Position numbers and translations under genes: made by a program
In this document: positions 1-64,000 of the stretch, one piece after another
Layout of the letters: each line of letters starts with the position of its first letter
Position numbering within the stretch: position 1 is the stretch's first letter
DNA from: Lentzea kentuckyensis
GTDB lineage: Bacteria; Actinomycetota; Actinomycetes; Mycobacteriales; Pseudonocardiaceae
Direction of reading: 5' to 3'
Length of the DNA stretch: 64,000 nt
Assembly: GCF_002150765.1 (NCBI RefSeq)
Contig: NZ_MUYM01000128.1
Coordinates: 1 to 64,000, forward strand
Notes under the pieces: model-generated
The model's input: only the letters and a program-made list of their open reading frames with translations
The model's database searches: none
What the model was told of the DNA's origin: nothing

Positions 1-1
1 C

Positions 2-1594
2 GCGGCCGCCTACGCGTTCACGCGGTCGGTCAAGTCCGCGGAGAGCCGGCCGCGGACGAAGTGGTTGCTGTGGTGTGCTTTCTTCATCGGCTGCGGGTTC
101 CTCACCAAGATGCTGCAGGCGTGGATCGTGGTGCCGGGCTTCGCGCTGGCCTACCTGGTGGGCACTTCGGCGCCGGTGAAGCGGCGCATCCTCGACCTGC
201 TGGCCGCTGGTGCGGTGCTGGTCGCGTCGTCGTTCTGGTGGGTGGCGCTGCACGCGTGGTGGCCGGGCTCCAAGCCGTACATCGGCGGCAGCACGGACGG
301 CGGCGCGTGGGACCTGATCATCGGCTACAACGGGCTGGGCCGGGTGTTCGGCGGCAGCGGCAACCGGGGTGGCGGGCCTTCCGGTGCTGCTCCGACCGTC
401 GGTCAGCTGCCTCCCGGTCAGCTGCCTCCCGGCCAGGTGCCGACCGGTCAGGGGCCGATGGAGTTCGGCGGGCCCGGCGGCGCGATGTTCGGCGGTCAGC
501 CGGGCGCCACGCGGATGTTCGACGCGTCGGTCGGTGGGCAGATCTCCTGGTTGTTGCCGTTGTGCCTGGTGGTCCTGGTGGCCGTCGCGGTCGCGGGTGT
601 GCTGCGGTGGCGGCGCGGGGTTCCCGGTGTTCCGGCCGAACGCGCGGGCTGGTTCATGTGGGGCAGCTGGTTGCTGGTGACGGCGGTGGTGTTCAGCTTC
701 GCGCAGGGCATCTTCCACCCGTACTACACGACGATGCTCGCTCCGGCGGTCGCGGCGATCAGCGCTGCCGGTCTCGTGATGTTCTGGCGTGCCAAGAGCT
801 TCGTGCGTTTCCTGCTGCCGCTGTCGGTCGCGATCACGGCGGGATGGGCGTTCGTGCTGGTCTCCCGCGACACGTCCTTCCACGGCTGGACTCGCTGGGC
901 CGTGCTCGGGGTCGCGGCGGTGGCGATCGTGGTGCTGTTGGCAGGCCTGCGACGAGCCGGACTGGTGGCCGCGGTGGTCGCCGTGCTGCTGACCCCTGCC
1001 GTGTGGTCGACCGCTTCCGCGACGGCCGGCACCAACGGCGTGATGCCGGCGGCCGGGCCGGTCGACCGCGGCATGGGCGGCTTCGAGATCTTCATGAACG
1101 GGCAACAGCCACCCAACGGAACGCAGCTGCCCAACGGCATGCAGCCACCGAACGGGTCTCAGCCACCGAACGGCCGTGGGAACCGCGGCCCGATGATGAT
1201 GGGCGGTCCTGGCAGTGGTCGTGACCTCACCGACGAGCAGAAGCGGATTCTCAACTACGCCAAGGAACACGGCAACGGCGCCGAGATCACTCTCGCGATC
1301 GCCGGTTCGGCGCAGGCAGCCTCGCCGTACATCATGCGCAGCGACGAGGTGGTGATCGGCATGGGCGGTTTCTCCGGCTCCGACAACGCGCCGTCGGTCG
1401 ACCAGCTGCAACAGTGGGTCACCGAGGGCAAGCTCAAGTTCGTGCTCGGCGGCGGTGACCGGATGGGCGGTGGCGGTCCTGGCGGCCGCGGTGACAACGG
1501 CCGCCAGGCGTGGATCGAACAGCATTGCTCCACAGTGGATCCGAGCGCTTACGGCGGAGGATCAACGCAAACGCTCATGGAGTGTCATGCCTGA
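2..1594 (+). CDS. Membrane glycosyltransferase, YkcA/B-like mannosyltransferase type (3' part)
   Basis: The last 530 residues of a polytopic membrane protein; the frame is open from base 2 and the start lies before the window. It resembles PMT/ArnT-like glycosyltransferases of the YkcA/YkcB type, which use a polyprenyl-phosphate sugar and act at the outer face of the membrane. Several hydrophobic segments are visible (about bases 80-260 and 540-1010). They are followed from about base 1180 by a hydrophilic C-terminal domain with the family-like stretches IAGSAQAASPYI and VIGMGGFSGSDNAPS and a LQQWV helix. Two Gly/Pro/Gln-rich repeat loops interrupt the protein. Family is fairly sure; sugar donor and acceptor cannot be read from the sequence. 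Confidence 0.85.
   Translation, partial: AAAYAFTRSVKSAESRPRTKWLLWCAFFIGCGFLTKMLQAWIVVPGFALAYLVGTSAPVKRRILDLLAAGAVLVASSFWWVALHAWWPGSKPYIGGSTDGGAWDLIIGYNGLGRVFGGSGNRGGGPSGAAPTVGQLPPGQLPPGQVPTGQGPMEFGGPGGAMFGGQPGATRMFDASVGGQISWLLPLCLVVLVAVAVAGVLRWRRGVPGVPAERAGWFMWGSWLLVTAVVFSFAQGIFHPYYTTMLAPAVAAISAAGLVMFWRAKSFVRFLLPLSVAITAGWAFVLVSRDTSFHGWTRWAVLGVAAVAIVVLLAGLRRAGLVAAVVAVLLTPAVWSTASATAGTNGVMPAAGPVDRGMGGFEIFMNGQQPPNGTQLPNGMQPPNGSQPPNGRGNRGPMMMGGPGSGRDLTDEQKRILNYAKEHGNGAEITLAIAGSAQAASPYIMRSDEVVIGMGGFSGSDNAPSVDQLQQWVTEGKLKFVLGGGDRMGGGGPGGRGDNGRQAWIEQHCSTVDPSAYGGGSTQTLMECHA
401..460 (+). repeat. 15-nt tandem repeat inside glycosyltransferase
   Basis: Two identical 15-nt units (401-415 and 416-430) are followed by a diverged third and a partial fourth. 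They encode a GQLPP-type pentapeptide repeat in an extracytoplasmic loop. Confidence 0.85.
1106..1177 (+). repeat. 18-nt tandem repeat inside glycosyltransferase
   Basis: Four in-frame units of 18 nt encode the hexapeptide Q-(P/L)-P-N-G-x. The loop is low-complexity and likely to vary in length between strains. Confidence 0.85.
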
Positions 1595-1638
1595 GGGTTC
1601 GGCACCGCCGTCAGAGTTCGTTTCACCGCAACCCCTGG

Positions 1639-2442
1639 TCAGGGCACGAGTGCCCATGCCTTCTGCGCACTGGCTTTGCAGAACGTGAGCCAGCGGCTCT
1701 GCGTGGTGATCACGCCGTCGGACCCGGCCCTGGCGAGTGCCGTGGACGAGTTGCGCTGCGTCTCGGGTCCCCAGTCACCGTCGATTCCGGTGGTCAGGCC
1801 CCAGATGTACTGGCACGCGGCCTGGACGAAGTACGTCTGCGTCGCCGATCCCGTGTTGAAGCTGGAGTCGCCGCTGCCCGACACCGCGTTGTCGATGTGG
1901 GCGTGGTTGTGGTGCTCGGCGTTGTCCAGGTACGAGATCACGTGCCGGAAGTGGTAGTGCAGCGACGCCATCGTGCCCCAGTACCGGATCCGCGCGGTGC
2001 GCAGAGCGTCGCCGGTGAGGTTCCGCCACTGGTCGTAGCGGCCGTTGAAGGCGGTGAACATCGCGCCCGTGTCGCGGTTCGTGATGAGCAGGCGTGCGAG
2101 GTCGAAGGCGCGACCTTCGCCGTGCATGCCGGGCTTGTCGACGTAGGCGCCGTACGAGTAGATCTTGTGCGGCGCGGTCCAGTGGGCCGGCGTCCAGTTG
2201 CGCCAGTGGACGTGCCAGGTCTCCAGGCGGGAGTAGAACCCGGGCTCGTAGCGGAACGACGTCGCGGCGCCGTTCACCTCGTAGAAGGTCGGTTGCGAGT
2301 TGATCTCGTTGTGGCTGACCAGGCTCGCCGCGGAGGCGTGGCCGGTGCCGAGCAGAACCGCCGCTGAGCCCGCCACTCCCGCGGCGAGGATGCTCCGGCG
2401 CGACATGGATCCGTTCATGCCCAGCAGTGTTCTGCCGGGCAT
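1639..2442 (-). CDS. Tat-exported M15/extensin-like peptidoglycan-active protein
   Basis: A 267-residue secreted protein. The N-terminus has a twin-arginine signal (SRRSILAAG, then a hydrophobic run ending near GHASA). The body carries HGEGRAFDLAR and a later HNHAHID, which match the zinc-ligand layout of the extensin-like C-terminal/M15 group of D-Ala-D-Ala-type peptidases. The C-terminus (GIDGDWGPETQ) looks like a peptidoglycan-binding domain 1 repeat. It probably acts on cell-wall peptides outside the membrane. Met-9 (base 2418) and Met-13 (base 2406) are other possible starts; a weak AGGGA favours the first. Activity and substrate are inferred. Confidence 0.75.
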   Translation of the reverse strand: MPGRTLLGMNGSMSRRSILAAGVAGSAAVLLGTGHASAASLVSHNEINSQPTFYEVNGAATSFRYEPGFYSRLETWHVHWRNWTPAHWTAPHKIYSYGAYVDKPGMHGEGRAFDLARLLITNRDTGAMFTAFNGRYDQWRNLTGDALRTARIRYWGTMASLHYHFRHVISYLDNAEHHNHAHIDNAVSGSGDSSFNTGSATQTYFVQAACQYIWGLTTGIDGDWGPETQRNSSTALARAGSDGVITTQSRWLTFCKASAQKAWALVP

Positions 2443-2453
2443 GAACGCGATCC

Positions 2454-2594
2454 CTAGTCCTGCGGCCAGTCTTCTGCCACAGGGACGCTGACCGGCGTCT
2501 CACCGACGCCGGTCAGCTCCTGGTGCTCCGCCTCGCCGGTCAGGCCGAGCGCGCGGAGCTTTTGTTCCTCGCTGGCACCGAACATGAAGCACAT
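2454..2594 (-). CDS. Small hypothetical protein, 46 aa
   Basis: An ATG-initiated 46-codon frame starting MCFMFGASEEQK and ending EDWPQD, directly upstream of and co-oriented with the Tat protein (11-nt gap). Nearly every third codon position is G or C, as in neighbouring genes, and the composition is ordinary (acidic, soluble). No clear Shine-Dalgarno precedes it and no family is recognised. It may be a real small protein or a chance frame. The 194 bases upstream, to the DUF2252 gene, hold nothing recognisable. Confidence 0.45.
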   Translation of the reverse strand: MCFMFGASEEQKLRALGLTGEAEHQELTGVGETPVSVPVAEDWPQD

Positions 2595-2788
2595 GCCACT
2601 GACGCTAGGCGCGTGCGCGGGCCGGGGCTTCTCGATTCCTGCTCGACCTCCCCTGCCCCTCTTGCCCGGTTTGTTGGGTTTCCGGCCAACTCGTACGGAA
2701 CTGGGAACGAAATTTGCACGCGCACGGGTACGGGCACGCATCCTCGTGCTGGTATTTGCGTCCTCTAGTGGGAGAGAGGGAGGCTGCC

Positions 2789-4099
2789 ATGACCGATCGC
2801 GGCGACCGCATCGTGAGCGTGCTCGAGGAAGCGTTCTCCGGACTGATGGCGGCCGACCCCGCCGCGTTCCGGCACAAGTTCCGCAAGATGGCGGCCGAAC
2901 CGTTCGCGTTCTACCGAGGTAGCGCCTGCCTGTTCTACGCCGACATGGCCGAACTGCCGGACGAGTGGGCGGACGACCGCACCGGCCGCATCTGGATCCA
3001 GGGCGACCTGCACGCCCAGAACTTCGGCACCTACATGGACGCCGAGGGCACGCTGGTGTTCGACGTCAACGACTTCGACGAGGCCTACCTCGGCTCGTTC
3101 ACCTGGGACGTCCGCCGCTTCGCCGCCTCCATGGCCCTGCTCGGCTGGCGCAAGGCGTTGCCGGACAGCGTGATCACCGACCTGATCCGCACCTACGTCA
3201 CCGCCTACGTGAAACAGGTCCGCGCGTTCGCCACACGTCCCGGCGACGAGCTCTTCAGCCTGCGCCTCGACAACACCGAGGGCGCCCTGCACCGCGTCCT
3301 GCAACGCGCCCGCCTCGAAACCCGCATCGGCCTGCTGAACGACAAGACCGCCATCGTCGACTACGAACGCCGCTTCCGCCGCGACCGCGAAGGCACCCAC
3401 GAACTGACGCCGGAGGTGCACGCCGCGGTCGGCCGGGCCTTCGATTCCTACCTCGACACGATCCCGACCGGCAAACGGGCCAGCAGCCGCACCTACGCCG
3501 TCAAGGACGTCGTGGGCCGCAGCGGTTTCGGCATCGGCTCGGCCGGCCTGCACGCCTACAACATCCTGGTGGAGGGCCGCTCCCAGGCGTTGGAGAACGA
3601 CGTCGTCCTCTCGATGAAACAGGCGAACGTCGCCGCCCCCAGCCGAATCGTGCCCGACACGCGGATCCGCGAGTACTTCACCGACCACGGCCACCGCACC
3701 GCCGTCTCGCAGCGGGCCCTGCAGGCGCACGCCGACCCGTGGCTCGGCCACACCCAGATCGACGGCGTCGGATACGTCGTCGCCGAACTCTCGCCCTACG
3801 AGGCCGACCTGGACTGGTCCGACCTGACCGAACCCACCGACATGCTGCCGGTCCTCGACTACCTGGGCCGCGCCACGGCCAAGATGCACTGCGTGGCGGA
3901 CGAGGACTCCGCGCAGACCCTGGTCGACTTCCAGTGCGAGGAGGCGATCGCCGCGGCCATCGGCGACCGCGACGACGAGTTCGCCGACTCGATCGTCGGG
4001 TTCGCGCTGGACTACGCGCGGCAGACGCGGGAGGACCACCGGCTGTTCGTGGACGCGTTCCGGGAGGGCCGGATCAAGGGTGTCGGCTCGACGGCTTAG
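2789..4099 (+). CDS. DUF2252 family protein
   Basis: 436 residues, full length for DUF2252. The family has a protein-kinase/aminoglycoside-phosphotransferase-like look: WIQGDLHAQNFGTY resembles the catalytic-loop GDxHxxN motif, and the following FDVNDFDEAY resembles the metal-binding DFD. The biochemical role of the family is unknown to me. The ATG at 2789 is chosen because a GGGAGG ribosome site sits just upstream; the frame is also open further 5' but without a start signal. It seems to be transcribed alone. Confidence 0.88.
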   Translation: MTDRGDRIVSVLEEAFSGLMAADPAAFRHKFRKMAAEPFAFYRGSACLFYADMAELPDEWADDRTGRIWIQGDLHAQNFGTYMDAEGTLVFDVNDFDEAYLGSFTWDVRRFAASMALLGWRKALPDSVITDLIRTYVTAYVKQVRAFATRPGDELFSLRLDNTEGALHRVLQRARLETRIGLLNDKTAIVDYERRFRRDREGTHELTPEVHAAVGRAFDSYLDTIPTGKRASSRTYAVKDVVGRSGFGIGSAGLHAYNILVEGRSQALENDVVLSMKQANVAAPSRIVPDTRIREYFTDHGHRTAVSQRALQAHADPWLGHTQIDGVGYVVAELSPYEADLDWSDLTEPTDMLPVLDYLGRATAKMHCVADEDSAQTLVDFQCEEAIAAAIGDRDDEFADSIVGFALDYARQTREDHRLFVDAFREGRIKGVGSTA

Positions 4100-4150
4100 C
4101 GGCGTGGCTCGCAACGTCGCAGGAGGAATTCGCGGTCAGACGGACGCATC

Positions 4151-4240
4151 GTGATCAAGAACGGCGTCCTGCTGCCCGGCCTGGACGACGTGCGGCGCCT
4201 CATCCACGGCTTCGAGCGCCGTTCCGGCAGACGAGCTTGA
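4151..4240 (+). other. Possible short ORF or gene remnant
   Basis: A 29-codon GTG-started frame (VIKNGVLLPGLDDVRRLIHG and so on) lies between the DUF2252 and glycosyltransferase genes. An AGGAGG sits about 25 bases upstream, too far for normal initiation. The peptide looks protein-like but matches nothing I recognise; it may be the tail of a decayed gene. Confidence 0.2.
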
Positions 4241-4298
4241 TCCTCCGCTCCTTCGCGCAAGCACTCACCCAATTCGTTAGAGGCGTACTCTGATCAAT

Positions 4299-5420
4299 AT
4301 GCGCATCCTCGTGTCAAGTGTTCCTCAGCACGGCCACCTCCTGCCGCTGCTCCCCCTCGCCCGCGCGTTCCAGGACCGCGGCCACGAGGTGGCCGTGCTG
4401 ACCGCCGCCGGCATGTCGCCCGTCCTCGCCGCTCAAGGCCTGAAGCTCCTTCCCGCCGGCCCACTGCCGGACGCGCTGTTCGCCGAGGTCGCCCGGCGGA
4501 CCGGAGCCGACCCTGCGAGCGCGCCCACGCCCGCCTCGGTGGCCGAGTTCTTCGCGGGCACCCGGATCGACCTGACCGCGGACGAGGCGCTCGCGGTCAC
4601 CGAGGGCTTCCGGCCGGACCTCGTGGTGGCCGAGTTGTGCGACTACGTGGGGCCGTTGGTGGCGGCGAGGACGGGCGCGCCCGTGGCGACCCTGGCATTC
4701 GGGCCGCCGCTGCCGCCGGTGTTCACTGAGGCCATGGACACCATGGCTCGCAGCCGGCACGAGGTGCGTGACCTGCCGTGGCAGCCTCGGAAGTGGCTGC
4801 TCGACACGTGGCCCGCGTCGATGCGGGCGGACGAGTGGCAGCGGCCGGAGGGCTGGTTGCCGTTGCGGCCGGAGGCGTTCCGGGAGCCCGGATCGGCCGT
4901 GACGACGCCGCCGGTTTCGGCCCGGCAGCGGGTGCTGGTGACGTTCGGGACGTGGTTCAGCGACCCGGCGAAACTCAGCCCGCTGCTCCAGGAATTGTCC
5001 ACATTGGACGTCGAGGTGGTGGTGACGCTGGGACTCGCGGCCAAGCCGGAGGAGTTCGACGTCGACAGCGAGCGGGTCGCGTTCGTCGGGTTCAGGCCGA
5101 TGGAGGACCTGCTCGACGGGGTCGACGTCGTGGTCACGCACGGCGGGGCGGGGACGACGGCGGCCGCGTTGGCCAAGGGTGTGCCACTGGTCGTGCTGCC
5201 GCAGGGCGCCGACCAGTTCTTCCAGGCCGAACGGGTGGCGGCCGCGGGCGCGAGCATCGCGCTCGATCCGCCGGCGCAGACGCCCGCGAACCTGGTCGCG
5301 GCGGTGCGGAAGGTCCTGGAGGACACGAGCTTCCGGGAGAACGTGACGACGATCGCCAAGGAGATCGCCGCGATGCCGGACGCGCACGCGGTGGCCGCGA
5401 CACTGGAAGCCGGTTCATGA
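4299..5420 (+). CDS. GT1/MGT-type glycosyltransferase
   Basis: 373 residues of the UDP-glycosyltransferase superfamily (macrolide glycosyltransferase-like). The N-terminal domain opens MRILVSSVPQHGHLLPLLPL, with the family's acceptor-side histidine. The C-terminal domain holds VTFGTW, VTHGGAGTT and LPQGADQFFQAE, the diphospho-nucleotide-sugar binding motif. Such enzymes glycosylate macrolides or other small hydrophobic molecules in the cytoplasm, in biosynthesis or in drug inactivation. The next gene, a TetR regulator, starts inside its stop codon (ATGA), so the two are coupled. Substrate unknown. Confidence 0.88.
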   Translation: MRILVSSVPQHGHLLPLLPLARAFQDRGHEVAVLTAAGMSPVLAAQGLKLLPAGPLPDALFAEVARRTGADPASAPTPASVAEFFAGTRIDLTADEALAVTEGFRPDLVVAELCDYVGPLVAARTGAPVATLAFGPPLPPVFTEAMDTMARSRHEVRDLPWQPRKWLLDTWPASMRADEWQRPEGWLPLRPEAFREPGSAVTTPPVSARQRVLVTFGTWFSDPAKLSPLLQELSTLDVEVVVTLGLAAKPEEFDVDSERVAFVGFRPMEDLLDGVDVVVTHGGAGTTAAALAKGVPLVVLPQGADQFFQAERVAAAGASIALDPPAQTPANLVAAVRKVLEDTSFRENVTTIAKEIAAMPDAHAVAATLEAGS

Positions 5421-6025
5421 CGAGGCCGTACCACTCACCGCGCCGTGCGCAGGATGCCGCCGGCACCCGGCGGGACATCCTGCGCGCGGCCGCGGAGTTG
5501 TTCTCCGCCAACGGGTATGCGCGCGTCACGGTGGCGGACATCGCCAAGCTCGCCGGGGTCGCGCCGCAGACCGTCTACTCGAGCGCGGGCAGCAAGTCGG
5601 AGATCCTGCACACGATCGTCAGCGAGTCGATCGCGCGCACCGACGCGTCCGCGACCACGGAGGCGATCCGGAACTCGGAGGGGCTGGCCACCGCGCTCAC
5701 GCTGCTGGCCAGGGGAACCCGCATCGGCAACGAGACCGAGCAGAAGGTCATCGAGACGCTGCTCGCCGCGGTTCCCGTGCACGAGGACGGCGCCACGCTC
5801 TGGGCGCAGAGCACGACCGCCTACCGTCAGGCGCTCAGGGACGTCGCGGAACACCTGCGGGACAAGGGACTTCTCCGGACCGACGTCGAGCAGACGACCG
5901 ACGTGCTGTGGTTCTGCTTCGGTTTCGCGGCGTGGCGGACCCTGGTCAGGGAGTGCGGGTGGTCCTGGGACGACGCCGAACGATGGCTGGCCCAGCAGGC
6001 CATCACGGTCTTCACCCACAGCTGA
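5417..6025 (+). CDS. TetR-family transcriptional regulator
   Basis: 202 residues. The N-terminal helix-turn-helix is clear: RRDILRAAAELFSANGYARV, then TVADIAKLAGVAPQTVYSSAGSKSEIL. The tyrosine that usually reads TVYRHFGSK is present. The C-terminal two thirds form the all-helical ligand domain (WFCFGFAAWRTLV near the end). The start codon overlaps the stop of the glycosyltransferase by 4 bases, so it probably controls that gene in response to the compound it modifies. Confidence 0.9.
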   Translation: MTRPYHSPRRAQDAAGTRRDILRAAAELFSANGYARVTVADIAKLAGVAPQTVYSSAGSKSEILHTIVSESIARTDASATTEAIRNSEGLATALTLLARGTRIGNETEQKVIETLLAAVPVHEDGATLWAQSTTAYRQALRDVAEHLRDKGLLRTDVEQTTDVLWFCFGFAAWRTLVRECGWSWDDAERWLAQQAITVFTHS

Positions 6026-6080
6026 CGTGAACCAGCTCATAAAGCCAAAAGCCTGACGAGTCAGATATTTTGTACTCATC

Positions 6081-6680
6081 GTGAAGCTCGTCTACGTCTT
6101 CGACGCCTACTGCGGTTGGTCGCACGCCTTCTCCGGCACGCTGGAGACGGTCATCGCGCGGCACCCCGAACTGCCCGTCGAGGTGGTCTCCGGTGGCCTG
6201 TTCACCGGCGCGCGCCGGGTGCCGATCCGCGAGTACGGGTTCATCAAGGGCGCCAACGCCCAGATCACCGAGCGGACCGGGGCGACGTTCGGCGAGGCCT
6301 TCGACGTGCTGCTCGCCGACGGGTCGTTCGTCATGGACTCCGAGGCGGCGGCGCGCGGGCTGATCGCGCTGCGCCAGGCCGCGCCGGACCGGGCGGCCGA
6401 GTTGGCCGTGGCGATGCAGCAGGCGTACTTCCACGACGGGCTGAGCCTGTCCAACGCCAAGACCTACCGGGTGATCGCCGACGCGTTCGGGCTCGACTCC
6501 GACGCGGTGGTGAGCGCGTTCAAGAACGCCGTGCCGGACACCGACTTCAGCCGGGCCGCGCAGCTCGGGGTGAGCAGCTTCCCGACCTTGATCGCCCTGC
6601 AGGGGACCAAGGCGTTCGTGCTCGCGCGTGGACACGCCACCGCAGATGAGATCGACGAGCGGCTGACGCAGCTCCTCTGA
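6081..6680 (+). CDS. DsbA-family thioredoxin-fold protein (single active-site Cys)
   Basis: 199 residues with the thioredoxin fold split by a helical insert, as in DsbA/FrnE proteins. The active site reads YCGWS instead of CxxC: Cys-11 is kept and the second cysteine is Ser-14. A cis-Pro loop (VSSFPTLI) is present. There is no signal peptide, so it acts in the cytoplasm. Loss of the resolving cysteine points to a glutathione/mycothiol-type monothiol or isomerase role rather than disulfide formation (inference). Starts with GTG, 55 bases after the TetR stop; the gap contains a short TGAC/GTCA dyad. Confidence 0.8.
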   Translation: MKLVYVFDAYCGWSHAFSGTLETVIARHPELPVEVVSGGLFTGARRVPIREYGFIKGANAQITERTGATFGEAFDVLLADGSFVMDSEAAARGLIALRQAAPDRAAELAVAMQQAYFHDGLSLSNAKTYRVIADAFGLDSDAVVSAFKNAVPDTDFSRAAQLGVSSFPTLIALQGTKAFVLARGHATADEIDERLTQLL

Positions 6681-6692
6681 GTGAACGCGTTG

Positions 6693-7802
6693 CTACGCGC
6701 GGGATTCGATGGTTCCGCGCAGAGCTTTGGCGAACCGGCGCAAGCCCTGCGGGTCCGGGCGGTAGGCGAGGATCTCGTGGCCGTCGATGTCGTGTGCCAG
6801 CGGGGAATCGTTCATCACGGTGCGGCCGTTCGGCAGCGTCCTGGTCAACGCGTCGAGCCTGCCGACCAGGACGCAACGGTTGCCCAGCGTGGGCAGCAGC
6901 GTCTGGATCTCCCAGCGCAACGCGTCGGACGGGATGGTCACGTCGATGATCACCACGCCCGAAGCGTGCGCGAACCCGACCACGGCCTGCCGCCACACGG
7001 CGTGCGCCACCGTGACGACGGTGAGCCGGGGCGAGAGGATCTTGCTGCTCTTCCTGGCCAACTTGGACACGCGGCCGGGGATCTCACGCTCCGTGCGGAT
7101 GCGCTGGGTCAACGCGCGCTCGGCTCGGCGGGCCTTGAAGTAGCTGAAGAGCAGCAGTGGCACGGAAACGCCGACGAGAGCGATCAGCAGCCACATGAGG
7201 ATGAAGATGACAAGGCCGAGGACCATCGCGCCGCCGAGGGCCTTGCCGATGCCGTCCAGGCCGTCACTGCCGGTGCCGGGCGACACGGTCGCGCCGGCCA
7301 TCCAGTCGTCCACGAACGAGTCCGCACCGAACTGCATGAACCACCAGACGAACACACCGACCGCGGCGAGCACGAACAAGGTGCCGGCACCCGATGCCTT
7401 GCGCGGTGCCGTCGAGCCGCCGATGCCCTGCACCATGTCGTCGTCGAGCGTCACCAAACGCCACGAGCCACCGATCGCGTTCGTCGCGGCGAAGCTCAAC
7501 GCCTTGGTCGCGTCCGCGTAACCGAAGCGCCGCAGGAACAACACGAGCCGCCGACGTCCGCGCAGCAGTTGCAGCCCAAGCCACAGCCCGGCGAACGCCG
7601 CGACCGCGCACCAGGCCGTGTAGAGCGCGGCCGTCGTCTTGTCCGGACCCCGGAACGAGTCAGTCAGCTGCAGCGCGACGAGGTAGACCAGTCCGATCAG
7701 GCCCACCACGCCGACCAGGATCAACGGCACCGACGCCGCCACCGCGGCCGCTCTGCCCGCCCGACGCGGGCGCGGTCCGTCCAGCACGATCCGCACGCCC
7801 AC
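6693..7802 (-). CDS. Hypothetical membrane protein
   Basis: 369 residues, GTG start. Two hydrophobic segments near the N-terminus (VPLILVGVVGLIGLVYLVAL and a following AAFAGLWLGLQLL) and two in the middle (FVLAAVGVFVWWFMQ and MVLGLVIFILMWLLIALVGV) alternate with a cytoplasmic loop and a soluble C-terminal domain. The C-terminal domain reads VVIIDVTIPSDALRWEIQTL and RCVLVGRLDAL, giving an alternating alpha/beta pattern. No family recognised. It lies 76 bases downstream of the GGDEF gene in the same direction and may be co-transcribed. Confidence 0.7.
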   Translation of the reverse strand: MGVRIVLDGPRPRRAGRAAAVAASVPLILVGVVGLIGLVYLVALQLTDSFRGPDKTTAALYTAWCAVAAFAGLWLGLQLLRGRRRLVLFLRRFGYADATKALSFAATNAIGGSWRLVTLDDDMVQGIGGSTAPRKASGAGTLFVLAAVGVFVWWFMQFGADSFVDDWMAGATVSPGTGSDGLDGIGKALGGAMVLGLVIFILMWLLIALVGVSVPLLLFSYFKARRAERALTQRIRTEREIPGRVSKLARKSSKILSPRLTVVTVAHAVWRQAVVGFAHASGVVIIDVTIPSDALRWEIQTLLPTLGNRCVLVGRLDALTRTLPNGRTVMNDSPLAHDIDGHEILAYRPDPQGLRRFAKALRGTIESRA

Positions 7803-7878
7803 CGCACGCCTCCCCGTTGATGCCGAAACATCATTATGAGGACGGCGAGGCCGCTCCTGATACAGCGCGAACAGGTGA

Positions 7879-8808
7879 TCAGCGAACCAGTCCGTGGTGG
7901 CGGTTGGTCCACGCGGCGACGGCCGGCAGCACGTCGGTGATCCACTCTCGGGCGGCGGCGGTGAGCTCGTAGCGGCTCGCCCGGCGGAGCACGAAGCCGT
8001 TGTCCTGCAAGCGCTCCAACGTCATGATCACGCGCGGGCCGAGTGCGGAGATGAGCTCCTCGGCGCCCTTCGCGCCGTCGGACAGCGCGACCATGACGTG
8101 GGGCAGCTGGTCGCTGCTCATCAGGTCCTGCAACGCGATCAGGTGGTGCAGGGCGGAGGCGTCGGCGTTGCGCTCGGCAGTGAACGCACTCGGGTCGTGC
8201 ACCTGGACACGGGCCCTGCCGTTGCGCTTCGCCCGTTGCAGTGCCGAGTCGGTGTCGCGGACCAGGTCGATGAGCGTGTCCTCGGCGCCCGGCACGTGCG
8301 ACGCGACACCGATGGACGCGGTCTGGCCGTGCAGCGTGAGGCCGTAGCCGTCGTTCGTGGTGATCTCGGTCTGTAACGAGCGGATGCCGCGCAACATCCG
8401 TTCGGCGACAACGGCCGCTTCACTGCCCGTGGTGCGTGGCAGCAGCACGAGGAACTCATCGCCGCCGTACCGGCACACGAGATCCGACGAGCGTGTGTGC
8501 GTCTTCAGCACGTCGGCGACATCGCTCAGCACGACGTCGCCGGCCGGGTGGCCGTACTCGTCGTTGATCTTCTTGAAGCGGTCGAGGTCGATCATGAGCA
8601 GCGCGACCTGCTCCCACCGGCGCTGGGCACGGCGGTACGCCGCGGGTGCCTGGTCGTCCCAGCCCCACCGGCCGAGCAGGCCGGTCAGGCGGTCCGTCGC
8701 CCACGCACCAACCGGTTGCGCGCAGGAACCACAGCGTGAGGGAGCGCTCTCGTCGTGCAAGCGCAGAGAACCAAGGTTCACCGGAAGTCCCGTCCGCGCA
8801 GTCGTCAT
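7879..8808 (-). CDS. Diguanylate cyclase (GGDEF) fused to an HxlR/MarR-like winged helix
   Basis: 309 residues in three parts. A short N-terminal CGSC (Cys-26, Cys-29) could be half of a metal site. Residues 38-200 form a GGDEF domain with DRLTGLLGR, MIDLDRFKKINDEYGH and an intact RYGGDEF (GGDEF at 115-119). An RxxD inhibitory site (Arg-106, Asp-109) stands exactly five residues before it, so an active, c-di-GMP-inhibited cyclase is expected. Residues about 225-309 look like a winged helix of the HxlR/MarR kind (ALGPRVIMTLERLQDNGFV, then YELTAAAREWI and VAAWTNRHH). No membrane segment; cytoplasmic. Synthesis of c-di-GMP in a DNA-binding protein is unusual. Confidence 0.85.
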   Translation of the reverse strand: MTTARTGLPVNLGSLRLHDESAPSRCGSCAQPVGAWATDRLTGLLGRWGWDDQAPAAYRRAQRRWEQVALLMIDLDRFKKINDEYGHPAGDVVLSDVADVLKTHTRSSDLVCRYGGDEFLVLLPRTTGSEAAVVAERMLRGIRSLQTEITTNDGYGLTLHGQTASIGVASHVPGAEDTLIDLVRDTDSALQRAKRNGRARVQVHDPSAFTAERNADASALHHLIALQDLMSSDQLPHVMVALSDGAKGAEELISALGPRVIMTLERLQDNGFVLRRASRYELTAAAREWITDVLPAVAAWTNRHHGLVR

Positions 8809-8848
8809 GAGTCCCCCCAGACTTCAGCTCTGACTGGCCCGATCTGCC

Positions 8849-8902
8849 CGCTTCAACTCAAGTGACGTCGTTCGGATCAAATGCGACACATCAGTTGAAG
8901 CG
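8849..8902. promoter_or_regulatory. 10-bp inverted repeat between divergent genes
   Basis: The arms CGCTTCAACT (8849-8858) and AGTTGAAGCG (8893-8902) are perfect inverted copies separated by 34 bases. They lie between the GGDEF gene and the EspR-like regulator and are a candidate operator for either. Confidence 0.4.
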
Positions 8903-8968
8903 ACGGAGTGTGATCATAGGGCGACACACAGGTGGATTCAACCCCTGTGATGCCATATGCTCTCCGCG

Positions 8969-8984
8969 TTCCACATCAGTGGAA
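8969..8984. promoter_or_regulatory. 16-bp palindrome upstream of EspR-like gene
   Basis: TTCCAC-ATCA-GTGGAA, a perfect 6-bp dyad ending 38 bases before the GTG start of the EspR-like regulator. Possibly an autoregulatory site. Confidence 0.35.
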
Positions 8985-9022
8985 TGATCGCTGGCCAGGG
9001 GTCGCTCCAGCGGAGGTGTGGC

Positions 9023-9730
9023 GTGAGGCCGTTCGCCGAAGTGCTCAACGAGCTGTGCAACAACCCGCCGAGCGGTGCGGGCAAGGTGACCAACGTAGCG
9101 CTTGCGGCGGCGGTCAAAGCTCGGGGTGGCGACATCGGGCACGGCTACATCTCGCAGCTCCGGCTCGGTGTGAAGGACAACCCGACCTGCCAGGCCATCG
9201 TCGACCTCGCCGGCGCGCTCGGCGTGCACCCCGCGGTGTTCCTCGACGGACGCGGCCGGCTGCACCCCGGTGAGCAACCCGGCTGGCGCGCGAACGCGTT
9301 GAGCACGCTCTTCGAGGCCGTGCACCCGCCGGACCGCGGGCCGTGGTCACCCGAGGAGGTCGCGGCCGCGATCAGTTCGTCCGGGCAGTTCGGCAGCATC
9401 TCCGCCAGCTACATCCGCGAACTCCTGAGCAACACCAGCGACAATCCCCGGCTCAAGCACATCCTCGGCCTGGCAGACCACTTCGGCGCCGACCCCGCGT
9501 ACTTCTTCGACGACGACCTCGCGGCGCGCGTCGACTCGGAGCTGACCGACTTCCTGGCACTGCGCGAGCTCGGCGTCGTCGAGTTCGTCACCCGTCTGGC
9601 CGAACGTACGGGCGAACTGTCCCCGCAGGCCAGGGCCGCTGCGGTAGAAGGGTTCCGGCAGGCGCTCGAAGTCGGCGAGGGTTGGTCGTTCCCACTGAAC
9701 GCCCGCCGTACATCCGCGGACCACACTTGA
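9023..9730 (+). CDS. Double EspR-like helix-turn-helix regulator
   Basis: 235 residues. GTG-9023 is chosen because GGAGG lies seven bases upstream; earlier in-frame codons lack a signal. The protein holds two copies of the EspR/XRE-like domain. The first (residues about 2-73: FAEVLNELCNN, then GYISQLRLGVKDNPT, then LGVHPAVFLD) and the second (about 90-166: LSTLFEAVHPPDRGPWS, then SYIRELLSNTSDNPR, then FGADPAYFFDDD) align with the mycobacterial EspR domain, including its helical C-terminal tail. EspR acts as a dimer; here the two halves are in one chain. It heads an operon with an ImmA-type protease, a membrane protein and an FAD enzyme. Confidence 0.8.
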   Translation: MRPFAEVLNELCNNPPSGAGKVTNVALAAAVKARGGDIGHGYISQLRLGVKDNPTCQAIVDLAGALGVHPAVFLDGRGRLHPGEQPGWRANALSTLFEAVHPPDRGPWSPEEVAAAISSSGQFGSISASYIRELLSNTSDNPRLKHILGLADHFGADPAYFFDDDLAARVDSELTDFLALRELGVVEFVTRLAERTGELSPQARAAAVEGFRQALEVGEGWSFPLNARRTSADHT

Positions 9731-9794
9731 TGACGACGACGGCGTGAAGATCTCAGCCTGGACCGCTGCAGACGACATCGAGAGGAGGCGACGG

Positions 9795-10352
9795 GTGAAC
9801 CGCAGGAAACTGCGCAAGCTGGTCGACGAGGTCGCCCGCGACCTCGACCTGCCGCCCGACGCCACGCACCGGGACGCGAGCCGGCGGGTCTGCGAGCTGA
9901 TGAGCGAACGGCTCGAGCGTCCCGTCGACGTCCGCTTCGCCGCCATCACCAACGCGGTCTGCCTCAGCGGTGCGACCGCGTTGCTCGAAAACGGCACGTA
10001 TCTCGTCATCTGCGCGGACTCACCGTCCTGGTACCACCGCCTGCACGTGCTGCTGCACGAGTTCGCGCACGTGTTGCTGAAGCATCAGCCCGTGGCACTC
10101 GGACGCAGCGAGGGCATGCGCAAGCTCGCACCGCACCTGTTACCGCGCATGGCGCAGATCATCGCGGGCCGGACCACGCTCACCGAGGACGAGGAGCGCG
10201 AGGCCGAGAACCTCGCCGACCACCTGCTGGAGCGCCTGACCGAACACCGGGTGTGGGCCGACACCGCGGCCACCGAGGAGCCGGCGCACGTGCGGCGGGT
10301 GGCCGAGTCTCTCGAAGGAAGATCTCGCTGGGTGCGTCGTGGCGATCTTTAA
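9795..10352 (+). CDS. ImmA/IrrE-type metalloprotease
   Basis: 185 residues. The HEFAH zinc motif is at residues 88-92, and EDEEREAENLADHLLE downstream supplies the expected third ligand, as in ImmA/IrrE (DUF955) peptidases. Relatives cleave or regulate XRE-type repressors in stress or mobile-element control. GTG-9795 is preferred because AGGAGG lies six bases upstream; GTG-9744 is in frame but has no ribosome site. It follows the EspR-like regulator by 64 bases, so that regulator is the obvious candidate target. The next gene overlaps it by 14 bases. Confidence 0.82.
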   Translation: MNRRKLRKLVDEVARDLDLPPDATHRDASRRVCELMSERLERPVDVRFAAITNAVCLSGATALLENGTYLVICADSPSWYHRLHVLLHEFAHVLLKHQPVALGRSEGMRKLAPHLLPRMAQIIAGRTTLTEDEEREAENLADHLLERLTEHRVWADTAATEEPAHVRRVAESLEGRSRWVRRGDL

Positions 10353-11547
10353 CCTGATCTACCTCTCGTGCGGCATCGTCGGACTGCTCCTGCTCGCGTA
10401 CAAGATCCGCGCCCTGCGGTCGAGCTGGGGCAGCCCCAGGGTCGTCGCGCTGATCTCCACCGTCTTCTTCTCGGCGTTCGCCCTGCTCTTCGCGGCGCCC
10501 GCGAACATCACCTGGATCAACTCGTCCAGCGGCGTGCCGAACTTCGCCGCGTTGGTCGTCTACAGCCTGGTGGTCTGCTTCGCCGGGTCGGCGTTCGCGC
10601 TGGTGCTGTACTGGCGCTACCCGGCCGCTCAGGCGTGGCAGCGGGTCCGGCTGATCGTCGTCAGCTACGTCTCGATCGTCGCCGCGATGATCGTGCTGTT
10701 CTTCAAGTCCGAGGTCGGGGAAGAGCGTCAGGTCGACTTCGACACCTACTACGCCACGCAACCGACCATCGCGGTCTTCCTGTTCATCTACTTCGTCGCG
10801 ACCATGATCGGCTGCGGCGGTCAGGCCTACCACTGCTGGCAGGGCTCGCGGGACGAGGCGATCTCCGCACGGCCGTGGCTCGCTCGCGGGCTGCGCTGGT
10901 ACTGCGCGGCGGCGCTGTTCCCGATGGCGTTCGCGGTGATCAAGCTCTTCGTGCTGCTGATGGACTGGGCGGGCGAGCGCAGCTTCGACGTGCTGAGCCT
11001 GACCGCGCCGCTGATGGCGTCACTGTCGATGATCCCGCTGGTGATCGCGATGGCGCTGCCGGTCTTCGGGCCGCGCCGACCGTCGCCCTCGCTGTGGCTG
11101 CGGCGCTGGCGGACCTACTTCGCGCTGCGGCCGCTGCACCGGGCGTTGGTGCACGTGAACCCCGGCATCGTGCTGGTGGCGCCGGGCAAGTTCCTCAACC
11201 CCCACCACCGCGTGCGCCGGCAGATCATCGAGCTCAACGACTGGCGCTGGGCGCTCACGCCGTACTTCGACCTGTCCGTCGGCGAGGCCGCGACCTCCCT
11301 CGCCCGCAAGGCTTCCCTGACCAAGGACGAGGCCGCCGCCGTCGTGGAGGCCGCTCAGCTGCGGGCCGCCGGGTCGTCCAGTGGACGCCTCCGGCCGGCC
11401 AAGCGCCGTCCCGCCTCGGAGATCGTCGACGGCACGGACCTCTCCGTCGAGCACGACCGGTGGGTGCGGATCTCACGTGCCTACCAGCACTCGCCGATAG
11501 TCGACGCCGCCGTCACGCGCGTGCACGCAGCAGGGGGAATGGATTAG
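10339..11547 (+). CDS. Polytopic membrane protein, MAB_1171c-like putative transporter
   Basis: 402 residues, GTG start inside the protease gene. The N-terminal 235 residues contain about seven hydrophobic segments (IFNLIYLSCGIVGLLLLAY, then VVALISTVFFSAFALLF, AALVVYSLVVCFAGSAFAL and so on). The rest (about 170 residues) is a soluble cytoplasmic domain with WRTYFALRPLHRALVHVNPG and HHRVRRQIIELNDW, typical of actinobacterial proteins annotated as MAB_1171c-family putative transporters. No transport motif is visible and a receptor role is equally possible. Translationally coupled to the metalloprotease upstream and abutting the FAD enzyme downstream. Confidence 0.75.
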   Translation: MAIFNLIYLSCGIVGLLLLAYKIRALRSSWGSPRVVALISTVFFSAFALLFAAPANITWINSSSGVPNFAALVVYSLVVCFAGSAFALVLYWRYPAAQAWQRVRLIVVSYVSIVAAMIVLFFKSEVGEERQVDFDTYYATQPTIAVFLFIYFVATMIGCGGQAYHCWQGSRDEAISARPWLARGLRWYCAAALFPMAFAVIKLFVLLMDWAGERSFDVLSLTAPLMASLSMIPLVIAMALPVFGPRRPSPSLWLRRWRTYFALRPLHRALVHVNPGIVLVAPGKFLNPHHRVRRQIIELNDWRWALTPYFDLSVGEAATSLARKASLTKDEAAAVVEAAQLRAAGSSSGRLRPAKRRPASEIVDGTDLSVEHDRWVRISRAYQHSPIVDAAVTRVHAAGGMD

Positions 11548-12924
11548 ATGGCACCCACACACGCCGTTGTCCTGGGCGGCGGGCTCGCGGGCATGCTCGC
11601 GGCGTCCGTGCTCGTCAAGCACGTGGACGAGGTCACCGTCGTCGAGCGCGACAAGCTGCCGGACGGCCCCGAGTCCCGGTCCGGCGTGCCTCAGGCCCGG
11701 CACGCGCACCTGCTGATGTCCGGTGGCGCGCGGGCGATCGAGTCGTTGCTGCCGGGGACGCTGGACGCGTTGTTCGCGGCCGGCGCGCATCGGATCGGGG
11801 TGCCGAACGACCTGGTGTCGCTGAGCGCTCAGGGCTGGGTGCCGCGGTTCCCCGAGATGCAGTTCATCGTGACGTGCAGTCGTGGGCTCCTGGACTACGT
11901 CGTGCGGTCGCAGGTCCTGCGGGACAGCAAGATCTCGTTGCTGACCGGTGCGGAACCGGTGTCGTTGCTCGGCTCGGCGGACGCGGTGTCCGGGGTGCTG
12001 GTCGAGGACCGGATCTCGCGCGAGCAGATCACGTTGGAGGCCGACCTGGTCGTCGACGCGACGGGGCGCGGTTCGCGGTTGCCGGCGTGGCTCACGTCGT
12101 TCGGGCTGCCCGAGGTGCATTCCGAGAGCGTCGACTCCGGACTTGCTTACGCCACCCGGATCTTCCGGGCGCCCGCGTCGGCCGCCGCGGACTTCCCGAT
12201 CGTCAACGTGCAGGCGAACCCACGTGATCCACACCCCGGCTGCACGGCGACCCTGCTGCCCATCGAGGACGGCAAATGGCTGGTCACCCTGTCCGGCACG
12301 CGCGGTGGTGAGCCGTCGACCGACGAGTCCGAGTTCGTCTCGTTCGCCCGCTCGGTGCGCAACCCGGTGGTGGGTGAGCTGATCGCCTCGGCCGAGCCGT
12401 TGTCGCCGGTGTACGGGTCGCACAGCACCGCGAACCGGCGGATGTTCTTCGAGCGCTTGAAGTCCTGGCCGGCCGGGTTGCTCGCGCTGGGCGACTCGGT
12501 GGCGACCTACAACCCCGTCTACGGGCACGGGATGTCCATCGCGGCGCAGAGTGCGCAGGCCCTGGACGCCGGGTTGCGTGCCGGGCACGGCGCTCAGCAG
12601 ATCCAGCGGGCGATCGGCAAGGTCGTCGACGGGGCCTGGGCGATGGCGACCAACCAGGACATCCTCTATCCGGGTGCGGTCGGCAAGCCGTTGCCGCTGG
12701 CGGGGCGGGTGTTGCAGCGCTATGTGGACCGTTTGGTGCGCACGGCGACCACCGAGGCCGCAGTGACCCGTGCCTTCCTGGACGCGTTCACGTTGTCGGC
12801 GCCGATGACGAACCTGGTCAGCCCCAAGATGATGTGGGCGACCATGCGCGGGCCCCGGAGCGAGGTGTCGCCGGAGCCCACGCTGACCGCGGACGAGCGG
12901 GACCGGGTCACGTCCGCGGAGTGA
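11548..12924 (+). CDS. FAD-dependent oxidoreductase/monooxygenase
   Basis: 458 residues. A Rossmann FAD site opens the protein (HAVVLGGGLAGMLAASVLV, acidic end VVERD). A DATGRGSRLPAWL motif is in the middle, and the late GD motif reads LLALGDSVATYNPVYGHGMS, as in geranylgeranyl-reductase/aromatic-hydroxylase-like flavoproteins. Soluble. It follows the membrane protein gene without a gap and closes the four-gene operon that begins with the EspR-like regulator. Its 3' end overlaps that of the convergent VOC gene by 17 bases. Substrate unknown; a role in producing or changing a signal sensed by the operon is speculation. Confidence 0.85.
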   Translation: MAPTHAVVLGGGLAGMLAASVLVKHVDEVTVVERDKLPDGPESRSGVPQARHAHLLMSGGARAIESLLPGTLDALFAAGAHRIGVPNDLVSLSAQGWVPRFPEMQFIVTCSRGLLDYVVRSQVLRDSKISLLTGAEPVSLLGSADAVSGVLVEDRISREQITLEADLVVDATGRGSRLPAWLTSFGLPEVHSESVDSGLAYATRIFRAPASAAADFPIVNVQANPRDPHPGCTATLLPIEDGKWLVTLSGTRGGEPSTDESEFVSFARSVRNPVVGELIASAEPLSPVYGSHSTANRRMFFERLKSWPAGLLALGDSVATYNPVYGHGMSIAAQSAQALDAGLRAGHGAQQIQRAIGKVVDGAWAMATNQDILYPGAVGKPLPLAGRVLQRYVDRLVRTATTEAAVTRAFLDAFTLSAPMTNLVSPKMMWATMRGPRSEVSPEPTLTADERDRVTSAE

Positions 12925-13381
12925 AGTCCACGCTCTGCACGTAGTTCATGGCCTCGACGAACCTCGGCTCCCGCATCCGCTCGTTCAGCTCTTCGGCGGT
13001 CGGTTCGGCGACTCGCTGGTGGATCCACCACAGGTTGCCGAACGGGTCGGCGAACCGGCTGACCCGATCACCCCAGAACAGTTCGGTGGGCTCGGTGACG
13101 ACGGTGGCACCCAGGTTCGTGGCTTTCGCCAGCGTCGCCTTGTCGTCCTCGACGTAGAGGCGGAGGAACGCCGGGGTCTTCGGCCAGTGCGGCACGTCGA
13201 AGAGCATCACCACCGAGTCGCCGATGCGGACCTCGGCATGGCCGATGTTCGGCGCTTCGCCGACGCGGCCGAGTTCCGTGGCGCCGAAGACCTTCTCGAT
13301 GAACTCGATCAGCTCGGCCGTGTGGCCGCGCGTGATCAGCCACGGCGTGACGGTGTGGTAGCCGTCGGGCACGACGTTCAT
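12908..13381 (-). CDS. VOC/glyoxalase-family protein (PhnB-like)
   Basis: 157 residues of the vicinal-oxygen-chelate fold: two beta-alpha-beta-beta-beta halves (TPWLITRGHTAELIEFIEKV and VEDDKATLAKATNLGATVV), ending in the typical DPFGNLWWIHQ. Relatives include glyoxalases, bleomycin-resistance-type binding proteins and PhnB-like proteins. The ATG at 13381 is chosen because AAGGGGAG lies just upstream; an earlier ATG (13399) is possible. Divergent from the WYL regulator, with a perfect dyad between them, so it is probably that regulator's target. Confidence 0.85.
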   Translation of the reverse strand: MNVVPDGYHTVTPWLITRGHTAELIEFIEKVFGATELGRVGEAPNIGHAEVRIGDSVVMLFDVPHWPKTPAFLRLYVEDDKATLAKATNLGATVVTEPTELFWGDRVSRFADPFGNLWWIHQRVAEPTAEELNERMREPRFVEAMNYVQSVDFTPRT

Positions 13382-13424
13382 GCTGGATCTCCCCTTCATT
13401 CCGTTGGGGGAGAACGTATTCGCG

Positions 13425-13449
13425 ATCTAGGACGACTTCGGTCCTAGAT
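13425..13449. promoter_or_regulatory. Perfect 9-bp inverted repeat, likely WYL-regulator operator
   Basis: ATCTAGGAC (13425-13433) and GTCCTAGAT (13441-13449) are perfect inverted copies around a 7-base spacer. The site is 19 bases before the WYL regulator's ATG and 44 bases from the start of the divergent VOC gene. It could serve both promoters. Confidence 0.65.
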
Positions 13450-13467
13450 TTCCCCTATTTTGTGCCC

Positions 13468-14427
13468 ATGAGTGATGCGGCCCGGTTGTTGCGTCTGCTG
13501 TCACTGCTGCAGACACCGCGCGAGTGGCCCGGCAGCGAGCTGGCCGGCCGGTTGGGCGTCACGCCGCGCACGGTGCGGCGCGACATCGACCGGCTGCGCG
13601 ACCTCGGCTACCCCGTGGAGGCGTCGATGGGCGTGCTCGGCGGATACCGGCTCGTCGCGGGCACGGGGATGCCACCGCTGCTGCTCGACGACGAGGAAGC
13701 CGTCGCCATCGCGGTCGGCCTGCGCACCGCCGCCCGGCAACCGGTGGCGGGCATCGCCGAGGCGTCACTGCGCGCTCTGGCGAAGCTGCAGCAGGTCCTG
13801 CCGCCCCGGCTGGCCCGGCGGGTGTCGTCGCTGACAGCGGCGACCGCGCCCGCGGCTTCCTCGTTCGCCTCGCTGGTCGACCCGGCCCAGCTCACGGTGA
13901 TCGCGGGTGCCGTGACGGCGCGCGAGCGGGTGCGGTTCGGCTATGTGACGAACGAGGGCGTGGTCTCGAAGCGGCACGTCGAGCCTGTTCAGTTGGTAGC
14001 GCTCGGCCGGCGCTGGTACCTCCTCGCTTTCGACGTGGAACGGAACGACTGGCGGATCTTCCGGCTGGACCGCATCTCCTCGGCGCTCGCCACCGGTGCC
14101 CGGTTCACGCCTCGGGTGCCTCCTGGTGGTGACGCGACCGAGTACGTGACGCAGAAGATGTACGACTCGGCGCCCATCTATCAGGCACACGCGACGCTGC
14201 GGCTGCCCCTGGAGCTGGCGCGGGCCCGGCTGGCGGACTTCGCCGGGGAGCTGACCGCCCTCGACGAGACCTCGTGCACCTGGCACAGCGTCGAGGACAC
14301 CATCGAGTACCTCGCGTTCCGGCTCACCTTGCTGGGGTGCGAGTTCGTCGTGCACGGGCCCGGCGAGCTGGTGGAGCACCTGCGCGGACTCGAGGAGCGG
14401 ATCAGCCGCGCGGTGGGCCGACCCTGA
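13468..14427 (+). CDS. HTH/WYL-domain transcriptional regulator (YafY-like)
   Basis: 319 residues. The N-terminal HTH_11 winged helix reads LLRLLSLLQTPREWPGSELA, then RTVRRDIDRLRDLGYPV. The WYL domain (about 140-225) contains VEPVQLVALGRRWYLLAFD and DWRIFRLDRI; a WCX-type C-terminal domain follows. WYL domains sense small molecules or nucleic acid ends. The ATG at 13468 is preferred to an in-frame GTG six bases upstream. The perfect dyad just before it suggests autoregulation and control of the divergent VOC gene. Confidence 0.88.
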   Translation: MSDAARLLRLLSLLQTPREWPGSELAGRLGVTPRTVRRDIDRLRDLGYPVEASMGVLGGYRLVAGTGMPPLLLDDEEAVAIAVGLRTAARQPVAGIAEASLRALAKLQQVLPPRLARRVSSLTAATAPAASSFASLVDPAQLTVIAGAVTARERVRFGYVTNEGVVSKRHVEPVQLVALGRRWYLLAFDVERNDWRIFRLDRISSALATGARFTPRVPPGGDATEYVTQKMYDSAPIYQAHATLRLPLELARARLADFAGELTALDETSCTWHSVEDTIEYLAFRLTLLGCEFVVHGPGELVEHLRGLEERISRAVGRP

Positions 14428-14881
14428 CGCCGAGCACCGGCTGACCGCCCAGCACGCCCTCGTAGTCGCGCTCCCACGGCCATCGCCCGGCCTCGTCGGC
14501 GTGCACGAGCTGCAGAGCGTCGATGCTCTCGCCGTAAAGCCGCGCGGACACCAGCAGGTGCGCCCACGGGCGTGCGACGCGCACGACTTCCAGCAGTGGA
14601 CCGCCTTCCAGGGCAAAGCGTTGGCCCGGCGAAGGAACGCTGCTGTGCGCGAGGTGTTCGGCGGTGTCGTCGAGCAGGCGGCCCGCTTCCAGGACGGCCA
14701 TGCCCGTCACGACGAGCTCTGGCAGGCCGCGCAGGGTCAGGCCGACGGTGTAGGCCCAGGGTGGATGGGCTCTGTCCCGTTCTATCGCCTGCACGGCCCA
14801 GCCGCGCGCGTCGATGCAGCGGCGCAGGGTGGCCAGGTGTTCTTCCATGCGGCCGGCGGGGTGGTCGCAGTCCCAGCACAT
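14402..14881 (-). CDS. DUF4262 protein
   Basis: 159 residues. WAVQAIERDRAHPPWAYTVG and LPELVVTGM match DUF4262, a small actinobacterial domain of unknown function. The N-terminus MCWDCDHPAGR carries a CxxC. The ATG at 14881 is chosen for the GAGGAG about seven bases upstream. Overlaps the 3' end of the WYL regulator gene by 26 bases on the opposite strand. No link to neighbours is evident. Confidence 0.8.
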   Translation of the reverse strand: MCWDCDHPAGRMEEHLATLRRCIDARGWAVQAIERDRAHPPWAYTVGLTLRGLPELVVTGMAVLEAGRLLDDTAEHLAHSSVPSPGQRFALEGGPLLEVVRVARPWAHLLVSARLYGESIDALQLVHADEAGRWPWERDYEGVLGGQPVLGVRVGPPRG

Positions 14882-14910
14882 GACGGTCTCCTCGGATCGG
14901 TGGTGGTTCA

Positions 14911-14992
14911 AGGGCCTGTGTCGAAGTCTGGGTTCGATGAGAGTCGCGCCTCAGGCTCGGCTATCGCGGATCCAGACTTCGACACAGGTCCT
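14911..14992. repeat. 82-bp element bounded by long inverted repeats (MITE-like)
   Basis: Perfect 17-bp arms (14915-14931 and 14972-14988), extending to about 20 of 22 bases at 14911-14932 and 14971-14992, enclose 40 unrelated bases. The ends resemble the terminal inverted repeats of small insertion sequences, and there is no coding capacity. It lies between the starts of DUF4262 and the CHAT-TIR gene. It may be a miniature transposable element or a large operator. Confidence 0.55.
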
Positions 14993-15142
14993 AGTGTGCC
15001 GAGGAGCACCGACAAGATCGTTTGGGCAGTTCGTGGACAGAAAGTTGACAAACGATCTGTGCGCCGTCTGGATCGTTAACCTGCGACGCACGGAGGATCG
15101 TCGATGCGCCCACGAACACCCCAGCGGGGCTGCGGGGACTGA

Positions 15143-18100
15143 ATGGAAATCGAACCCGGCACACCGCTGGCGAACGCGATCAAAGCCGCGCATGCCGCTG
15201 CCCGACGCGGCGACGTGCACGGGATCGACCACTACTACCGGGAGGCCGCGAAGGTCACCTGGATCATGGCCCACGACCACTGCGCCGCCCTGCTCGCCCA
15301 CGGCGCGATCGCGAAGGCCGCGCGGCGTTGCGACGAGTACCTGGCCATGAGCAACGACATCGAGCTGAGAGTCCTCCGGGCCCAGATCCGCAGTGCCGCA
15401 ACAGATCACGCGAGTGCCGCCCGCGATGTCCGGGCATTGCGCAAGCTGAAGCTCACCGAACTGCAGCAGGCGGTGCTCGCTCGGGTGGCCGCGCTGGCCG
15501 CCGCCGACCGCTTCGACTTCCCCACCGCGGAAAGCGAGCTGGACGCCGCCGAACGGCACTACCGCCGCGCCGGACGCACCGAGTACCTGGAGCACGTCGG
15601 CGACGACCGGGTGCTGCTCGACGTGCGCCGCGGCTCCCACGTGCCGAAGATCAACGGCCCGGCCCCGCGCACCCCGGCCGAGTACCTGCGACGGGCCGCG
15701 GCACTGCGCAGGGAAGTCCGCTACGAGGAAGCGCTGGCGCTGATGACCAGGTGCGCCACCAGCTTCGAGATCGAGCCCGCCCTGCGGGTCGCCGTCGTCC
15801 ACGAACTGACCGTCCTGCTGGTGCTGACCCGGCAGGCCGGCGCTGCCCGCAGACTGTTCCCGCTGCTCGTCGCCGCGGCCGGGCCGGAGGCGTTGTCGAG
15901 GCTCCCGGACGCCACCGGGACGCTCACCCCCGAACGCTGTCTCGACCGAGTCCGCCGGCTGATCGCGGACGGCCGGGTGAGCACCGCGGAAGGCCTGCTG
16001 GGCCAGGGAAACTCCGCCCTCTGGCACCTCACCAAGGGCGAACTCGCCTATGCCGGCGAACAATTCGGCCAGGCCGCGCTCCACTTTCGTGAAGCCGCCC
16101 GTTCGAACCACGCCGAGCTGAAAGCGTTGGCACTGCGCAAACTCGGCGACACCTGCGCCGACGCCGGCGACGAGGACCAGGCCTCCCAGCTCTGGACGGC
16201 GTCCCACCAGGTCGAAGAAGCCATCACCGGCTACCAGGACGCCAGGCTCCGGCTGCTGCGCGCGACCGGGGACGAGTACCACGACCGGGTGCTCGCCGCG
16301 GTCCGCCGCGTCCGGCGCGAAGGCAGGAAAGCGTTGGCAGGACTGGTGGTCGCGATGAAGACCGCCATGCACGACATCCCCGGCCGCACCGATCCGCCTG
16401 CCGCCAGACGCTGGCTCCGCCGCACGACCAGGCTCCTGCCGCGTGACCAGGTCGTGTGGATGATGCACCCCACCACGGACCAGATCCACCACGTGATCAT
16501 CGGTCGCCGCACCACCCACCTGACGACCGACGTCCACATCAGCGAGCTCACCGACACGATCCGCAGGCTGACGGAGTGGAATCCCCGGCACAACCCGGCG
16601 ATCTTCGGCACCCTGCTCGTCGAGCTGACCGCGCTGATCGGCCTGGAAAGCGTGCTCGACGCCCTGCCGCCGAGGACCACGAGGATCGCCGTCGTGGCGG
16701 GCGGCATCCTCGCGGACGTCCCGTTCGCCGGTCTGCCCGTCCCCGGCACCCACCACTTCCTCGGACTCACGCACGCGCTGTCCAGCCTGCCGAGCCTGTC
16801 CGCGCTTCCCGTGCTGCGACGCCGCGCCCGCAAGCAGAGAAGCGACGAGACCGTCACGTTCCGGGAAGCCGCCGAACTCGAACGAGCCCTGAAAGAGCAA
16901 CGCTGCCAACGCATCCGCATCGACGCCCAGAGCACTTACGACCGGCTGAACCCGGACCGGTCCTGGCTGAAGTTCAGCGACGAACGGATGTCCGCGGAGA
17001 CGTGGCAACGTCTGGACTTCAGCAGCTGCGGCACGGTCGTGCTCGGCCGCGACGACCAGTCCGGCTTCGTCCACGCGGCCATCACCGCGGGTGCGGGAGC
17101 GGTCGTGGCGGCGCGGTGGAAGGCCGAGGACGAGACCGCGCGCAAGGTGCTCGACGCGTTCGACCGCAACCTGGCCGAACTCCCCCGCGACCGCGCGTTG
17201 CAACACGCGCTGAACGAGGTCGCGGACCGGCACCCGGCTGACTGGGCGTGCTGGTCCCTGCACGGCGACGCGGGAATCCAGACCACAGCGGGCCCGCTGC
17301 GCAGACGATTCAGGAAGAACGGAGAACCCGTGCCGCTCGAAACCCGTCCCAAGGTGTTCCTGTCGTTCGCCGACAAGGACCGCCCGCACGCCGAGCAACT
17401 CCGTGCCGAACTGGAGTCGCGTGGCATCAACGCCTACCTGGACGAGACCGAGATCGAGGCCGGCACCGTCAACGAGGCGCTGGCGACCTCCGACTACTAC
17501 GTCGTGCTGTGGTCCGGGAACGTCCCGCAACGCACCGGGGACTGGGTCGCGGCGTTCAACCTGGAGCTGACACGCCGCCGTGCCTTCCTGTTCATCGTGC
17601 GGCTGGACGAGGAACCGCTACCGCCGCTGCTCGCACCGCGCAAGCACGTCGACCTGGTGAACACCGCCGACAGCCTGGTCGCGATCTGGCGCGCCGACCG
17701 CAAGTCGGAGCTCCCGGTCTTCCCGCAGCCGATGCCGCCCACACCGGACGGCCCGACCACCGCGATCTCCGTGCGCAGCCACGACCTCGGCGTCACGCAC
17801 ATCGTCATGGCCCCGCTGCACCTGACCGGTGCCGACCTGTACCGGGCGGTGTTCGCCGCACTGCGACTGCCGACCGAACAGCCCACCTTCGACGGCACGA
17901 TCGGCATGCGCTTCTCCTACGAGCTTCTCCAGCAGGACAAAAAGATCCCGGACGATCAGTCCACTGTGGACCTCAAGTCCGGGATCGTCGACATCGCGGT
18001 CCGCGTCGAGTCGTTCGAGCCGAAGAGCGCGGACGATGGCCTCGATGTCGATCGGCAACGCATGCTGCTCGTCGCCGCCTTCCGCCATCTCCTTCCCTAG
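15143..18100 (+). CDS. TPR-CHAT-TIR-ubiquitin-like multidomain protein
   Basis: 985 residues, no signal peptide. Domains by eye: helical TPR-like repeats (about 1-430); a CHAT caspase-like domain (about 440-725: IAVVAGGILADVPFAGLPV, LSSLPSLSALPVL, AAITAGAGAVVAARW, HPADWACWSLHG); a TIR domain (737-850: KVFLSFADKDRPHAEQLRAE, then YYVVLWSGNV and AFLFIVRL); and a C-terminal ubiquitin-like segment (about 887-960, ending LLQQDKKIPDDQST then SGIVDIAVRV). The catalytic positions look lost: CHAT His aligns with Gln-596 (DAQST), CHAT Cys with Arg/Asp-636/637 (VVLGRDDQSG), and the TIR glutamate four residues after Trp-801 aligns with Phe-805, although Glu-808 is near. CHAT and TIR domains are common in defence and cell-death proteins; here a sensor or scaffold role seems likely. 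It ends at a strong terminator. Confidence 0.82.
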   Translation: MEIEPGTPLANAIKAAHAAARRGDVHGIDHYYREAAKVTWIMAHDHCAALLAHGAIAKAARRCDEYLAMSNDIELRVLRAQIRSAATDHASAARDVRALRKLKLTELQQAVLARVAALAAADRFDFPTAESELDAAERHYRRAGRTEYLEHVGDDRVLLDVRRGSHVPKINGPAPRTPAEYLRRAAALRREVRYEEALALMTRCATSFEIEPALRVAVVHELTVLLVLTRQAGAARRLFPLLVAAAGPEALSRLPDATGTLTPERCLDRVRRLIADGRVSTAEGLLGQGNSALWHLTKGELAYAGEQFGQAALHFREAARSNHAELKALALRKLGDTCADAGDEDQASQLWTASHQVEEAITGYQDARLRLLRATGDEYHDRVLAAVRRVRREGRKALAGLVVAMKTAMHDIPGRTDPPAARRWLRRTTRLLPRDQVVWMMHPTTDQIHHVIIGRRTTHLTTDVHISELTDTIRRLTEWNPRHNPAIFGTLLVELTALIGLESVLDALPPRTTRIAVVAGGILADVPFAGLPVPGTHHFLGLTHALSSLPSLSALPVLRRRARKQRSDETVTFREAAELERALKEQRCQRIRIDAQSTYDRLNPDRSWLKFSDERMSAETWQRLDFSSCGTVVLGRDDQSGFVHAAITAGAGAVVAARWKAEDETARKVLDAFDRNLAELPRDRALQHALNEVADRHPADWACWSLHGDAGIQTTAGPLRRRFRKNGEPVPLETRPKVFLSFADKDRPHAEQLRAELESRGINAYLDETEIEAGTVNEALATSDYYVVLWSGNVPQRTGDWVAAFNLELTRRRAFLFIVRLDEEPLPPLLAPRKHVDLVNTADSLVAIWRADRKSELPVFPQPMPPTPDGPTTAISVRSHDLGVTHIVMAPLHLTGADLYRAVFAALRLPTEQPTFDGTIGMRFSYELLQQDKKIPDDQSTVDLKSGIVDIAVRVESFEPKSADDGLDVDRQRMLLVAAFRHLLP

Positions 18101-18109
18101 AAGAGGCAA

Positions 18110-18138
18110 CGGCCCCCGGAGGCGAAGACCGGGGGCCG
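18110..18138. terminator. Bidirectional hairpin terminator
   Basis: A perfect 10-bp GC stem (18110-18119 with 18129-18138) and a 9-base loop, between the convergent CHAT-TIR and surface-protein genes. Confidence 0.8.
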
Positions 18139-18156
18139 CTACCGCTCAGCTCAGGC

Positions 18157-21100
18157 TCACGACTCGCGCCGGCGCCTGCCCTTCAGCAGCAGGTACGCAC
18201 CACCGGCGAGCATCGTCAGCGCCGCGAGGAGCAGGCTCCACACGGTCACACCGGTGCTGGCCAGCGGCGGTGCCGGCGGCTTGGGCAGCAGACCCGCGTC
18301 GAGGGTCAGGTCGACGCGCTTGTCCTTGCCCAGCTTGACGACGTGGGTGCATCCGGACGCCGGGTCGGCGTCGGAGTCCTTGCCGTCGTCACCGACGTGC
18401 GGCGTGGTCAGCTTGCGGCCGGCCACCAGACCGGTCTGCGGATCGGCGTTGAAGCAGACCTTGTACTCACCGTCGGGAAGATCGGTGAACAGGTACTTGC
18501 CGTCCTTGTCGGTCTTGCCCTGCGCCACCGGCTTGCCGGCGCCGTCCTGCAGGAACACCGGCAGGTCCGGCACACCGGGCTCACCGGCGTCCTGCACGCC
18601 GTTGGAGTTGTTGTCGTACCAGACGAAGTCACCGACGCGGTTGGCCGGCGAGACGAGGCCGAGGTCGAGGGTCAGGTTCTCCCTCTTGCCCACACCGACG
18701 GTCACCGGCGGCGTGCAACCACTGGCCGGATCCACATCGGAGTCCTTTGCGTCGTCACCGATGTTCGGCTTCGTCGCCTGGTATCCGGCGTAGTCACCCG
18801 GCAGAGCGCCCATCTCGAAGCACACCTTGTAGGTGCCGTCCGGGATGTTCGGGAACTCGTACCTGCCGTCCTTGTCGGTCTTCACCGGCTCGCCGACGGG
18901 CTTGCCGCCGGCGTCCAGCAGCTTGACCGGCACACCGGGAACGCCCGGCTCGCCCGGATCCTGCACGCCGTTGCGGTTCTTGTCGGACCACACGAGGTCG
19001 CCGAGCTTGTTCGGCGGTGCGATCAGACCCGCGTCGAGCGTGTAGTCCCGGCGCTTGCCGATGCCCACGGTCGTGGTCAGCGTGCAGCCGGTCGCCGGAT
19101 CGGCGTCGGAGTCCTTCGTGTCGTCACCGGCGTTCGGCTTGGTGAGCGTGTAGTCCGCCACCGCCGCAGGCAGGTTCTTGATGTCGAAGCACACCTGGTA
19201 CGTGCCGTCCGGCAGGTTGTCGGTGAAGTAGTACTTGCCGGTGGAACTGGTCTTCTGCGTGCCCAGCTCCTTGCCCTGAGCGTCCTTCAGGACGGCGGTG
19301 ACGCCCTCGACGGGCTTCTCGCCCTCGTCCTGCAGGCCGTTCTTGTTGGCGTCGATCCACACGTAGTCACCGACACCGTTGGCCGGCGGGTGGATGCCGG
19401 CGTCGACGGTCAGGTTCTCGCGCTTGCCGAGACCCAGCTCCACCTCAGGGGTGCAGCCGGTCGCCGGGTCGGCGTCCGAGTCCTTCGCGTCGTCCGAGCC
19501 GACGTTCGGCGTGGTGAGGACGAAGTCCTTCACCGCGTCCGGCATCGGGCCGAAGCACACGGTGTACTTGCCGTCGGGCAGGTTGTCGAAGACGTACTTG
19601 CCGTTCGGGTCGGTCACCGTGGTCTTGCCGTCCGACAGCTTGACCGGAACGTTCGGGACACCGGGTTCGCCGTCGTCCTGCACGCCGTTCTTGTTGTCGT
19701 CACGCCACACCGTGTCGCCGAGCTTGTTCGGCGGGGACACCAGGCCCATGTCCAGCGTGAGGTCCTCACGCTTTCCGGTACCCAGCGTGGTTTCCGCCGT
19801 GCAGCCGTCAGCACCCGCGTCCGAGTCGGCCGCGTCGTCGCCACCCGCGTTCTGCGTCGTGACCTTGTAGTCCTTCACGTTCGCAGGCAGGTTGGCGAGG
19901 TCGAAGCAGACCTTGTAAGTCCCGTCCGGCAGGTCGGTGAACAGATACTTGCCGTCCGCACCGGTCTTCGTGGTCGCGCCGGTGCTCAACTTGACCGTCA
20001 CACCCTCGACCGGGATGTCGGAGGCGTCCTGCAAGCCGTCCTTGTTGACGTCGATCCACACGTAGTCGCCCAGCCGGTTCACCGGCGAGATCAGACCCAT
20101 GTCGATGGTCGGGTCTTCCGGCTTGTCGACGTTCAGCTCGACCTCGGGCGCACAACCCGTTGCCACGTCGGCATCCGAGTCCTTCGCATCGTCACCGGCG
20201 TTCGGCTTGGTGACCTGGTAGTCCGCGACCGGCCCCGGCAGGTTCTTGATGTCGAAGCACACCTGGTACTTGCCATCGGGCAGGTTCGGGAACTCGTACT
20301 TGCCCTGCTCGTTGGTGGTCGTGGTCTTGTCGCCCACCTTGACCGTCACGCCGGGCACACCGGGCTCGTTCGGGTCCTGGAGGCCGTTCTTGTTGTCGTC
20401 ACGCCAGACCGTGTCGCCCAGCTTGTTCGGCGGCCTGATGCCGAGGTCCAGCGTGAGGTCCTCGCGCTTGGCACTGCCCAGCGACGTTTCCGGCGTGCAA
20501 CCGTCGGCGCCCGCGTCGGAGTCCTTCACGTCATCGCCGCCCGCGTTCGGCCTCGTCACCAGGTAGGCCTGGTACGGCGCCGGCATGTTGGCGATGTCGA
20601 AGCACACCTTGTACGTGCCGTCGGACAGGTCGTCGAAGACGTACTTGCCCTGGTCGTTGGTGGTCGTGGTCTTGTCGCCCACCTTGACGGTCACGCCAGG
20701 AACGCCCGGCTCGCCGCCGTCCTGGACACCGTTGCGGTTGGTGTCGACCCAGACGTAGTCACCCAGCCGGTTCGGCGGGGAGACCAGGCCCATGTCCAGC
20801 GTGAGGTCCTCACGCTTTCCGGTACCCAGCGTGGTTTCCGCCGTGCAACCGTCAGCACCCGCGTCGGAGTCCTTCGCGTCGTCCCCACCGGCGTTCTGCG
20901 TGGTGACCTTGTAGTCCTTCACCGCGGCAGGCAGGTTGGCGAGGTCGAAGCACACCTTGTAGGTGCCGTCCGGCAGATCGGTGAACAGGTACTTGCCGTC
21001 CGCACCGGTCTTCGTGGTCGCGCCGGTGCTCAGCTTCACCGTCACACCCTCGACCGGAACGTCGGACGCGTCCTGCAGACCGTCCTTGTTGACGTCGATC

Positions 21101-24100
21101 CACACGTAGTCACCGAGTCGGTTCACCGGCGAGATCAGACCCATGTCGATGGTCAGGTCTTCCGGCTTGTCGATGCTCAGCTCGACCTCGGGCGCACAAC
21201 CCGTTGCCACGTCGGCATCCGAGTCCTTCGCATCATCGCCCGCGTTCGGCTTGGTGACCTGGTAGTCCGCGACCGGCCCCGGCAGGTTCTTGATGTCGAA
21301 GCAGACCGTGTACTTGCCGTCCGGCAGCTTGTCGAAGACGTACTTGCCGTCCGGCCCCGTCTTCGTGGTGGCACCGTTCGACAACTTCACCGGCACGTCA
21401 GGGACACCGGGTTCGCCGTCGTCCTGCAGGCCGTTCTTGTTGTTGTCGATCCAGACGTAGTCGCCGAGCTTGTTCGGCGGCCGGATGCCCGCGTCGAGCG
21501 TGAGGTCCTCGCGCTTGTTCGGGCCGACGGTGGTCGTCTGCGTGCACTTCGACGTCGGATCGGCGTCGGAGTCCTTGAGATCGTCACCGGCGTTCGGCTT
21601 GGTCAGCAGGTAGCCCGCGTACTCGGCCGGAGCGGTCGAGATGTCGAAGCACACCTGGTAGGTGCCGTCCGGCAGGTTGTCGAACAGGTACTTGCCGTCG
21701 GCACCGGTCTGCTTCGGCTGGCCGACGGGCTCTCCGGCGCCGTTCTTCAACGTGACGGTCACACCAGGAACGCCCGGCTCGTCGCCGTCCTGGACGCCGT
21801 TGCGGTTGGTGTCCTTCCAGACGAAGTCACCGACCTTGTTGCTGGGCGGCGAGATGCCGGCGTCGAGGGTCAGGTCCTCCCGCTTGGCCGCGCCCAACGT
21901 CGTCGTCGCGGTGCAGCCGTCAGCCGGATCCGCGTCCGAGTCCTTTGCGTCGTCACCGGCGTCCTTGCCGGTGAAGGTGAACCCGGCGTACAGCGAAGGC
22001 AACGTCGACAGGTCGAAGCACACCTTGTAGACGCCGTCGTCGAGCTGGTCGAACAGGTACTTGCCCTGCGCGTCCGTCTTCGTCGGCTGGCCGACCTGCG
22101 TGCCGTCGCCATTCTTCAGCACGACCGTCACGCCCGGCACACCCGGCTCGTCGGCGTCCTGCAGGCCGTTGCGGTTCGCGTCGACCCACACGAGGTCACC
22201 GAGCTTGTTGGTGACCTTCGCGACGATGCCGGCGTCGACGGTGTGATCCGCGGTGCCCGCCTTGCCCGTGGTCACCTGGGTCTTGCCGTCGGCGTCCACG
22301 TTGGAGTCGATGACGCGGTCCGGCCCGGCCTCCTTGACCGTCCACTTGAGATTCGCGGGGTCCGGGGCGTTCGGCAGTCCGCCCGCGTTCACCGCGCTGC
22401 GGTCGAACGTCAGGTTGTAGCAGGTCTCCGGCTTCAGACCGTCCGCGACGCCGAAGTAGTACTCGCCCTTGGCGTTCGTGACCTTGGTACCGAGCGCCGC
22501 GCCACCGGCACACGGCGTCGCGGTGACCTTCACGCCGGCGATCGCGGGCTCGTCACCGTCCTGCGTGCCGTCGGCGTCGGTGTCGAACCACACGCGGTTG
22601 CCGAGCTGCACAGGTGCGAGATCGCACAGCGCCTCGAGGTCGGCGAGGCCGTTCGCCTTGCCCCAGCCCTCGGTGTTCACGTCGCTGATCAGGTAGGCGT
22701 TCGGGTAGCCGTCGGCCATCATGCCGCCGGTGGCCCGGTCGAACCAGCCGGTGCCGCCGGTGTTGATCGCCGTGGGGTCCATCACCATCGCGGGCATCCG
22801 GCTCTCGCCGTACACGACCGCGAGCGCACCCTGCGCGGTCTCGTTGTGCGGAGCGCCGTTGGCGTCCTTGTAGTACTCACCGGGGTAGTACTCGACAACA
22901 TCAGCGGTGCCGTTGTTGGGACAGGTCGAGGTCCCTTCCCAGGCGTAGCTGCCGTTCGCCTGACGACAGGCCCGGTTGAGGTCACCACCGCTGACGGTGT
23001 CCCACTGTCCCGCCGACCCGTCGGCAGGAGACAGGCTCTTGCCGCCCTGGTCACCGAAACGGTCGCGGAACGCCAGGACGAGGTCGCCGTTCGCCTCGAC
23101 ACCGAGGTCGGTCAGCAGCGGCTCGGGGTGCTCCACGAGCCCGCCGGTCGGGGTCGGCTGCTTGAAGGTGGTCTGCCAGGGCAGCCAGTGGTCGGTGTTG
23201 GTGCCCTGCCACAGAACGGTGCCCCGCCTGAAGGTCAACGGCTGGTTGATCACCGGCGCACTGAACGCGCCAGCGGTGAACGTCCGCACGACGACCCGCA
23301 TGTCGGCGGCGTTCTGGGTCGTCTCACCGGAACAGACACCACCCACGTAGAGCACGCCGTCGCGGACGCCGAGGGCGCCCGGCCGCCAGTCGTTCGCGTT
23401 GGGGCAGGATGACGGGATCGCGTAGGAGGCCTTGGCAGCCGCCGCGGTCGCCGCCGTGGCGTCGTAGACGTAGAGCTTCCGGTCGCCGAGGTTGACGACG
23501 TAGAGCTCGCTGCCGTCCTCGGAGATGTCGATGTCGCCCAGCGCCTCCTTGCCGACCACGTTGGCGAAACCACCGTCGAAGTTGTTCTGGTGGTTGTGCT
23601 TGGTGATGCCCGCACTGGGCACGGTGGCGAACAGCGTCGTCGCGCCACCCGCGGCGGGCGTGACGTAGATGCCACCGGCGCTACCGGGGCCGTAGTCGGT
23701 GAGCCGCTTCGCGAACGCGCCGGAGAAGATCCGCTTGTCCTGCTTGCGGTACGCGATGCCGTACACCGAGCCCGTGGCACCCTGGTTCGCGATCTGCGCC
23801 GGCGCGGGGGCCGTGCCGCGGTTGGTGAACGGGAAGGTGATCAGCGATCGCGCGGCGTCGTTGACGTTGCTGCTGCCGTCCGACTTGCGCGTCGCCCGCT
23901 GACAGCCGGTGACCAGCGTCGGGTTGGCCTGGCAGTAGTCGGCCGGGTTCCACAGCGCGGTCGTGACGGTCTTGTTCTGCCCGCCGGAGACGTCGACGAA
24001 CATCGTGTTGCTCTCGAGCCCGGCGCCCGCGGGGGCGGGCACCAGTGGGCTGCCGGCCGGCGGGTTGACCTGCACGCGGTACTTGCCGCCGCTCACCGAG

Positions 24101-24354
24101 CCGAGACCCACGGTGACGTTGCCGTCCGCGGCTGTCGTGCCGGTCGCGGTCTTGCCGGCGGGATCGGTCACGAGGACGGAGGCACCGGCCACGCCGACTT
24201 CGAGGGCGGCCTCGTACGTGCCGTTCGCGTTGACGTCACGAATGACCTTCACGGTCAGTGTGCCGTCGCCGGGACCGGCGTGCGCGGTCGGTATCACCAC
24301 GGCGAACGAGGCGGCCATCAGCGCACTGAGCGCGACAGCGAGCGGACGTTTCAC
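18157..24354 (-). CDS. LAXTG-anchored surface protein with 12 SdrD B-like repeats
   Basis: 2,065 residues. GTG-24354 is chosen: AGGAG lies just upstream and the protein then starts with a classical signal peptide (VKRPLAVALSALMAASFAVV, ending THA). Next come a Cna-B-like module (about 27-110) and a roughly 450-residue region resembling a beta-propeller. Twelve SdrD B-like repeats of about 116 residues follow, each opening like LGDYVWIDxNxxGxQDxxE, a calcium-binding pattern. The C-terminus is a sortase signal: LASTG, hydrophobic segment, RRRRES. LAXTG is the class E sortase motif of high-GC Gram-positives. Likely a long wall-anchored stalk or adhesin. Repeats 4-5 and 7-8 are nearly identical in DNA. 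Confidence 0.92.
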   Translation of the reverse strand: MKRPLAVALSALMAASFAVVIPTAHAGPGDGTLTVKVIRDVNANGTYEAALEVGVAGASVLVTDPAGKTATGTTAADGNVTVGLGSVSGGKYRVQVNPPAGSPLVPAPAGAGLESNTMFVDVSGGQNKTVTTALWNPADYCQANPTLVTGCQRATRKSDGSSNVNDAARSLITFPFTNRGTAPAPAQIANQGATGSVYGIAYRKQDKRIFSGAFAKRLTDYGPGSAGGIYVTPAAGGATTLFATVPSAGITKHNHQNNFDGGFANVVGKEALGDIDISEDGSELYVVNLGDRKLYVYDATAATAAAAKASYAIPSSCPNANDWRPGALGVRDGVLYVGGVCSGETTQNAADMRVVVRTFTAGAFSAPVINQPLTFRRGTVLWQGTNTDHWLPWQTTFKQPTPTGGLVEHPEPLLTDLGVEANGDLVLAFRDRFGDQGGKSLSPADGSAGQWDTVSGGDLNRACRQANGSYAWEGTSTCPNNGTADVVEYYPGEYYKDANGAPHNETAQGALAVVYGESRMPAMVMDPTAINTGGTGWFDRATGGMMADGYPNAYLISDVNTEGWGKANGLADLEALCDLAPVQLGNRVWFDTDADGTQDGDEPAIAGVKVTATPCAGGAALGTKVTNAKGEYYFGVADGLKPETCYNLTFDRSAVNAGGLPNAPDPANLKWTVKEAGPDRVIDSNVDADGKTQVTTGKAGTADHTVDAGIVAKVTNKLGDLVWVDANRNGLQDADEPGVPGVTVVLKNGDGTQVGQPTKTDAQGKYLFDQLDDGVYKVCFDLSTLPSLYAGFTFTGKDAGDDAKDSDADPADGCTATTTLGAAKREDLTLDAGISPPSNKVGDFVWKDTNRNGVQDGDEPGVPGVTVTLKNGAGEPVGQPKQTGADGKYLFDNLPDGTYQVCFDISTAPAEYAGYLLTKPNAGDDLKDSDADPTSKCTQTTTVGPNKREDLTLDAGIRPPNKLGDYVWIDNNKNGLQDDGEPGVPDVPVKLSNGATTKTGPDGKYVFDKLPDGKYTVCFDIKNLPGPVADYQVTKPNAGDDAKDSDADVATGCAPEVELSIDKPEDLTIDMGLISPVNRLGDYVWIDVNKDGLQDASDVPVEGVTVKLSTGATTKTGADGKYLFTDLPDGTYKVCFDLANLPAAVKDYKVTTQNAGGDDAKDSDAGADGCTAETTLGTGKREDLTLDMGLVSPPNRLGDYVWVDTNRNGVQDGGEPGVPGVTVKVGDKTTTTNDQGKYVFDDLSDGTYKVCFDIANMPAPYQAYLVTRPNAGGDDVKDSDAGADGCTPETSLGSAKREDLTLDLGIRPPNKLGDTVWRDDNKNGLQDPNEPGVPGVTVKVGDKTTTTNEQGKYEFPNLPDGKYQVCFDIKNLPGPVADYQVTKPNAGDDAKDSDADVATGCAPEVELNVDKPEDPTIDMGLISPVNRLGDYVWIDVNKDGLQDASDIPVEGVTVKLSTGATTKTGADGKYLFTDLPDGTYKVCFDLANLPANVKDYKVTTQNAGGDDAADSDAGADGCTAETTLGTGKREDLTLDMGLVSPPNKLGDTVWRDDNKNGVQDDGEPGVPNVPVKLSDGKTTVTDPNGKYVFDNLPDGKYTVCFGPMPDAVKDFVLTTPNVGSDDAKDSDADPATGCTPEVELGLGKRENLTVDAGIHPPANGVGDYVWIDANKNGLQDEGEKPVEGVTAVLKDAQGKELGTQKTSSTGKYYFTDNLPDGTYQVCFDIKNLPAAVADYTLTKPNAGDDTKDSDADPATGCTLTTTVGIGKRRDYTLDAGLIAPPNKLGDLVWSDKNRNGVQDPGEPGVPGVPVKLLDAGGKPVGEPVKTDKDGRYEFPNIPDGTYKVCFEMGALPGDYAGYQATKPNIGDDAKDSDVDPASGCTPPVTVGVGKRENLTLDLGLVSPANRVGDFVWYDNNSNGVQDAGEPGVPDLPVFLQDGAGKPVAQGKTDKDGKYLFTDLPDGEYKVCFNADPQTGLVAGRKLTTPHVGDDGKDSDADPASGCTHVVKLGKDKRVDLTLDAGLLPKPPAPPLASTGVTVWSLLLAALTMLAGGAYLLLKGRRRRES
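18290..22610 (-). repeat. Array of 12 in-frame SdrD B-like coding repeats
   Basis: Units of about 340-350 nt. The stretch around 19730-20270 recurs at about 20775-21315 with a spacing of exactly 1,044 nt (three units), with very few differences over several hundred bases. This indicates recent unequal exchange or gene conversion. Confidence 0.85.
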
Positions 24355-24789
24355 GAAATCGCTCCTAGACAGCAGGGTCGGGGGCACACACTGCGGGAGC
24401 TTGGAAAATGCCACCGTTTCCGCAGGTCCGCCCGGTTACCCAGAGCCGCTTGTCACACTTCCTGGTGAACTTGTGCCGCCGGGACGGCCGCTTGATCGCC
24501 GATTCGCGTCGCGTTCCGTGTAGCACTCTTCCCTCGTCGAATGAACTGCGATCCACGATCGGGGGATACAGGTTTAGAACGGATTCGTGGCGAGTGACCG
24601 TCCACAGAGGAGGGTTCGCTCTTCTGGGTCGTTCGTGTGCGTGGAGTTCTCAACTTGACCACACGGCCTATGGGTCTGAACGGGTGAATACGCGTGTTGG
24701 ACTCAGCCTTTGCTGGCTTCAGCGCCTGTAACCGGTGAAGGTCGCTCTCGGGCGGTGAAGGGCACGAGCGAACGCTGAAGGGAAGGCCG
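24355..24789. other. 435-bp intergenic region between divergent genes
   Basis: Separates the surface-protein gene from the ECF sigma operon. No convincing coding frame. The only structure seen is a set of three 20-bp-spaced direct repeats next to the sigma gene. Confidence 0.6.
24733..24781 (+). promoter_or_regulatory. Three direct repeats at 20-bp period before ECF sigma gene
   Basis: CGGTGAAGG at 24733-24741 and 24753-24761, and CGCTGAAGG at 24773-24781, are exactly 20 bp apart, so they lie on one DNA face. The last one borders the start codon (24790) and may double as the ribosome site. Confidence 0.4.
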
Positions 24790-25269
24790 TTGAGCACACC
24801 GGAGCCGGATCAGGGCTTCGCGGAGTTCTTCCGCACCTGCCTGCCGGTGGTGACCAGGACGTTGACGGCGCTCACCGGCGACACCCGAGTGGTCGAGGAC
24901 ATCGCACAAGACGCGTTGCTGATCGCACGGCACCGTTGGGACGACATCCACTCGTACGACAAGCCCGAGGCGTGGGTGCTGAAGGTCGCCATCCGGCTGA
25001 TGCGCCGGTGGCAGCAGCGGCACCTGCACGAGACACCGCTGGCCTCAGTGCCTGATGTTGTTGTGGATGTGCACGACGTGGAGGCGCTGCACTCCGCCGT
25101 GCGACAGCTTTCCCCCAGGCACCGCGAGGCCGTGGCGTTGCACCACCTGCTCGGCTACTCGGTCAGCGAGATCGCCGCGGTGCTGGTGGTCGGCGAGTCG
25201 ACCGTGCGCACGCACCTCACCCGCGGCAGGGCCGAGCTGAAACGGATTCTCGGAGGCAGTGATGAGTGA
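24790..25269 (+). CDS. ECF RNA polymerase sigma factor
   Basis: 159 residues, TTG start. Region 2 reads FFRTCLPVVTRTLTAL, then VEDIAQDALLIARHRWDDI. Region 4 reads LSPRHREAVALHHLLGYSVS, then VGESTVRTHLTRGRAELKR. Full length for a minimal ECF sigma. No anti-sigma factor follows; the next gene is a TPR-like protein whose start overlaps the sigma stop by 8 bases, so that protein may be the partner. Three direct repeats precede the gene. Confidence 0.87.
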   Translation: MSTPEPDQGFAEFFRTCLPVVTRTLTALTGDTRVVEDIAQDALLIARHRWDDIHSYDKPEAWVLKVAIRLMRRWQQRHLHETPLASVPDVVVDVHDVEALHSAVRQLSPRHREAVALHHLLGYSVSEIAAVLVVGESTVRTHLTRGRAELKRILGGSDE

Positions 25270-26299
25270 GCTGCTGGCCCAGTTCGAGGTCGACGAGGCG
25301 GTCGAGCGGTTGTACCGCGCGGGCGAGGCCGCCGAACGGGCCGGGCACCTGCGCGAGGCCGCCGTGTGCTTCCGGGTGGCGGCCGACCAGCACCTCGGTG
25401 ACGCGGCGGTGCGGCTGGCCGTCGTGTTGTTCGCGCTCGGCGAGATCCCCGAGGCTCAGCACTGGTGCGAGGTCGCGCTGGCCGACGGCTTCACCGAGGC
25501 CGCGGAGCTGCTGCAGGCGGATCACGCTGCCCGGCAACGGTTCCTGGAGCACGCCGCCCGGATCATGGTCGGCGCGCCGACATTCGACTGGTTGCCGTCC
25601 TCGGTTCCGTCGGGTCGCATCGAACCGTCAGAGGTGCACGCGCGGACACAGGCGTTGCGCGCGTTGGACCGGCAGTACGGTGGAATCGCTTGCCATGCAT
25701 CAGTGTTGGAGCACCTCGCGCACGTCGAACCGTTCATCGTCGTCGGTGACGCCGACGTGTGGACGGCCGTCGCGGAGGTGCACGAGCTGGCGGGCTGGAC
25801 CGCGTTCGACAGTGGAATGCCGGGCACGGCGCTGCCGCACTTCGAGCGCGCGCTGACGTTGGCACGGCAGGCCGAGAACGAGTCGCTGATCGCCACCGTG
25901 CTGACGCGCGCGGGCCGGATGTTCCTGCACCACAACGCACCCGACGACGCGTTGAAGGCCTTCCAGCTCGGCTTCGTGGCAGCGCACAACTCGTGGGAAC
26001 AGCCAGACCTGTCCGATCCGGAAAGTGCCATCCCCTCACTCACGGCAAAGGTCGGCACATACGGCCTCGACCGCGTCCGGGCCCGCACGATCGCGTTGAC
26101 CGCACTGGCCCGCAACCACCTCGCCCTCGGTGACGTGGCCGCTGCCGGCGGTTTCGCGGAGAGCGCGCTGGCCGGCGCGGCGAACCTGCGATCAACCCGC
26201 GCCGACGACCAACTCCGCTGGCTGGACATGGAAGCACGACGTGCCGGCGCATCCGTGCTGGTGGAACAGATGTCGGTACGTTTCGCACGCCGTGGCTGA
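25262..26299 (+). CDS. TPR-like protein, possible sigma-factor partner
   Basis: 345 residues, soluble and almost wholly helical. TPR-like pairs are visible: ERAGHLREAAVCFRVAADQH, DSGMPGTALPHFERALTLAR, HHNAPDDALKAFQLGF and NHLALGDVAAAGGFAESALA. ATG-25262 is preferred (GGAGG six bases upstream) over GTG-25259. The overlap with the ECF sigma gene suggests coupled expression and protein contact. There is no membrane segment or zinc motif, so it is not a classical anti-sigma factor. Function inferred from context only. Confidence 0.75.
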   Translation: MSELLAQFEVDEAVERLYRAGEAAERAGHLREAAVCFRVAADQHLGDAAVRLAVVLFALGEIPEAQHWCEVALADGFTEAAELLQADHAARQRFLEHAARIMVGAPTFDWLPSSVPSGRIEPSEVHARTQALRALDRQYGGIACHASVLEHLAHVEPFIVVGDADVWTAVAEVHELAGWTAFDSGMPGTALPHFERALTLARQAENESLIATVLTRAGRMFLHHNAPDDALKAFQLGFVAAHNSWEQPDLSDPESAIPSLTAKVGTYGLDRVRARTIALTALARNHLALGDVAAAGGFAESALAGAANLRSTRADDQLRWLDMEARRAGASVLVEQMSVRFARRG

Positions 26300-26357
26300 G
26301 GTGTTCACCCGATCCGGGCCGATACACGCGTGCGCACGAACGGGTAGGTTCGGCGGC

Positions 26358-27161
26358 ATGGCCGAGCCTTTCTCCTGGGTGCCCGCAGGACTCAACACCG
26401 ACGTGCCCAGCGCGGCACGGGTCTACGACTTCCTGCTGGGAGGTGGCCACAACTTCGCCTCCGACCGCATGGTCGGCGACAAGGTGCTGCAGATCCTGCG
26501 CGACGGCCGCGCCATCGCGGCCTCGAACCGCTCGTTCATGCGCCGCGCGGTCCTGCTGATGATGGAGCAGGGCATCACCCAGTTCCTCGACCTCGGCTCG
26601 GGCATCCCGACGGTCGGCAACGTCCACGAGATCGTGCAACAGGAGAACCCGGACGCACGCGTGGTCTACGTGGACTACGACGAGGTGGCCGTCTCGCACA
26701 GCCAGCTCATCCTGGAGGGCAACGACAACGCGGGCGTCGTGCAGGCGGACATGTGCCGGCCCGACGACGTGCTGTCCGACCCGGTCGTGAAGGACCTGAT
26801 CGACTTCTCCCAGCCGGTCGGCCTGCTCATGGTCGCCGTGCTGCACTTCGTCTCGGACGAGAAGTGCCCGGCCGAGGTGGTCGCCCGCTACCGCGACGCC
26901 ATGCCGTCCGGCAGCCTGATCGCGCTCTCGCACCTCACCGCCGACTTCAAGCCGGACGAGATGGGCGGCGTCGTCGAGGCCATGAAGCACAGCCGCGACC
27001 CGATGTACTTCCGCGCGCTCACGGAGTTCGAGCCGATGTTCGCCGGCCTGGAGGTTCTCCAGCCGGGCGTCGTCCCGGCGCCGCACTGGCACCCGGAACT
27101 CGGCCCGGCCGGAGAAGGTGGCCCGGAGGACGTCTACGTGGGAGTAGCCCGCAAGCCGTGA
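26358..27161 (+). CDS. SAM-dependent methyltransferase (Methyltransf_19/DUF574)
   Basis: 267 residues. Family hallmarks: PSAARVYDFLLGGGHNFASD at the N-terminus, the SAM motif FLDLGSGIPT, and VVYVDYDEVAV. This group is greatly expanded in actinomycetes; substrates are unknown. ATG at 26358. It lies 58 bases after the TPR gene, probably the same transcript, and its stop is one base from the stop of the convergent PI-PLC gene. Confidence 0.88.
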   Translation: MAEPFSWVPAGLNTDVPSAARVYDFLLGGGHNFASDRMVGDKVLQILRDGRAIAASNRSFMRRAVLLMMEQGITQFLDLGSGIPTVGNVHEIVQQENPDARVVYVDYDEVAVSHSQLILEGNDNAGVVQADMCRPDDVLSDPVVKDLIDFSQPVGLLMVAVLHFVSDEKCPAEVVARYRDAMPSGSLIALSHLTADFKPDEMGGVVEAMKHSRDPMYFRALTEFEPMFAGLEVLQPGVVPAPHWHPELGPAGEGGPEDVYVGVARKP

Positions 27162-27162
27162 G

Positions 27163-28776
27163 CTAGCGGAACTTCCACGCCTGAGCCGCGGAACCGTTGC
27201 AGGTCCAGATGTTCAGGCGCGTTCCCGGAGTCGTCGACGCACCGGGGTTGTCCAGGCACAGCCCCGACTGCGGGTTCTGCACCGAACCGTCCGACCGCAC
27301 GCGCCACTGCTGCGCGCCGGTGCCGTTGCACTCCCACAGCTGCACAGCCGTGCCGTTGATGGTGCCGCCGTTGTCTATGTCGAGGCACTTGCCGGAGATG
27401 GCGATGGTGCCGTCCGCGACGACGCGCCACTTCTGCGCGTAGGAGTTGTTGCACGTCCAGATCTGCACGGGGTTGCCGTTGGCGGTGCCGCCGGCGTTGT
27501 TGTCCAGGCAGAGCGTCGAGGACGCGGCCATTTCCACCGAACCCGCGCCGGACGGGTGGCGCTCGGCCGGGAGCGTTGGCGTGTTGCGGTGGTAGAAGTC
27601 GACGGCCAGGTAGTTCGGGGTCTTGCGGGCGGCGGGTTCGCAGAAGCGCTGGGCGCGGTTGACGGCCTTCGAGTTGTCGGTCGCGACGGTGCCTTCCATC
27701 GGGACGTCGCGGAAGTGGTTCATCACGAACAGCGGGCGGAAGTTCGCTTCGGTCGCGGTGAGGGGCTTCTCGCCCCAGCGGGAGTAGCAGGACCAGTCGG
27801 ACGCGCCGGCGCCCGAACCCATCGACCAGTAGTTCTCGACGGTCCAGTCCTTCTGGTAGAGCACGCCGGAGTTCTCGCGGCCGTCCTTGCCGTGGTCGGT
27901 GAAGATGAGCAAACGCTTGCCGGACGCCCTCATCTGCGACAACGTCGGCCAGCCGTTCTCTCGCACCCCCTCGGCACGGAACAGCACGTCGTTCAGGCCG
28001 TTGACGGACGCGAGAGAGGAGCGCAGCACATCGGCGGATACGTAGTCCTCCAGGAAGACCGTGACGATCTCGGTCGGACGTGACTTCAGGAAGTCGACGA
28101 TGCGCTGGAGGTCGACGCCCAACGCCACGGGCTTGCTGACCAGGGTGCAGCTGTTGTGGCAGAGGATCGCGCCGTCGGGCGTCTGGTGGATGTCGAGCAT
28201 GAAGCCGCGCACGCCGTCGTTGAGCTGCTGCACGATGCCGCGCGACTGGTTCGGGGCGATGTTGGCGAAGGTGAAGCCGCCGTCGACGCCGTTCGCGTAG
28301 GCGTTGTGAGCGGTCAGGAAGGTCATCTCGTCCAGCCGCGGGTCGGCCGGGGGTTGGTGGCGGACCGGGTCGACCGGCGTGAGGAACCACGTGTCGTTGC
28401 CGGTGCCGACGCGGACCTGGTCGGTGCCGGACGCGATCAGGTAGCGGTTCGCGCCGGGGTCCTTGAAGCGGTAGCGGTCCTGGTCGTCCAGCACCGCGAC
28501 CCACTGGGCGTCGGCGCTGGAGCAGCTGACCATCTGGGTGGCGTCGCCGGAGCGGCCGAGGCACTGACCGCCCTCGGACAGGGTGCTGCCGTTCCAGGCG
28601 AACTGCTGGTGGTCCTCGTTGCCCTTGGGGCGGTGCTGGAGGACGGACGAGCCGGACACGGCGGCGTTCTGGCCGGTCACGGCGCTTTGCAGGAAGTAGT
28701 TGCCGTTGGGTGCGGCGGCCGCGTCGATGGGGACGAGCAGCAGCGACAACAGCGCGAGTGCAGGGATGATGCGCAT
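27163..28776 (-). CDS. Secreted PI-PLC-like phosphodiesterase with ricin-B lectin domains
   Basis: 537 residues with a signal peptide (RIIPALALLSLLLVPIDAAA). An N-terminal beta-trefoil-like part (to about 140) is followed by a PI-PLC X-like barrel: MTFLTAHNAYA supplies the first catalytic histidine, GFMLDIH and LCHNSC the second part of the site. The C-terminal 130 residues are a ricin-B beta-trefoil with QxW repeats (AQKWRV, AQQWRV, AQAWKF). It probably cleaves phosphoinositide or related phosphodiesters outside the cell while bound to sugars. Substrate is inferred from the family. Confidence 0.87.
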   Translation of the reverse strand: MRIIPALALLSLLLVPIDAAAAPNGNYFLQSAVTGQNAAVSGSSVLQHRPKGNEDHQQFAWNGSTLSEGGQCLGRSGDATQMVSCSSADAQWVAVLDDQDRYRFKDPGANRYLIASGTDQVRVGTGNDTWFLTPVDPVRHQPPADPRLDEMTFLTAHNAYANGVDGGFTFANIAPNQSRGIVQQLNDGVRGFMLDIHQTPDGAILCHNSCTLVSKPVALGVDLQRIVDFLKSRPTEIVTVFLEDYVSADVLRSSLASVNGLNDVLFRAEGVRENGWPTLSQMRASGKRLLIFTDHGKDGRENSGVLYQKDWTVENYWSMGSGAGASDWSCYSRWGEKPLTATEANFRPLFVMNHFRDVPMEGTVATDNSKAVNRAQRFCEPAARKTPNYLAVDFYHRNTPTLPAERHPSGAGSVEMAASSTLCLDNNAGGTANGNPVQIWTCNNSYAQKWRVVADGTIAISGKCLDIDNGGTINGTAVQLWECNGTGAQQWRVRSDGSVQNPQSGLCLDNPGASTTPGTRLNIWTCNGSAAQAWKFR

Positions 28777-28938
28777 GGGGTGAAGGGTCGTTCATCGACG
28801 TGAACGTGAAAAGGCTTCACACCGAAATCCGTCCGAACCGAGACATCTGTGGGCTGGACCACAAAACCCGATGCAGCACACGACGGCCTCCTGGGGGTTT
28901 CCCGAGCCGCAAGCAACCACAGACAAGAAGGGGGCGGC

Positions 28939-29445
28939 GTGGGGTTCGACCAGTTCGTCGCTGACCGGCTCGACCGGCTGCTGAGGACCGCGACCGCGAT
29001 CGCCTGCGACAAACACCTGGCGCAGGACATCGTGCAGGACGTGCTTCTGCGCGCGCAGGGCAAGTGGGATCGCATCGGGGCGATGGATGCGCCCTATCTC
29101 TACGTGAAGCGCATGGTGACCAACGACTACCTGTCGTGGCGGCGCCGCAAGGCCGCACGAGAGATCGCTGTGGAACGCGCTGAGCTCAGCAAACACGTAC
29201 CGTCGATGGCCGATCCGGCCAACGCGTACGCCGAACGCGAGGCCATGCGCGCACGGATCGCTGTCCTGCCGCGCAAGCAACGCGCGGCGTTGGTGCTGCG
29301 GTTCTACGAGGACTGCAGTGACGCTGAAATCGCACAGGTGCTGGGTTGCGCGGAATCCACCGTGCGCAGCCAGCTCTCTCGCGCGCTGCAGACGCTGCGT
29401 GCCCACGAAATCGCCCGGTCCGCCACCCTGGGGGTGCACTCATGA
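28939..29445 (+). CDS. ECF sigma factor (SigE-like)
   Basis: 168 residues. GTG-28939 is chosen for the AAGAAGGGGG before it. Region 2: FDQFVADRLDRLLRTATAIA, then LAQDIVQDVLLRAQGKWDRI. Region 4: LPRKQRAALVLRFYEDCSDA, then AESTVRSQLSRALQTLRAH. The LCP gene starts inside its stop codon (ATGA), so that gene is co-expressed and its N-terminal cytoplasmic part may act like an anti-sigma. The upstream 160 bases, shared with the divergent PI-PLC gene, contain a GTGAA/TTCAC dyad. Confidence 0.88.
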   Translation: MGFDQFVADRLDRLLRTATAIACDKHLAQDIVQDVLLRAQGKWDRIGAMDAPYLYVKRMVTNDYLSWRRRKAAREIAVERAELSKHVPSMADPANAYAEREAMRARIAVLPRKQRAALVLRFYEDCSDAEIAQVLGCAESTVRSQLSRALQTLRAHEIARSATLGVHS

Positions 29446-30371
29446 ACGACCTGATCCGCCAAGCCATCGCAGCCGAGGCCGAGGAGCGCGTCGATTCCCG
29501 GACCGTGCTGGCCAACCTGCACAAGGCCAAGAAGCGCCGCAAACCGCTCGGGCTGATCGTCGGCGTGGCGACGCTGACCGCGGCCGCGGCTGCCGCGGCC
29601 GTCATCATCCCTACGGCGGTGAAGAAGACCGACGCCGCACCGGCGACGCTTCCCCCAGCCCAGGCGGAGAACGTGCTGCTCATCGGCACCGACGACGTCA
29701 ACAACACCGATGCGCTCGTGTTCGCGCGGTTCGAACCTGACGGAACGGCCTCGGTCATCTCGCTGCCGCGGGACATCTACGCGGGGCCGGGCCGCGACAA
29801 GATCAACAGCTTGTACCAGGAGGGTCCGCGCAGGCTGACCGAGGAGGTCCAGCACCTGACGGGCGCAAAGGTCGACCACTTCGCCGCGATCAAGATGTCC
29901 GAGTTCGGCAAGGTCGCGACCGCCGTGGGCGGTGTCGAGGTGTGCCTGACGACGGCGGCGAAGGACGTTCGCAGTGGCGTCGACCTGCCGGCCGGCCGGC
30001 AGACGCTCACGGGTGACCAGGCGCTCGCGTTCCTGCGGCAGCGGATGAACCTGCCGAACGGCGACCTGGACCGGACGAAACGGCACCAGGCGTTCCTGTC
30101 CGGGCTCGCGGCGAAGATCACCAAGGACAACGCGGTGGCGCTCGCCCGTGCGGTCAACGGGTCGATCCAGGTCGACGAGGGCTGGGACGTGCTGGCGTTC
30201 GCGGCGCGGTTCCAGGGACCGGTGAAGATCAGGACGGCGACGCTGCCGGTCGGCGAGACGGTCCAACGCGACGGCGTCTTCGGGTTCGCACCGGACCCGG
30301 CGCAGGCCAAGCAGTTCGTCGAGGAGCAGTTCGGCGGCAAGGCACAGTCCCAGGACGGATGCGTGAACTGA
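29442..30371 (+). CDS. LytR-CpsA-Psr (LCP) family protein
   Basis: 309 residues. A 40-residue cytoplasmic head, one membrane segment (GLIVGVATLTAAAAAAAVII) and an outside LCP domain (about 75-270: NVLLIGTDD, SVISLPRDIYA, DKINSLYQEG, LPNGDLDRTKRHQAFL). LCP enzymes transfer polyprenyl-linked glycopolymers to peptidoglycan; the arginines and aspartates that bind the phosphates are present. Overlap with the ECF sigma gene links wall-polymer attachment to an envelope stress regulon (inference). It is shorter than usual because no C-terminal LytR_C domain follows. Confidence 0.88.
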   Translation: MNDLIRQAIAAEAEERVDSRTVLANLHKAKKRRKPLGLIVGVATLTAAAAAAAVIIPTAVKKTDAAPATLPPAQAENVLLIGTDDVNNTDALVFARFEPDGTASVISLPRDIYAGPGRDKINSLYQEGPRRLTEEVQHLTGAKVDHFAAIKMSEFGKVATAVGGVEVCLTTAAKDVRSGVDLPAGRQTLTGDQALAFLRQRMNLPNGDLDRTKRHQAFLSGLAAKITKDNAVALARAVNGSIQVDEGWDVLAFAARFQGPVKIRTATLPVGETVQRDGVFGFAPDPAQAKQFVEEQFGGKAQSQDGCVN

Positions 30372-30457
30372 CGTTCACGCTAATGGAGCATCAAGTCGCC
30401 CGGATGCGGTGTCGATGACCAGCATGTAGCCCGCCGAATGGCCGCTACGATCAATTC

Positions 30458-33217
30458 GTGCGCGAACCACTTGAACGAGATTCCGAGATCGCGCACATTC
30501 GTGAAGCTCTCGACGCAGCCACCCGTGGTGAGGGTCGCGTCGTTGTCATCGAGGGCCGCGCCGGAATCGGCAAGACCAGGCTCGTGCACGAGTGCCGTGA
30601 GCTGGCCAAGGAGCGCGGGTTCGGGAGACTCCAAGCTGTCGGCGACGCCCTGGAGAGCGCCATGGCGTGGGGCGTCGTGCGGCAGATGGTCGAACGGTCC
30701 GTGTCGCGGTACTCCGGCGAGGTCCGCGAGAAGATCCTGGCCGGACCGTCCGGGGCGGCGTTGAAAGCACTGGACGACGCCGCGCTCGACCCGAGCGAGG
30801 CCGAGCTCGCCCGCACGCTGCACTCGTTGTGGTGGGTCGCGGTGGACCTCTCCTCCACCCGCCCGCTGCTGATCACGGTCGACGACGCGCACTGGGCGGA
30901 CCTGTCGTCGCTGCAGTTCCTCGTCTACCTGTCCCGCCGGATCGCGGACCTGCCGATCGCGCTGGTCGTCGCGACCCGGCCGCCCGCGGACAACTTCGGG
31001 CCGCTCGCGCAGCTCAGCGTGTCCGCGGACCGGCTGATGCCCCGCCCGCTGACCCCAGAAGCACTCCGCGCGCTGGTGGGCGGGCATCCCGCGGTCGTCG
31101 AGGCTCTGCACGCGGCCAGTGGCGGCAACCCGTTCCTGACCGGCGTGCTGGTCGACGAACTCGCCGCGCTCGGCCTCCCGCTGGACGACGGCGAGACGGC
31201 GGCCAAGATCGGCGGGCTCGGGCCCAGCACCGTCTTCCGGGCCACGCTCGGCCGGTTGCCGGCGGAGGCCGTCGCGCTCGCGGGTGCGGTCGCCGTCCTC
31301 GGCACGCAGGCCGATCCGTGGCAGGCGGCGGCGCTGGCCGAGGTGAAGGACCTACCGGCCGCGGTCGAGGCACTGGTCGCGGCGAACGTGATCATCACCG
31401 GTGACCACCTTGAGTACGTGCATCCCGTTGTGCGTGAAGCGGTGTTGAACGGCCTCGGTCCGATCGCGCGCGCCTCGCTGCACGCGCGCGCTGCGACGAC
31501 GTTGTGGGAGACGCACGCACCGGCCGATCGAGTCGCCGCGCATCTCGTGCACGCTCCCAGAGGCACGCTGCCGGACGCCGCCGAGGTGCTGCGCAAGGCC
31601 GCGACGGCTTTGCTGGCCGCCGGAGATCCACGCACCGCCGCAGCACATCTGGCGCGAGCGGTGGAGGAACGGCCGAACGACGCCGCGCTGCGGGCCGAGC
31701 TGGGCCGGGCGTTGCTGCGGACCGGCGACGCGGTGAACGCGCACCGGCACCTCAAGGCCGCGGCGGCCGGGTTGCCGGACGCGGAACTGGTGGCGGCGGC
31801 CGCCTCCGCGACCGCCGCGATCGAGGGTCCGGCGGCGGCGATCGAGGAACTGACCGAGGCCATCGCGGCCAGGCCGGGCGGCGAGTCGCGGCTGCACCTG
31901 GAGGCACGCCTGGCGGTGTTCCGGTCATTCCTGCCGGATCAACGGCAGATCGCGTCGGCGCACCTCAGCGACTACGCGGGCCTGGCGGGCGGCACGCCGG
32001 ACGAACGCACGTTGCTCGGGCTCCTCGCACAGATGGGCCGCTACGAGGTGTGGCCGCACGACGAGGTGGCGGCGACCGCGACGCGTGCGCTGGCGAACGG
32101 CGCGTACCTCGACGACGCGACGGGCAGCACGGACGCGATGGTCGCGTGGCTCGTGGCGTTGCTCGCGCTGATGGCCGCAGACGGCGTGGACACCGCACGA
32201 CGAGAGATAGAACGCGCACGGCTGAAGGTGCGCGCACACGGTTCACCGGTCGAGTTCGCGATGGTCGCGAACGCCTCGTTGTTCCTGAACTGGCGCTGCG
32301 GCAACATGCAGGTCGTCGAGGCGGAGGCCGAGGGTGCGCTGGCGGCCGTCGCGCACGAGGACCCGGTGTCCGCGGTGATCAGCCTGCGCGCGACCTCGAC
32401 GCACTTCGCCGTGTACACCGCACTCGAACGTGGTGACGTCGCAGCAGCAGAGGCGTTCATCGCCGCGTTCGACGGCAGACACGCGGACGCCCGTCCGACC
32501 ATGCCGACGATCTGGCTGCACGAGGTGCGGGCGTTGATCGCACTGGCCCAGGGCGACCCGCGGCGGGCGATGTCCGAGGCCTACCGCCAGCGGGACGCGA
32601 TGCACCAGGTGCACGTCGATCCGCCCACGATCCCCTGGCGCGCACCGGCGACCAGGGCGTCGTTGCAGCTCGGCGAGCACGAGCTGGCACTGGAACTGGC
32701 CGCGGAACAGCTCGACGTCGCCCGGAAGTGGGGCGCGGCGACCGAGGTCGGCGCGGCACTGCGGCTGCTCGCGCACGCCTCCCCGGACGCACGGCTGGAG
32801 CTGCTGACCGAGTCCGTCTCGACGCTGGAGGACTCGCCGTCACGGCTGGAGCTCGCCCGATCGCTGGTCGACCTCGGCGAGGCGCTGCGGGTGGCGCGGA
32901 AGCGGACGGACGCGCGGGACCCGTTGCATCGGGCCATCGACCTCGCCGGCGACTGCGGCTCCGCGGTGCTGCGGACGCGCGCGGTCGAGGCGTTGGAGGC
33001 GCTCGGCGACCGGCCGCGACGGCAACAGACCATCGGCGCGGAAGCGTTGACGGCGTCCGAACGGCGGGTGGCGGACCTGGCGGCCGCGGGCCGGGCGAAC
33101 CGGGAGATCGCGCAGGAGCTGTTCGTGACGCCCAAGACGGTCGAGAACCACCTCGGCCGGATCTACACGAAGCTCGGAATCGCAGGTCGCAGGGACCTCG
33201 CACGCGTCCTTGCCTGA
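30458..33217 (+). CDS. Large ATP-binding LuxR-family regulator (LAL)
   Basis: 919 residues, GTG start. An AAA ATPase domain is at the N-terminus (Walker A EGRAGIGKTRLVHE, Walker B LLITVDDAHWAD, then a GNPFL sensor). A long helical TPR-like middle follows (380-840). A LuxR helix-turn-helix closes it (LTASERRVADLAAAGRANRE, then VTPKTVENHLGRIYTKLGI). LAL regulators often switch on pathway or secreted-enzyme genes on a metabolite signal. It is followed at once by a secreted peptidase gene with two palindromes in its leader, a plausible target. Confidence 0.9.
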   Translation: MREPLERDSEIAHIREALDAATRGEGRVVVIEGRAGIGKTRLVHECRELAKERGFGRLQAVGDALESAMAWGVVRQMVERSVSRYSGEVREKILAGPSGAALKALDDAALDPSEAELARTLHSLWWVAVDLSSTRPLLITVDDAHWADLSSLQFLVYLSRRIADLPIALVVATRPPADNFGPLAQLSVSADRLMPRPLTPEALRALVGGHPAVVEALHAASGGNPFLTGVLVDELAALGLPLDDGETAAKIGGLGPSTVFRATLGRLPAEAVALAGAVAVLGTQADPWQAAALAEVKDLPAAVEALVAANVIITGDHLEYVHPVVREAVLNGLGPIARASLHARAATTLWETHAPADRVAAHLVHAPRGTLPDAAEVLRKAATALLAAGDPRTAAAHLARAVEERPNDAALRAELGRALLRTGDAVNAHRHLKAAAAGLPDAELVAAAASATAAIEGPAAAIEELTEAIAARPGGESRLHLEARLAVFRSFLPDQRQIASAHLSDYAGLAGGTPDERTLLGLLAQMGRYEVWPHDEVAATATRALANGAYLDDATGSTDAMVAWLVALLALMAADGVDTARREIERARLKVRAHGSPVEFAMVANASLFLNWRCGNMQVVEAEAEGALAAVAHEDPVSAVISLRATSTHFAVYTALERGDVAAAEAFIAAFDGRHADARPTMPTIWLHEVRALIALAQGDPRRAMSEAYRQRDAMHQVHVDPPTIPWRAPATRASLQLGEHELALELAAEQLDVARKWGAATEVGAALRLLAHASPDARLELLTESVSTLEDSPSRLELARSLVDLGEALRVARKRTDARDPLHRAIDLAGDCGSAVLRTRAVEALEALGDRPRRQQTIGAEALTASERRVADLAAAGRANREIAQELFVTPKTVENHLGRIYTKLGIAGRRDLARVLA

Positions 33218-33270
33218 GACAGAGCGACGTGGGGGTACGCCTGATACACCCAACTTTTCCGGCTCAGGGT

Positions 33271-33287
33271 TGAGGGATCGTCCCTCA
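33271..33287. promoter_or_regulatory. 7-bp perfect dyad
   Basis: TGAGGGA-TCG-TCCCTCA, 54 bases after the LAL regulator's stop and 73 before the peptidase start. It could be a terminator stem without a T-run, or an operator. Confidence 0.4.
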
Positions 33288-33312
33288 TGCCTTTGGGGGC
33301 TCGCCTCGGCGA

Positions 33313-33342
33313 ATCTTGTGTCACCACAGGGGAACACAAGAT
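33313..33342. promoter_or_regulatory. 9-bp inverted repeat in leader of secreted peptidase
   Basis: ATCTTGTGT (33313-33321) and ACACAAGAT (33334-33342) are perfect inverted copies with a 12-base spacer, ending 18 bases before the ATG. The spot suits a repressor site or a 5' mRNA hairpin close to the ribosome site. Confidence 0.45.
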
Positions 33343-33360
33343 CTCGAAGGGGAAACCGAA

Positions 33361-34281
33361 ATGATCCGCAACGCTCTGCTCGCCGCCGCCGCTCTCACCG
33401 CCGTCGTCGCCCCCGCCACCGCGTCGGCCGACACGATCATCGGCACGCCGCCCCCGTGCGTCGGCGCCGCCGACCTGGTCGGCCCCACGTTCAACGTCAA
33501 GAAGTGCGGCATCAGCGATGTGGACCAGTTCCGCGCCGGTCTCGAGAACAACGGCAACGCCTACTGCGGCCCCACGTCGCTCTACAACGTCCTGCACTAC
33601 TGGGGTCACGAGAAGAACGCGCCGGTCGGCTGGCTGACCACCAAGGTCGGCAACCTCGACCCGAAGGACCCCTCCGACTACAGCGTCATCACCAACTCGA
33701 TCTGGCGGATCGGCGTCGACGCGAAGTACGACGGCGGCACCAACCTCACCAACCTGCGCAGCGCGTGGAACATCGCCACCAAGCCAGCCCGCGACGCCGG
33801 CTGGACGACCACGCAGGGCGTCATCAGCACCAACGACGCCGCGGACTTCGCCGGTGACGTCGCCCGCAAGCTGAACGAGGGCCCGATCCAGCTGGTGTAC
33901 GGCCGCTACAAGGCGGGCCCGACGGCCGGTTCCCTGCAGCGCAGCGGCGGCCACATCGTCACCGTCGTGTCCGCGACCGGCAACTTCAACGGCACGACGA
34001 TCCAGCTCAAGCTGGCCGACCCCGGCCGCGCGCTGGACAGCGGTCAGGGCGACTACCTCTACACCCAGTCCGCCTACGAGTCGCTCGACGTGACGCTGAC
34101 CAAGAAGGTCCTCAACGAGTACGTCCCGGTCAAGGACGACGAGAACACGCGTGAGGACGAGTCGCAGCAGCCGGGCACCTACCGCACCGTGACGCGCTGG
34201 GAGCTCACCGGCCCGCGCTACGTCAGCGACACCACGCGTCAGATGGTCGAGGGCTTCAACTGGTTCGACATGGCCAAATAA
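33361..34281 (+). CDS. Secreted C39/papain-like cysteine peptidase
   Basis: 306 residues with a signal peptide (IRNALLAAAALTAVVAPATA). The catalytic pattern of the C39-like papain fold is visible: NAYCGPTSLYNVLHYWG with Cys-69, GGHIVTVV with His-198, and the following KLADPGR aspartate. The C-terminal 60 residues are charged (DDENTREDESQQPG) and may form a separate module. No transporter is fused or adjacent, so it is an exported free enzyme rather than a bacteriocin-processing ABC peptidase. It lies 143 bases behind the LAL regulator and may be regulated by it. Substrate unknown. Confidence 0.75.
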   Translation: MIRNALLAAAALTAVVAPATASADTIIGTPPPCVGAADLVGPTFNVKKCGISDVDQFRAGLENNGNAYCGPTSLYNVLHYWGHEKNAPVGWLTTKVGNLDPKDPSDYSVITNSIWRIGVDAKYDGGTNLTNLRSAWNIATKPARDAGWTTTQGVISTNDAADFAGDVARKLNEGPIQLVYGRYKAGPTAGSLQRSGGHIVTVVSATGNFNGTTIQLKLADPGRALDSGQGDYLYTQSAYESLDVTLTKKVLNEYVPVKDDENTREDESQQPGTYRTVTRWELTGPRYVSDTTRQMVEGFNWFDMAK

Positions 34282-34292
34282 CTCGTCCGGGT

Positions 34293-34349
34293 GGTGGATG
34301 AAGGGCTCCTTCATCCACGTGAGGTGGATGAAGGAGCCCTTCATCCACC
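34293..34349. repeat. Compound palindrome, 26-bp perfect arms
   Basis: 34293-34318 and 34324-34349 are exact inverted copies around 5 bases, and each arm is itself an 11-bp inverted repeat (GTGGATGAAGG/CCTTCATCCAC). The quartet of GTGGATGAAGG half-sites can form one cruciform or two hairpins. It belongs to a group of intergenic palindromes in this window. Confidence 0.8.
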
Positions 34350-34350
34350 T

Positions 34351-34379
34351 GGGGCCACACTCTTCAGGGGTGTGGCCCC
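34351..34379. terminator. Hairpin terminator
   Basis: GGGGCCACAC pairs perfectly with GTGTGGCCCC over a 9-base loop; 20 bases before the TetR gene, downstream of the peptidase gene. Confidence 0.7.
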
Positions 34380-34398
34380 TTCGCCATAGCCTGAATCC

Positions 34399-34923
34399 AT
34401 GGTCGGCCGCGATCGGGAACGAACCCGCCGCCGGTTGCTGGACGCCGCGTGCGTCGAGTTCGCGGCCTACGGGATCGCCGGCGCACGGATGGAGCGGATC
34501 GCCCGCATCGCCGGGTGTTCCGCTGGCCTCGCCTACAACTACTACGGCGGCAAGGACGAGCTGTTCGACGCCGTGCAGTCCGAGGTGATGCGGGCGGCGG
34601 CGGTGGAGTTCGACGCCCGCGACCTGCCCGGTTACGCGGTCCGGCTCTACGACCTGCAGCACCGGCACCCAGAGTTCGCGCGGCTCGCCACCTGGCAACG
34701 GCTGGAGCGGCGCTGGGGAATCGTCAGCCGCGCGGCCGACGTGGAGGCGATCCGCTCGGCCCAGGAGCTGGGGCTGGTCTCGTCCCGGTTCCCGGCGGAG
34801 CACGTGTTGCAGCTGGTGCTGGCGATCGCGTCGATGTGGTCGAACACGCCGGCGTGGGGATCGGACCACGTGGTGCGGCGGCGGACCGTCGAGGAGGCCG
34901 TGCGACGGCTGGTGGAGCCGTAG
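34399..34923 (+). CDS. TetR-family transcriptional regulator
   Basis: 174 residues. The HTH reads RRRLLDAACVEFAAYGIAGA, then MERIARIAGCSAGLAYNYYG and GGKDELFDAV. The C-terminal domain is short (about 115 residues). It starts 20 bases after a strong hairpin. The two glycosyltransferase genes downstream begin 187 bases later on the same strand and could be its targets. No operator could be identified. The 187-base gap holds no gene. Confidence 0.87.
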   Translation: MVGRDRERTRRRLLDAACVEFAAYGIAGARMERIARIAGCSAGLAYNYYGGKDELFDAVQSEVMRAAAVEFDARDLPGYAVRLYDLQHRHPEFARLATWQRLERRWGIVSRAADVEAIRSAQELGLVSSRFPAEHVLQLVLAIASMWSNTPAWGSDHVVRRRTVEEAVRRLVEP

Positions 34924-35110
34924 GTCAGTCGACGGCGGTGATGCAGAGGACCGTTAGTTCGGCGTTCGCGAAGTCGGTCAGGGACGTAGGTTCAGCTTCC
35001 GGCGAGCCATGTGCCAGCCCCGTCCGTCGCGGTTGATCACGTTCCAGGGCTGGGGCATGGGCGGAGTCTGACCGCCGCAACCCCCGCCCGCATGCGGTTA
35101 ACCTGGTCGT

Positions 35111-36190
35111 ATGCGTGTTCTCGTGGTCGCCGCTCCGCTGCTGGGTCATGTCTTCCCGCTGATGCCGTTCGCGTTGGCGCTGCGGGACGCGGGACACGAC
35201 GTCGTGGTGGCGACCGGCGGCGAGGCGCTGCGGGTCCGCGACTCGGGGCTGCACGTCGAGGACGTCGTCCCCGCGAAGGTCCGCTTCGGGCCGATCGCGT
35301 TGCGCATCATGGTCACGCATCCGATGGTGGCGAAGCGGGAGATGCGGGGCAGCGGCAGGCTGGACTTCGTGTCCCGGTTGTTCGGGGCGGTCGGCGACGC
35401 GATGACGGAGCCGTTGCAGGCGCTCGCCAGGCGGTGGAAGCCGGACGTCGTGGTGCACGAACCGCTGGCGGCCGCCGGGTCCGCTTTGGGTGTGCCGTCG
35501 GTCGTGCACGACGTGTCGTTGTTCGACGGGCTGGAGCTGACGGCGGCGGTCGGGGCTCGGATGAAGGCCGGGGTGCGTTCTCCCGCCACGATTCTGCGCA
35601 CCGCGCCGAAGTCCGTCGCGGAGTTCTGGGGTGGCCGGCCGATGCGGTTCGTCGCCTACAGCGGTGACGGCGAAGTGCCGCAGTGGCTGGCCGAGCCCTC
35701 TGGCAAGCCGCGGATCCTGGTCAGCCGCAGCACGGCGCCCGGTCCCGGTTCTGGCCGGATGATGGCGGCGGTGGTCAGGGCGGCGGAGCGGGTGGACGCC
35801 GAGTTCGTGCTGGTCCGGCCGGAACGCACCAAGGACCTGCCGGACAACGTCCGGACGGTCGGCTGGGTGCCGATCCCGCGCATCCTGCCGTTCTGCGACG
35901 GGATCGTGCACCACGGTGGCGCGGGCACGGTGCTCGGAGCGCTGGCGGCGGGGGTGCCGCAACTGGTCGAGCCGGGGCCGGGTGACCGGACGGTGCACGC
36001 GAACGTGATCGCCGCGCGTGGGGCCGGGCTCAGGGCGGCGGCGCAGGAGGTCACGCCCGAACTGCTCACCGGGCTCATCGAGGACTCGAAGCTGCAGCGG
36101 GCCGCGGGTGAGGTGCGCGACGAGATCGCCGGGATGCCGGCGCCGGCCGAGGTGGCGGCGATTCTGGAAGATCTCATCCCGCTGAAATGA
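35111..36190 (+). CDS. GT1/MGT-type glycosyltransferase
   Basis: 359 residues. N-terminal acceptor domain: MRVLVVAAPLLGHVFPLMPF. C-terminal donor domain: GWVPIPRILPFCDGIVHHGG, then GAGTVLGALAAGVPQLVEPG, the nucleotide-sugar binding motif. It resembles the glycosyltransferases of macrolide and aromatic polyketide pathways and drug-inactivating relatives. First of two tandem glycosyltransferases; the second starts 12 bases after its stop. Donor sugar and acceptor unknown. Confidence 0.87.
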   Translation: MRVLVVAAPLLGHVFPLMPFALALRDAGHDVVVATGGEALRVRDSGLHVEDVVPAKVRFGPIALRIMVTHPMVAKREMRGSGRLDFVSRLFGAVGDAMTEPLQALARRWKPDVVVHEPLAAAGSALGVPSVVHDVSLFDGLELTAAVGARMKAGVRSPATILRTAPKSVAEFWGGRPMRFVAYSGDGEVPQWLAEPSGKPRILVSRSTAPGPGSGRMMAAVVRAAERVDAEFVLVRPERTKDLPDNVRTVGWVPIPRILPFCDGIVHHGGAGTVLGALAAGVPQLVEPGPGDRTVHANVIAARGAGLRAAAQEVTPELLTGLIEDSKLQRAAGEVRDEIAGMPAPAEVAAILEDLIPLK

Positions 36191-36202
36191 ACAGCACCTA
36201 TC

Positions 36203-37357
36203 GTGGATCAGGTGCGTATTCTCTTCTCGAGCTTAGGCTCACACGGACACACATACCCGTTACTCCCGCTCGCGATCGCCGCCCGCGAGCAGGGTCATGA
36301 CATCCTTTACGCAGTCGATTCCGGTTTCCACACGACCGTGGAAAAGCTGGGTTTCACGGTGGTGGACGCGGGCCTGAGCATCGGAGACGCGTTCCGTCAG
36401 GCCAACGAATTGCACGGCACAGCCGAGTTCCGGCGGGACATGTTGCGGCAGACCGCCGTCCAGGCCTTCGGATCTGTGCTGCCCAGGGCCTTCCTGAAGG
36501 ACCTGGAGCCGGTCCTGCAGCGCGACAAGCCCGACCTGGTGGTCTTCGAGATCGTCAACCCCGGCGCCGGGCTCGCGGCCATGCGGGCGGGCATCCCGGC
36601 GGTGTGCCACGGGTTCGGCAAGATGGACACGACCACGGTCCCGGACGCCATGAGCGACCTGTTGCTGGAGTACGTCGCCGAGCTCGGCATTCAGCTGCCG
36701 GATGGGCAGCATTTCGGCCTCGGATCGCCGTACCTCGACGTCTTCCCGTCGTCTCTACAGGATTTGTCGTATCTTTCCGGCCTCGATCGCATTCCGCTGC
36801 GACCGATCCCCTTCGCCGAATCCGGCGAATTGCCCGAATGGGTGCTCGAACACCGGAAACCGCTCGTGTACCTGACGTTCGGCACCGCGTTCGCGAACCC
36901 GGACCTGCTGCGCACCGCCATCGCCGGGCTGTCCGGCCTCGACGCCGAGGTGCTGGTCGCCAGCGGGCCGCTGGTCGACCCGTCCGAGCTGACCGACGTA
37001 CCGGCCAACGTGCACGTACTGCCGTGGGTGCCCCAGGCGGATCTGCTCGCGCACGCGGATCTCGTCGCGCACCACGGCGGCTCCGGCACCACGATCGCCG
37101 CGATGACCCACGGGGTGCCCCAGCTGGTCCTGCCGCAGGGCGCCGACCAGTTCCGCAACGCCGAGATCGTCGCGAACTCAGGCCTGGGGGCACAGCTCGT
37201 GGGTGAGGCGTTCACGGCGGACGCGGCACACGAGATCGCCCAGAAGTTGCTTCAGGACAACGACGTCCGGACCGCGAGCGCGAGCATCGCGGCGGAGATC
37301 GCCGCCATGCCGCACCCGGACGAGGTCGTGCCGAAGCTGGTCGAACTGGCCGGCTGA
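36203..37357 (+). CDS. GT1/MGT-type glycosyltransferase
   Basis: 384 residues, GTG start (GTG-36212 is an alternative). N-terminus VRILFSSLGSHGHTYPLLPL; donor-site motifs LVYLTFGTAF, VLPWVPQADLLAHADLVAHH, GGSGTTIAAM and LPQGADQFRNAE. The longer acceptor domain and the conserved Gln/Asp after the PQG motif make it closer to the enzyme at 4.3 kb than to its immediate neighbour. Likely co-transcribed with the upstream gene. A hairpin follows its stop. Confidence 0.87.
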   Translation: MDQVRILFSSLGSHGHTYPLLPLAIAAREQGHDILYAVDSGFHTTVEKLGFTVVDAGLSIGDAFRQANELHGTAEFRRDMLRQTAVQAFGSVLPRAFLKDLEPVLQRDKPDLVVFEIVNPGAGLAAMRAGIPAVCHGFGKMDTTTVPDAMSDLLLEYVAELGIQLPDGQHFGLGSPYLDVFPSSLQDLSYLSGLDRIPLRPIPFAESGELPEWVLEHRKPLVYLTFGTAFANPDLLRTAIAGLSGLDAEVLVASGPLVDPSELTDVPANVHVLPWVPQADLLAHADLVAHHGGSGTTIAAMTHGVPQLVLPQGADQFRNAEIVANSGLGAQLVGEAFTADAAHEIAQKLLQDNDVRTASASIAAEIAAMPHPDEVVPKLVELAG

Positions 37358-37367
37358 CACGGTGGAG

Positions 37368-37392
37368 CCGGTGCCTACTCGCTGGGCACCGG
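37368..37392. terminator. Hairpin between convergent genes
   Basis: CCGGTGCC/GGCACCGG, 8-bp stem with a 9-base loop, overlapping the STAS stop codon. Probable bidirectional terminator. Confidence 0.5.
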
Positions 37393-37758
37393 TTTCAACG
37401 CGGACAACGCCTCTTCAACCGAGTCGTACAGCGCCAGCACGTCGGCCACTCCCGTGACCTGCAACGGCCTCTTCACCGCGCGGTGCGGCGCGACGACGTG
37501 GAAACCCGTGTGGTGCTCCTCGGAGAGCTCGTGCGCCGTGATCAACGTGGAGATGCCGGTCGAGCCGAAGAAGCTGACCTCGGTGAGGTCGGCGACAACC
37601 GCCGGCCCTCCGGACTCGAAACCGTGCCGAAGCGCGTCAAGCACGTCGTCGGCGGTGTCGACGTCGATCTCGCCTTCCACCACGACGACCACCACCCCGG
37701 CGACGTCCGCGGCACGGACTGTGAGCAGCGGTGATTCCTTGAGCAGATCTTCGTTCAC
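37375..37758 (-). CDS. STAS-domain anti-sigma-factor antagonist
   Basis: 127 residues. The STAS fold is plain: VVVVVEGEIDVDTADDVLDA, then VVADLTEVSFFGSTGISTLI. The Ser-Thr pair in FFGSTG is where SpoIIAA-type proteins are phosphorylated. GTG-37758 is preferred (GGGGAG upstream); the frame is open to 37869. It is the last gene of a run with a histidine kinase, two response regulators and a SpoIIAB-like ATPase, so a partner-switch output is likely. Confidence 0.87.
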   Translation of the reverse strand: MNEDLLKESPLLTVRAADVAGVVVVVVEGEIDVDTADDVLDALRHGFESGGPAVVADLTEVSFFGSTGISTLITAHELSEEHHTGFHVVAPHRAVKRPLQVTGVADVLALYDSVEEALSALKPVPSE

Positions 37759-37858
37759 CAGCACTCCCCGGTGGCCGAAGCACATAGATACCGGTCCGAG
37801 CACCTTGCTGAACCCGGTTGAGCCTTCGACGTTACGGCTGTTACTTCCACACCACAAC

Positions 37859-38227
37859 CTATCGCTCACCCAAACGCCGAACGGCGGCGACCAGTTCGGT
37901 GTTGCGAACGCCTTTGGCCAGGTAGTCGGTCACCCCGGCACGACGCATCTCGTCGACCGCGCCGGGATCGGTGTAGGCGGAGAACGCCAGGATCCGAGTG
38001 CCGGGAGTGCGCTGCAGGATCTCCGTCGCCGCGTGCGCACCACCTCCGCAGGGCATCCGGACGTCCAGCACGACCACCGCCGGAGCGTGGCGCTCAGCCA
38101 GTTCGACGGCTTCCCTGGCGTCGGCGGCGACCGCGATCACCTCCATGTCCGGCTGGTCGTCGAGCACGTCCCGCAGGACGTCCCTGATCAGCGGATCGTC
38201 GTCGGCGATGAGGATGCGGACGTTCAC
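37859..38227 (-). CDS. Stand-alone receiver-domain response regulator
   Basis: 122 residues, a REC domain only: acidic cluster ADDD (9-11), phospho-acceptor Asp-55 in VVVLDVRMP, the Ser/Thr switch in LAFSAY, and Lys in YLAKG. No output domain. Its start overlaps the stop of the PAS kinase by 4 bases, so it is the kinase's direct partner and probably passes the signal by protein contact, perhaps to the STAS/ATPase pair encoded around it. Confidence 0.9.
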   Translation of the reverse strand: MNVRILIADDDPLIRDVLRDVLDDQPDMEVIAVAADAREAVELAERHAPAVVVLDVRMPCGGGAHAATEILQRTPGTRILAFSAYTDPGAVDEMRRAGVTDYLAKGVRNTELVAAVRRLGER

Positions 38228-39249
38228 GGCCGCACGTCCGGAAGCCAGAACTCGACCAGGGTGCCCTCACCCTCCGGTCCGGACACGGTGCACCAGCCGC
38301 CTGCGGCCTCCGCCCGTTCGCGCATCTCGATCAGGCCGAAGTGGCCGGAGTTCGGGTCGAGGTCGATCAGCCCGACACCGTCGTCGACGACCCGGACCAG
38401 GAAGCCGCGGTCGACCGTGGACAGGTCGATGGTGACGGCCGACGCCCGCGCGTGCTTGCGCACGTTGGTCAGCGCCTCCTGGCAGATGCGGAAGACCGTG
38501 ATGGCCGCGTCGCCACCGGGCTCGCGTTCGAACGCGTAGCGGATCTTCCCGACCATGGAGGTGTCCGCGAGGTACGCGGCCAGCGAGTTCCGCAGGCCCT
38601 GCCGCTCGATGCCCGGCGGGCGGACGCGGTAGACCAGGTTGCGCAGCCGGCTGATGGTGGCCCTGACCGCGCCGTCGAGCTGGTCCACGGTCGCGCGGTG
38701 CTCGTCGGGCACCTTGCTCGCGAGCAGCTGCAGCCTCATGTCGACGGCGACCATGGCCTGGATCGTGTCGTCGTGGACGTCCCACGCGATGCGCTGCCGT
38801 TCCTGCTCCTGCGCCTCGACGAGGTGGGCGAGCAGCCGGCGCCGGTCGGTGAGCTGTTGCTCGGCCCGCCGCCGTTCGGTCATGTCCCTGGTGACCTTGC
38901 CGAACCCGCGCAGCTCGCCGCTGTCGTCGTAGAGCGCGGTGATGATCACGTTCGCCCAGAACCGGGTGCCGTCCTTGCGCACCCGCCAGCCCTCGTCCTC
39001 GAGGGCGCCCTCGGACCGCGCGACCCGCAGCTCCCAGTCGGGTTTGCCGGCCTGGACGTCCTCCAGCGGGTAGAACGTGGAGAAGTGGCGCCCGATGATC
39101 TCCTCGGCGGTATAACCCTTGATGCGCTCGGCGCCGGCGTTCCAGCTCACGATGTGCCCGCCCGGGTCGAGCATGAAGATCCCGTAGTCCCGCACACCGA
39201 GCACGAGCAGGCGAAAGAGATCGCTGTCCCGCCAGTCGTCCGGATGCAC
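38224..39249 (-). CDS. PAS-domain sensor histidine kinase (HisKA_3, NarL type)
   Basis: 341 residues, no membrane segment: cytoplasmic sensor. PAS/PAC at 15-125 (GIFMLDPGGHIVSWNAGAER, then GRHFSTFYP, then FGKVTRDMTERR). HisKA_3 dimer region at 145-215 with the phospho-histidine in RIAWDVHDDTIQAM. HATPase at 240-340 (ALTNVRKHARAS, VVDDGVGL). PAS domains of this sequence type often bind redox or oxygen cofactors; none is evident here. Coupled to the downstream receiver protein. Confidence 0.9.
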   Translation of the reverse strand: MHPDDWRDSDLFRLLVLGVRDYGIFMLDPGGHIVSWNAGAERIKGYTAEEIIGRHFSTFYPLEDVQAGKPDWELRVARSEGALEDEGWRVRKDGTRFWANVIITALYDDSGELRGFGKVTRDMTERRRAEQQLTDRRRLLAHLVEAQEQERQRIAWDVHDDTIQAMVAVDMRLQLLASKVPDEHRATVDQLDGAVRATISRLRNLVYRVRPPGIERQGLRNSLAAYLADTSMVGKIRYAFEREPGGDAAITVFRICQEALTNVRKHARASAVTIDLSTVDRGFLVRVVDDGVGLIDLDPNSGHFGLIEMRERAEAAGGWCTVSGPEGEGTLVEFWLPDVRP

Positions 39250-39265
39250 GGCCTCATCATGGCGG

Positions 39266-39688
39266 TCAGGCCGTCAGCTCACACCAGACGACCTTCTGAC
39301 CAGCACGTTCGATGACACCCCAGCTCTCGCTGAGCACGGCCACGAGCTGCAGGCCCCAGCGACCGGCCCGCATCTCGGGTCTGGCGATGTCGTCGTCGAC
39401 CACCTCGACCAGCATCTGGTCCCGGCCACCGACGATGCGCACGATCGGGTGGCCGCTCCCGTGGCAGACGGCGTTGGTGGTCAGCTCGTTGACGACCAGC
39501 ACCACGTCGTCGTGGTTGCCGAGGTAACCGCAGGTGGCCGTGGCCCGGCGGGCGAAGTCGCGGGCGAGAGCCACACCGCCGCGCCCCTCCTCACCCGGAA
39601 GGGAGAACACCGCTTCGGTGAGCGAACTCGTGGCCACAGAAGCACACTGCACCACCGGCACCCACAAGCGCAGACGCAGGCAGATCAA
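39266..39688 (-). CDS. SpoIIAB/RsbW-like ATP-binding protein
   Basis: 140 residues, TTG start (GTG codons about 12 residues later are alternatives). HATPase_c_2 motifs: VVLVVNELTTNAVCHGSG, VEVVDDD and GRWGLQLVAVLSESWGV. In actinomycetes such proteins act as anti-sigma factors or serine kinases that switch STAS partners; a STAS protein is three genes away in the same run. Spacing to the flanking genes is 16 and 19 bases. Confidence 0.85.
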   Translation of the reverse strand: MICLRLRLWVPVVQCASVATSSLTEAVFSLPGEEGRGGVALARDFARRATATCGYLGNHDDVVLVVNELTTNAVCHGSGHPIVRIVGGRDQMLVEVVDDDIARPEMRAGRWGLQLVAVLSESWGVIERAGQKVVWCELTA

Positions 39689-39707
39689 CTCGTGTAGTGC
39701 AGTTGCA

Positions 39708-40328
39708 TCAGTCGAGCAGGCCCTCGCGGCGGGCGATGGACACCGCCTCCAGCTTCGACCGGGCGCCGAGCTTGTCGAGCACGCGCTGCACGTGGTTGCG
39801 CGCGGTGTTGCGGGCGACGCCGAGCCTGCTGGAGATCTGGTCGGTGCCCGCGCCGTCCGCGAGCAGCAGCAACGTCTCCTGCTCGCGTGCGGTGAGGGTG
39901 GCGCCGGCGAACTTCATCCGGCCGCTCAGCCGGTCCAGCACACCCCCGAGCAGCTTCTGGTCGAACACCACCTCGCCCGCCGCGACCTTGCGGACCGCAT
40001 CGACCAGCTCGTCGAGCCGCGCGGACTTGAGGATCAGCCCGGCACCGCCGGACTCGGCGACGCGGGCGGCGACCGACGCGGTCGCCTCGCCGGTCAGCAC
40101 GAGCACCTTGGCGCCACCGCTGACGAGTTCCGGGATCAGCGCGGTGCCGTCACCGTCTGGCAGCCTGCGGTCGAGGAGGACGACGTCGGGCTTGCCGCCG
40201 CGCGCGTGTGCCAGTGCGGCCGCGACGGTGGACGCACGGGCGATCACCTCGATCCCGGCACGTTCCAGCGCCAGTCCGATCGCCTCGGCGACCATGTCGT
40301 GGTCCTCCACGAGAACCACTCTGGTCAT
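39708..40328 (-). CDS. LuxR/NarL-family response regulator
   Basis: 206 residues. Receiver domain with Asp-53 in VVLLDRRLPDGDG and acidic pocket VEDHD. The LuxR helix-turn-helix is at the end (LTAREQETLLLLADGAGTDQ, then VARNTARNHVQRVLDKLGA). HisKA_3 kinases pair with NarL-type regulators, so the PAS kinase two genes downstream may phosphorylate this protein as well as the stand-alone receiver. Confidence 0.9.
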   Translation of the reverse strand: MTRVVLVEDHDMVAEAIGLALERAGIEVIARASTVAAALAHARGGKPDVVLLDRRLPDGDGTALIPELVSGGAKVLVLTGEATASVAARVAESGGAGLILKSARLDELVDAVRKVAAGEVVFDQKLLGGVLDRLSGRMKFAGATLTAREQETLLLLADGAGTDQISSRLGVARNTARNHVQRVLDKLGARSKLEAVSIARREGLLD

Positions 40329-40333
40329 GTGGT

Positions 40334-41329
40334 TCAGCCTACGGCGTACCTGAAATTCCGCGACCGTCCGACCACGAACGGTCGCACCTCGTCGAACACC
40401 TCCTCGTGCTGCCGCTGCACGCCGAGCAGCGGCGAGATCAGCTTCAGCAGGTGCGTGGCCTCGGTCCTGAGCGCGCCGCCGAGTGGAATGAGGCCGAGGA
40501 AGACGGGCACTCCGGCGTTGGCCGCCTTGTGCCGGACGCGGTGCAGCACGTCCAGCGGGAGGTCGTCGAGCAGCACGTTGTCACCCTGGTAGGAGTGCGG
40601 CGGGAGGGGTTTGCCGGCTGCCTCGGCGAACGGCTTGCGGCCGAACTCGTCGATCAGCGTCGGAGCGACGCGGAGGTGGTCGATGTCGAACGGCCTGGTG
40701 CTCGCGAAGGTGAGGCGGACGACGTCCCCGATGGTCGTGAGCGCCGTGGTGACGTGGCCGGGCAGGCCCCACTTGTGGAACGCCTCGAACACCGCTTCCG
40801 CGTGCCTGGCTTCGAAGTGCAGCTCGCCCGCGTGGACCTGGTCGATCTCCAGGAGTTCGAACTCCAGCGCGGTGACGACGTCGCCGACCTTCTCCGTCCC
40901 GCGGACGCGATCGATCGCGAAGCCGAACTCGCGGGCCAGCACGCTGAACCCGCCGCCGAGCGTGTAGCCGACGACGCCGACGTCGCTCGCGTCGCCGCTG
41001 AGCGGGGCGAGGCCGTGGGGTGCGGCCTGCTCGATCACCTGCTGCCAGACCGCACCTGCCTGGGCCTTCGCGGTCCTGGTCGCCGGGTCGATCTCGACGT
41101 TGTTCATGCGCCTGGTCGAGATGAGGACGCCGGTGGTCGGCGTGGTCAGGCCGTGGCCGGTGGTCTGCACGGCGTACTCGAGGCCGTGCGTTTCGGCGTG
41201 GTGGACGGCCTCCTCGACGTCCTCGGCGTCCTCCACGGCGAAGATCACCTGAGGTTCGTGTCGGAGACCGGTCTGGAAACCACTGCGTTCCTCGTCGTAA
41301 CCGCTGTCTCCGGGGTAGAAAATCTGCAT
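40334..41329 (-). CDS. Short FAD-binding (PCMH-type) oxidoreductase
   Basis: 331 residues. Resembles berberine-bridge/BBE-like FAD-linked oxidases: AVQTTGHGLTTPTTGVLIST, then RTAKAQAGAVWQQVIEQAAP, then GVVGYTLGGGFSVLAREFG. The family usually has about 450 residues; the C-terminal BBE substrate segment is missing and the first part of the FAD domain is short. It is therefore a reduced family member or a truncated one. First gene of the signalling run (5 bases before the LuxR regulator) and divergent from LysR. Confidence 0.75.
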   Translation of the reverse strand: MQIFYPGDSGYDEERSGFQTGLRHEPQVIFAVEDAEDVEEAVHHAETHGLEYAVQTTGHGLTTPTTGVLISTRRMNNVEIDPATRTAKAQAGAVWQQVIEQAAPHGLAPLSGDASDVGVVGYTLGGGFSVLAREFGFAIDRVRGTEKVGDVVTALEFELLEIDQVHAGELHFEARHAEAVFEAFHKWGLPGHVTTALTTIGDVVRLTFASTRPFDIDHLRVAPTLIDEFGRKPFAEAAGKPLPPHSYQGDNVLLDDLPLDVLHRVRHKAANAGVPVFLGLIPLGGALRTEATHLLKLISPLLGVQRQHEEVFDEVRPFVVGRSRNFRYAVG

Positions 41330-41353
41330 GACTCCAGCATGGTTGGCCTGCGG

Positions 41354-41390
41354 TTATATGTCCAAGATCTAGTTGTGCTCGGGTCTATAA
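41354..41390. promoter_or_regulatory. Divergent promoter/operator region of LysR gene
   Basis: The 70-bp gap between the divergent FAD oxidase and LysR genes is locally AT-rich, with TTATA (41354-41358) and TATAA (41386-41390) forming a spaced dyad. Consistent with a LysR binding region overlapping both promoters. Confidence 0.4.
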
Positions 41391-41399
41391 TCGTTGGTT

Positions 41400-42272
41400 A
41401 TGGAGCTTCGGCAGCTTGAGTACTTCGTGGCGGTCGCGGAGGAGGCGTCGTTCACGCGGGCGGCGGAACGGGTGCACGTCGCGCAGCCCGGCGTGAGCGC
41501 GCAGATCCGGCGGCTGGAGCGAGAGCTCGGGCACGACCTGCTGGACCGGTCGGGGCGCGGCGTCACGCTGACCGACGTCGGGGCGGCGGTGTTGCCGTTG
41601 GCGCGGGCGGCTTTGTCGTCGGTCGAGTCGGCGCGGCGGACCGTGGAGGAGATGGCCGGGCTGGTGCGCGGAGTCGTGCGCGTCGGGATGGTCGTGTCGT
41701 GCGGGATCATGGACCTGCCGGAGCTGTTGTCCGCGTTCCACACCGCGCATCCCGACGTGGAGATCACGTTGGTGGAGGCCAACTCCGACTCGCTGATCTC
41801 GTCCCTTGTGGACGGTCAGCTGGACTTCGCGCTGATCGGGTACGCGGGTTCGGCGCCGGACGGGTTGTCGGTGCGGGTGCTGGCCGATGAGCCGCTGGTG
41901 GCCGCGGTCGCCGCTGGGGATCCTTGGTACGGCAGGGAGTCCGTTGCACTGGACGAGCTGCTCGAACGCGGGTTGATCAGCCTGCCGCCGGGAACGGGGC
42001 TGCGCGGGGCGTTGGACGCGGCGTGCGGATCACGCCGGCCGCGGATCGCGTTCGAGGCGTCCGCACCGCCGATGGTGATCACGCTGGCGCAGCGCGGCCT
42101 CGGCCCGGCGATCCTGGCGCTGTCGATGGTGTCGGACCTGCATGCCGTGCGGATCACCGACCCGTCGCCGTGCAGCCGACTCGGTTTCGCGTGGCGTTCG
42201 GAAGGGCCGCACAGCCCCGCGGCGCGAGCGCTGATCCGGTTGGCGGAAAACCATGTGACAACGAATCCGTAG
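41400..42272 (+). CDS. LysR-family transcriptional regulator
   Basis: 290 residues. HTH at the N-terminus: MELRQLEYFVAVAEEASFTR, then AERVHVAQPGVSAQIRRLER. The C-terminal effector domain starts near residue 90 (VRVGMVVSCGIMDLPELL). ATG-41400 is used; an upstream TTG adds two residues. By the usual LysR arrangement it should control the divergent FAD oxidase, and possibly the signalling genes behind it. Confidence 0.9.
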   Translation: MELRQLEYFVAVAEEASFTRAAERVHVAQPGVSAQIRRLERELGHDLLDRSGRGVTLTDVGAAVLPLARAALSSVESARRTVEEMAGLVRGVVRVGMVVSCGIMDLPELLSAFHTAHPDVEITLVEANSDSLISSLVDGQLDFALIGYAGSAPDGLSVRVLADEPLVAAVAAGDPWYGRESVALDELLERGLISLPPGTGLRGALDAACGSRRPRIAFEASAPPMVITLAQRGLGPAILALSMVSDLHAVRITDPSPCSRLGFAWRSEGPHSPAARALIRLAENHVTTNP

Positions 42273-42290
42273 ATCTGTCACGATCATCGC

Positions 42291-42383
42291 ATGTTCCTGA
42301 CGGCTGAGCTCAACACGTTCGCAGGTGTTCCTGCGGGCGCGCTCGCCGTTGCCTCGGCACAGCTGGCCGGCGCCCGACTCTGA
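42291..42383 (+). CDS. Possible 30-codon leader peptide
   Basis: An ATG frame coding [16 protein letters not shown] and so on, ending 94 bases before the EF-Tu start. No clear ribosome site. If translated it would sit before the dyad at 42412-42454 and could act as an attenuator leader. Confidence 0.2.
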
Positions 42384-42411
42384 CCCTTCTCCAGTCCCTC
42401 CTTCAGGACCG

Positions 42412-42454
42412 CTGGAGGGGGGTGGTGGCGGTCCAACGGTTCTGAACCCTCCAG
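42412..42454 (+). promoter_or_regulatory. Inverted repeat in leader of EF-Tu paralogue
   Basis: CTGGAGGG (42412-42419) and CCCTCCAG (42447-42454), 27-base spacer; a possible mRNA hairpin ending 23 bases before the EF-Tu start codon. Confidence 0.35.
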
Positions 42455-42477
42455 CTGTCTCTTCGAGGACAAGGGCA

Positions 42478-43659
42478 ATGAAGCAAGAGTTCGTGCGCGC
42501 CAAGCCGCACCTCAACATCGGCACCATGGGACACGTCGACCACGGCAAGACCACGCTGACGGCGGCGATCACCAAGGTGCTGTCCGAAATGGACCCGTCG
42601 GGCACCACCTTCACCGCGTTCGACCGCATCGACCGCGCCCCGGAGGAGCTCGCCCGCGGCATCACGATCAACATCGCGCACGTCGAGTACGAGACGCCCA
42701 CGCGGCACTACGCGCACGTCGACATGCCCGGTCACGCCGACTACGTGAAGAACATGATCACGGGCGCGGCGCAGCTGGACGGCGCGATCCTCGTGGTGTC
42801 CGCCGAGGACGGCACGATGCCGCAGACGCGCGAACACGTGGTGCTGGCGCACCGCGTGGGCGTGCCGCATGTGGTGGTGGCGCTGAACAAGGCCGACGCG
42901 GTGGACGACCCGGAGCTGCTCGACCTGGTGGAGCTGGAGATCCGCGACCTGCTCTCCCAGTACGGCTTCGACGGCGACGCCACGCCGGTGGTGCGGGTTT
43001 CCGGCCTGCGCGCGCTGCAGGGCGACCCGCAGTGGACGGCTTCGGTCGTCGCGCTGCTGGACGCCGTGGACACGCACGTACCGGTGCCCACGCGTGATCT
43101 CGAAGGTGCGTTCCTGATGCCGATCGAGAACGTCATGACCATCACCGGCCGCGGCACCGTCGTGACCGGCGCGGTGGAGCGTGGCGTGCTCGGCCTCGGC
43201 GACGCGGTCGAGGTGATCGGCCTCGGCTCCCCCGTGTCGAGTGTCGCCACCGGCATCGAGACGTTCGGCAAGCCGATGCAGCAGGCCCAGGCGGGGGACA
43301 ACGCCGCGGTGCTGCTGCGCGGTGTTCGTCGCGGCGAGGTCAGGCGCGGCCAGGTGCTGGCCCTGCCCGGCAGCGTGGCGCCGCACACCAGGTTCCGCGC
43401 CTCGGTGTACCTGCTGTCGCACGCGGAGGGCGGCCGGCACACCGGCATCGCCACGAACTACCGGCCGCAGTTCCACTTCCGCACCGGCGACGTCGTCGGG
43501 GTGGTCGAGCTCGACAGGACGCTGGCGCTGCCAGGTGACACCGTCGAAGTCACGGTGGAGCTGGGCAAGGCGGTGGCGATGGACATCGGGCTCGGGTTCG
43601 CGATTCGCGAGGGCGGCAAGACCGTGGGTGCCGGCACGGTCGGCGAGATCCTCGTGTAG
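42478..43659 (+). CDS. tuf: Divergent elongation factor Tu paralogue (Tuf3-like)
   Basis: 393 residues, complete. GTPase motifs are intact: [29 protein letters not shown]; domains 2 and 3 are present. It stands alone, away from rpsL/rpsG/fusA, so it is an extra copy. Compared by eye with E. coli EF-Tu, positions linked to elfamycin resistance differ: Leu-120 is Val and Gln-124 is Arg ([14 protein letters not shown]), and Arg-230 is Ala-232 ([12 protein letters not shown]). Positions around 316, 329, 333-334 and 375 are unchanged. Actinomycetes often keep a third, divergent EF-Tu used under stress or as self-protection. A strong hairpin follows. Confidence 0.9.
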
Positions 43660-43702
43660 AGACGGTGGCGACGGCCCGAGAAGGTGGTCGCGCTGCCTTG
43701 GG

Positions 43703-43735
43703 AAGCGCGGTGGGACTGCTTGTCCCGCCGCGCTT
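43703..43735. terminator. Strong hairpin terminator behind tuf
   Basis: 14-bp stem with one G-T mismatch (43703-43716 with 43722-43735), 5-base loop, between convergent genes. Confidence 0.8.
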
Positions 43736-43738
43736 TCG

Positions 43739-44140
43739 TCATTCGAGCAGCCCTCGCAGGTGCGCGTGCTCCGGATGGGGAATCGAGCGCGCGAGGTACA
43801 GGTCATCGAGCGGCCGGACGAGTGCGCGCAACTCGCGGGCCGCCTTGGCGGGCAAGGCGAGCAGGGCCGCGCGCAGTTCGGCGCGGCAGTCGGCCGGGTC
43901 GTGCCGGGGGCAACAGGGATAGTCGAGGTGGTTGTCGCTGTAATCGTCGATGATGCGAGCCGGTCCGTGCACGAACCGCGCCCAGCCGGTGAAGGCTTCG
44001 GCGACAGCGCCGGGTCCGAAGTACGTGCGTTCGAAATCAGCGATAGCACGCAACGTGGGTGCGGAAACCCGGGAGACTTGCCTGATCGGCCGCCCGTGCA
44101 GCTGACGGGCGCGAACCGGAGCGGGGCGCCTACGCGGCAT
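43739..44140 (-). CDS. Hypothetical protein, 133 aa
   Basis: A soluble, Arg-rich protein with ordinary codon use. The central part reads GWARFVHGPARIIDDYSDNH and YPCCPRHDPADCRAELRAAL; three cysteines and two histidines (CCPRHDPADC) could bind a metal. No family recognised with confidence. Separated by 29 bases from the DUF6766 gene upstream, so it may be the last gene of that transcript. Confidence 0.6.
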   Translation of the reverse strand: MPRRRPAPVRARQLHGRPIRQVSRVSAPTLRAIADFERTYFGPGAVAEAFTGWARFVHGPARIIDDYSDNHLDYPCCPRHDPADCRAELRAALLALPAKAARELRALVRPLDDLYLARSIPHPEHAHLRGLLE

Positions 44141-44169
44141 GGCCCTTTCTGGTGGTCATGCGGCCGATC

Positions 44170-44835
44170 TTAGCCCGACTCGTCGCTCGTCGAGTGCGCC
44201 GCACCCACCGGTTTCGACTCGGGCGAGCCGCGTTGCCGCAGGTAGACGCTGAGAATCGCCATCGACGCGATCGCCAGGAACTCGGACTGCCAGTTCTGCA
44301 GCGACCGGTTCCAGAAGTCTGCGGAGAAGAAGTACTCGCCCAGGCCCGTCTTCTCGGCCAGCGGGTCGGAGTTGTTGGCGTACCAGCCCGCGATCCACTG
44401 CATCGTCCACGAGAACAGGAACAGCACCAGCATCGCGAGGCCGAGCGACCTCGAGAACACCGCGGTGCGCCAGCCGCCCGCACGTGCCCACTTCGGGGAC
44501 GACGCCTTGACGTACTGGCCGATCTGCTGTTCCTCATCGCTCTCCGGGCCGGCCTTGCCCGCCGGTTTCGACTCGGGCGAGCCCTTCTGGATCAGCCAGA
44601 CGGTGGCCGTGACGTACAGGAAGAACTGCAGGTACTCGGACTGCCAGTTCTCCACGACGTCGACCAGGAAGTCGGCGGAGAACAGATACGACCCCAGAGA
44701 CAGCACAGGCTGGCCCAACGCGGCCTGACGCTCGTTGTAGTCGGCGTGGCCGGCGAAGAACTGGCCGACCAGCGCGGCGAGGAAAAGCCCTCCGAAAACG
44801 AGCGTCAGGCTGTGCTCGCGCAGGAATCTCCTCAT
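44170..44835 (-). CDS. DUF6766 membrane protein
   Basis: 221 residues from ATG-44835. Four hydrophobic segments (SLTLVFGGLFLAALVGQFF, LQFFLYVTATVWLIQ, LGLAMLVLFLFSWTMQWIAG, EFLAIASMAILSVYL). It is an internal duplication: SxDF-x-NWQSEx and the tail QKGSPESKP/QRGSPESKP occur in both halves, an actinobacterial pattern annotated as DUF6766. Role unknown. It lies 29 bases after the F420-enzyme gene, on the same strand. Confidence 0.8.
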   Translation of the reverse strand: MRRFLREHSLTLVFGGLFLAALVGQFFAGHADYNERQAALGQPVLSLGSYLFSADFLVDVVENWQSEYLQFFLYVTATVWLIQKGSPESKPAGKAGPESDEEQQIGQYVKASSPKWARAGGWRTAVFSRSLGLAMLVLFLFSWTMQWIAGWYANNSDPLAEKTGLGEYFFSADFWNRSLQNWQSEFLAIASMAILSVYLRQRGSPESKPVGAAHSTSDESG

Positions 44836-44864
44836 AGGACCGGGTGCCCCGCGCGTATCTGCTC

Positions 44865-45815
44865 CTAAACGTCGATCAGCGGCACGACCTCCTTGGCCCA
44901 GAAGTCGAAGAACTCGCGCTGGTTCGTCCCGATCTGCTGCACGTAGACCTCGTCGAACCCGGCGTCGGCGAACTCCTTGATCTTCTCCACGTACTGCTCC
45001 GGGTCGGGACCGCACGGCATCGACGAACGGATCATCTCCGGCGTCACCAGCTCCGACGCCTGCTCGAAGTGGCGCGGCGTCGGCAGCACCTGGGCCAGCT
45101 CGCCGGGCAGGCCGTCGTTGGGCCACAGGCGATGCGCGGTGGCGACAGCGTCCTCTTCGGACTCGGCGTAGCAGACCTTCAAGCCGCTCTGCGCCGGTCC
45201 ACGGCCGCCTTCCGAACGGTACTGCCGCACCAGGTCACCGGCGGGACCGACGGCCATGTACCCGTCGCCGCAGCGGGCCGCGAGCCGGACGGCCTTGGGG
45301 CCGAACGCCGACACGTGGATCGGCACCGGGCGTTCGGGCACGGTGTACACGCGGGCGTTCTCGACGGTGTAGTGCTTGCCGTGGTGGGTGAGCTCGTCGC
45401 CCTGGTGCAGCGTGCGGATGATGCCGATCGCTTCCTCCAGCATCTCCAGCCGCACGTCCGCGGACGGCCAGTGCGTGCCCAGCACGTGTTCGTTCAGGGC
45501 CTCGCCGCTGCCCACGCCGAGCACGAACCGGCCCTCGCACTGCACGGCCGCGGTCGCCGCCGCCTGGGCGATGACCGCCGGGTGGATGCGGACGGTCGGG
45601 CAGGTCACGGCGGTGGTGATCGGCACGGACACCGTCTCGGACAACGCGCCGATGGTGCCCCAGACGAACGGCGACTGGCCCTGTTCGTCGTTCCACGGGT
45701 GGTAGTGGTCGGAAATCCACAGCGCCTCGAAACCCTGGTCCTGGGCCATGCGCGCGTTGCGGACCAGCTCGCGCGGGCCGTGTTCTTCCGAGGACAGGAA
45801 ATAGCCGAGCTTCAC
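44865..45815 (-). CDS. F420-dependent LLM-class oxidoreductase (TIGR03557-like)
   Basis: 316 residues. GTG-45815 overlaps the stop of the ThDP enzyme (GTGA). Luciferase-like barrel: VKLGYFLSSEEHGPRELVRN, WISDHYHPWNDEQGQSPFVW, GRFVLGVGSGEALNEHVLG and VPIHVSAFGPKA. These match the G6PDH-like group of F420 oxidoreductases. F420 use is a family inference; substrate unknown. Coupling to a pyruvate-oxidase-like enzyme suggests a shared redox function. Confidence 0.88.
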   Translation of the reverse strand: MKLGYFLSSEEHGPRELVRNARMAQDQGFEALWISDHYHPWNDEQGQSPFVWGTIGALSETVSVPITTAVTCPTVRIHPAVIAQAAATAAVQCEGRFVLGVGSGEALNEHVLGTHWPSADVRLEMLEEAIGIIRTLHQGDELTHHGKHYTVENARVYTVPERPVPIHVSAFGPKAVRLAARCGDGYMAVGPAGDLVRQYRSEGGRGPAQSGLKVCYAESEEDAVATAHRLWPNDGLPGELAQVLPTPRHFEQASELVTPEMIRSSMPCGPDPEQYVEKIKEFADAGFDEVYVQQIGTNQREFFDFWAKEVVPLIDV

Positions 45816-47569
45816 GGGAGCAACTCCTGGATCTTGGTGGTCAGGCCGCGGCGCAGCACGTCCCACGCGTCGGGGTCGCCGCGCAGCACCGCTTCGGTCA
45901 TGTCCTTGAGCTGGTCGAACGTCGCGTGCGGCGGGATCGGCGGCACGTTCGGGTCGCAGCGCACGTCGAGCACGACCGTGCCGTCCGACGCCAGCGCGGT
46001 CTCCCACGCCATGCCGAGCTGGTCCGGTGAGTCGACCTCGATGCCCTGCAGGCCGATCGAACGCGCGTAGGCCGCGTACGAGATATCTGGAAGTTCCTGC
46101 GACACCTCGAACTTCGGTGCACCGCCCATCGCGCGCAGCTCCCACGTGACCTGGTTGAGGTCGTTGTTGTGGAACACGCACACCACGCAACGGATGTTGT
46201 GGTGCTTCAACGTCAGCAGCTCCGCCATGCCGTTCATCTGCATCGCGCCGTCGCCGACGAGAGCGATCAACGGCCGTGAAGGCTGAGCGAACGCGGCGCC
46301 CAACGCGTACGGGACCGCGCAGCCCATCGTGGCCAGCGTGCCGGACAACGACGACCGCACGTTGCCGTGAATGCGCAGCAGACGGGCGTACCAGTTCGTC
46401 GCGGAACCGGAGTCCGCGGTGACGATCGCGTTGGCGGGCAGGCGTTTCGACAGCTCCGACACGATCAGCATCGGGTTGACCGGATCGGCCGGCGCGTGCG
46501 CCTGCCGTTCGACGACCTCCTGCCAGCGCTTCATGTTCTTCTCGATCGTCTGCTGCCACGAGCGATCGTTCTTGCGCTCCAGCAACGGAATCAGCGCGCG
46601 CAACGTCTCCCGCGCGTCACCGACGAGGTTGACCTCGGTCGGATAGCGCATGCCGATCGCACGGCCGTCGACGTCAATCTGCACCCCGCGCGCCTTGCCG
46701 TACTCCGGCAGGAACTGCGAGTACGGGAAGTTCGACCCGACGATCAGCAACCGGTCGCAGTCGCGCATCATCTCGTACGACGGCCGAGTGCCGAGCAGCC
46801 CGATCGAGCCGGTCACGTACGGCAGGTCGTCAGGCAGCACGTCCTTGCCCAGCAACGCCTTCGCGACGCCGGCACCGAGCAGGTCCGCGACCTCGCGCAC
46901 CTCCGCGGCCGCCCCGCGAGCGCCCTGACCGATCAGGATCGCGACCTTCTCACCCGTGTTCAGCACCTCTGCCGCGCGCCGCACCTCGTCGTCGGCCGGC
47001 ACGACACGCGACGACGGGCGTGAGGGCGGGCTCGACGGGATGTACTTGAACTCGTGCTTGGGCGGCTCGTAGTCCTGTTCCTGCACGTCGTTCGGGATGA
47101 TCAGCACGGCCGGCGCGCGGTCGGCCGCGGCCGTGCGCATCGCCCGGTCCAGCGCGTTCGGCAGCTGCTCTGGCACCGTGACGTCGACCAGGAACGAGGC
47201 GACGTCGCGGAACAACGAGTGCAGGTCGACTTCCTGCTGGTAGCTGCCGCCCTGCGCGGTGCGGGCGGTCTGGCCGACGATCGCCACGACCGGCACGTGG
47301 TCGAGCTTCGCGTCGTACAGGCCGTTGAGCAGGTGGATCGCGCCCGGTCCGGACGTCGCCAGGCAGACGCCGACGTCGTCGCTGAACTTCGCGTAACCGA
47401 CCGCGGCGAACGCGGCCATCTCCTCGTGCCGCGTCTGGATGAACGCGGGATCGTTGTCCGCCTTGCCGAACGCCGCCACGATCCCGTTGATGCCGTCGCC
47501 GGGATACGCGAAGACCTGCTTGACACCCCAGTCGCGCAAACGCCCGACGATGAAGTCTCCAACGGTCAT
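45812..47569 (-). CDS. Thiamine-diphosphate enzyme, pyruvate-oxidase/acetolactate-synthase-like
   Basis: 585 residues, complete three-domain ThDP enzyme. Pyr domain: VFAYPGDGINGI, catalytic Glu in RHEEMAAFAAVGYAK, TSGPGAIHLLNGLYDA. Central domain about 190-330. PP domain: LVGDGAMQMNGMAELLTLKH with the NND that ends the GDG-x-NN cofactor motif. PoxB-like enzymes oxidise pyruvate to acetate and CO2, but family members vary and FAD binding is not proven here. Overlaps the genes on both sides by 4 bases. Confidence 0.88.
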   Translation of the reverse strand: MTVGDFIVGRLRDWGVKQVFAYPGDGINGIVAAFGKADNDPAFIQTRHEEMAAFAAVGYAKFSDDVGVCLATSGPGAIHLLNGLYDAKLDHVPVVAIVGQTARTAQGGSYQQEVDLHSLFRDVASFLVDVTVPEQLPNALDRAMRTAAADRAPAVLIIPNDVQEQDYEPPKHEFKYIPSSPPSRPSSRVVPADDEVRRAAEVLNTGEKVAILIGQGARGAAAEVREVADLLGAGVAKALLGKDVLPDDLPYVTGSIGLLGTRPSYEMMRDCDRLLIVGSNFPYSQFLPEYGKARGVQIDVDGRAIGMRYPTEVNLVGDARETLRALIPLLERKNDRSWQQTIEKNMKRWQEVVERQAHAPADPVNPMLIVSELSKRLPANAIVTADSGSATNWYARLLRIHGNVRSSLSGTLATMGCAVPYALGAAFAQPSRPLIALVGDGAMQMNGMAELLTLKHHNIRCVVCVFHNNDLNQVTWELRAMGGAPKFEVSQELPDISYAAYARSIGLQGIEVDSPDQLGMAWETALASDGTVVLDVRCDPNVPPIPPHATFDQLKDMTEAVLRGDPDAWDVLRRGLTTKIQELLP

Positions 47570-48288
47570 GCGGTAGCACCTTCCATCACGTAGACCGTGT
47601 AGGCCGAGCGGATGATGGGCTGCGCGACGTTGCGGACCCGCACCCCGCCCGGGGTCATGCCCTGTTCAGTGCCGAAGTGCGCGTGTCCGTGCACGGCGAG
47701 ATGCGTGCCGGTGGCGTCGATCGCCTCGCCGAGCAGGTACGAGCCGAGGAACGGGTAGATCTCCGGCGGCTCACCGCGCAACGTGTCCGGCACCGGCGCG
47801 TAGTGCGTCAGCGCGACCTTGATGTCGGTGTCCAGTTCGGACAGTGCGCTCTCCAGCGTCTCCGCGATGTCGCAGGTGTGCTGGATGAACGCCTTCATCT
47901 CACGCTCGCCGAACGCGCTGCCGCACTTGCCGGCGAACCCGCCGCCGAACCCCTTGACCCCGGCGACGCCGAGCGTGCAGCCGTTGATCCTGGCTTCGAA
48001 CGTCGTGCCCTCCAGCACGTGGATGCCCTTGTCCTGCAACGTCTTGGTGACTTCGAGCGGCTTGTCGTCCTGGTGGTCGTGGTTGCCGAGCACGGCGACG
48101 ACGGGCACCGGCAGGTCCGCGAACTCGTCCGCGACGACCTGGGCCTCGCTGACCGTGCCGTGCCGGGTGAGGTCACCGGCCAGCAACAGGACGTCCGCGT
48201 GCTCCCCGACCTTCTCCAGCGCGGGCCGCAGCCGCCCGCGCATGTCCTCCCCGAGGTGCACGTCGCCTACCGCGGCGATCCGGATCAT
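47566..48288 (-). CDS. Calcineurin-like metallophosphoesterase
   Basis: 240 residues. All metal-site motifs are present: AVGDVHLG, LLLAGDLTRHG, VLGNHDHQ, ALTHYAP and VHGHAHFG. Cytoplasmic phosphoesterase of unknown substrate. Start and stop overlap neighbouring genes by 4 bases each, so it is translated with the BON protein and the ThDP enzyme. Confidence 0.88.
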   Translation of the reverse strand: MIRIAAVGDVHLGEDMRGRLRPALEKVGEHADVLLLAGDLTRHGTVSEAQVVADEFADLPVPVVAVLGNHDHQDDKPLEVTKTLQDKGIHVLEGTTFEARINGCTLGVAGVKGFGGGFAGKCGSAFGEREMKAFIQHTCDIAETLESALSELDTDIKVALTHYAPVPDTLRGEPPEIYPFLGSYLLGEAIDATGTHLAVHGHAHFGTEQGMTPGGVRVRNVAQPIIRSAYTVYVMEGATA

Positions 48289-48533
48289 CGCAGGTCCTCC
48301 TCACCCTCCGGTTCGCCCGCCGGCGTCACGCGCACGTCGTTGAAGATCGTCAGCTGGGGTGCCGCCTCGTGCAGCACCTCCTCCAAAGCCTTCCTGCGTT
48401 CTGCGCACGCCACGTCGCCGGAGAGCATCACGTGGTCACCGCGAACGGTGACCCGCACGCCGAGTTCGGCCGTTCTGGGGTCTTCCGCGACCGCCCTACG
48501 CAGGTTTGCCGCGAGGTACTGCTCGGATTCCAT
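48285..48533 (-). CDS. BON-domain protein
   Basis: 82 residues, one BON domain (AVAEDPRTAELGVRVTVRGD, then VMLSGDVACAERRKALEEVL). BON domains bind lipid or polymer surfaces and often sit on exported proteins, but no signal peptide is present, so it is probably cytoplasmic. Its first 38 bases overlap the end of the nucleotidyltransferase gene. Confidence 0.85.
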   Translation of the reverse strand: MESEQYLAANLRRAVAEDPRTAELGVRVTVRGDHVMLSGDVACAERRKALEEVLHEAAPQLTIFNDVRVTPAGEPEGEEDLR

Positions 48534-49086
48534 TGCCCCTCCCGATGATCTCCAGACGTTCGATGAGCACCAGGAACGCTTCGGCGTACGGCGAGTGCTT
48601 GGTCTCCTCGCGCACCTGATCCCAGTCGATCTGCTCTCTCAGAGCGCGGGCGAAGGGCAGCAACTCGCTGAAGTCGCACCGGTGCCCGTCCAGCACGAGC
48701 AACTTGCTGCTCAGCACGAACGTCGCGGGCATCACCGGCAACATCACCGACCCGACCGGCATCTCCTCGGCCATCGCGAGGATCTCGTCGGTGACCGGGC
48801 GCTCGTTGGGCCGGAACAGCAGGTCCACCAACGAGTCCCCGTCGTAGACCTTCAGCAGCCAGTCCTCCGGCGGCTCCGCGGCCCGCAGTCCCCGCTGCAC
48901 GAGAACCCGCACCGCCTCGTTCGCGTCCTGCTGGCGCACCAGCAGGTCCACGTCGTGCTCACTCGCCGGTCCGCCCCGCGCGTAGCCGGCGCACCCACCC
49001 GTCAACGCGAAGGGGATCTCCGCGCTGCGCAGGGCGTTGGCGACCTTGGTCAACGTCCGCAGCAGCTCGTCCTGCACGTCGCTCAT
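48496..49086 (-). CDS. Nucleotidyltransferase-fold protein
   Basis: 196 residues. FALTGGCAGYARGGPASEHD followed by VDLLV fits the GG...DxD metal and nucleotide site of the minimal nucleotidyltransferase superfamily (second acid VDLLF). C-terminal part helical. First gene of the five-gene run that continues to the F420 enzyme. Family members include AbiEii/MenT-type toxins and antibiotic nucleotidyltransferases; no antitoxin partner is next to it, so a toxin role is not supported. Confidence 0.75.
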   Translation of the reverse strand: MSDVQDELLRTLTKVANALRSAEIPFALTGGCAGYARGGPASEHDVDLLVRQQDANEAVRVLVQRGLRAAEPPEDWLLKVYDGDSLVDLLFRPNERPVTDEILAMAEEMPVGSVMLPVMPATFVLSSKLLVLDGHRCDFSELLPFARALREQIDWDQVREETKHSPYAEAFLVLIERLEIIGRGNGIRAVPRGKPA

Positions 49087-49167
49087 GCACTACCGGCTAC
49101 CCAGCCGAGCGCAACGAGAACCACAGCCCGCGCGTCAACAGGATGAAACAGACCTACAGGAGCCCAC

Positions 49168-49392
49168 ATGGTCATCTTCGGCTGGCGTACGACGATCCAG
49201 CAGCTGCGGATGTTGCAGCTGGTGTGCGGGCACTGCCACCACCAGTCCGCGCACAACCTGTTCCGGCGCTACACGAAGCCGACGATCTTCTTCATCCCGC
49301 TGTTCACCATCAGCAGCAGGTACGGGTTGCAGTGCACGTTCTGCGGCGTCTCCTACGACATCAGCAAGATGCACGCGCATCAGCTCGTGTGA
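49168..49392 (+). CDS. Zinc-ribbon protein, 74 aa
   Basis: Two CxxC pairs (LVCGHCHHQS and LQCTFCGVSY) separated by about 30 residues that include a hydrophobic KPTIFFIPLFTISSRYG. This pattern is typical of a small actinobacterial zinc-ribbon family of unknown function. A GGAG-type site precedes the ATG. Divergent from the nucleotidyltransferase operon. Confidence 0.8.
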   Translation: MVIFGWRTTIQQLRMLQLVCGHCHHQSAHNLFRRYTKPTIFFIPLFTISSRYGLQCTFCGVSYDISKMHAHQLV

Positions 49393-49453
49393 CGACAGGC
49401 TTCACATCCGGGCGCGTCCTCGTCGGTGGTGACACGCCCGCACTCGGGGCAGA

Positions 49454-50038
49454 TCAGCTCAAGAAGGCAGGCCGGTTCAGCCTCAGGGACACGAGCGACG
49501 TCCAGATCCAGCCGACCGTCGCCACCGCGTAGAGCAGCACCGTCCCGCCGGGGTTGCCGAGGAACGCCATCGGCACCATCAGCAGCACGCCCGTCAGGCC
49601 GCTCACCACCGCCAGCCATCCTCCGAGCCTACGCGCGAACACGAAGCACGCGCCGATCCAGCCGATCATGGCGAGACCGAACGCCACCGCGTGCAGCGCG
49701 CCGTGCCACGACATCGAGTCGGGCGGTCCGTCCGGTGCGCCCGCGGGGAAGCCGAGGCCTGGATCGGCGACGAACACTCCGCCGAGGATCATCCCCACCC
49801 CCATCAGGCCGATCAGCCGCGCACCCCAATTCGTGTGCCTCGCCATCCCGGTCGCGGCGATGACGAACAGCGCGCCGCTCACGATGAAGTTCGCGATCTG
49901 GATCCAGCCCAGCGAGCCGAGGCTGAGCATGCTGAACGGGTGCCGCGCCAGGTCGAAGCCCTCGCGGGTGAACGCCTGGGCGTACCCGACGACGAGGTAG
50001 AGCGGACCGGCGACGACACCACAGGCGGTGCGGGACAT
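49454..50038 (-). CDS. DUF998 family membrane protein
   Basis: 194 residues with six hydrophobic segments (CGVVAGPLYLVVGYAQAFTR, IQIANFIVSGALFVIAATGM, LIGLMGVGMILGGVFVAD, VAFGLAMIGWIGACFVFARR, VVSGLTGVLLMVPMAFL, VLLYAVATVGWIWTSLV). DUF998 has no known biochemical role. Divergent from the SRPBCC gene across a concentric double dyad and probably regulated with it. Confidence 0.85.
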   Translation of the reverse strand: MSRTACGVVAGPLYLVVGYAQAFTREGFDLARHPFSMLSLGSLGWIQIANFIVSGALFVIAATGMARHTNWGARLIGLMGVGMILGGVFVADPGLGFPAGAPDGPPDSMSWHGALHAVAFGLAMIGWIGACFVFARRLGGWLAVVSGLTGVLLMVPMAFLGNPGGTVLLYAVATVGWIWTSLVSLRLNRPAFLS

Positions 50039-50076
50039 GACTTCCTCCAGGGGTTTCGGTGTTCAGAACGGAATCA

Positions 50077-50132
50077 CCGACAACTTTTTTTGTCAAGACC
50101 AGCTCTACTGTCTTGACGAAGAGAATTGTCGG
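50077..50132. promoter_or_regulatory. Concentric double dyad with divergent -35 boxes
   Basis: Outer arms CCGACAA (50077-50083) and TTGTCGG (50126-50132) and inner arms GTCAAGAC (50092-50099) and GTCTTGAC (50110-50117) share one centre (50104.5). The inner arms contain a TTGACG -35 for the SRPBCC gene (50113-50118, 17-base spacer, CAGGAT -10 at 50136-50141) and a TTGACA on the other strand (50091-50096) facing DUF998. A repressor here would block both promoters. Confidence 0.65.
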
Positions 50133-50172
50133 CGGCAGGATGGCACCATTCACGAAGCCAGGAGGAGAGCTG

Positions 50173-50856
50173 ATGGGCCACGCGTTCGAGAGCACCGACG
50201 ACATCGAGGTGCCGGCGTCCGTCGAGGACGTCTGGACCGCCATCGCGACAGGGCCGGGCATCGACTCGTGGTTCATGGGCCGCAACGAGGTCGCGAACGG
50301 CCAGGTCAAGATGACCTTCGGCGGGTACCAGCCGACGAGTGAGATCACCGCGTCGGAGCCGTTGCGCCACTTCGCGTACAACAGCGGCGAGGCGCCGGAC
50401 GGCCGGTTCATCGCCTACGAGTTCCTGATCGAGGGCCGTGAGCACAGCAGCACCGTGCTGCGGATGGTGACGAGCGGCTTCCTGCCCGGCGACGACTGGG
50501 CCGACGAGTTCGAGGCGATGACGCTGGGCGGCGCGCTGTTCCGCAGCACCCTGGCCGAGTACCTGAGCCACTTCGCCGGCCGCACGGCCCGCCCGCTGAC
50601 GGTCTTCGGGCCGATGGTCACGGACTGGGACGAGGCCTGGAAGAAGCTCGACGCGGCGCTGGCCGAGAAGCTCCCGGACGCCGTCGAGTTCCACCGCAAC
50701 GCCCACACGCTCGGCCTGCGCACCGACAGGGGCATCTACCGGTTCATGCGCGGGTTCTTCGGCCCGTTCATCGCCGCACACCACGTCTTCGAGGGCGACG
50801 AGTCCGAACAGGACTGGCAGCTCTTCCTCGACACCACTCTGGGAGACCGGAAATGA
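50173..50856 (+). CDS. SRPBCC/AHSA1-domain protein
   Basis: 227 residues from ATG-50173 (GGAGGAG upstream). The START-like AHSA1 fold is seen in DIEVPASVEDVWTAIATGPG, then IDSWFMGRNEV and AYEFLIEGREHSSTVLRMV; an extra C-terminal helical part (120-227) follows. Such proteins bind hydrophobic ligands and are often encoded beside ArsR or MarR regulators, none of which is adjacent here. The hydrolase gene starts in its stop codon, so the two probably act on the same compound. Confidence 0.85.
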   Translation: MGHAFESTDDIEVPASVEDVWTAIATGPGIDSWFMGRNEVANGQVKMTFGGYQPTSEITASEPLRHFAYNSGEAPDGRFIAYEFLIEGREHSSTVLRMVTSGFLPGDDWADEFEAMTLGGALFRSTLAEYLSHFAGRTARPLTVFGPMVTDWDEAWKKLDAALAEKLPDAVEFHRNAHTLGLRTDRGIYRFMRGFFGPFIAAHHVFEGDESEQDWQLFLDTTLGDRK

Positions 50857-51677
50857 CGCGCTTCACGACCTCCGCCGACGGCACGCGGATCGCCTACTCG
50901 GTCACCGGCGCCGGATCCGCGCTGATCCTGGTGGACGGCGCGATGTGCCACCGCATGTTCGGCCCGTCCACCGAGCTGGCATCCGTGCTGGACAAGAACT
51001 TCACCGTCTACACCTACGACCGGCGCGGCCGCGGCGAGACCGGTGACGGCGCGACGCCGTGGTCGGTCGAGCGCGAGATCGAGGACCTCGACGCAGTGAT
51101 CAAGGAGGCCGGCGGGTCGGCGTTCGTGTTCGGCGTCTCCTCTGGCGCGGTGCTGGCGCTCGACGCGGCCACGAGGCTGACGTCCATCACCAGGCTCGCG
51201 ATCTACGAGCTGCCGATGGTCGTGGACGACACGTACACCCCGCGTCCCGCCGACATCGTCGAGCAGATGAACGACATGCTCGCGCGCGGCGACCGTTCCG
51301 GGATGATCTCGAAGTTCATGAAGATGGTCGGCGTTCCCGGCATCGGTCTCGCGATCATGAAGCTCACCCCGGTGTGGAAGAAGCTGAAGCTGGTCGCCCA
51401 CACGCTGGTGTGGGACCTGCGCATCCTCGGCGACGACGGCCGCGGCAGGCCGTTGCCTGCTGTCCGCTGGAAGATCAAGGTGCCGACGCTCGTCGCGAAC
51501 GGCGGCAAGAGCCCCGAATACCTCCGCAACACCATGAAGAACGTCGCGGAGGTGCTCGGGGACGTGGAGCACCAGGAGCTTGCGGGTCAGACGCACATGC
51601 TCAAGTCGTCGGCCGCGGCACCGGTGCTGGTGGAGTTCTTCTCGCGGGCCCAGCGCACCGCGGGTCCCATCGCGTAA
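50853..51677 (+). CDS. Alpha/beta hydrolase
   Basis: 274 residues. Family signs: YSVTGAGSALILVDGAMCHR (oxyanion side), YDRRGRGETGDG, nucleophile elbow GVSSGAVLAL with Ser, and a late His in GQTHML. The elbow is GxSSG rather than GxSxG with glycine on both sides, which is common in small-molecule hydrolases. Coupled to the SRPBCC gene (ATGA). Its last 91 bases overlap the end of the MFS gene on the other strand. Confidence 0.88.
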   Translation: MTRFTTSADGTRIAYSVTGAGSALILVDGAMCHRMFGPSTELASVLDKNFTVYTYDRRGRGETGDGATPWSVEREIEDLDAVIKEAGGSAFVFGVSSGAVLALDAATRLTSITRLAIYELPMVVDDTYTPRPADIVEQMNDMLARGDRSGMISKFMKMVGVPGIGLAIMKLTPVWKKLKLVAHTLVWDLRILGDDGRGRPLPAVRWKIKVPTLVANGGKSPEYLRNTMKNVAEVLGDVEHQELAGQTHMLKSSAAAPVLVEFFSRAQRTAGPIA

Positions 51678-52792
51678 CCGGCCACGACGAACAGCCCGCC
51701 GACCAGCAGCCAGCCGAGCGACCCCCAGCCGAGCACGACGGTGGTGAGCAGGGCGGGGCCGACCATGCGCGCGACCGCGGTGCCGGTCGCGAAGAAGCCC
51801 TGGTACTGGCCCTGCCGGTCGGCGGGCGCGAGGGAGAAGCTGATCTCCCACGCCCCGGAGGCGAGCATCATCTCGCCGAGCACCTGCAGCGCGGCGGCGG
51901 CGATCAGCACGGCCGCCCCCTGCCACGCGCCGAGGCTGAACGCCGTCACCGCGAAGACCGCGCAGGACGCGAGCATGATCAGCCCGGCGTGGCGGACGAG
52001 CTTCGACGCGCTGCCGAGGTCGGTCGCCCGCCGTGCGATCCGGACCTGGAACAGCACGACGGCCGCGGTGTTGAGCACCAGCAACGCGGCCGCGAGCCAC
52101 GTCGGCGCCTCGGTCCGTTGCACGATCCACAGCGGGATGATCAGGCTCAGCAACGGCATGTAGAGCAGCATCACGGCGTTGATCAGCGTGATCAGCGCGT
52201 ACGGCCGGTCCTTCAGCACGTCGAACTTGCCCTTGGCCCTGGTCATCACGGTCTCCGGCAGCGTGCTCAGGATCGCGGCGGCGGCGAGGAAGCTGAGCGC
52301 GTCGAGCACGAACACGGCCGTGTAGGCGGCTTCGGTGCCGAGGTGCAGGGCCAGCCCGCCCATCGCCGCGCCGATCGCGATGCCCGCGTTGGCCGTGGAC
52401 TGGATCCGCGCCCGTGCTCGCGTGCGCTCCTCCGGCGTGGTGAGGCCGGCCAGGAGTGCCTGCCGGGACGCCTGCAGTCCGCTCTGGAAGCTCGCGTACA
52501 GGCACATGACCACGACGAACGCCGCGAAGTTCCGGGTGAGGAGCAGGATCCCGATGCTCGTCGCCGTCGCTGCCGCGAGCACGACCGCGGTGGTGCGCGG
52601 TCCCAGGCGGTCGGCGAGGTGTCCCAGGCCCACCCCCGCGACGGCGCCGACGCCCCACGCGAGGGTCAGGGCGAGCCCGACCCGCGCCGCGCTCAGGCCG
52701 ACGATCTGGGTGAAGTACAACGCCGAAACGACGAGAAACCCGCCGTCACCGATGGAGTTCGTCAGCTGTGCGTACGCGAGTCGCCTGGTCAT
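51587..52792 (-). CDS. MFS transporter
   Basis: 401 residues, about 12 hydrophobic segments. Motif A between segments 2 and 3 is HLADRLGPRTTAVVL; PEERTRARARIQSTANAGIA follows segment 4. Resembles drug-efflux and macrolide-type MFS exporters, acting at the cytoplasmic membrane; substrate unknown. ATG-52792. The unusually long 91-base convergent overlap with the hydrolase gene encodes the last 29 residues of the transporter. Confidence 0.87.
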   Translation of the reverse strand: MTRRLAYAQLTNSIGDGGFLVVSALYFTQIVGLSAARVGLALTLAWGVGAVAGVGLGHLADRLGPRTTAVVLAAATATSIGILLLTRNFAAFVVVMCLYASFQSGLQASRQALLAGLTTPEERTRARARIQSTANAGIAIGAAMGGLALHLGTEAAYTAVFVLDALSFLAAAAILSTLPETVMTRAKGKFDVLKDRPYALITLINAVMLLYMPLLSLIIPLWIVQRTEAPTWLAAALLVLNTAAVVLFQVRIARRATDLGSASKLVRHAGLIMLASCAVFAVTAFSLGAWQGAAVLIAAAALQVLGEMMLASGAWEISFSLAPADRQGQYQGFFATGTAVARMVGPALLTTVVLGWGSLGWLLVGGLFVVAGYAMGPAVRWAREKNSTSTGAAADDLSMCV

Positions 52793-52921
52793 GACTATGA
52801 CCGTAGGGCGGCGATTGGCCCTAGTCGTGGGACAAGGTGGCGCCACTTCCTTGGGCCAATTTCCGCACCGACCCACGTCCCCGCCACGGCGCGTCGCGCC
52901 TCGACACGCCGACACCGAAGT

Positions 52922-52972
52922 ACACGCGGGGAGCTTTCGTGCGCTCTGAGCGCACGCGAGGGCCCCGCGTGT
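52922..52972. repeat. Palindromic intergenic repeat, family A copy 1
   Basis: Outer arms ACACGCGGGG/CCCCGCGTGT (52922-52931, 52963-52972) with a nested GTGCGCT-CTG-AGCGCAC hairpin (52939-52955). The 48 bases 52924-52971 match copy 2 at 59076-59123 at 37 positions without gaps. It lies in the 248-base gap between the MFS and NDH-like genes, which otherwise holds nothing recognisable. Confidence 0.75.
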
Positions 52973-53040
52973 CGTCAGCGGCGAGCGAGGAGGCAGGCTG
53001 CGAGTTTCGGGCGCGCGGGTCGCACTGTGCCACGATCGGG

Positions 53041-54159
53041 TCAGAGCGCGGTTTCGAGCGCCGCGCTGGCCGTGGTGATCCGCCGACGGCGCGTCGGAAG
53101 CATGACCGTCGGGTGCGAGATGCTCCACGCCGCGGACTTGCAGATGAACTCCTTCACGCGTGCGGCCGTCTTGCCGGTGAGGACGGACGGCTTGGGCTGG
53201 TCGTCAGGAGTCACCCACTGCACGAGGGCGTCACCGCGGCCGAGGCTGATGCACTGACCGCTGTAACCGATCTTGTTCTCCGGGAGCGCACGGCCCGTCA
53301 GGCGCGCGGCGATGGCGTCGGCCGCCAGGTGACCCGTCGGAACGCCTGAGGCGCACGACATCCGCAACGGCGAACCGCTCCCGCCGACCGCGAAGGCGGC
53401 GTCACCCACGGCGTACACGTCCGGGTGCGAGACGGACCGCATCGTCTCGTCCACGACGATCTGGCCCGACGGCGAGACCTCCAGGGTCGTGGCCGCGGCG
53501 ATGGGGTGGACGGCGAAGCCGGCGGTCCACACCGTCACGTCAGCCGGGATCCCACGACCGTCGACGCCTTCGAGCACGGTGATCCCGAGCCGGTTGAAGG
53601 CCTTGCGCAGGTAACCCTGGCCCTTGTCGCTCAGCCACGACCCGAGCTCACCTCGGGTGGCGAGCGAGACGTCGAGGTCCGGCCGGGCCTCGGCGATCTC
53701 GGTGGCGGCCTCGATGCCGGTGAGTCCACCACCGACGACGAGCACGGACGCACCCGCGCCGAGCTCCGCCAGCCGAGCCCGCAGGCGCAGTGCGGACTGC
53801 TTGCCCGCGACGTTGTGGACGTGCTCGGGAACGTCGGCGGCGGTGCTGCCGAGGGCGTAGACGAGGGTGTCGTAGGCGATGTCGCCACCGTCGGTGGCCA
53901 CGATCCTGCGTTCGGCGTCGACGGCTTCGACCCGCGCGATGCGCACCTGCACGCCGGTGCCCGCGAAGACGTCGGTCAGCTTGCGGACCTTGAGGTCCTG
54001 GCCGGTCGCCAGCTGGTGCATGCGCACGCGCTCGACGAACTCGGGGTCTGCGTTGACCAGAACGATCTCGGTGTCGGCGGGGTGCAGCCTCTTGGCGAGG
54101 CGCCCGGCGGCGTTGGCTCCGGCGTATCCGGCTCCGAGAACGACGATGCGGTGAGTCAT
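53041..54159 (-). CDS. NDH-2-like NAD(P)/FAD-dependent oxidoreductase
   Basis: 372 residues from ATG-54159 (AGGAG upstream; a GTG three codons earlier is possible). Two Rossmann motifs: RIVVLGAGYAGANAAGRLAK for FAD and VLVVGGGLTGIEAATEIAEA for NAD(P)H; the late FAD motif is PDVYAVGDAAF. Close to type II NADH dehydrogenases and related disulfide-type flavoproteins, but without a C-terminal membrane helix. The ECF41 sigma gene lies 82 bases upstream on the same strand; such sigma factors often control an adjacent oxidoreductase. Confidence 0.87.
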   Translation of the reverse strand: MTHRIVVLGAGYAGANAAGRLAKRLHPADTEIVLVNADPEFVERVRMHQLATGQDLKVRKLTDVFAGTGVQVRIARVEAVDAERRIVATDGGDIAYDTLVYALGSTAADVPEHVHNVAGKQSALRLRARLAELGAGASVLVVGGGLTGIEAATEIAEARPDLDVSLATRGELGSWLSDKGQGYLRKAFNRLGITVLEGVDGRGIPADVTVWTAGFAVHPIAAATTLEVSPSGQIVVDETMRSVSHPDVYAVGDAAFAVGGSGSPLRMSCASGVPTGHLAADAIAARLTGRALPENKIGYSGQCISLGRGDALVQWVTPDDQPKPSVLTGKTAARVKEFICKSAAWSISHPTVMLPTRRRRITTASAALETAL

Positions 54160-54241
54160 GGGCTTCACTCCTGTCTGGATGGTGTCGCTCCCTGAACCGG
54201 GCAGCGGCGCGAAACCTGACAGGAGTCGACTGTGACCTGGG

Positions 54242-55186
54242 TCACCACTCTTCGGCGAGGGGTTCTCCGCGTTCGATCGTGGCCCACTGGCGCGTGGCGT
54301 GGTCGAGCTTGGCGGGGTTGGCCTGGGTGTGGATGGCCGCGATGCCGTCGGTGGTGACTTCCAGGGAGATGACGACGAAGACCCGGTCGCCCACCACGAG
54401 CACCAGCGCGGGCACGCCGTTGACGATCGAGGCGAAGAACTCGAGGCGGCCGCCGACCATCTCCTGCTTGGCGGCGTCGGGGGTGAACAGCGTGCGCAGG
54501 AACCTCGCCACCTTCAACGCGCCGGTGATCGGCTTCGGCAGGCTGATGAACACACCGCCGGCGTCGCCCGCGCTGATCACGTCGTCGGAGAGCAGCTGCA
54601 CGAGCGAGTCGGTGTTGCCGCTGAGCGCCGCGGCGAGGAACTCCTCGACGATCCTGCGCGCGCCCGCCGCGTCGACCTCCATGCGGGTCCGACCGCTGGC
54701 GAGGTGCTGCTTGGCGCGCCGGTAGATCTGCTGGCAGTTCACCTCGGTGAGGTCGAGGATCTCGGCGATCTCGCTGTGCGCGTAGCCGAACGCCTCACGC
54801 AGCACGTACACGACCCGTTCGTTGGCCGAGAGCCGTTCCATCAGGGTGAGCATCGCGATGGAGACCGATTCGCGCTGCTCGACGGTCTCGGACGGGCCCA
54901 GCATCCGGTCACCGGCGAAGACCGGCTCTGGCAGCCACTGGCCCACGTACGTCTCGCGCCTGGCCCGCGCCGAGGTGAGGCGGTTGAGGCAGAGGTTGGT
55001 GAGCACCTTCGTCAGCCACGCCTCGGGCGTCTCGATGACCTCGTGCTCGGCGGCCTGCCAGCGCAGGTACGCGTCCTGCACCGCGTCCTCGGCCTCGCTC
55101 GCGGACCCCAGGAGGCGGTACGCGATCGCCTCCATCCGCGGCCTGAACTTCTCGAACACCTCGAGCTCTCGCGTCCCCACCAGCAT
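54242..55186 (-). CDS. sigJ: ECF41-type sigma factor with SnoaL-like extension (SigJ-like)
   Basis: 314 residues. Sigma region 2: FRPRMEAIAYRLLGSASEAE, then AVQDAYLRW. Region 4: LSANERVVYVLREAFGYAHS, then LTEVNCQQIYRRAKQHL. A SnoaL/NTF2-like extension (about 180-300) follows. The linker WLPEP and the C-terminal NPAKL (NPDKL-like) motif are the marks of ECF41 factors, which use the extension in place of an anti-sigma protein. The upstream TGTCAGG in the gap before the NDH-like gene could be a -35 of its regulon, but no convincing -10 was found. Confidence 0.9.
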   Translation of the reverse strand: MLVGTRELEVFEKFRPRMEAIAYRLLGSASEAEDAVQDAYLRWQAAEHEVIETPEAWLTKVLTNLCLNRLTSARARRETYVGQWLPEPVFAGDRMLGPSETVEQRESVSIAMLTLMERLSANERVVYVLREAFGYAHSEIAEILDLTEVNCQQIYRRAKQHLASGRTRMEVDAAGARRIVEEFLAAALSGNTDSLVQLLSDDVISAGDAGGVFISLPKPITGALKVARFLRTLFTPDAAKQEMVGGRLEFFASIVNGVPALVLVVGDRVFVVISLEVTTDGIAAIHTQANPAKLDHATRQWATIERGEPLAEEW

Positions 55187-55199
55187 GGTTCGCAGTCAA

Positions 55200-55598
55200 T
55201 CATGGATGCATGCGAGCGCCCTTGAAGATTTTGTCGACGGCGTTCTTCTGGCCGTGCACGGCGATCCCGACCAGGTCGAGGTCCTGGGTGTGCACCTTGC
55301 GCACGGCAGCGCGGTTGTCCTCGTCGTTGCCCGTCTCGAACAGGTCGGCGGTGAAGACGGTCATGGCCTGGTTGCGGCTGAGGGCGCGCTCGTGGGCCTT
55401 CTTGACCAGGTCCCCGTCGCCCTGCAGGACCACCACTGGCTGGCCGAACATCGGCAGGTAGTTGACGTCGTCGGCGTCGATGTAGGGCTCGCCGCGCAGC
55501 GTCTCGGGCAACCCGCTGACGAGGAAGGCGGTGACGTTCAGCGCCTGCCAGCCGGCCAGGTCGTCCCGCAGCAACACAGCGATCTTGGTGTCGAACAT
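55200..55598 (-). CDS. DUF2000 family protein
   Basis: 132 residues from ATG-55598, the start that fits the family (MFDTKIAVLLRDDLAGWQAL). Then NVTAFLVSGLPET and VVLQGDGDLVKKAHERAL. DUF2000 proteins are small, soluble, dimer-forming and of unknown activity. Divergent from the AraC-type gene (49-base gap), an arrangement found for other DUF2000 genes, so it is probably that regulator's target. Confidence 0.85.
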   Translation of the reverse strand: MFDTKIAVLLRDDLAGWQALNVTAFLVSGLPETLRGEPYIDADDVNYLPMFGQPVVVLQGDGDLVKKAHERALSRNQAMTVFTADLFETGNDEDNRAAVRKVHTQDLDLVGIAVHGQKNAVDKIFKGARMHP

Positions 55599-55647
55599 GG
55601 ACTCACGATCGCGGCCGACCGGCATCAGCGTCTTGTACGTTTTTGAC

Positions 55648-56409
55648 ATGGGCGTCTCGGCTTGGAAGCCAGGCGTGGAAGGCATCAAAGAGGTCTTCCA
55701 CGCCTCGTTCACCACGCACGTCTACCCAGCGCACACGCACGATGCGTGGACGTTGATGCTGCTGGACACGGGTGCCGTGCGGTACGAACTGGACCGTCAC
55801 GAGCGCGGCGCTCTCGTGGACGGCGTCACGCTGTTGCCGCCGCACGTGCCGCACGACGGGAGGTCGGCGTACCCGACCGGTTTCCGCAAGCGGGTGTTGT
55901 ACCTGGACGACACCGCGCTGCCGGGCGAGCTGATCGGCAAGGCCGTCGACACCCCGATGCTCGTCGATCCGCTGCTGCGGCAGCGGGTGCACCAGCTGCA
56001 CCTGGCGCTGGAGGACCCGTTCGAAGCGTCGAGCCAGCTGGCGTTGATCACCGAACGCCTCACGCACCACTTCGCGGGCACTTCGCCAGTCGTGCACGCG
56101 GACCCGACGCTCGCCGACAGGTTGCGGCAGTTGCTCGACGCCTCCCTGCCCGCCGGGATCACGCTCGCCGAGGCCGCCGCCGAGCTGCAGACCAGCCCGA
56201 CGCACCTGGTGCGGGCGTTCAGCCGGCGGTTCGGGTTGCCGCCGCACCGGTATCTGACCGGACGCCGGGTCGATCTCGCCCGCGGGTTCCTGGTGGACGG
56301 ACTTCCGGCGGCCGAGGTCGCGGTGCTGGCCGGGTTCCACGACCAGTCGCATCTGACGCGCCATTTTCGCCGTGTCCTGGGTACGAGTCCCGGCCGCTTC
56401 GTACGCTGA
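55648..56409 (+). CDS. AraC-family transcriptional regulator
   Basis: 253 residues. Cupin-like sensor domain at the N-terminus (VYPAHTHDAWTLMLLDTGAV, then LLPPHVPHDGR). Two-helix-turn-helix AraC domain at the C-terminus (GITLAEAAAELQTSPTHLVR, then VAVLAGFHDQSHLTRHFRRV, ending LGTSPGRFVR). Likely controls the divergent DUF2000 gene. The SARP gene follows after 4 bases on the same strand. Confidence 0.9.
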   Translation: MGVSAWKPGVEGIKEVFHASFTTHVYPAHTHDAWTLMLLDTGAVRYELDRHERGALVDGVTLLPPHVPHDGRSAYPTGFRKRVLYLDDTALPGELIGKAVDTPMLVDPLLRQRVHQLHLALEDPFEASSQLALITERLTHHFAGTSPVVHADPTLADRLRQLLDASLPAGITLAEAAAELQTSPTHLVRAFSRRFGLPPHRYLTGRRVDLARGFLVDGLPAAEVAVLAGFHDQSHLTRHFRRVLGTSPGRFVR

Positions 56410-56413
56410 CACC

Positions 56414-59023
56414 GTGCACGTCGGCATTCTCGGCCCAGTTGAGGCGCACTCCCCGGACGGCAGGATCCCGGTGGGTGGCCCACGGCCGCGCACCCTGCTG
56501 GCGTTGCTGGCCATCAGGGCAGGCGAAATCGTCCCGCTCGACCGGTTGATCGACGAGCTCTACGGCTCCGAGCCGCCGTCCGATGCCGCGAACGCCCTGC
56601 AGGGCCAGGTGTCGCGCCTGCGCCGGGCACTCGGCGACGCCTCGCTGATCGAGTTCCACCCGGCCGGCTACCGGTTGACGCTGGCGGCCGGCCAGGTCGA
56701 CGCGCACCGGTTCACCGCACTCGCCGCGGATGGCACGCAGGCGTTGGAACGGGGTGATCCGCAGGCGGCGGAATCCCTTTTGTCCGAAGCACTTCAGCTC
56801 TGGCGCGGCCCGGCGCTCGCCGACGTCGACGCCGCCGACCACGCGACCCGGCTCGAACAGCAGCGGGCGACCGTGACGAGTTCTCTGATCGCCGCCCGGA
56901 TCCGGCTCGGCAAGGCCGACGTGCAGGAGATCTCGGACCTGGTCGGGCAGCACCCGCTGGACGAACGCCTGCGCGGCTACCTGATGCAGGCGCTCAACCA
57001 GCAGGGCCGCCAGGCCGAGGCGTTGCAGGCGTTCGAGGACGCCAAGGCGCTGCTGGCCGACGAACTCGGCACCGACCCGTCGGCGGAGCTGCGCGCCATC
57101 CACCTGCAGATCCTGCGCGGGCAGACCCATCGCGAACTACCGGCGCAGCTCACCAGTTTCGTTGGCAGACAAGAGGAACTGCGGCGGATCGCCGCGCTGA
57201 CCTCGCGGCTCGTCACGCTGACCGGTCCCGGCGGTGCGGGCAAGACCCGGCTCGCCCTGCAGAGCGCGGGCCCGGACGCGATCTTCGTCGACCTGGCGCC
57301 GGTCAAGGATGTCGCGGCGGCCACGCTGCAGGCGTTGGGGCTCAAGGAAACCGTGCTGGCGCCGGAGGATCGGCTGACGCTCGCCCTGCGCGAGCGGGAC
57401 ACGTTGCTGATCCTGGACAACTGCGAGCACGTGATCGTCCAGGCCGCTCACCTGGCCCAGCAGCTGCTCAGCACGTGTCCGTCGTTGCGGATCCTGGCCA
57501 CGAGCCGGGAAGCGCTGGGCATCACCGGCGAGACGCTGTGCCCGGTGCCGCCGTTGAAGCCGGAGCAGAGCGTGGCGTTGTTCGTCGACCGCGCCCGCCT
57601 GGTGAACCCCGGTTTCGTACAGGACCGGCACACCGCCGACATCTGCCGCGAGCTCGACGGACTCCCCCTCGCGATCGAACTCGCCGCAGCCCGCACCCGG
57701 ACGCTGACCACCCAGGAGATCTCGGCCCGGCTTGGTGACCGATTCCGCTTGCTCACCAAGGGAAACCGCGCCGCCGCACCACGCCACCAGACCCTGCGCG
57801 CCGTCGTGGAGTGGAGCTGGGACCTGCTCGGCGCCGACGAACGCGACCTGGCCGCCGCGTTGGCCACGTTCAGCGGCGGGGCGACGCTGGAGGCCGTCGA
57901 ACAGGTCTGCGGACACGACGTCGAAGTGCTGGAAGCGTTGGTGGACAAGTCTTTGGTGGAGGCCACCGACGGCCGCTACCGCATGCTGGAGACCATCCGC
58001 GAGTTCTGCTCGCAGCACAAACGCGTCGACGCCGAGCACGCCGCGTACTTCCACGCGCTCGCCCGGCGCGCGGATCCCGAGCTGCGCCGGCGGGACCAGG
58101 TGAAGTGGTTCACCAGGCTGACCGCCGAGCACGCGAACCTCTTGCAGGCCGTCGAGTGGGCCACCGAACACGATCGGGAGCTGGCGCTGCAGCTCGTCAG
58201 CGATCTCTCGTGGTACTGGTACGTGAAGGGCAGCCGCACGGAAGTCCAAGGCGTGGCCCAGAAACTCCTCTCCCTGGCCGAGGAGGAGACGACCGAGCGG
58301 TACGCGATCCTGCTCGCGCTCGCCGCTCCGGAACGCGTGCCGGACCTGCTCAGGCAGCTGAACGGCCCGATCCGGCAACCGTTCGTGCTCATCGCCTGGG
58401 CGATGCTCACCGGGCCGCCGGACCCCGCCGCCCCGCGCACCGCGCTGCAGAGCGAGGTCGAGCGCAGTGACGACCCGTGGATCCAGGGCCTGACCGCCTT
58501 CAGCAACTCCTACCTCACCTGGGCCCAGCGCGGTGACCGGGCGCTGGCGATCGAGCAGTCCCGCGCGGCACTGCGGCAGTTCCAGGACCTGGGCGAACGC
58601 TGGGGCGCGGCCCAGGTCCTGGACGTGCTGGCCAACCTCACCGAGGATCCGCGCGAAGCCCTCGCACTCACCGACGAGGCACTCCAGGCGGTCGGCGAAC
58701 TGGGCGCCATGGAGGAACTCGCCGAGCTGCGCGGGCGGCGCGCGGACCGGTTGCTCGACATCGACGAGGACGCGGCCGAACGCGACTACCTGCTGGCGTT
58801 GGAGCTGGCGACGCAGGCAGGCCTGGCCGCCACCCGAGCGCTCGCGAACGCCGGCCTCGCCAGGATCGCCCAGCGCCGGGGAGAACCGGCGCGCGCCGAG
58901 GAGCTGTTGCGGGAAGCGCAGCGGGAGCTCGGGTTCGGGTGGATGCACGCGGCGGCCAAGCAGCAGGTGGAAGAGGTGCTCAACGAACTGGCCGCCGCAT
59001 CAATGTCGCCCCCGTTCGAGTGA
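56414..59023 (+). CDS. SARP/AfsR-type regulator with NB-ARC ATPase
   Basis: 869 residues, GTG start. OmpR-like winged helix (VHVGILGPVEAHSPDGRIPV, then LLALLAIRAGEIVPLDRLID and NALQGQVSRLRRAL), then BTAD (about 95-240). The NB-ARC ATPase follows (Walker A TLTGPGGAGKTRLALQ, Walker B TLLILDNCEH, GLPLAIELAAAR), then a TPR-like tail (about 570-860). SARPs activate antibiotic-type gene clusters by binding direct repeats. No biosynthetic cluster lies next to it, so its targets are elsewhere or are pathway-wide. Starts 4 bases after the AraC stop. Confidence 0.9.
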   Translation: MHVGILGPVEAHSPDGRIPVGGPRPRTLLALLAIRAGEIVPLDRLIDELYGSEPPSDAANALQGQVSRLRRALGDASLIEFHPAGYRLTLAAGQVDAHRFTALAADGTQALERGDPQAAESLLSEALQLWRGPALADVDAADHATRLEQQRATVTSSLIAARIRLGKADVQEISDLVGQHPLDERLRGYLMQALNQQGRQAEALQAFEDAKALLADELGTDPSAELRAIHLQILRGQTHRELPAQLTSFVGRQEELRRIAALTSRLVTLTGPGGAGKTRLALQSAGPDAIFVDLAPVKDVAAATLQALGLKETVLAPEDRLTLALRERDTLLILDNCEHVIVQAAHLAQQLLSTCPSLRILATSREALGITGETLCPVPPLKPEQSVALFVDRARLVNPGFVQDRHTADICRELDGLPLAIELAAARTRTLTTQEISARLGDRFRLLTKGNRAAAPRHQTLRAVVEWSWDLLGADERDLAAALATFSGGATLEAVEQVCGHDVEVLEALVDKSLVEATDGRYRMLETIREFCSQHKRVDAEHAAYFHALARRADPELRRRDQVKWFTRLTAEHANLLQAVEWATEHDRELALQLVSDLSWYWYVKGSRTEVQGVAQKLLSLAEEETTERYAILLALAAPERVPDLLRQLNGPIRQPFVLIAWAMLTGPPDPAAPRTALQSEVERSDDPWIQGLTAFSNSYLTWAQRGDRALAIEQSRAALRQFQDLGERWGAAQVLDVLANLTEDPREALALTDEALQAVGELGAMEELAELRGRRADRLLDIDEDAAERDYLLALELATQAGLAATRALANAGLARIAQRRGEPARAEELLREAQRELGFGWMHAAAKQQVEEVLNELAAASMSPPFE

Positions 59024-59075
59024 AGCGACACCCCACCCATCACCCTCCGCAACCCCTCCCTGCCTGCCGGCCGTA

Positions 59076-59123
59076 ACGCGGGGGCCTTTCGTCCGCTTCA
59101 GGTGTACGCGGGGTCCCCGCGTG
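59076..59123. repeat. Palindromic intergenic repeat, family A copy 2
   Basis: 48 bases aligned without gaps to 52924-52971. Both start ACGCGGGG, carry a CTTTCGT core and end CCCCGCGTG. Here the inner part is ACGCGGGG-T-CCCCGCGT (59106-59122). It lies between the convergent SARP and FAD-monooxygenase genes and may also terminate transcription. Confidence 0.75.
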
Positions 59124-59182
59124 CCGAAAAATGAGGCTGGTGGGGTTCGTGTGAGTGAACGAGCGCCGCTTCGGTAGAGGGC

Positions 59183-60196
59183 CTATGCGTAGTCGGGGAG
59201 CTTGATCGCGGTCGCCGCCCTCATGTCCATGCGTGCGACCATCGGCATCTTCGGCAGCAACCCGAACATCCGGTCCCGCGCCCACATCCCGAGCCTGGTC
59301 TCGGGCGCGAGGAACCGCCCAGGACTGCCCTGGCTCCCTCGCGCGTACGGGCCGATCAGCGCCTCGTACCGGGCGAAGGCGCCTTCTCCCGCCGCCATCT
59401 CCCCGGCCAGCACGTAGGCCGAGACGATCGCGAGCCCGGTTCCCATGCCGCCCAACGTCGATCCGTATCCGGCGTCGCCGATCAGCGTGACCCGGCCGGA
59501 GCTGACCGTCGGCATCCGCACCCGGCTGATCGAGTCGAAGTAGACACCGGGGGCGATGACCTCGTACGGCATGAGCTCGGGCGGGATCGAGGACCTGTAC
59601 ATCAACCATCCCGGCGCGGTCAGCAGTCCGGGTGAGCACGTGAGGTCGCGGTCGTCGCCGTCCGCGTCCCAGATCGCGAAGTAGTAGCCCTGGAACTTCG
59701 GGCGGTACTCCGGGAAGACCAGGCGCCGCACCGCGGACCGCATCCCGTCGGCCCCGATGACGAAGTCGAACCTCCTGGACGGCCCGCGCGCGAACGTCAC
59801 GTCCACCCCCGCGCCGTCGTCGTGCAGCGACGTGATCCAGTCGCCGAACACGTACTCGGCGTCGGCCGCGCTCAGCTCGTACAGCAGGCGCGACAGGTCG
59901 CCGCGGAGGATCTCCACCTCCCCCGCGGTGAACGAGGCGGGCAACCGCGACCGTTCGCGACCGTCGAGGCCCCGGAACACCATGTCGCGCGGCGAGGTCC
60001 GCGCGGCCCGCACGGCGTCGAGCACGCCCATCCGCCGCAGCACGGACAGGTGCGCCTCGCCGCGGAAGTCCACGGCCTGACCGCCGCTGCGCAACGACAA
60101 CGCGCGTTCCACGACCGTGACCGAGAAGCCGAAGCGCGACAACCAGTGAGCGAGTGCGGGCCCGGCGATGCCCGCTCCCGAGATCAGTACGTCCAT
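59183..60196 (-). CDS. FAD-dependent monooxygenase (PHBH type)
   Basis: 337 residues. FAD site MDVLISGAGIAGPALAHWLS with VVERA; DFVIGADGMRSAVRRLV (the DG motif of class A hydroxylases); GRVTLIGDAGYGSTLGGMGT (GD motif). It is somewhat shorter than the usual 380-400 residues because the C-terminal helical part is reduced. Soluble; substrate unknown. It resembles tetracycline-hydroxylase-like enzymes, but that is not a functional assignment. Follows the DUF305 gene by 36 bases on the same strand. Confidence 0.87.
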   Translation of the reverse strand: MDVLISGAGIAGPALAHWLSRFGFSVTVVERALSLRSGGQAVDFRGEAHLSVLRRMGVLDAVRAARTSPRDMVFRGLDGRERSRLPASFTAGEVEILRGDLSRLLYELSAADAEYVFGDWITSLHDDGAGVDVTFARGPSRRFDFVIGADGMRSAVRRLVFPEYRPKFQGYYFAIWDADGDDRDLTCSPGLLTAPGWLMYRSSIPPELMPYEVIAPGVYFDSISRVRMPTVSSGRVTLIGDAGYGSTLGGMGTGLAIVSAYVLAGEMAAGEGAFARYEALIGPYARGSQGSPGRFLAPETRLGMWARDRMFGLLPKMPMVARMDMRAATAIKLPDYA

Positions 60197-60232
60197 GGCC
60201 GGGAAGGGAACGCCGGACCGCTGACCAAACGC

Positions 60233-60829
60233 TTACTGTTCGCTGATGACCTTCAGCATCTGCGAGATCTGGCCCTGCCGGATGGTGGTCACGCGCTCGG
60301 CGTAGGCCACGGTCTCCGGGTTCATGCCGTCCTTCTTCTCCGTGAGCGCCATCTCGATCGCGGCACCCTGGTGCCCGGCCATCAGGTTGAGGAAGGACAG
60401 ATCGAACTCGGCTCCGCTCTTGTCCCTGGTGTCGTTGATGACCTTGTCGTCGAGCAACGGCTGACCGCCGTGCGCCGCATGCAGGTCCTTGCCGCCGCTC
60501 TCGGGCTTGCCCCAGAGCTTCAGCCACGACTTCAGCATCGAGAGCTCCTCCCGCTGGGTCGCGTCGATCGCGCCCGCGAGGTCCTTCGCCTCCTTCTTGG
60601 TGGCCTTCGCCAGCGCCACCTGCGAGAGGCTGATGCCGAGCTGCAGGTGGTCCACCATCATCTGGGTGAACATGACGTCCGCGTCGTTGAACCTCGCGCT
60701 GGCCGCCGGAACGGGTGGTGCCGCGGAGGACGCGCCGTGACCGTGGGCTCCCTGGCCCTCCGGCACGATCGCCTCTCCGCCGCACCCCGCCAGCGCCAGG
60801 ACCGCGAGTGCGATCACCAAGCGCTTCAT
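60233..60829 (-). CDS. DUF305 lipoprotein, His-rich
   Basis: 198 residues. Lipobox ALAGC: Cys-16 would be lipidated, so the protein sits on the outer face of the membrane. A histidine-rich stretch (GQGAHGHGASS) precedes the DUF305 four-helix region (MFTQMMVDHLQLGISLSQVA, then LNLMAGHQGAAIEMAL); another His cluster reads DLHAAHGG. Some DUF305 proteins bind copper. It lies 4 bases after the LPMO gene, whose product is a copper enzyme. Confidence 0.87.
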   Translation of the reverse strand: MKRLVIALAVLALAGCGGEAIVPEGQGAHGHGASSAAPPVPAASARFNDADVMFTQMMVDHLQLGISLSQVALAKATKKEAKDLAGAIDATQREELSMLKSWLKLWGKPESGGKDLHAAHGGQPLLDDKVINDTRDKSGAEFDLSFLNLMAGHQGAAIEMALTEKKDGMNPETVAYAERVTTIRQGQISQMLKVISEQ

Positions 60830-60833
60830 CGGG

Positions 60834-61574
60834 TCAGATCCGCTCCCACAACGCCGCCACGTTCGGCGGTTCCCAACCGGTCAGTGACGTGTGCGCCTGG
60901 CGGCAGCGGTAGGACGCGCCGTCGTAGGTGACCGTCTGGCCGACCGCGTACGGCGTGTTCGGCGCCCACGTGCCACCGGCGGGCGGTTGGGTCGTGGTGG
61001 TCGTGGTGTTCGGCGGAGGGGTGGTCGTCGTGGTGGTGGGCGGGTTCGTCGGGCCGCCACCGATGTTGATGTCGATGCACGAGTAGAACGCGTTCACCGT
61101 GTCGCCGATGTTCCAGACGGCGTAGAGCTTCTGGCGACCGGTGAACCCGCCCAGGTTGATCGTGTGGGAGGTCGGGTTGTTCGGCTGCTGGTTGTTGCCG
61201 GCGACGAAGCCGACGCGCGTGCCGTTGATGAAGTACTCGTAGTCGCGCGTGGCGTGCCGGGCGGTGAAGGTCCAGGTGACCGTCATGGTGCTGCCGACGT
61301 CGGTGACCCGCCAGCCCTTGTTGTCGTTGTTGAGCACCTCGAAGTCCTGGCGGGTACCACCGCTGCAGGTCGTTTGGCCTTTGGGACCTTCCGCGCTCTG
61401 CGGTTCGTAGCGGGGGCCGGTGCTGCCGCAGTCGACGACACCCGCCGCACATTGGGCGGCACGACTGGCCGGCGAGGACACGTAACCGTGAGCGCTGGCC
61501 GAACCGACCGGCGTGATGAAGATGATCGCGGGGACGGCGGCCATCACCAGCGCCGCTTTTCGGGTGAGTTTCAT
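60834..61574 (-). CDS. AA10 lytic polysaccharide monooxygenase with CBM5/12
   Basis: 246 residues. The signal peptide should be cut after Ala-28, leaving His-29 as the N-terminal copper ligand (ASA-HGYVSSP). The second ligand is His-107 in FTARHATRDYEYF. The AA10 domain ends near residue 175 (NAFYSCIDINIG), a Thr/Pro linker follows (177-198), then a CBM5/12 (WAPNTPYAVGQTVTYDGASY) that binds chitin or cellulose. It cleaves crystalline polysaccharide oxidatively outside the cell. A DasR-like operator upstream fits a chitin role. First gene of an operon with the DUF305 lipoprotein. Confidence 0.93.
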   Translation of the reverse strand: MKLTRKAALVMAAVPAIIFITPVGSASAHGYVSSPASRAAQCAAGVVDCGSTGPRYEPQSAEGPKGQTTCSGGTRQDFEVLNNDNKGWRVTDVGSTMTVTWTFTARHATRDYEYFINGTRVGFVAGNNQQPNNPTSHTINLGGFTGRQKLYAVWNIGDTVNAFYSCIDINIGGGPTNPPTTTTTTPPPNTTTTTTQPPAGGTWAPNTPYAVGQTVTYDGASYRCRQAHTSLTGWEPPNVAALWERI

Positions 61575-61667
61575 CGTCCGAACTCCTTGGCTTCGTTCCC
61601 AGGCGGGGCGGACCCCGATGCAGGGGGTGGGAACCGGCGTCTGAATCGCTCGCCGATCAAGTTTCGG

Positions 61668-61683
61668 TGTGGTCTAGACCATA
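61668..61683. promoter_or_regulatory. DasR-responsive element (dre)-like operator
   Basis: TGTGGTCTAGACCATA, with the perfect 12-bp core TGGTCTAGACCA (61670-61681), matches the DasR consensus built on TGGTCTAGACCA. It is about 95 bases upstream of the LPMO start. DasR represses chitin and N-acetylglucosamine genes in actinomycetes. Confidence 0.75.
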
Positions 61684-61698
61684 AACCTGGGCTCGGAA

Positions 61699-61717
61699 AG
61701 TGGTCAACCAGACCACT
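61699..61717. promoter_or_regulatory. Second TGGTC/GACCA dyad, variant dre
   Basis: AGTGGTC-AACCA-GACCACT: perfect 7-bp arms like dre half-sites, but with a 5-base centre. Lies 52 bases before the gene on the + strand. Confidence 0.5.
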
Positions 61718-61768
61718 CACGCCACTGGTACTGGGTGCAAACGCCGGGCTCGCTGGGTAGCCCCGGTC

Positions 61769-62266
61769 ATGCGTGATTTCACCGAGCCCGCCAGGGCGAC
61801 CGGACCAGGCGTCGTAGCCGACGGGCCCGCTGGGGCCACGACCCTGCTCGTGATCGATCCAGCCGGCGAGGCCCTGCACGACGAGATCCCCGCGACCTGG
61901 CGCACGTTGACGGACAGGCTGCGGATCGTGTGGCTGCGGGTGCCGGCCGCCCCGGAGTGGAAGTCCACTGTGGACAGGGTGCTGACCAGGCACCGCGACG
62001 ACCCCCGGACCGTGCTCGACGTGGTCACCAGCGGCCCCATCGCGGCCGACGTCGTCGACCTCGTCCGCGGCCACGAGGACCTCGTGCGCTCGGTGCTGCT
62101 CGTCGACCCCGAGGTGGACGTCGACGCGCCGTTCGCCCGCGTGGTGGCCCGCAGCCACGATGTCCCGGACGACCGGATCCCGGCACCTCTTCCGCTCGGT
62201 CATCCCTACGTGGTCTTCGGCGTGGCGGAAGCCCTGGACAAGCTGGGCTGTTCCGGAACCGCTTAG
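61769..62266 (+). CDS. Hypothetical protein, small alpha/beta-hydrolase-like
   Basis: 165 residues from ATG-61769 (no clear ribosome site; the frame is open further upstream). Alternating strands and helices (ATTLLVIDPAGEALHDEIPA, LRIVWLRVPAAP, VLDVVTSGPIAADVVDLVRG, VRSVLLVDPEVDV) look like a piece of an alpha/beta-hydrolase fold, but there is no nucleophile elbow: TSGPIA stands where GxSxG would be. Probably a non-catalytic or unrelated protein. Divergent from the LPMO operon, with two DasR-like dyads between them. Confidence 0.6.
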   Translation: MRDFTEPARATGPGVVADGPAGATTLLVIDPAGEALHDEIPATWRTLTDRLRIVWLRVPAAPEWKSTVDRVLTRHRDDPRTVLDVVTSGPIAADVVDLVRGHEDLVRSVLLVDPEVDVDAPFARVVARSHDVPDDRIPAPLPLGHPYVVFGVAEALDKLGCSGTA

Positions 62267-62340
62267 GTTCCGGAAGTTTCACTGAACCGGACACAACGGC
62301 CACCCGTATGCCTCGTCAGGGAACCGTGACGGGAGGCTTC

Positions 62341-62886
62341 ATGCGAGCGCGTCTGCTCATCATCGTGCTGGGACTGCTGGCGCTGACGGGCTGTTCATCG
62401 GTCGGAGGTGGTGGCAACTCCAGCGAACCCGCGGCCAACGAAGCGGACGCGACGTTCTCGTTGCAGATGATCCCCCACCACCGCCAGACGATCCAGATCG
62501 CCAAGGTCGCGATGGAGAAGTCCAAGGACGAGTTCGTCATCAACGTGGCCGACAAGATCGCCACCGCCGAGGCGGGCGAGATCGAGCAGATGGCGACCTA
62601 CCTGCGCTCGTGGAACATCCAGGTGCCCGGTGACGACGCCGCCGCCACGCACAAGATGGCCGGCATGATGACCGCCAAGGACGTCGACTCGCTCAAGGCG
62701 GCCCAGGGCAAGCAGTTCGACGAGCTGTTCCTCGCGGCGCTGTCGCGGCACCTGCGCAGTGGTGTGGACATGGCGAAGGGCGCGCAGGCGAAGGGCGTGC
62801 ACGTCGGGTCCAAGGCGCTGGCCGGGAAGATCGTGGTGTCGCAGACCGAGGTCATCGACCAGATCGCGGCCAAGAAGAAGTCCTGA
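62341..62886 (+). CDS. DUF305 lipoprotein
   Basis: 181 residues, GGGAGG before the ATG. Lipobox LTGC (Cys-18). DUF305 region: DATFSLQMIPHHRQTIQIAK, then AEAGEIEQMATYLRSW. The HH in MIPHHRQ is the conserved metal-candidate pair; Met-rich HKMAGMM follows. Second DUF305 protein within 2 kb, but without the Gly-His stretch of the LPMO-linked copy. Anchored outside the cell; function unknown. Confidence 0.87.
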   Translation: MRARLLIIVLGLLALTGCSSVGGGGNSSEPAANEADATFSLQMIPHHRQTIQIAKVAMEKSKDEFVINVADKIATAEAGEIEQMATYLRSWNIQVPGDDAAATHKMAGMMTAKDVDSLKAAQGKQFDELFLAALSRHLRSGVDMAKGAQAKGVHVGSKALAGKIVVSQTEVIDQIAAKKKS

Positions 62887-62906
62887 CACCCGCCCGCCCA
62901 TGAGCT

Positions 62907-62961
62907 GGCCATGAACGGCGCTTTCGTGGACCTGAGGTCCACGAAAGCGCCGTTCATGGCC
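62907..62961. repeat. Perfect 55-bp palindrome
   Basis: 27-bp arms (62907-62933 and 62935-62961) are exact inverted copies around a single G. It fills most of the gap between two + strand genes. The CTTTCGT core is shared with the family A repeats. No T-run follows, so it is not a standard terminator. Confidence 0.9.
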
Positions 62962-62975
62962 ATACGCTTCCCGGC

Positions 62976-63923
62976 ATGTATCCACAGGTGGAGCCCTACG
63001 ACCAGGGCATGCTCGACGTCGGTGACGGCCAGCTCATCCACTGGGAGGTGAGCGGAAACCCCGACGGCAAGCCCGCGTGCGTGTTCCACGGCGGTCCGGG
63101 ATCCGGCTCCAACCCGCGATGGCGCGAGGACTTCGACCCCGGCCACTGGAAACTGGTCCTCTGGGACCAACGAGGCACCGGCCGCAGCACTCCACCCGTC
63201 AGCGACCCCGCCACCAGCATGGAGCACAACACCACCCAGCACCTGATCGACGACGCGGAGAAGCTGCGCGAGCACCTCGGTATCGAGAAGTGGCTGCTCA
63301 TCGGCGGGTCCTGGGGTTCGACGCTGATCCTCGCCTACGCCATCCAGCACCCGGACCGGGTCAGCGAGATCATCATCCCCGCCGTCACCACGTCCCGCCC
63401 GGAAGAGCACGCGTGGATCACGCGCGGCCTGGGCATCTTCTACCCGGACTACTTCGACGCGTTTCGCGACGGCGTGCCCGAAGAGGATCGCGACGGCAAC
63501 CTGGCCGCGGCCTACAACAAGCTGCTCAACTCACCGGACGCGGCCACTCGCGAGAAGGCCGCCTGGGACTGGAGCAAGTGGGATCTGTCCACGATCACCG
63601 GTGGCGACAACGAGTTCGAGGGAACGCGGTACGCGGACCCGGTGATGCGCTACCAGTTGGCGCGCACGGTCACCCACTACTGGGGCAACGAGGGGTTCCT
63701 TGAGCCCAACTACGTCATGGACAACCTGGACAGGCTCAAGGGCATCCCCGGTGTGCTCATCCACGGCCGCAACGACTTCGGCGGGCCGCTGCACACGGCC
63801 TGGGAGGTCGCGAAGAGGTGGCCCGACGCCGAACTGATCATTCTGAACGACGCCGGGCACGTCATCATGGAGGGCAACAGCATGGACCGTGCCATCACCG
63901 CTGCCATCGACAAATTCCGTTAG
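62976..63923 (+). CDS. pip: Prolyl aminopeptidase
   Basis: 315 residues, S33 alpha/beta-hydrolase. HGGPGSGSNP (oxyanion loop), DQRGTGRSTP, nucleophile GGSWGSTLILAYA, HGRNDFGGP with the acid, and NDAGHVIME with the catalytic His. It removes N-terminal proline from peptides in the cytoplasm. Length is normal. It starts 14 bases after a perfect palindrome. Its stop overlaps that of the partial gene on the other strand. Confidence 0.93.
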   Translation: MYPQVEPYDQGMLDVGDGQLIHWEVSGNPDGKPACVFHGGPGSGSNPRWREDFDPGHWKLVLWDQRGTGRSTPPVSDPATSMEHNTTQHLIDDAEKLREHLGIEKWLLIGGSWGSTLILAYAIQHPDRVSEIIIPAVTTSRPEEHAWITRGLGIFYPDYFDAFRDGVPEEDRDGNLAAAYNKLLNSPDAATREKAAWDWSKWDLSTITGGDNEFEGTRYADPVMRYQLARTVTHYWGNEGFLEPNYVMDNLDRLKGIPGVLIHGRNDFGGPLHTAWEVAKRWPDAELIILNDAGHVIMEGNSMDRAITAAIDKFR

Positions 63924-64000
63924 GGGGCAACGGGTCCGGGCCGGTGGTAGAGATCCTCACCGGCCCACCGGATCCGGTCGGAGAAGCCGAAGCCCGGTGC
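63920..64000 (-). CDS. 3' end of an unidentified gene
   Basis: A minus-strand frame open from the window edge for 26 codons to a TAA that overlaps the pip stop. The peptide (GFSDRIRWAGEDLYHRPG, ending PVAP) is protein-like with high GC at third positions. Too short to identify. Confidence 0.5.
   Translation of the reverse strand, partial: APGFGFSDRIRWAGEDLYHRPGPVAP

What the first reader, a model, noticed from the sequence alone, without database searches (positions are those of the whole stretch)
15143..18100. TPR-CHAT-TIR-ubiquitin-like fusion with both enzymatic sites apparently dead
One 985-residue protein joins helical repeats, a caspase-like CHAT domain, a TIR domain and a C-terminal ubiquitin-like segment. 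CHAT and TIR are usually effectors of immunity or cell death. Here the CHAT His/Cys pair aligns with Gln-596 and Arg/Asp-636/637, and the TIR glutamate position with Phe-805. This suggests a scaffold or receptor that recruits other effectors, or a new catalytic arrangement using Glu-808. The gene stands alone between an inverted-repeat element and a strong terminator. Domain calls are by eye.
Basis: partly seen in the sequence, partly recalled or inferred. Interest (0 to 1): 0.85.

Follow-up and report, generated by a model that had tools for sequence, protein, structure and literature searches.

The report
Disarmed relic of a protease-TIR system
This Lentzea protein is a fused, burnt-out descendant of a three-gene surface-protein, protease and TIR set found in related soil bacteria: it has lost its membrane partner and both active sites, while sister species still carry working-looking versions.

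Summary
The 985-aa ORF is real. Its CHAT and TIR domains are confirmed by profile, the N-terminal part models as helical repeats, and an orthologue's tail models as a ubiquitin fold. Both active sites are lost here, but one residue call is wrong. The CHAT His is Gln-596 and the Cys lies in an 11-residue deletion, as reported. The TIR glutamate position is Asp-800, not Phe-805. Relatives change the reading. Outside Lentzea, 15 of 273 family genomes carry a strong TPR-CHAT match with an intact His/Cys pair, each directly behind a gene for an undescribed ~1,000-residue lipoprotein or membrane-anchored protein; in 8 of the 15 a separate TIR-Ubl gene follows. In Lentzea the two are fused at one syntenic site. 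Only 4 of 24 Lentzea genomes keep the partner; all 4 keep His, Cys, Trp and Glu, against 5 of 16 fused copies without it. The dyad was lost about five times on the best tree, with frames kept. So this copy is a decaying, catalytically dead pseudo-enzyme of an otherwise catalytic-looking system. A scaffold role is possible but unshown; the Glu-808 idea is not supported. The intact three-gene set, not found in PADLOC or in my paper searches, is the better target.

The parts
15143..18100 (+). Fused TPR-CHAT-TIR-Ubl gene, 985 aa, CHAT and TIR active sites lost
   Evidence: fused orthologues in 19 of 23 other genus genomes, one of them lacking the C-terminal part of CHAT
15143..16432 (+). TPR-like helical repeats, aa 1-430 (approximate border)
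   Evidence: helical model, best confidence over aa 1-340; TPR Pfam matches below cut-off in orthologue L037
16433..17302 (+). CHAT caspase-like domain, aa 431-720 (approximate borders), dead
   Evidence: Pfam CHAT 50.4 bits; two matching stretches in the frame
16928..16930 (+). CHAT His position, Gln-596
   Evidence: His in 11 of 20 Lentzea proteins and in 17 of 17 outgroup proteins
17045..17050 (+). Junction G635/R636 where the 11 residues with the CHAT Cys are missing (same break in L. alba)
   Evidence: alignments
17345..17737 (+). TIR domain, aa 735-865 (approximate borders)
   Evidence: Pfam TIR_2 738-840
17462..17467 (+). Junction G774/T775: 5-aa deletion in the TIR domain
   Evidence: not in L. 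alba; L048 and L053 have gaps near the same place
17531..17536 (+). Junction R797/T798: 3-aa deletion that takes the W of WxxxE
17540..17542 (+). TIR catalytic Glu position, Asp-800
   Evidence: profile against solved TIR domains; E in 17 of 20 Lentzea proteins
17756..18097 (+). Ubiquitin-fold domain and C-terminal helix, aa 872-985
   Evidence: strand-strand-helix-strand-strand-strand order; Z 8.3-9.0 to ubiquitin-fold chains for orthologue L039's domain
14912..15142 (.). Slot where partner-bearing Lentzea hold the ~3-kb membrane partner gene; here only 231 bp
   Evidence: gap 3.16-3.20 kb in the 4 partner loci, 153-369 bp in the 15 other named loci

Best explanation
The gene descends from a TPR-CHAT protease gene and a TIR-Ubl gene that are separate, and lie behind a gene for a lipoprotein or membrane-anchored partner, in other Pseudonocardiaceae; the two were fused in a Lentzea ancestor. 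In the intact set I infer that the surface-anchored partner (sensor or substrate) governs the TPR-CHAT protease and that the TIR-Ubl protein is an NAD-cleaving effector or an adaptor, as in other CHAT/TIR immune modules. In the line to this strain the partner gene was lost; the CHAT His/Cys pair was lost before the split from L. alba; the TIR site was lost after that split. What remains is an in-frame, weakly constrained pseudo-enzyme. If it still acts, it does so by binding (TPR, TIR-TIR contacts, Ubl), not by cutting protein or NAD. Shown: fusion, synteny, partner absence, residue losses, their order relative to L. alba, in-frame state, dN/dS. Inferred: functions of the partner and of each domain, and any residual role.
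For: Split TPR-CHAT and TIR-Ubl genes with an upstream partner in 8 family genomes, partner plus TPR-CHAT alone in 7, the three-gene set in 2 genomes of another family. The partner profile hits exactly the 15 of 273 non-Lentzea family genomes that have the strong TPR-CHAT match. Same locus in 19 of 19 named Lentzea loci. Partner found in 4 of 24 Lentzea genomes, filling a ~3.2-kb slot that is 153-369 bp in the other 15 loci. With partner, 4 of 4 keep His, Cys, TIR Trp and Glu; without, 5 of 16 keep all four (Fisher p = 0.026) and 6 of 16 keep His and Cys (p = 0.087; p = 0.026 if L048, which lacks 12 residues right behind its Cys, is called broken); none of these is corrected for kinship. Five dyad losses without regain on the best tree of flanking genes, under either coding, with window and L. 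alba sisters. L. alba keeps REWITDEW where the window has R---TGDW. Craspase C627A and C627S abolish protease activity (PMC9729208, passages); TIR NADases need the Glu (PMC7282519 and PMC10022894, passages).
Against: Partner loss and active-site loss are not proven linked: the tree offers 3 independent pairs (1 on well-supported branches), too few for the test, and 5 or 6 partner-less genomes keep the dyad. dN/dS below 1 and three of three in-frame gaps against L. alba mean that selection still acts, so 'relic' may undersell it. No activity is known to me for any member. The partner is predicted outside the membrane (by eye) while TPR-CHAT and TIR-Ubl show no obvious export signal, so how they meet is unexplained. 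One of ten outgroup TIR domains (L090) also lacks the Glu, and two Lentzea relatives (L043, L054) lost it independently.
Confidence: 0.8

Rival explanations
1. Selected non-catalytic scaffold, receptor or decoy: the dead protein is kept on purpose and works by recruiting or blocking other effectors through TPR, TIR and Ubl contacts, like the sensor-type plant TIR proteins without the glutamate.
For: Frames are open in 20 of 20 aligned proteins; dN/dS is 0.41 in the window/L. alba pair and 0.21-0.30 in five other pairs; two Lentzea (G011, G016) keep only TIR-Ubl at the same locus, with H or S at the Glu position; plant sensor-type TNLs lacking the Glu pair with active partners (PMC7282519, passages).
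Against: N/S in the TPR region is 80/61 in the window pair against 200/324 pooled over three intact-dyad pairs (Fisher p = 1e-4), so the binding platform is loosening here; one Lentzea (G014) lacks the gene at that locus altogether. No recruited effector stood out among the neighbours, which were not all profiled.
Confidence: 0.35
2. Pure relic: the protein has no function and has simply not yet been lost.
For: Serial loss across the genus: partner, CHAT dyad, TIR motif, CHAT C-part (L053), TPR-CHAT (G011, G016), whole gene at its locus (G014); raised dN/dS in this pair (0.41 against 0.08-0.12 for four flanking genes).
Against: The three gaps against L. alba are in frame and no stop is seen in 20 proteins; dN/dS is below 1 in every domain.
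Confidence: 0.35
3. New catalytic arrangement using Glu-808.
For: Glu-808 is E in 19 of 20 Lentzea proteins.
Against: It is just as conserved where the normal Glu is present; the 8 split relatives have D or E there besides the normal Glu, and a second Lentzea copy (L076) has T there besides the normal Glu. It lies about two helix turns beyond the motif glutamate.
Confidence: 0.03
4. Artefact: the deletions are assembly or sequencing errors.
For: The genome is a 261-contig draft, and the 3-aa TIR deletion is not seen in the other 19 proteins.
Against: The CHAT deletion and Gln are shared with L. alba, another genome; the gaps are in frame.
Confidence: 0.04

Closest known systems
TPR-CHAT protease of Craspase (Csx29, type III-E CRISPR)
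   Same: TPR repeats followed by a CHAT domain; the outgroup members keep the His/Cys pair that Craspase uses (H585, C627; PMC9729208, passages)
   Different: The regular neighbour is a lipoprotein or membrane-anchored protein; fused to TIR-Ubl in Lentzea; dyad absent in the window copy. A Cas7-11 gene was not searched for
BovA (Borvo, PADLOC model)
   Same: Weak profile similarity of orthologue L039's CHAT (best E 5e-5)
   Different: No BovA match for the window protein or for two split TPR-CHAT proteins, L066 and L077; that Borvo is a single-gene system is recalled
Bacterial TIR NADases (AbTIR, PdTIR, ThsB)
   Same: Same fold and profile; WxxxE with both Trp and Glu in 7 of 8 split relatives and 10 of 20 fused Lentzea proteins
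   Different: The window copy lost the Trp and has Asp for Glu; no ThsA-like partner was searched for
CHAT+TIR proteins of ternary conflict systems (a Thiohalocapsa DGR target; PMC10907252, passages)
   Same: CHAT and TIR in one protein of a multicellular bacterium
   Different: Not shown to share TPR, Ubl, the partner or the gene order; no direct comparison was made

Membership tests
CHAT protease | CHAT profile match | tested here: met
   Pfam 50.4 bits, cut-off 24
CHAT protease | His/Cys catalytic dyad | tested here: not met
   Gln-596; Cys deleted. File as CHAT-derived pseudo-protease
TIR NADase | TIR profile match | tested here: met
   TIR_2 51.9 bits, cut-off 28
TIR NADase | Catalytic Glu in WxxxE | tested here: not met
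   Asp-800 with the Trp deleted; NADase activity itself not testable here
Ubiquitin-like domain | Beta-grasp ubiquitin fold | tested here: met
   orthologue L039 model, Z 8.3-9.0, rmsd 2.0-3.2, 69-77 residues; the 50 rows listed are ubiquitin-fold proteins or complexes by their titles, one a talin FERM head. Caveats: modest pLDDT, Z not far above the tool's stated background of 7 to 8, and the window's own tail was not modelled alone
Conjugated ubiquitin-like protein | C-terminal Gly-Gly | tested here: not met
   none of 16 aligned members ends in Gly-Gly; all have HLxP near the end
Craspase (type III-E CRISPR) | Cas7-11 gene beside TPR-CHAT | not tested
   no dedicated search was made
Known anti-phage system (PADLOC) | Models for partner and TPR-CHAT | tested here: inconclusive
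   no match for 2 partners or 2 split TPR-CHAT proteins; generic TIR-type models for TIR-Ubl, and weak BovA matches for fused L039

The most novel reading that the evidence does not exclude
An undescribed conflict system of Pseudonocardiaceae and a few relatives: a ~1,000-residue surface-anchored partner plus a TPR-CHAT protease, in its longer form joined by a TIR-Ubl protein, whose presence matches a longer partner C-terminus (8 of 8 long, 7 of 7 short). In Lentzea the two inner proteins fused, and after partner loss the fusion turned stepwise into a pseudo-enzyme that is kept as a non-catalytic regulator or decoy.
Probability: 0.35. Interest if true: 0.7.

Novelty: new variant of a known kind. 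Interest (0 to 1): 0.5.

Why it matters
It turns an apparent oddity (a protein with two dead active sites) into a natural series of decay, with intact, half-dead, dead, truncated and empty sites at one locus in one genus, so the order in which a CHAT/TIR module is disarmed can be read directly. It also points to a large lipoprotein or membrane-anchored protein of unknown fold that co-occurs with a CHAT protease in every one of the 15 family genomes (outside Lentzea, of 273 sampled) that have either, which makes 'what does a surface-coupled bacterial caspase-like protease sense or cut?' testable.

Tried and rejected
Phe-805 as the TIR Glu position: rejected. Glu-808 as a substitute: rejected. 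Ubl by sequence: no useful hit; EAD2 at E 0.044 in 1 of 16 members and PDB matches at E 0.09 or worse were treated as chance. AF2 model of the whole window protein: only the N-terminal part is confident (mean pLDDT 56.5), so no pocket superposition was made; the orthologue TIR-Ubl model is modest too (57.8). Partner fold: no Pfam match over cut-off, no PDB match better than E 0.43, no PADLOC match; its structure was not predicted. Partner relic in the window: low-stringency tblastn gave scattered weak matches (best E 0.004), read as chance. Dropped from the counts: 12 non-Lentzea family genomes with weak matches (E 1e-16 to 3e-4) to TIR, CHAT or TPR pieces, and the second TIR-Ubl copy L076 of one Lentzea genome. 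In one search the WYL row is out of frame and is not used; the printed 'N,S' arrays are in the order S,N, and the ratios are right. One search lists no TIR rows because the Ubl fills the list; Foldseek lists TIR chains along with unrelated ones. Earlier I counted L048 as dyad-broken; by residues it keeps His and Cys, and both codings are now given. Nothing in print on this gene set was seen in the listings (PMC open-licence papers only).

Full report
What is there. The ORF at 15143-18100 (+) codes for 985 residues. Pfam finds TIR_2 (738-840) and CHAT (50.4 bits), both above cut-off, and nothing in the last 110 residues. The whole-protein model is confident only in the helical N-terminal part. 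A model of the TIR-Ubl part of orthologue L039 (modest confidence) gives the strand order of ubiquitin, and a second-look alignment places residues 147-236 on ubiquitin, ISG15, NEDD8 and Hub1 chains at Z 8.3-9.0 (the tool's own background is a best Z of 7 to 8). So the Ubl call stands as a fold, with that caution; none of 16 members ends in Gly-Gly, so it is not a conjugation tag of the usual kind.

The active sites. A profile of 16 TIR-Ubl proteins aligns the E of 'rewveaEW' with the Glu of 'DWTNYE' in the AbTIR entries and with chain residue 86 (Glu) of ROQ1. By that register the position is Asp-800, and the Trp four residues before it is deleted. By recall, AbTIR numbering makes the aligned residues W204 and E208, and ROQ1 E86 is its catalytic residue; E208 as the AbTIR catalytic residue is in PMC10022894 (passages). 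Position 805 is L or F in the 8 split relatives, which all have the Glu, and F, L or V in Lentzea.

Relatives in the genus. Of 24 genus genomes (the window's included), 19 have the full-length fused protein, one (G006/L053) has it without the C-terminal part of CHAT, two (G011, G016) have only TIR-Ubl, and two (G014, G019) show no orthologue. At the G014 locus the flanking genes are there and the gene is not; the G019 locus was not examined. Nineteen named Lentzea loci share upstream neighbours. In the 20 aligned proteins the CHAT His is H in 11, Q in 7, R in 1 and missing in 1; the TIR Glu is E in 17, D in 2 and G in 1. Both His and Cys are kept in 10 of 20, one of which (L048) lacks 12 residues right behind the Cys; His, Cys, Trp and Glu are all kept in 9 of 20. 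The window and L. alba share the CHAT losses; L. alba keeps the TIR motif. On a tree of seven flanking genes window and L. alba are sisters; the dyad was lost five times without regain on the best tree, but the deep forks of that tree are poorly supported.

Relatives outside the genus. In 273 other family genomes, 15 carry a strong TPR-CHAT match (12 more have weak matches to single domains); 8 of the 15 have a separate TIR-Ubl gene directly behind it and 7 have no TIR-Ubl match. A further large gene, with a lipobox-like signal or an N-terminal anchor by eye, lies directly upstream in 15 of 15, and its profile is found in exactly these 15 of 273. In a sample of 296 genomes of the class it occurs in 2, both with all three genes. 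The partner's long form goes with TIR-Ubl (8 of 8) and its short form without (7 of 7). His and Cys are kept in 17 of 17 TPR-CHAT proteins; the TIR Glu in 9 of 10. A helix-turn-helix NB-ARC-TPR gene follows the set in 4 of the 8 three-gene family loci and in neither of the two from the other family.

Loss of the partner. Only 4 of 24 Lentzea genomes have it, directly before the fused gene, where the gap to the next gene is 3.16-3.20 kb; in the other 15 named loci that gap is 153-369 bp. All 4 keep His, Cys, TIR Trp and Glu. Of the 16 fused copies without partner, 6 keep His and Cys (L038, L040, L047, L048, L051, L054) and 5 keep all four (not L054). Fisher p is 0.026 for all four residues and 0.087 for the dyad (0.026 with L048 called broken), uncorrected for kinship; the tree offers too few independent pairs for a test. 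The link is therefore suggestive only.

Selection. Window against L. alba, dN/dS is 0.41 (TPR 0.43, CHAT 0.50 and 0.33, TIR 0.34, Ubl 0.39); five other pairs give 0.21-0.30; four flanking genes give 0.08-0.12. Pooled over three pairs each, CHAT has N/S 1.20 in dead pairs and 0.81 in intact pairs (p = 0.039, one of five regions, uncorrected; p = 0.16 without the window pair). TPR is raised in the window pair alone (p = 1e-4). All 20 frames are open, and the three gaps of the window against L. alba are in frame. This is weak purifying selection: neither a free pseudogene nor a well-kept scaffold.

Mechanism. Shown: the fusion, the gene order in relatives, the residue losses and their order relative to L. 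alba, the present lack of both catalytic sites. Inferred from known families: intact members are proteolytic (a Cys mutant of Craspase TPR-CHAT is inactive, PMC9729208, passages) and NAD-cleaving. Inferred without direct test: the partner as sensor or substrate, and an immune role. Unexplained: the partner is predicted outside the membrane, the other two proteins inside.

Novelty. CHAT, TIR and Ubl are known effectors and adaptors, and CHAT with TIR in one protein is known (PMC10907252, passages). I found no record of this gene set in PADLOC or in the paper searches (listings, with passages of PMC7159879 and PMC8195603). The window protein itself is a decayed member; the intact set is the stronger lead.

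Noticed in passing
window 14911-14992: 82-bp inverted-repeat element (26-nt arms, 88% complementary) not seen at the L. alba locus; related pieces at three other places in the genome (contigs C259, C218, C204), so probably a small dispersed element.
   Followed up: partly
L066:4888-8106, L073:267-3623, L042:4957-8001 and relatives: Undescribed ~930-1,130-residue lipoprotein or N-anchored protein upstream of TPR-CHAT; no Pfam, PDB or PADLOC match; conserved Cys pair near the C-terminus.
   Followed up: partly
L066:12771-15008, L068:12847-15075, L069:4453-6687, L072:4621-6822: Helix-turn-helix NB-ARC-TPR gene just downstream of the three-gene set in 4 of 8 family loci; only the L066 copy was profiled.
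   Followed up: partly
L074:8308-9126 and L075:8354-9118: Two Lentzea (G016, G011) keep only TIR-Ubl at the same locus, with S or H instead of the TIR Glu.
   Followed up: partly
L076:8146-9132: Lentzea genome G020 has a second, diverged TIR-Ubl gene (about 40% identical) elsewhere, with the TIR Glu kept and no TPR-CHAT beside it seen.
   Followed up: no
L104:5125-6409: In genome G014 the fused gene is missing from the syntenic site; only about 0.3 kb lies between the neighbours.
   Followed up: yes
window 18157-24414 (-): 2,085-residue surface protein with many repeats and a C-terminal sorting-signal-like end (by eye), convergent with the finding; matched beside the fused gene in 6 of 19 named Lentzea loci (L053 ends at a contig end).
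   Followed up: no
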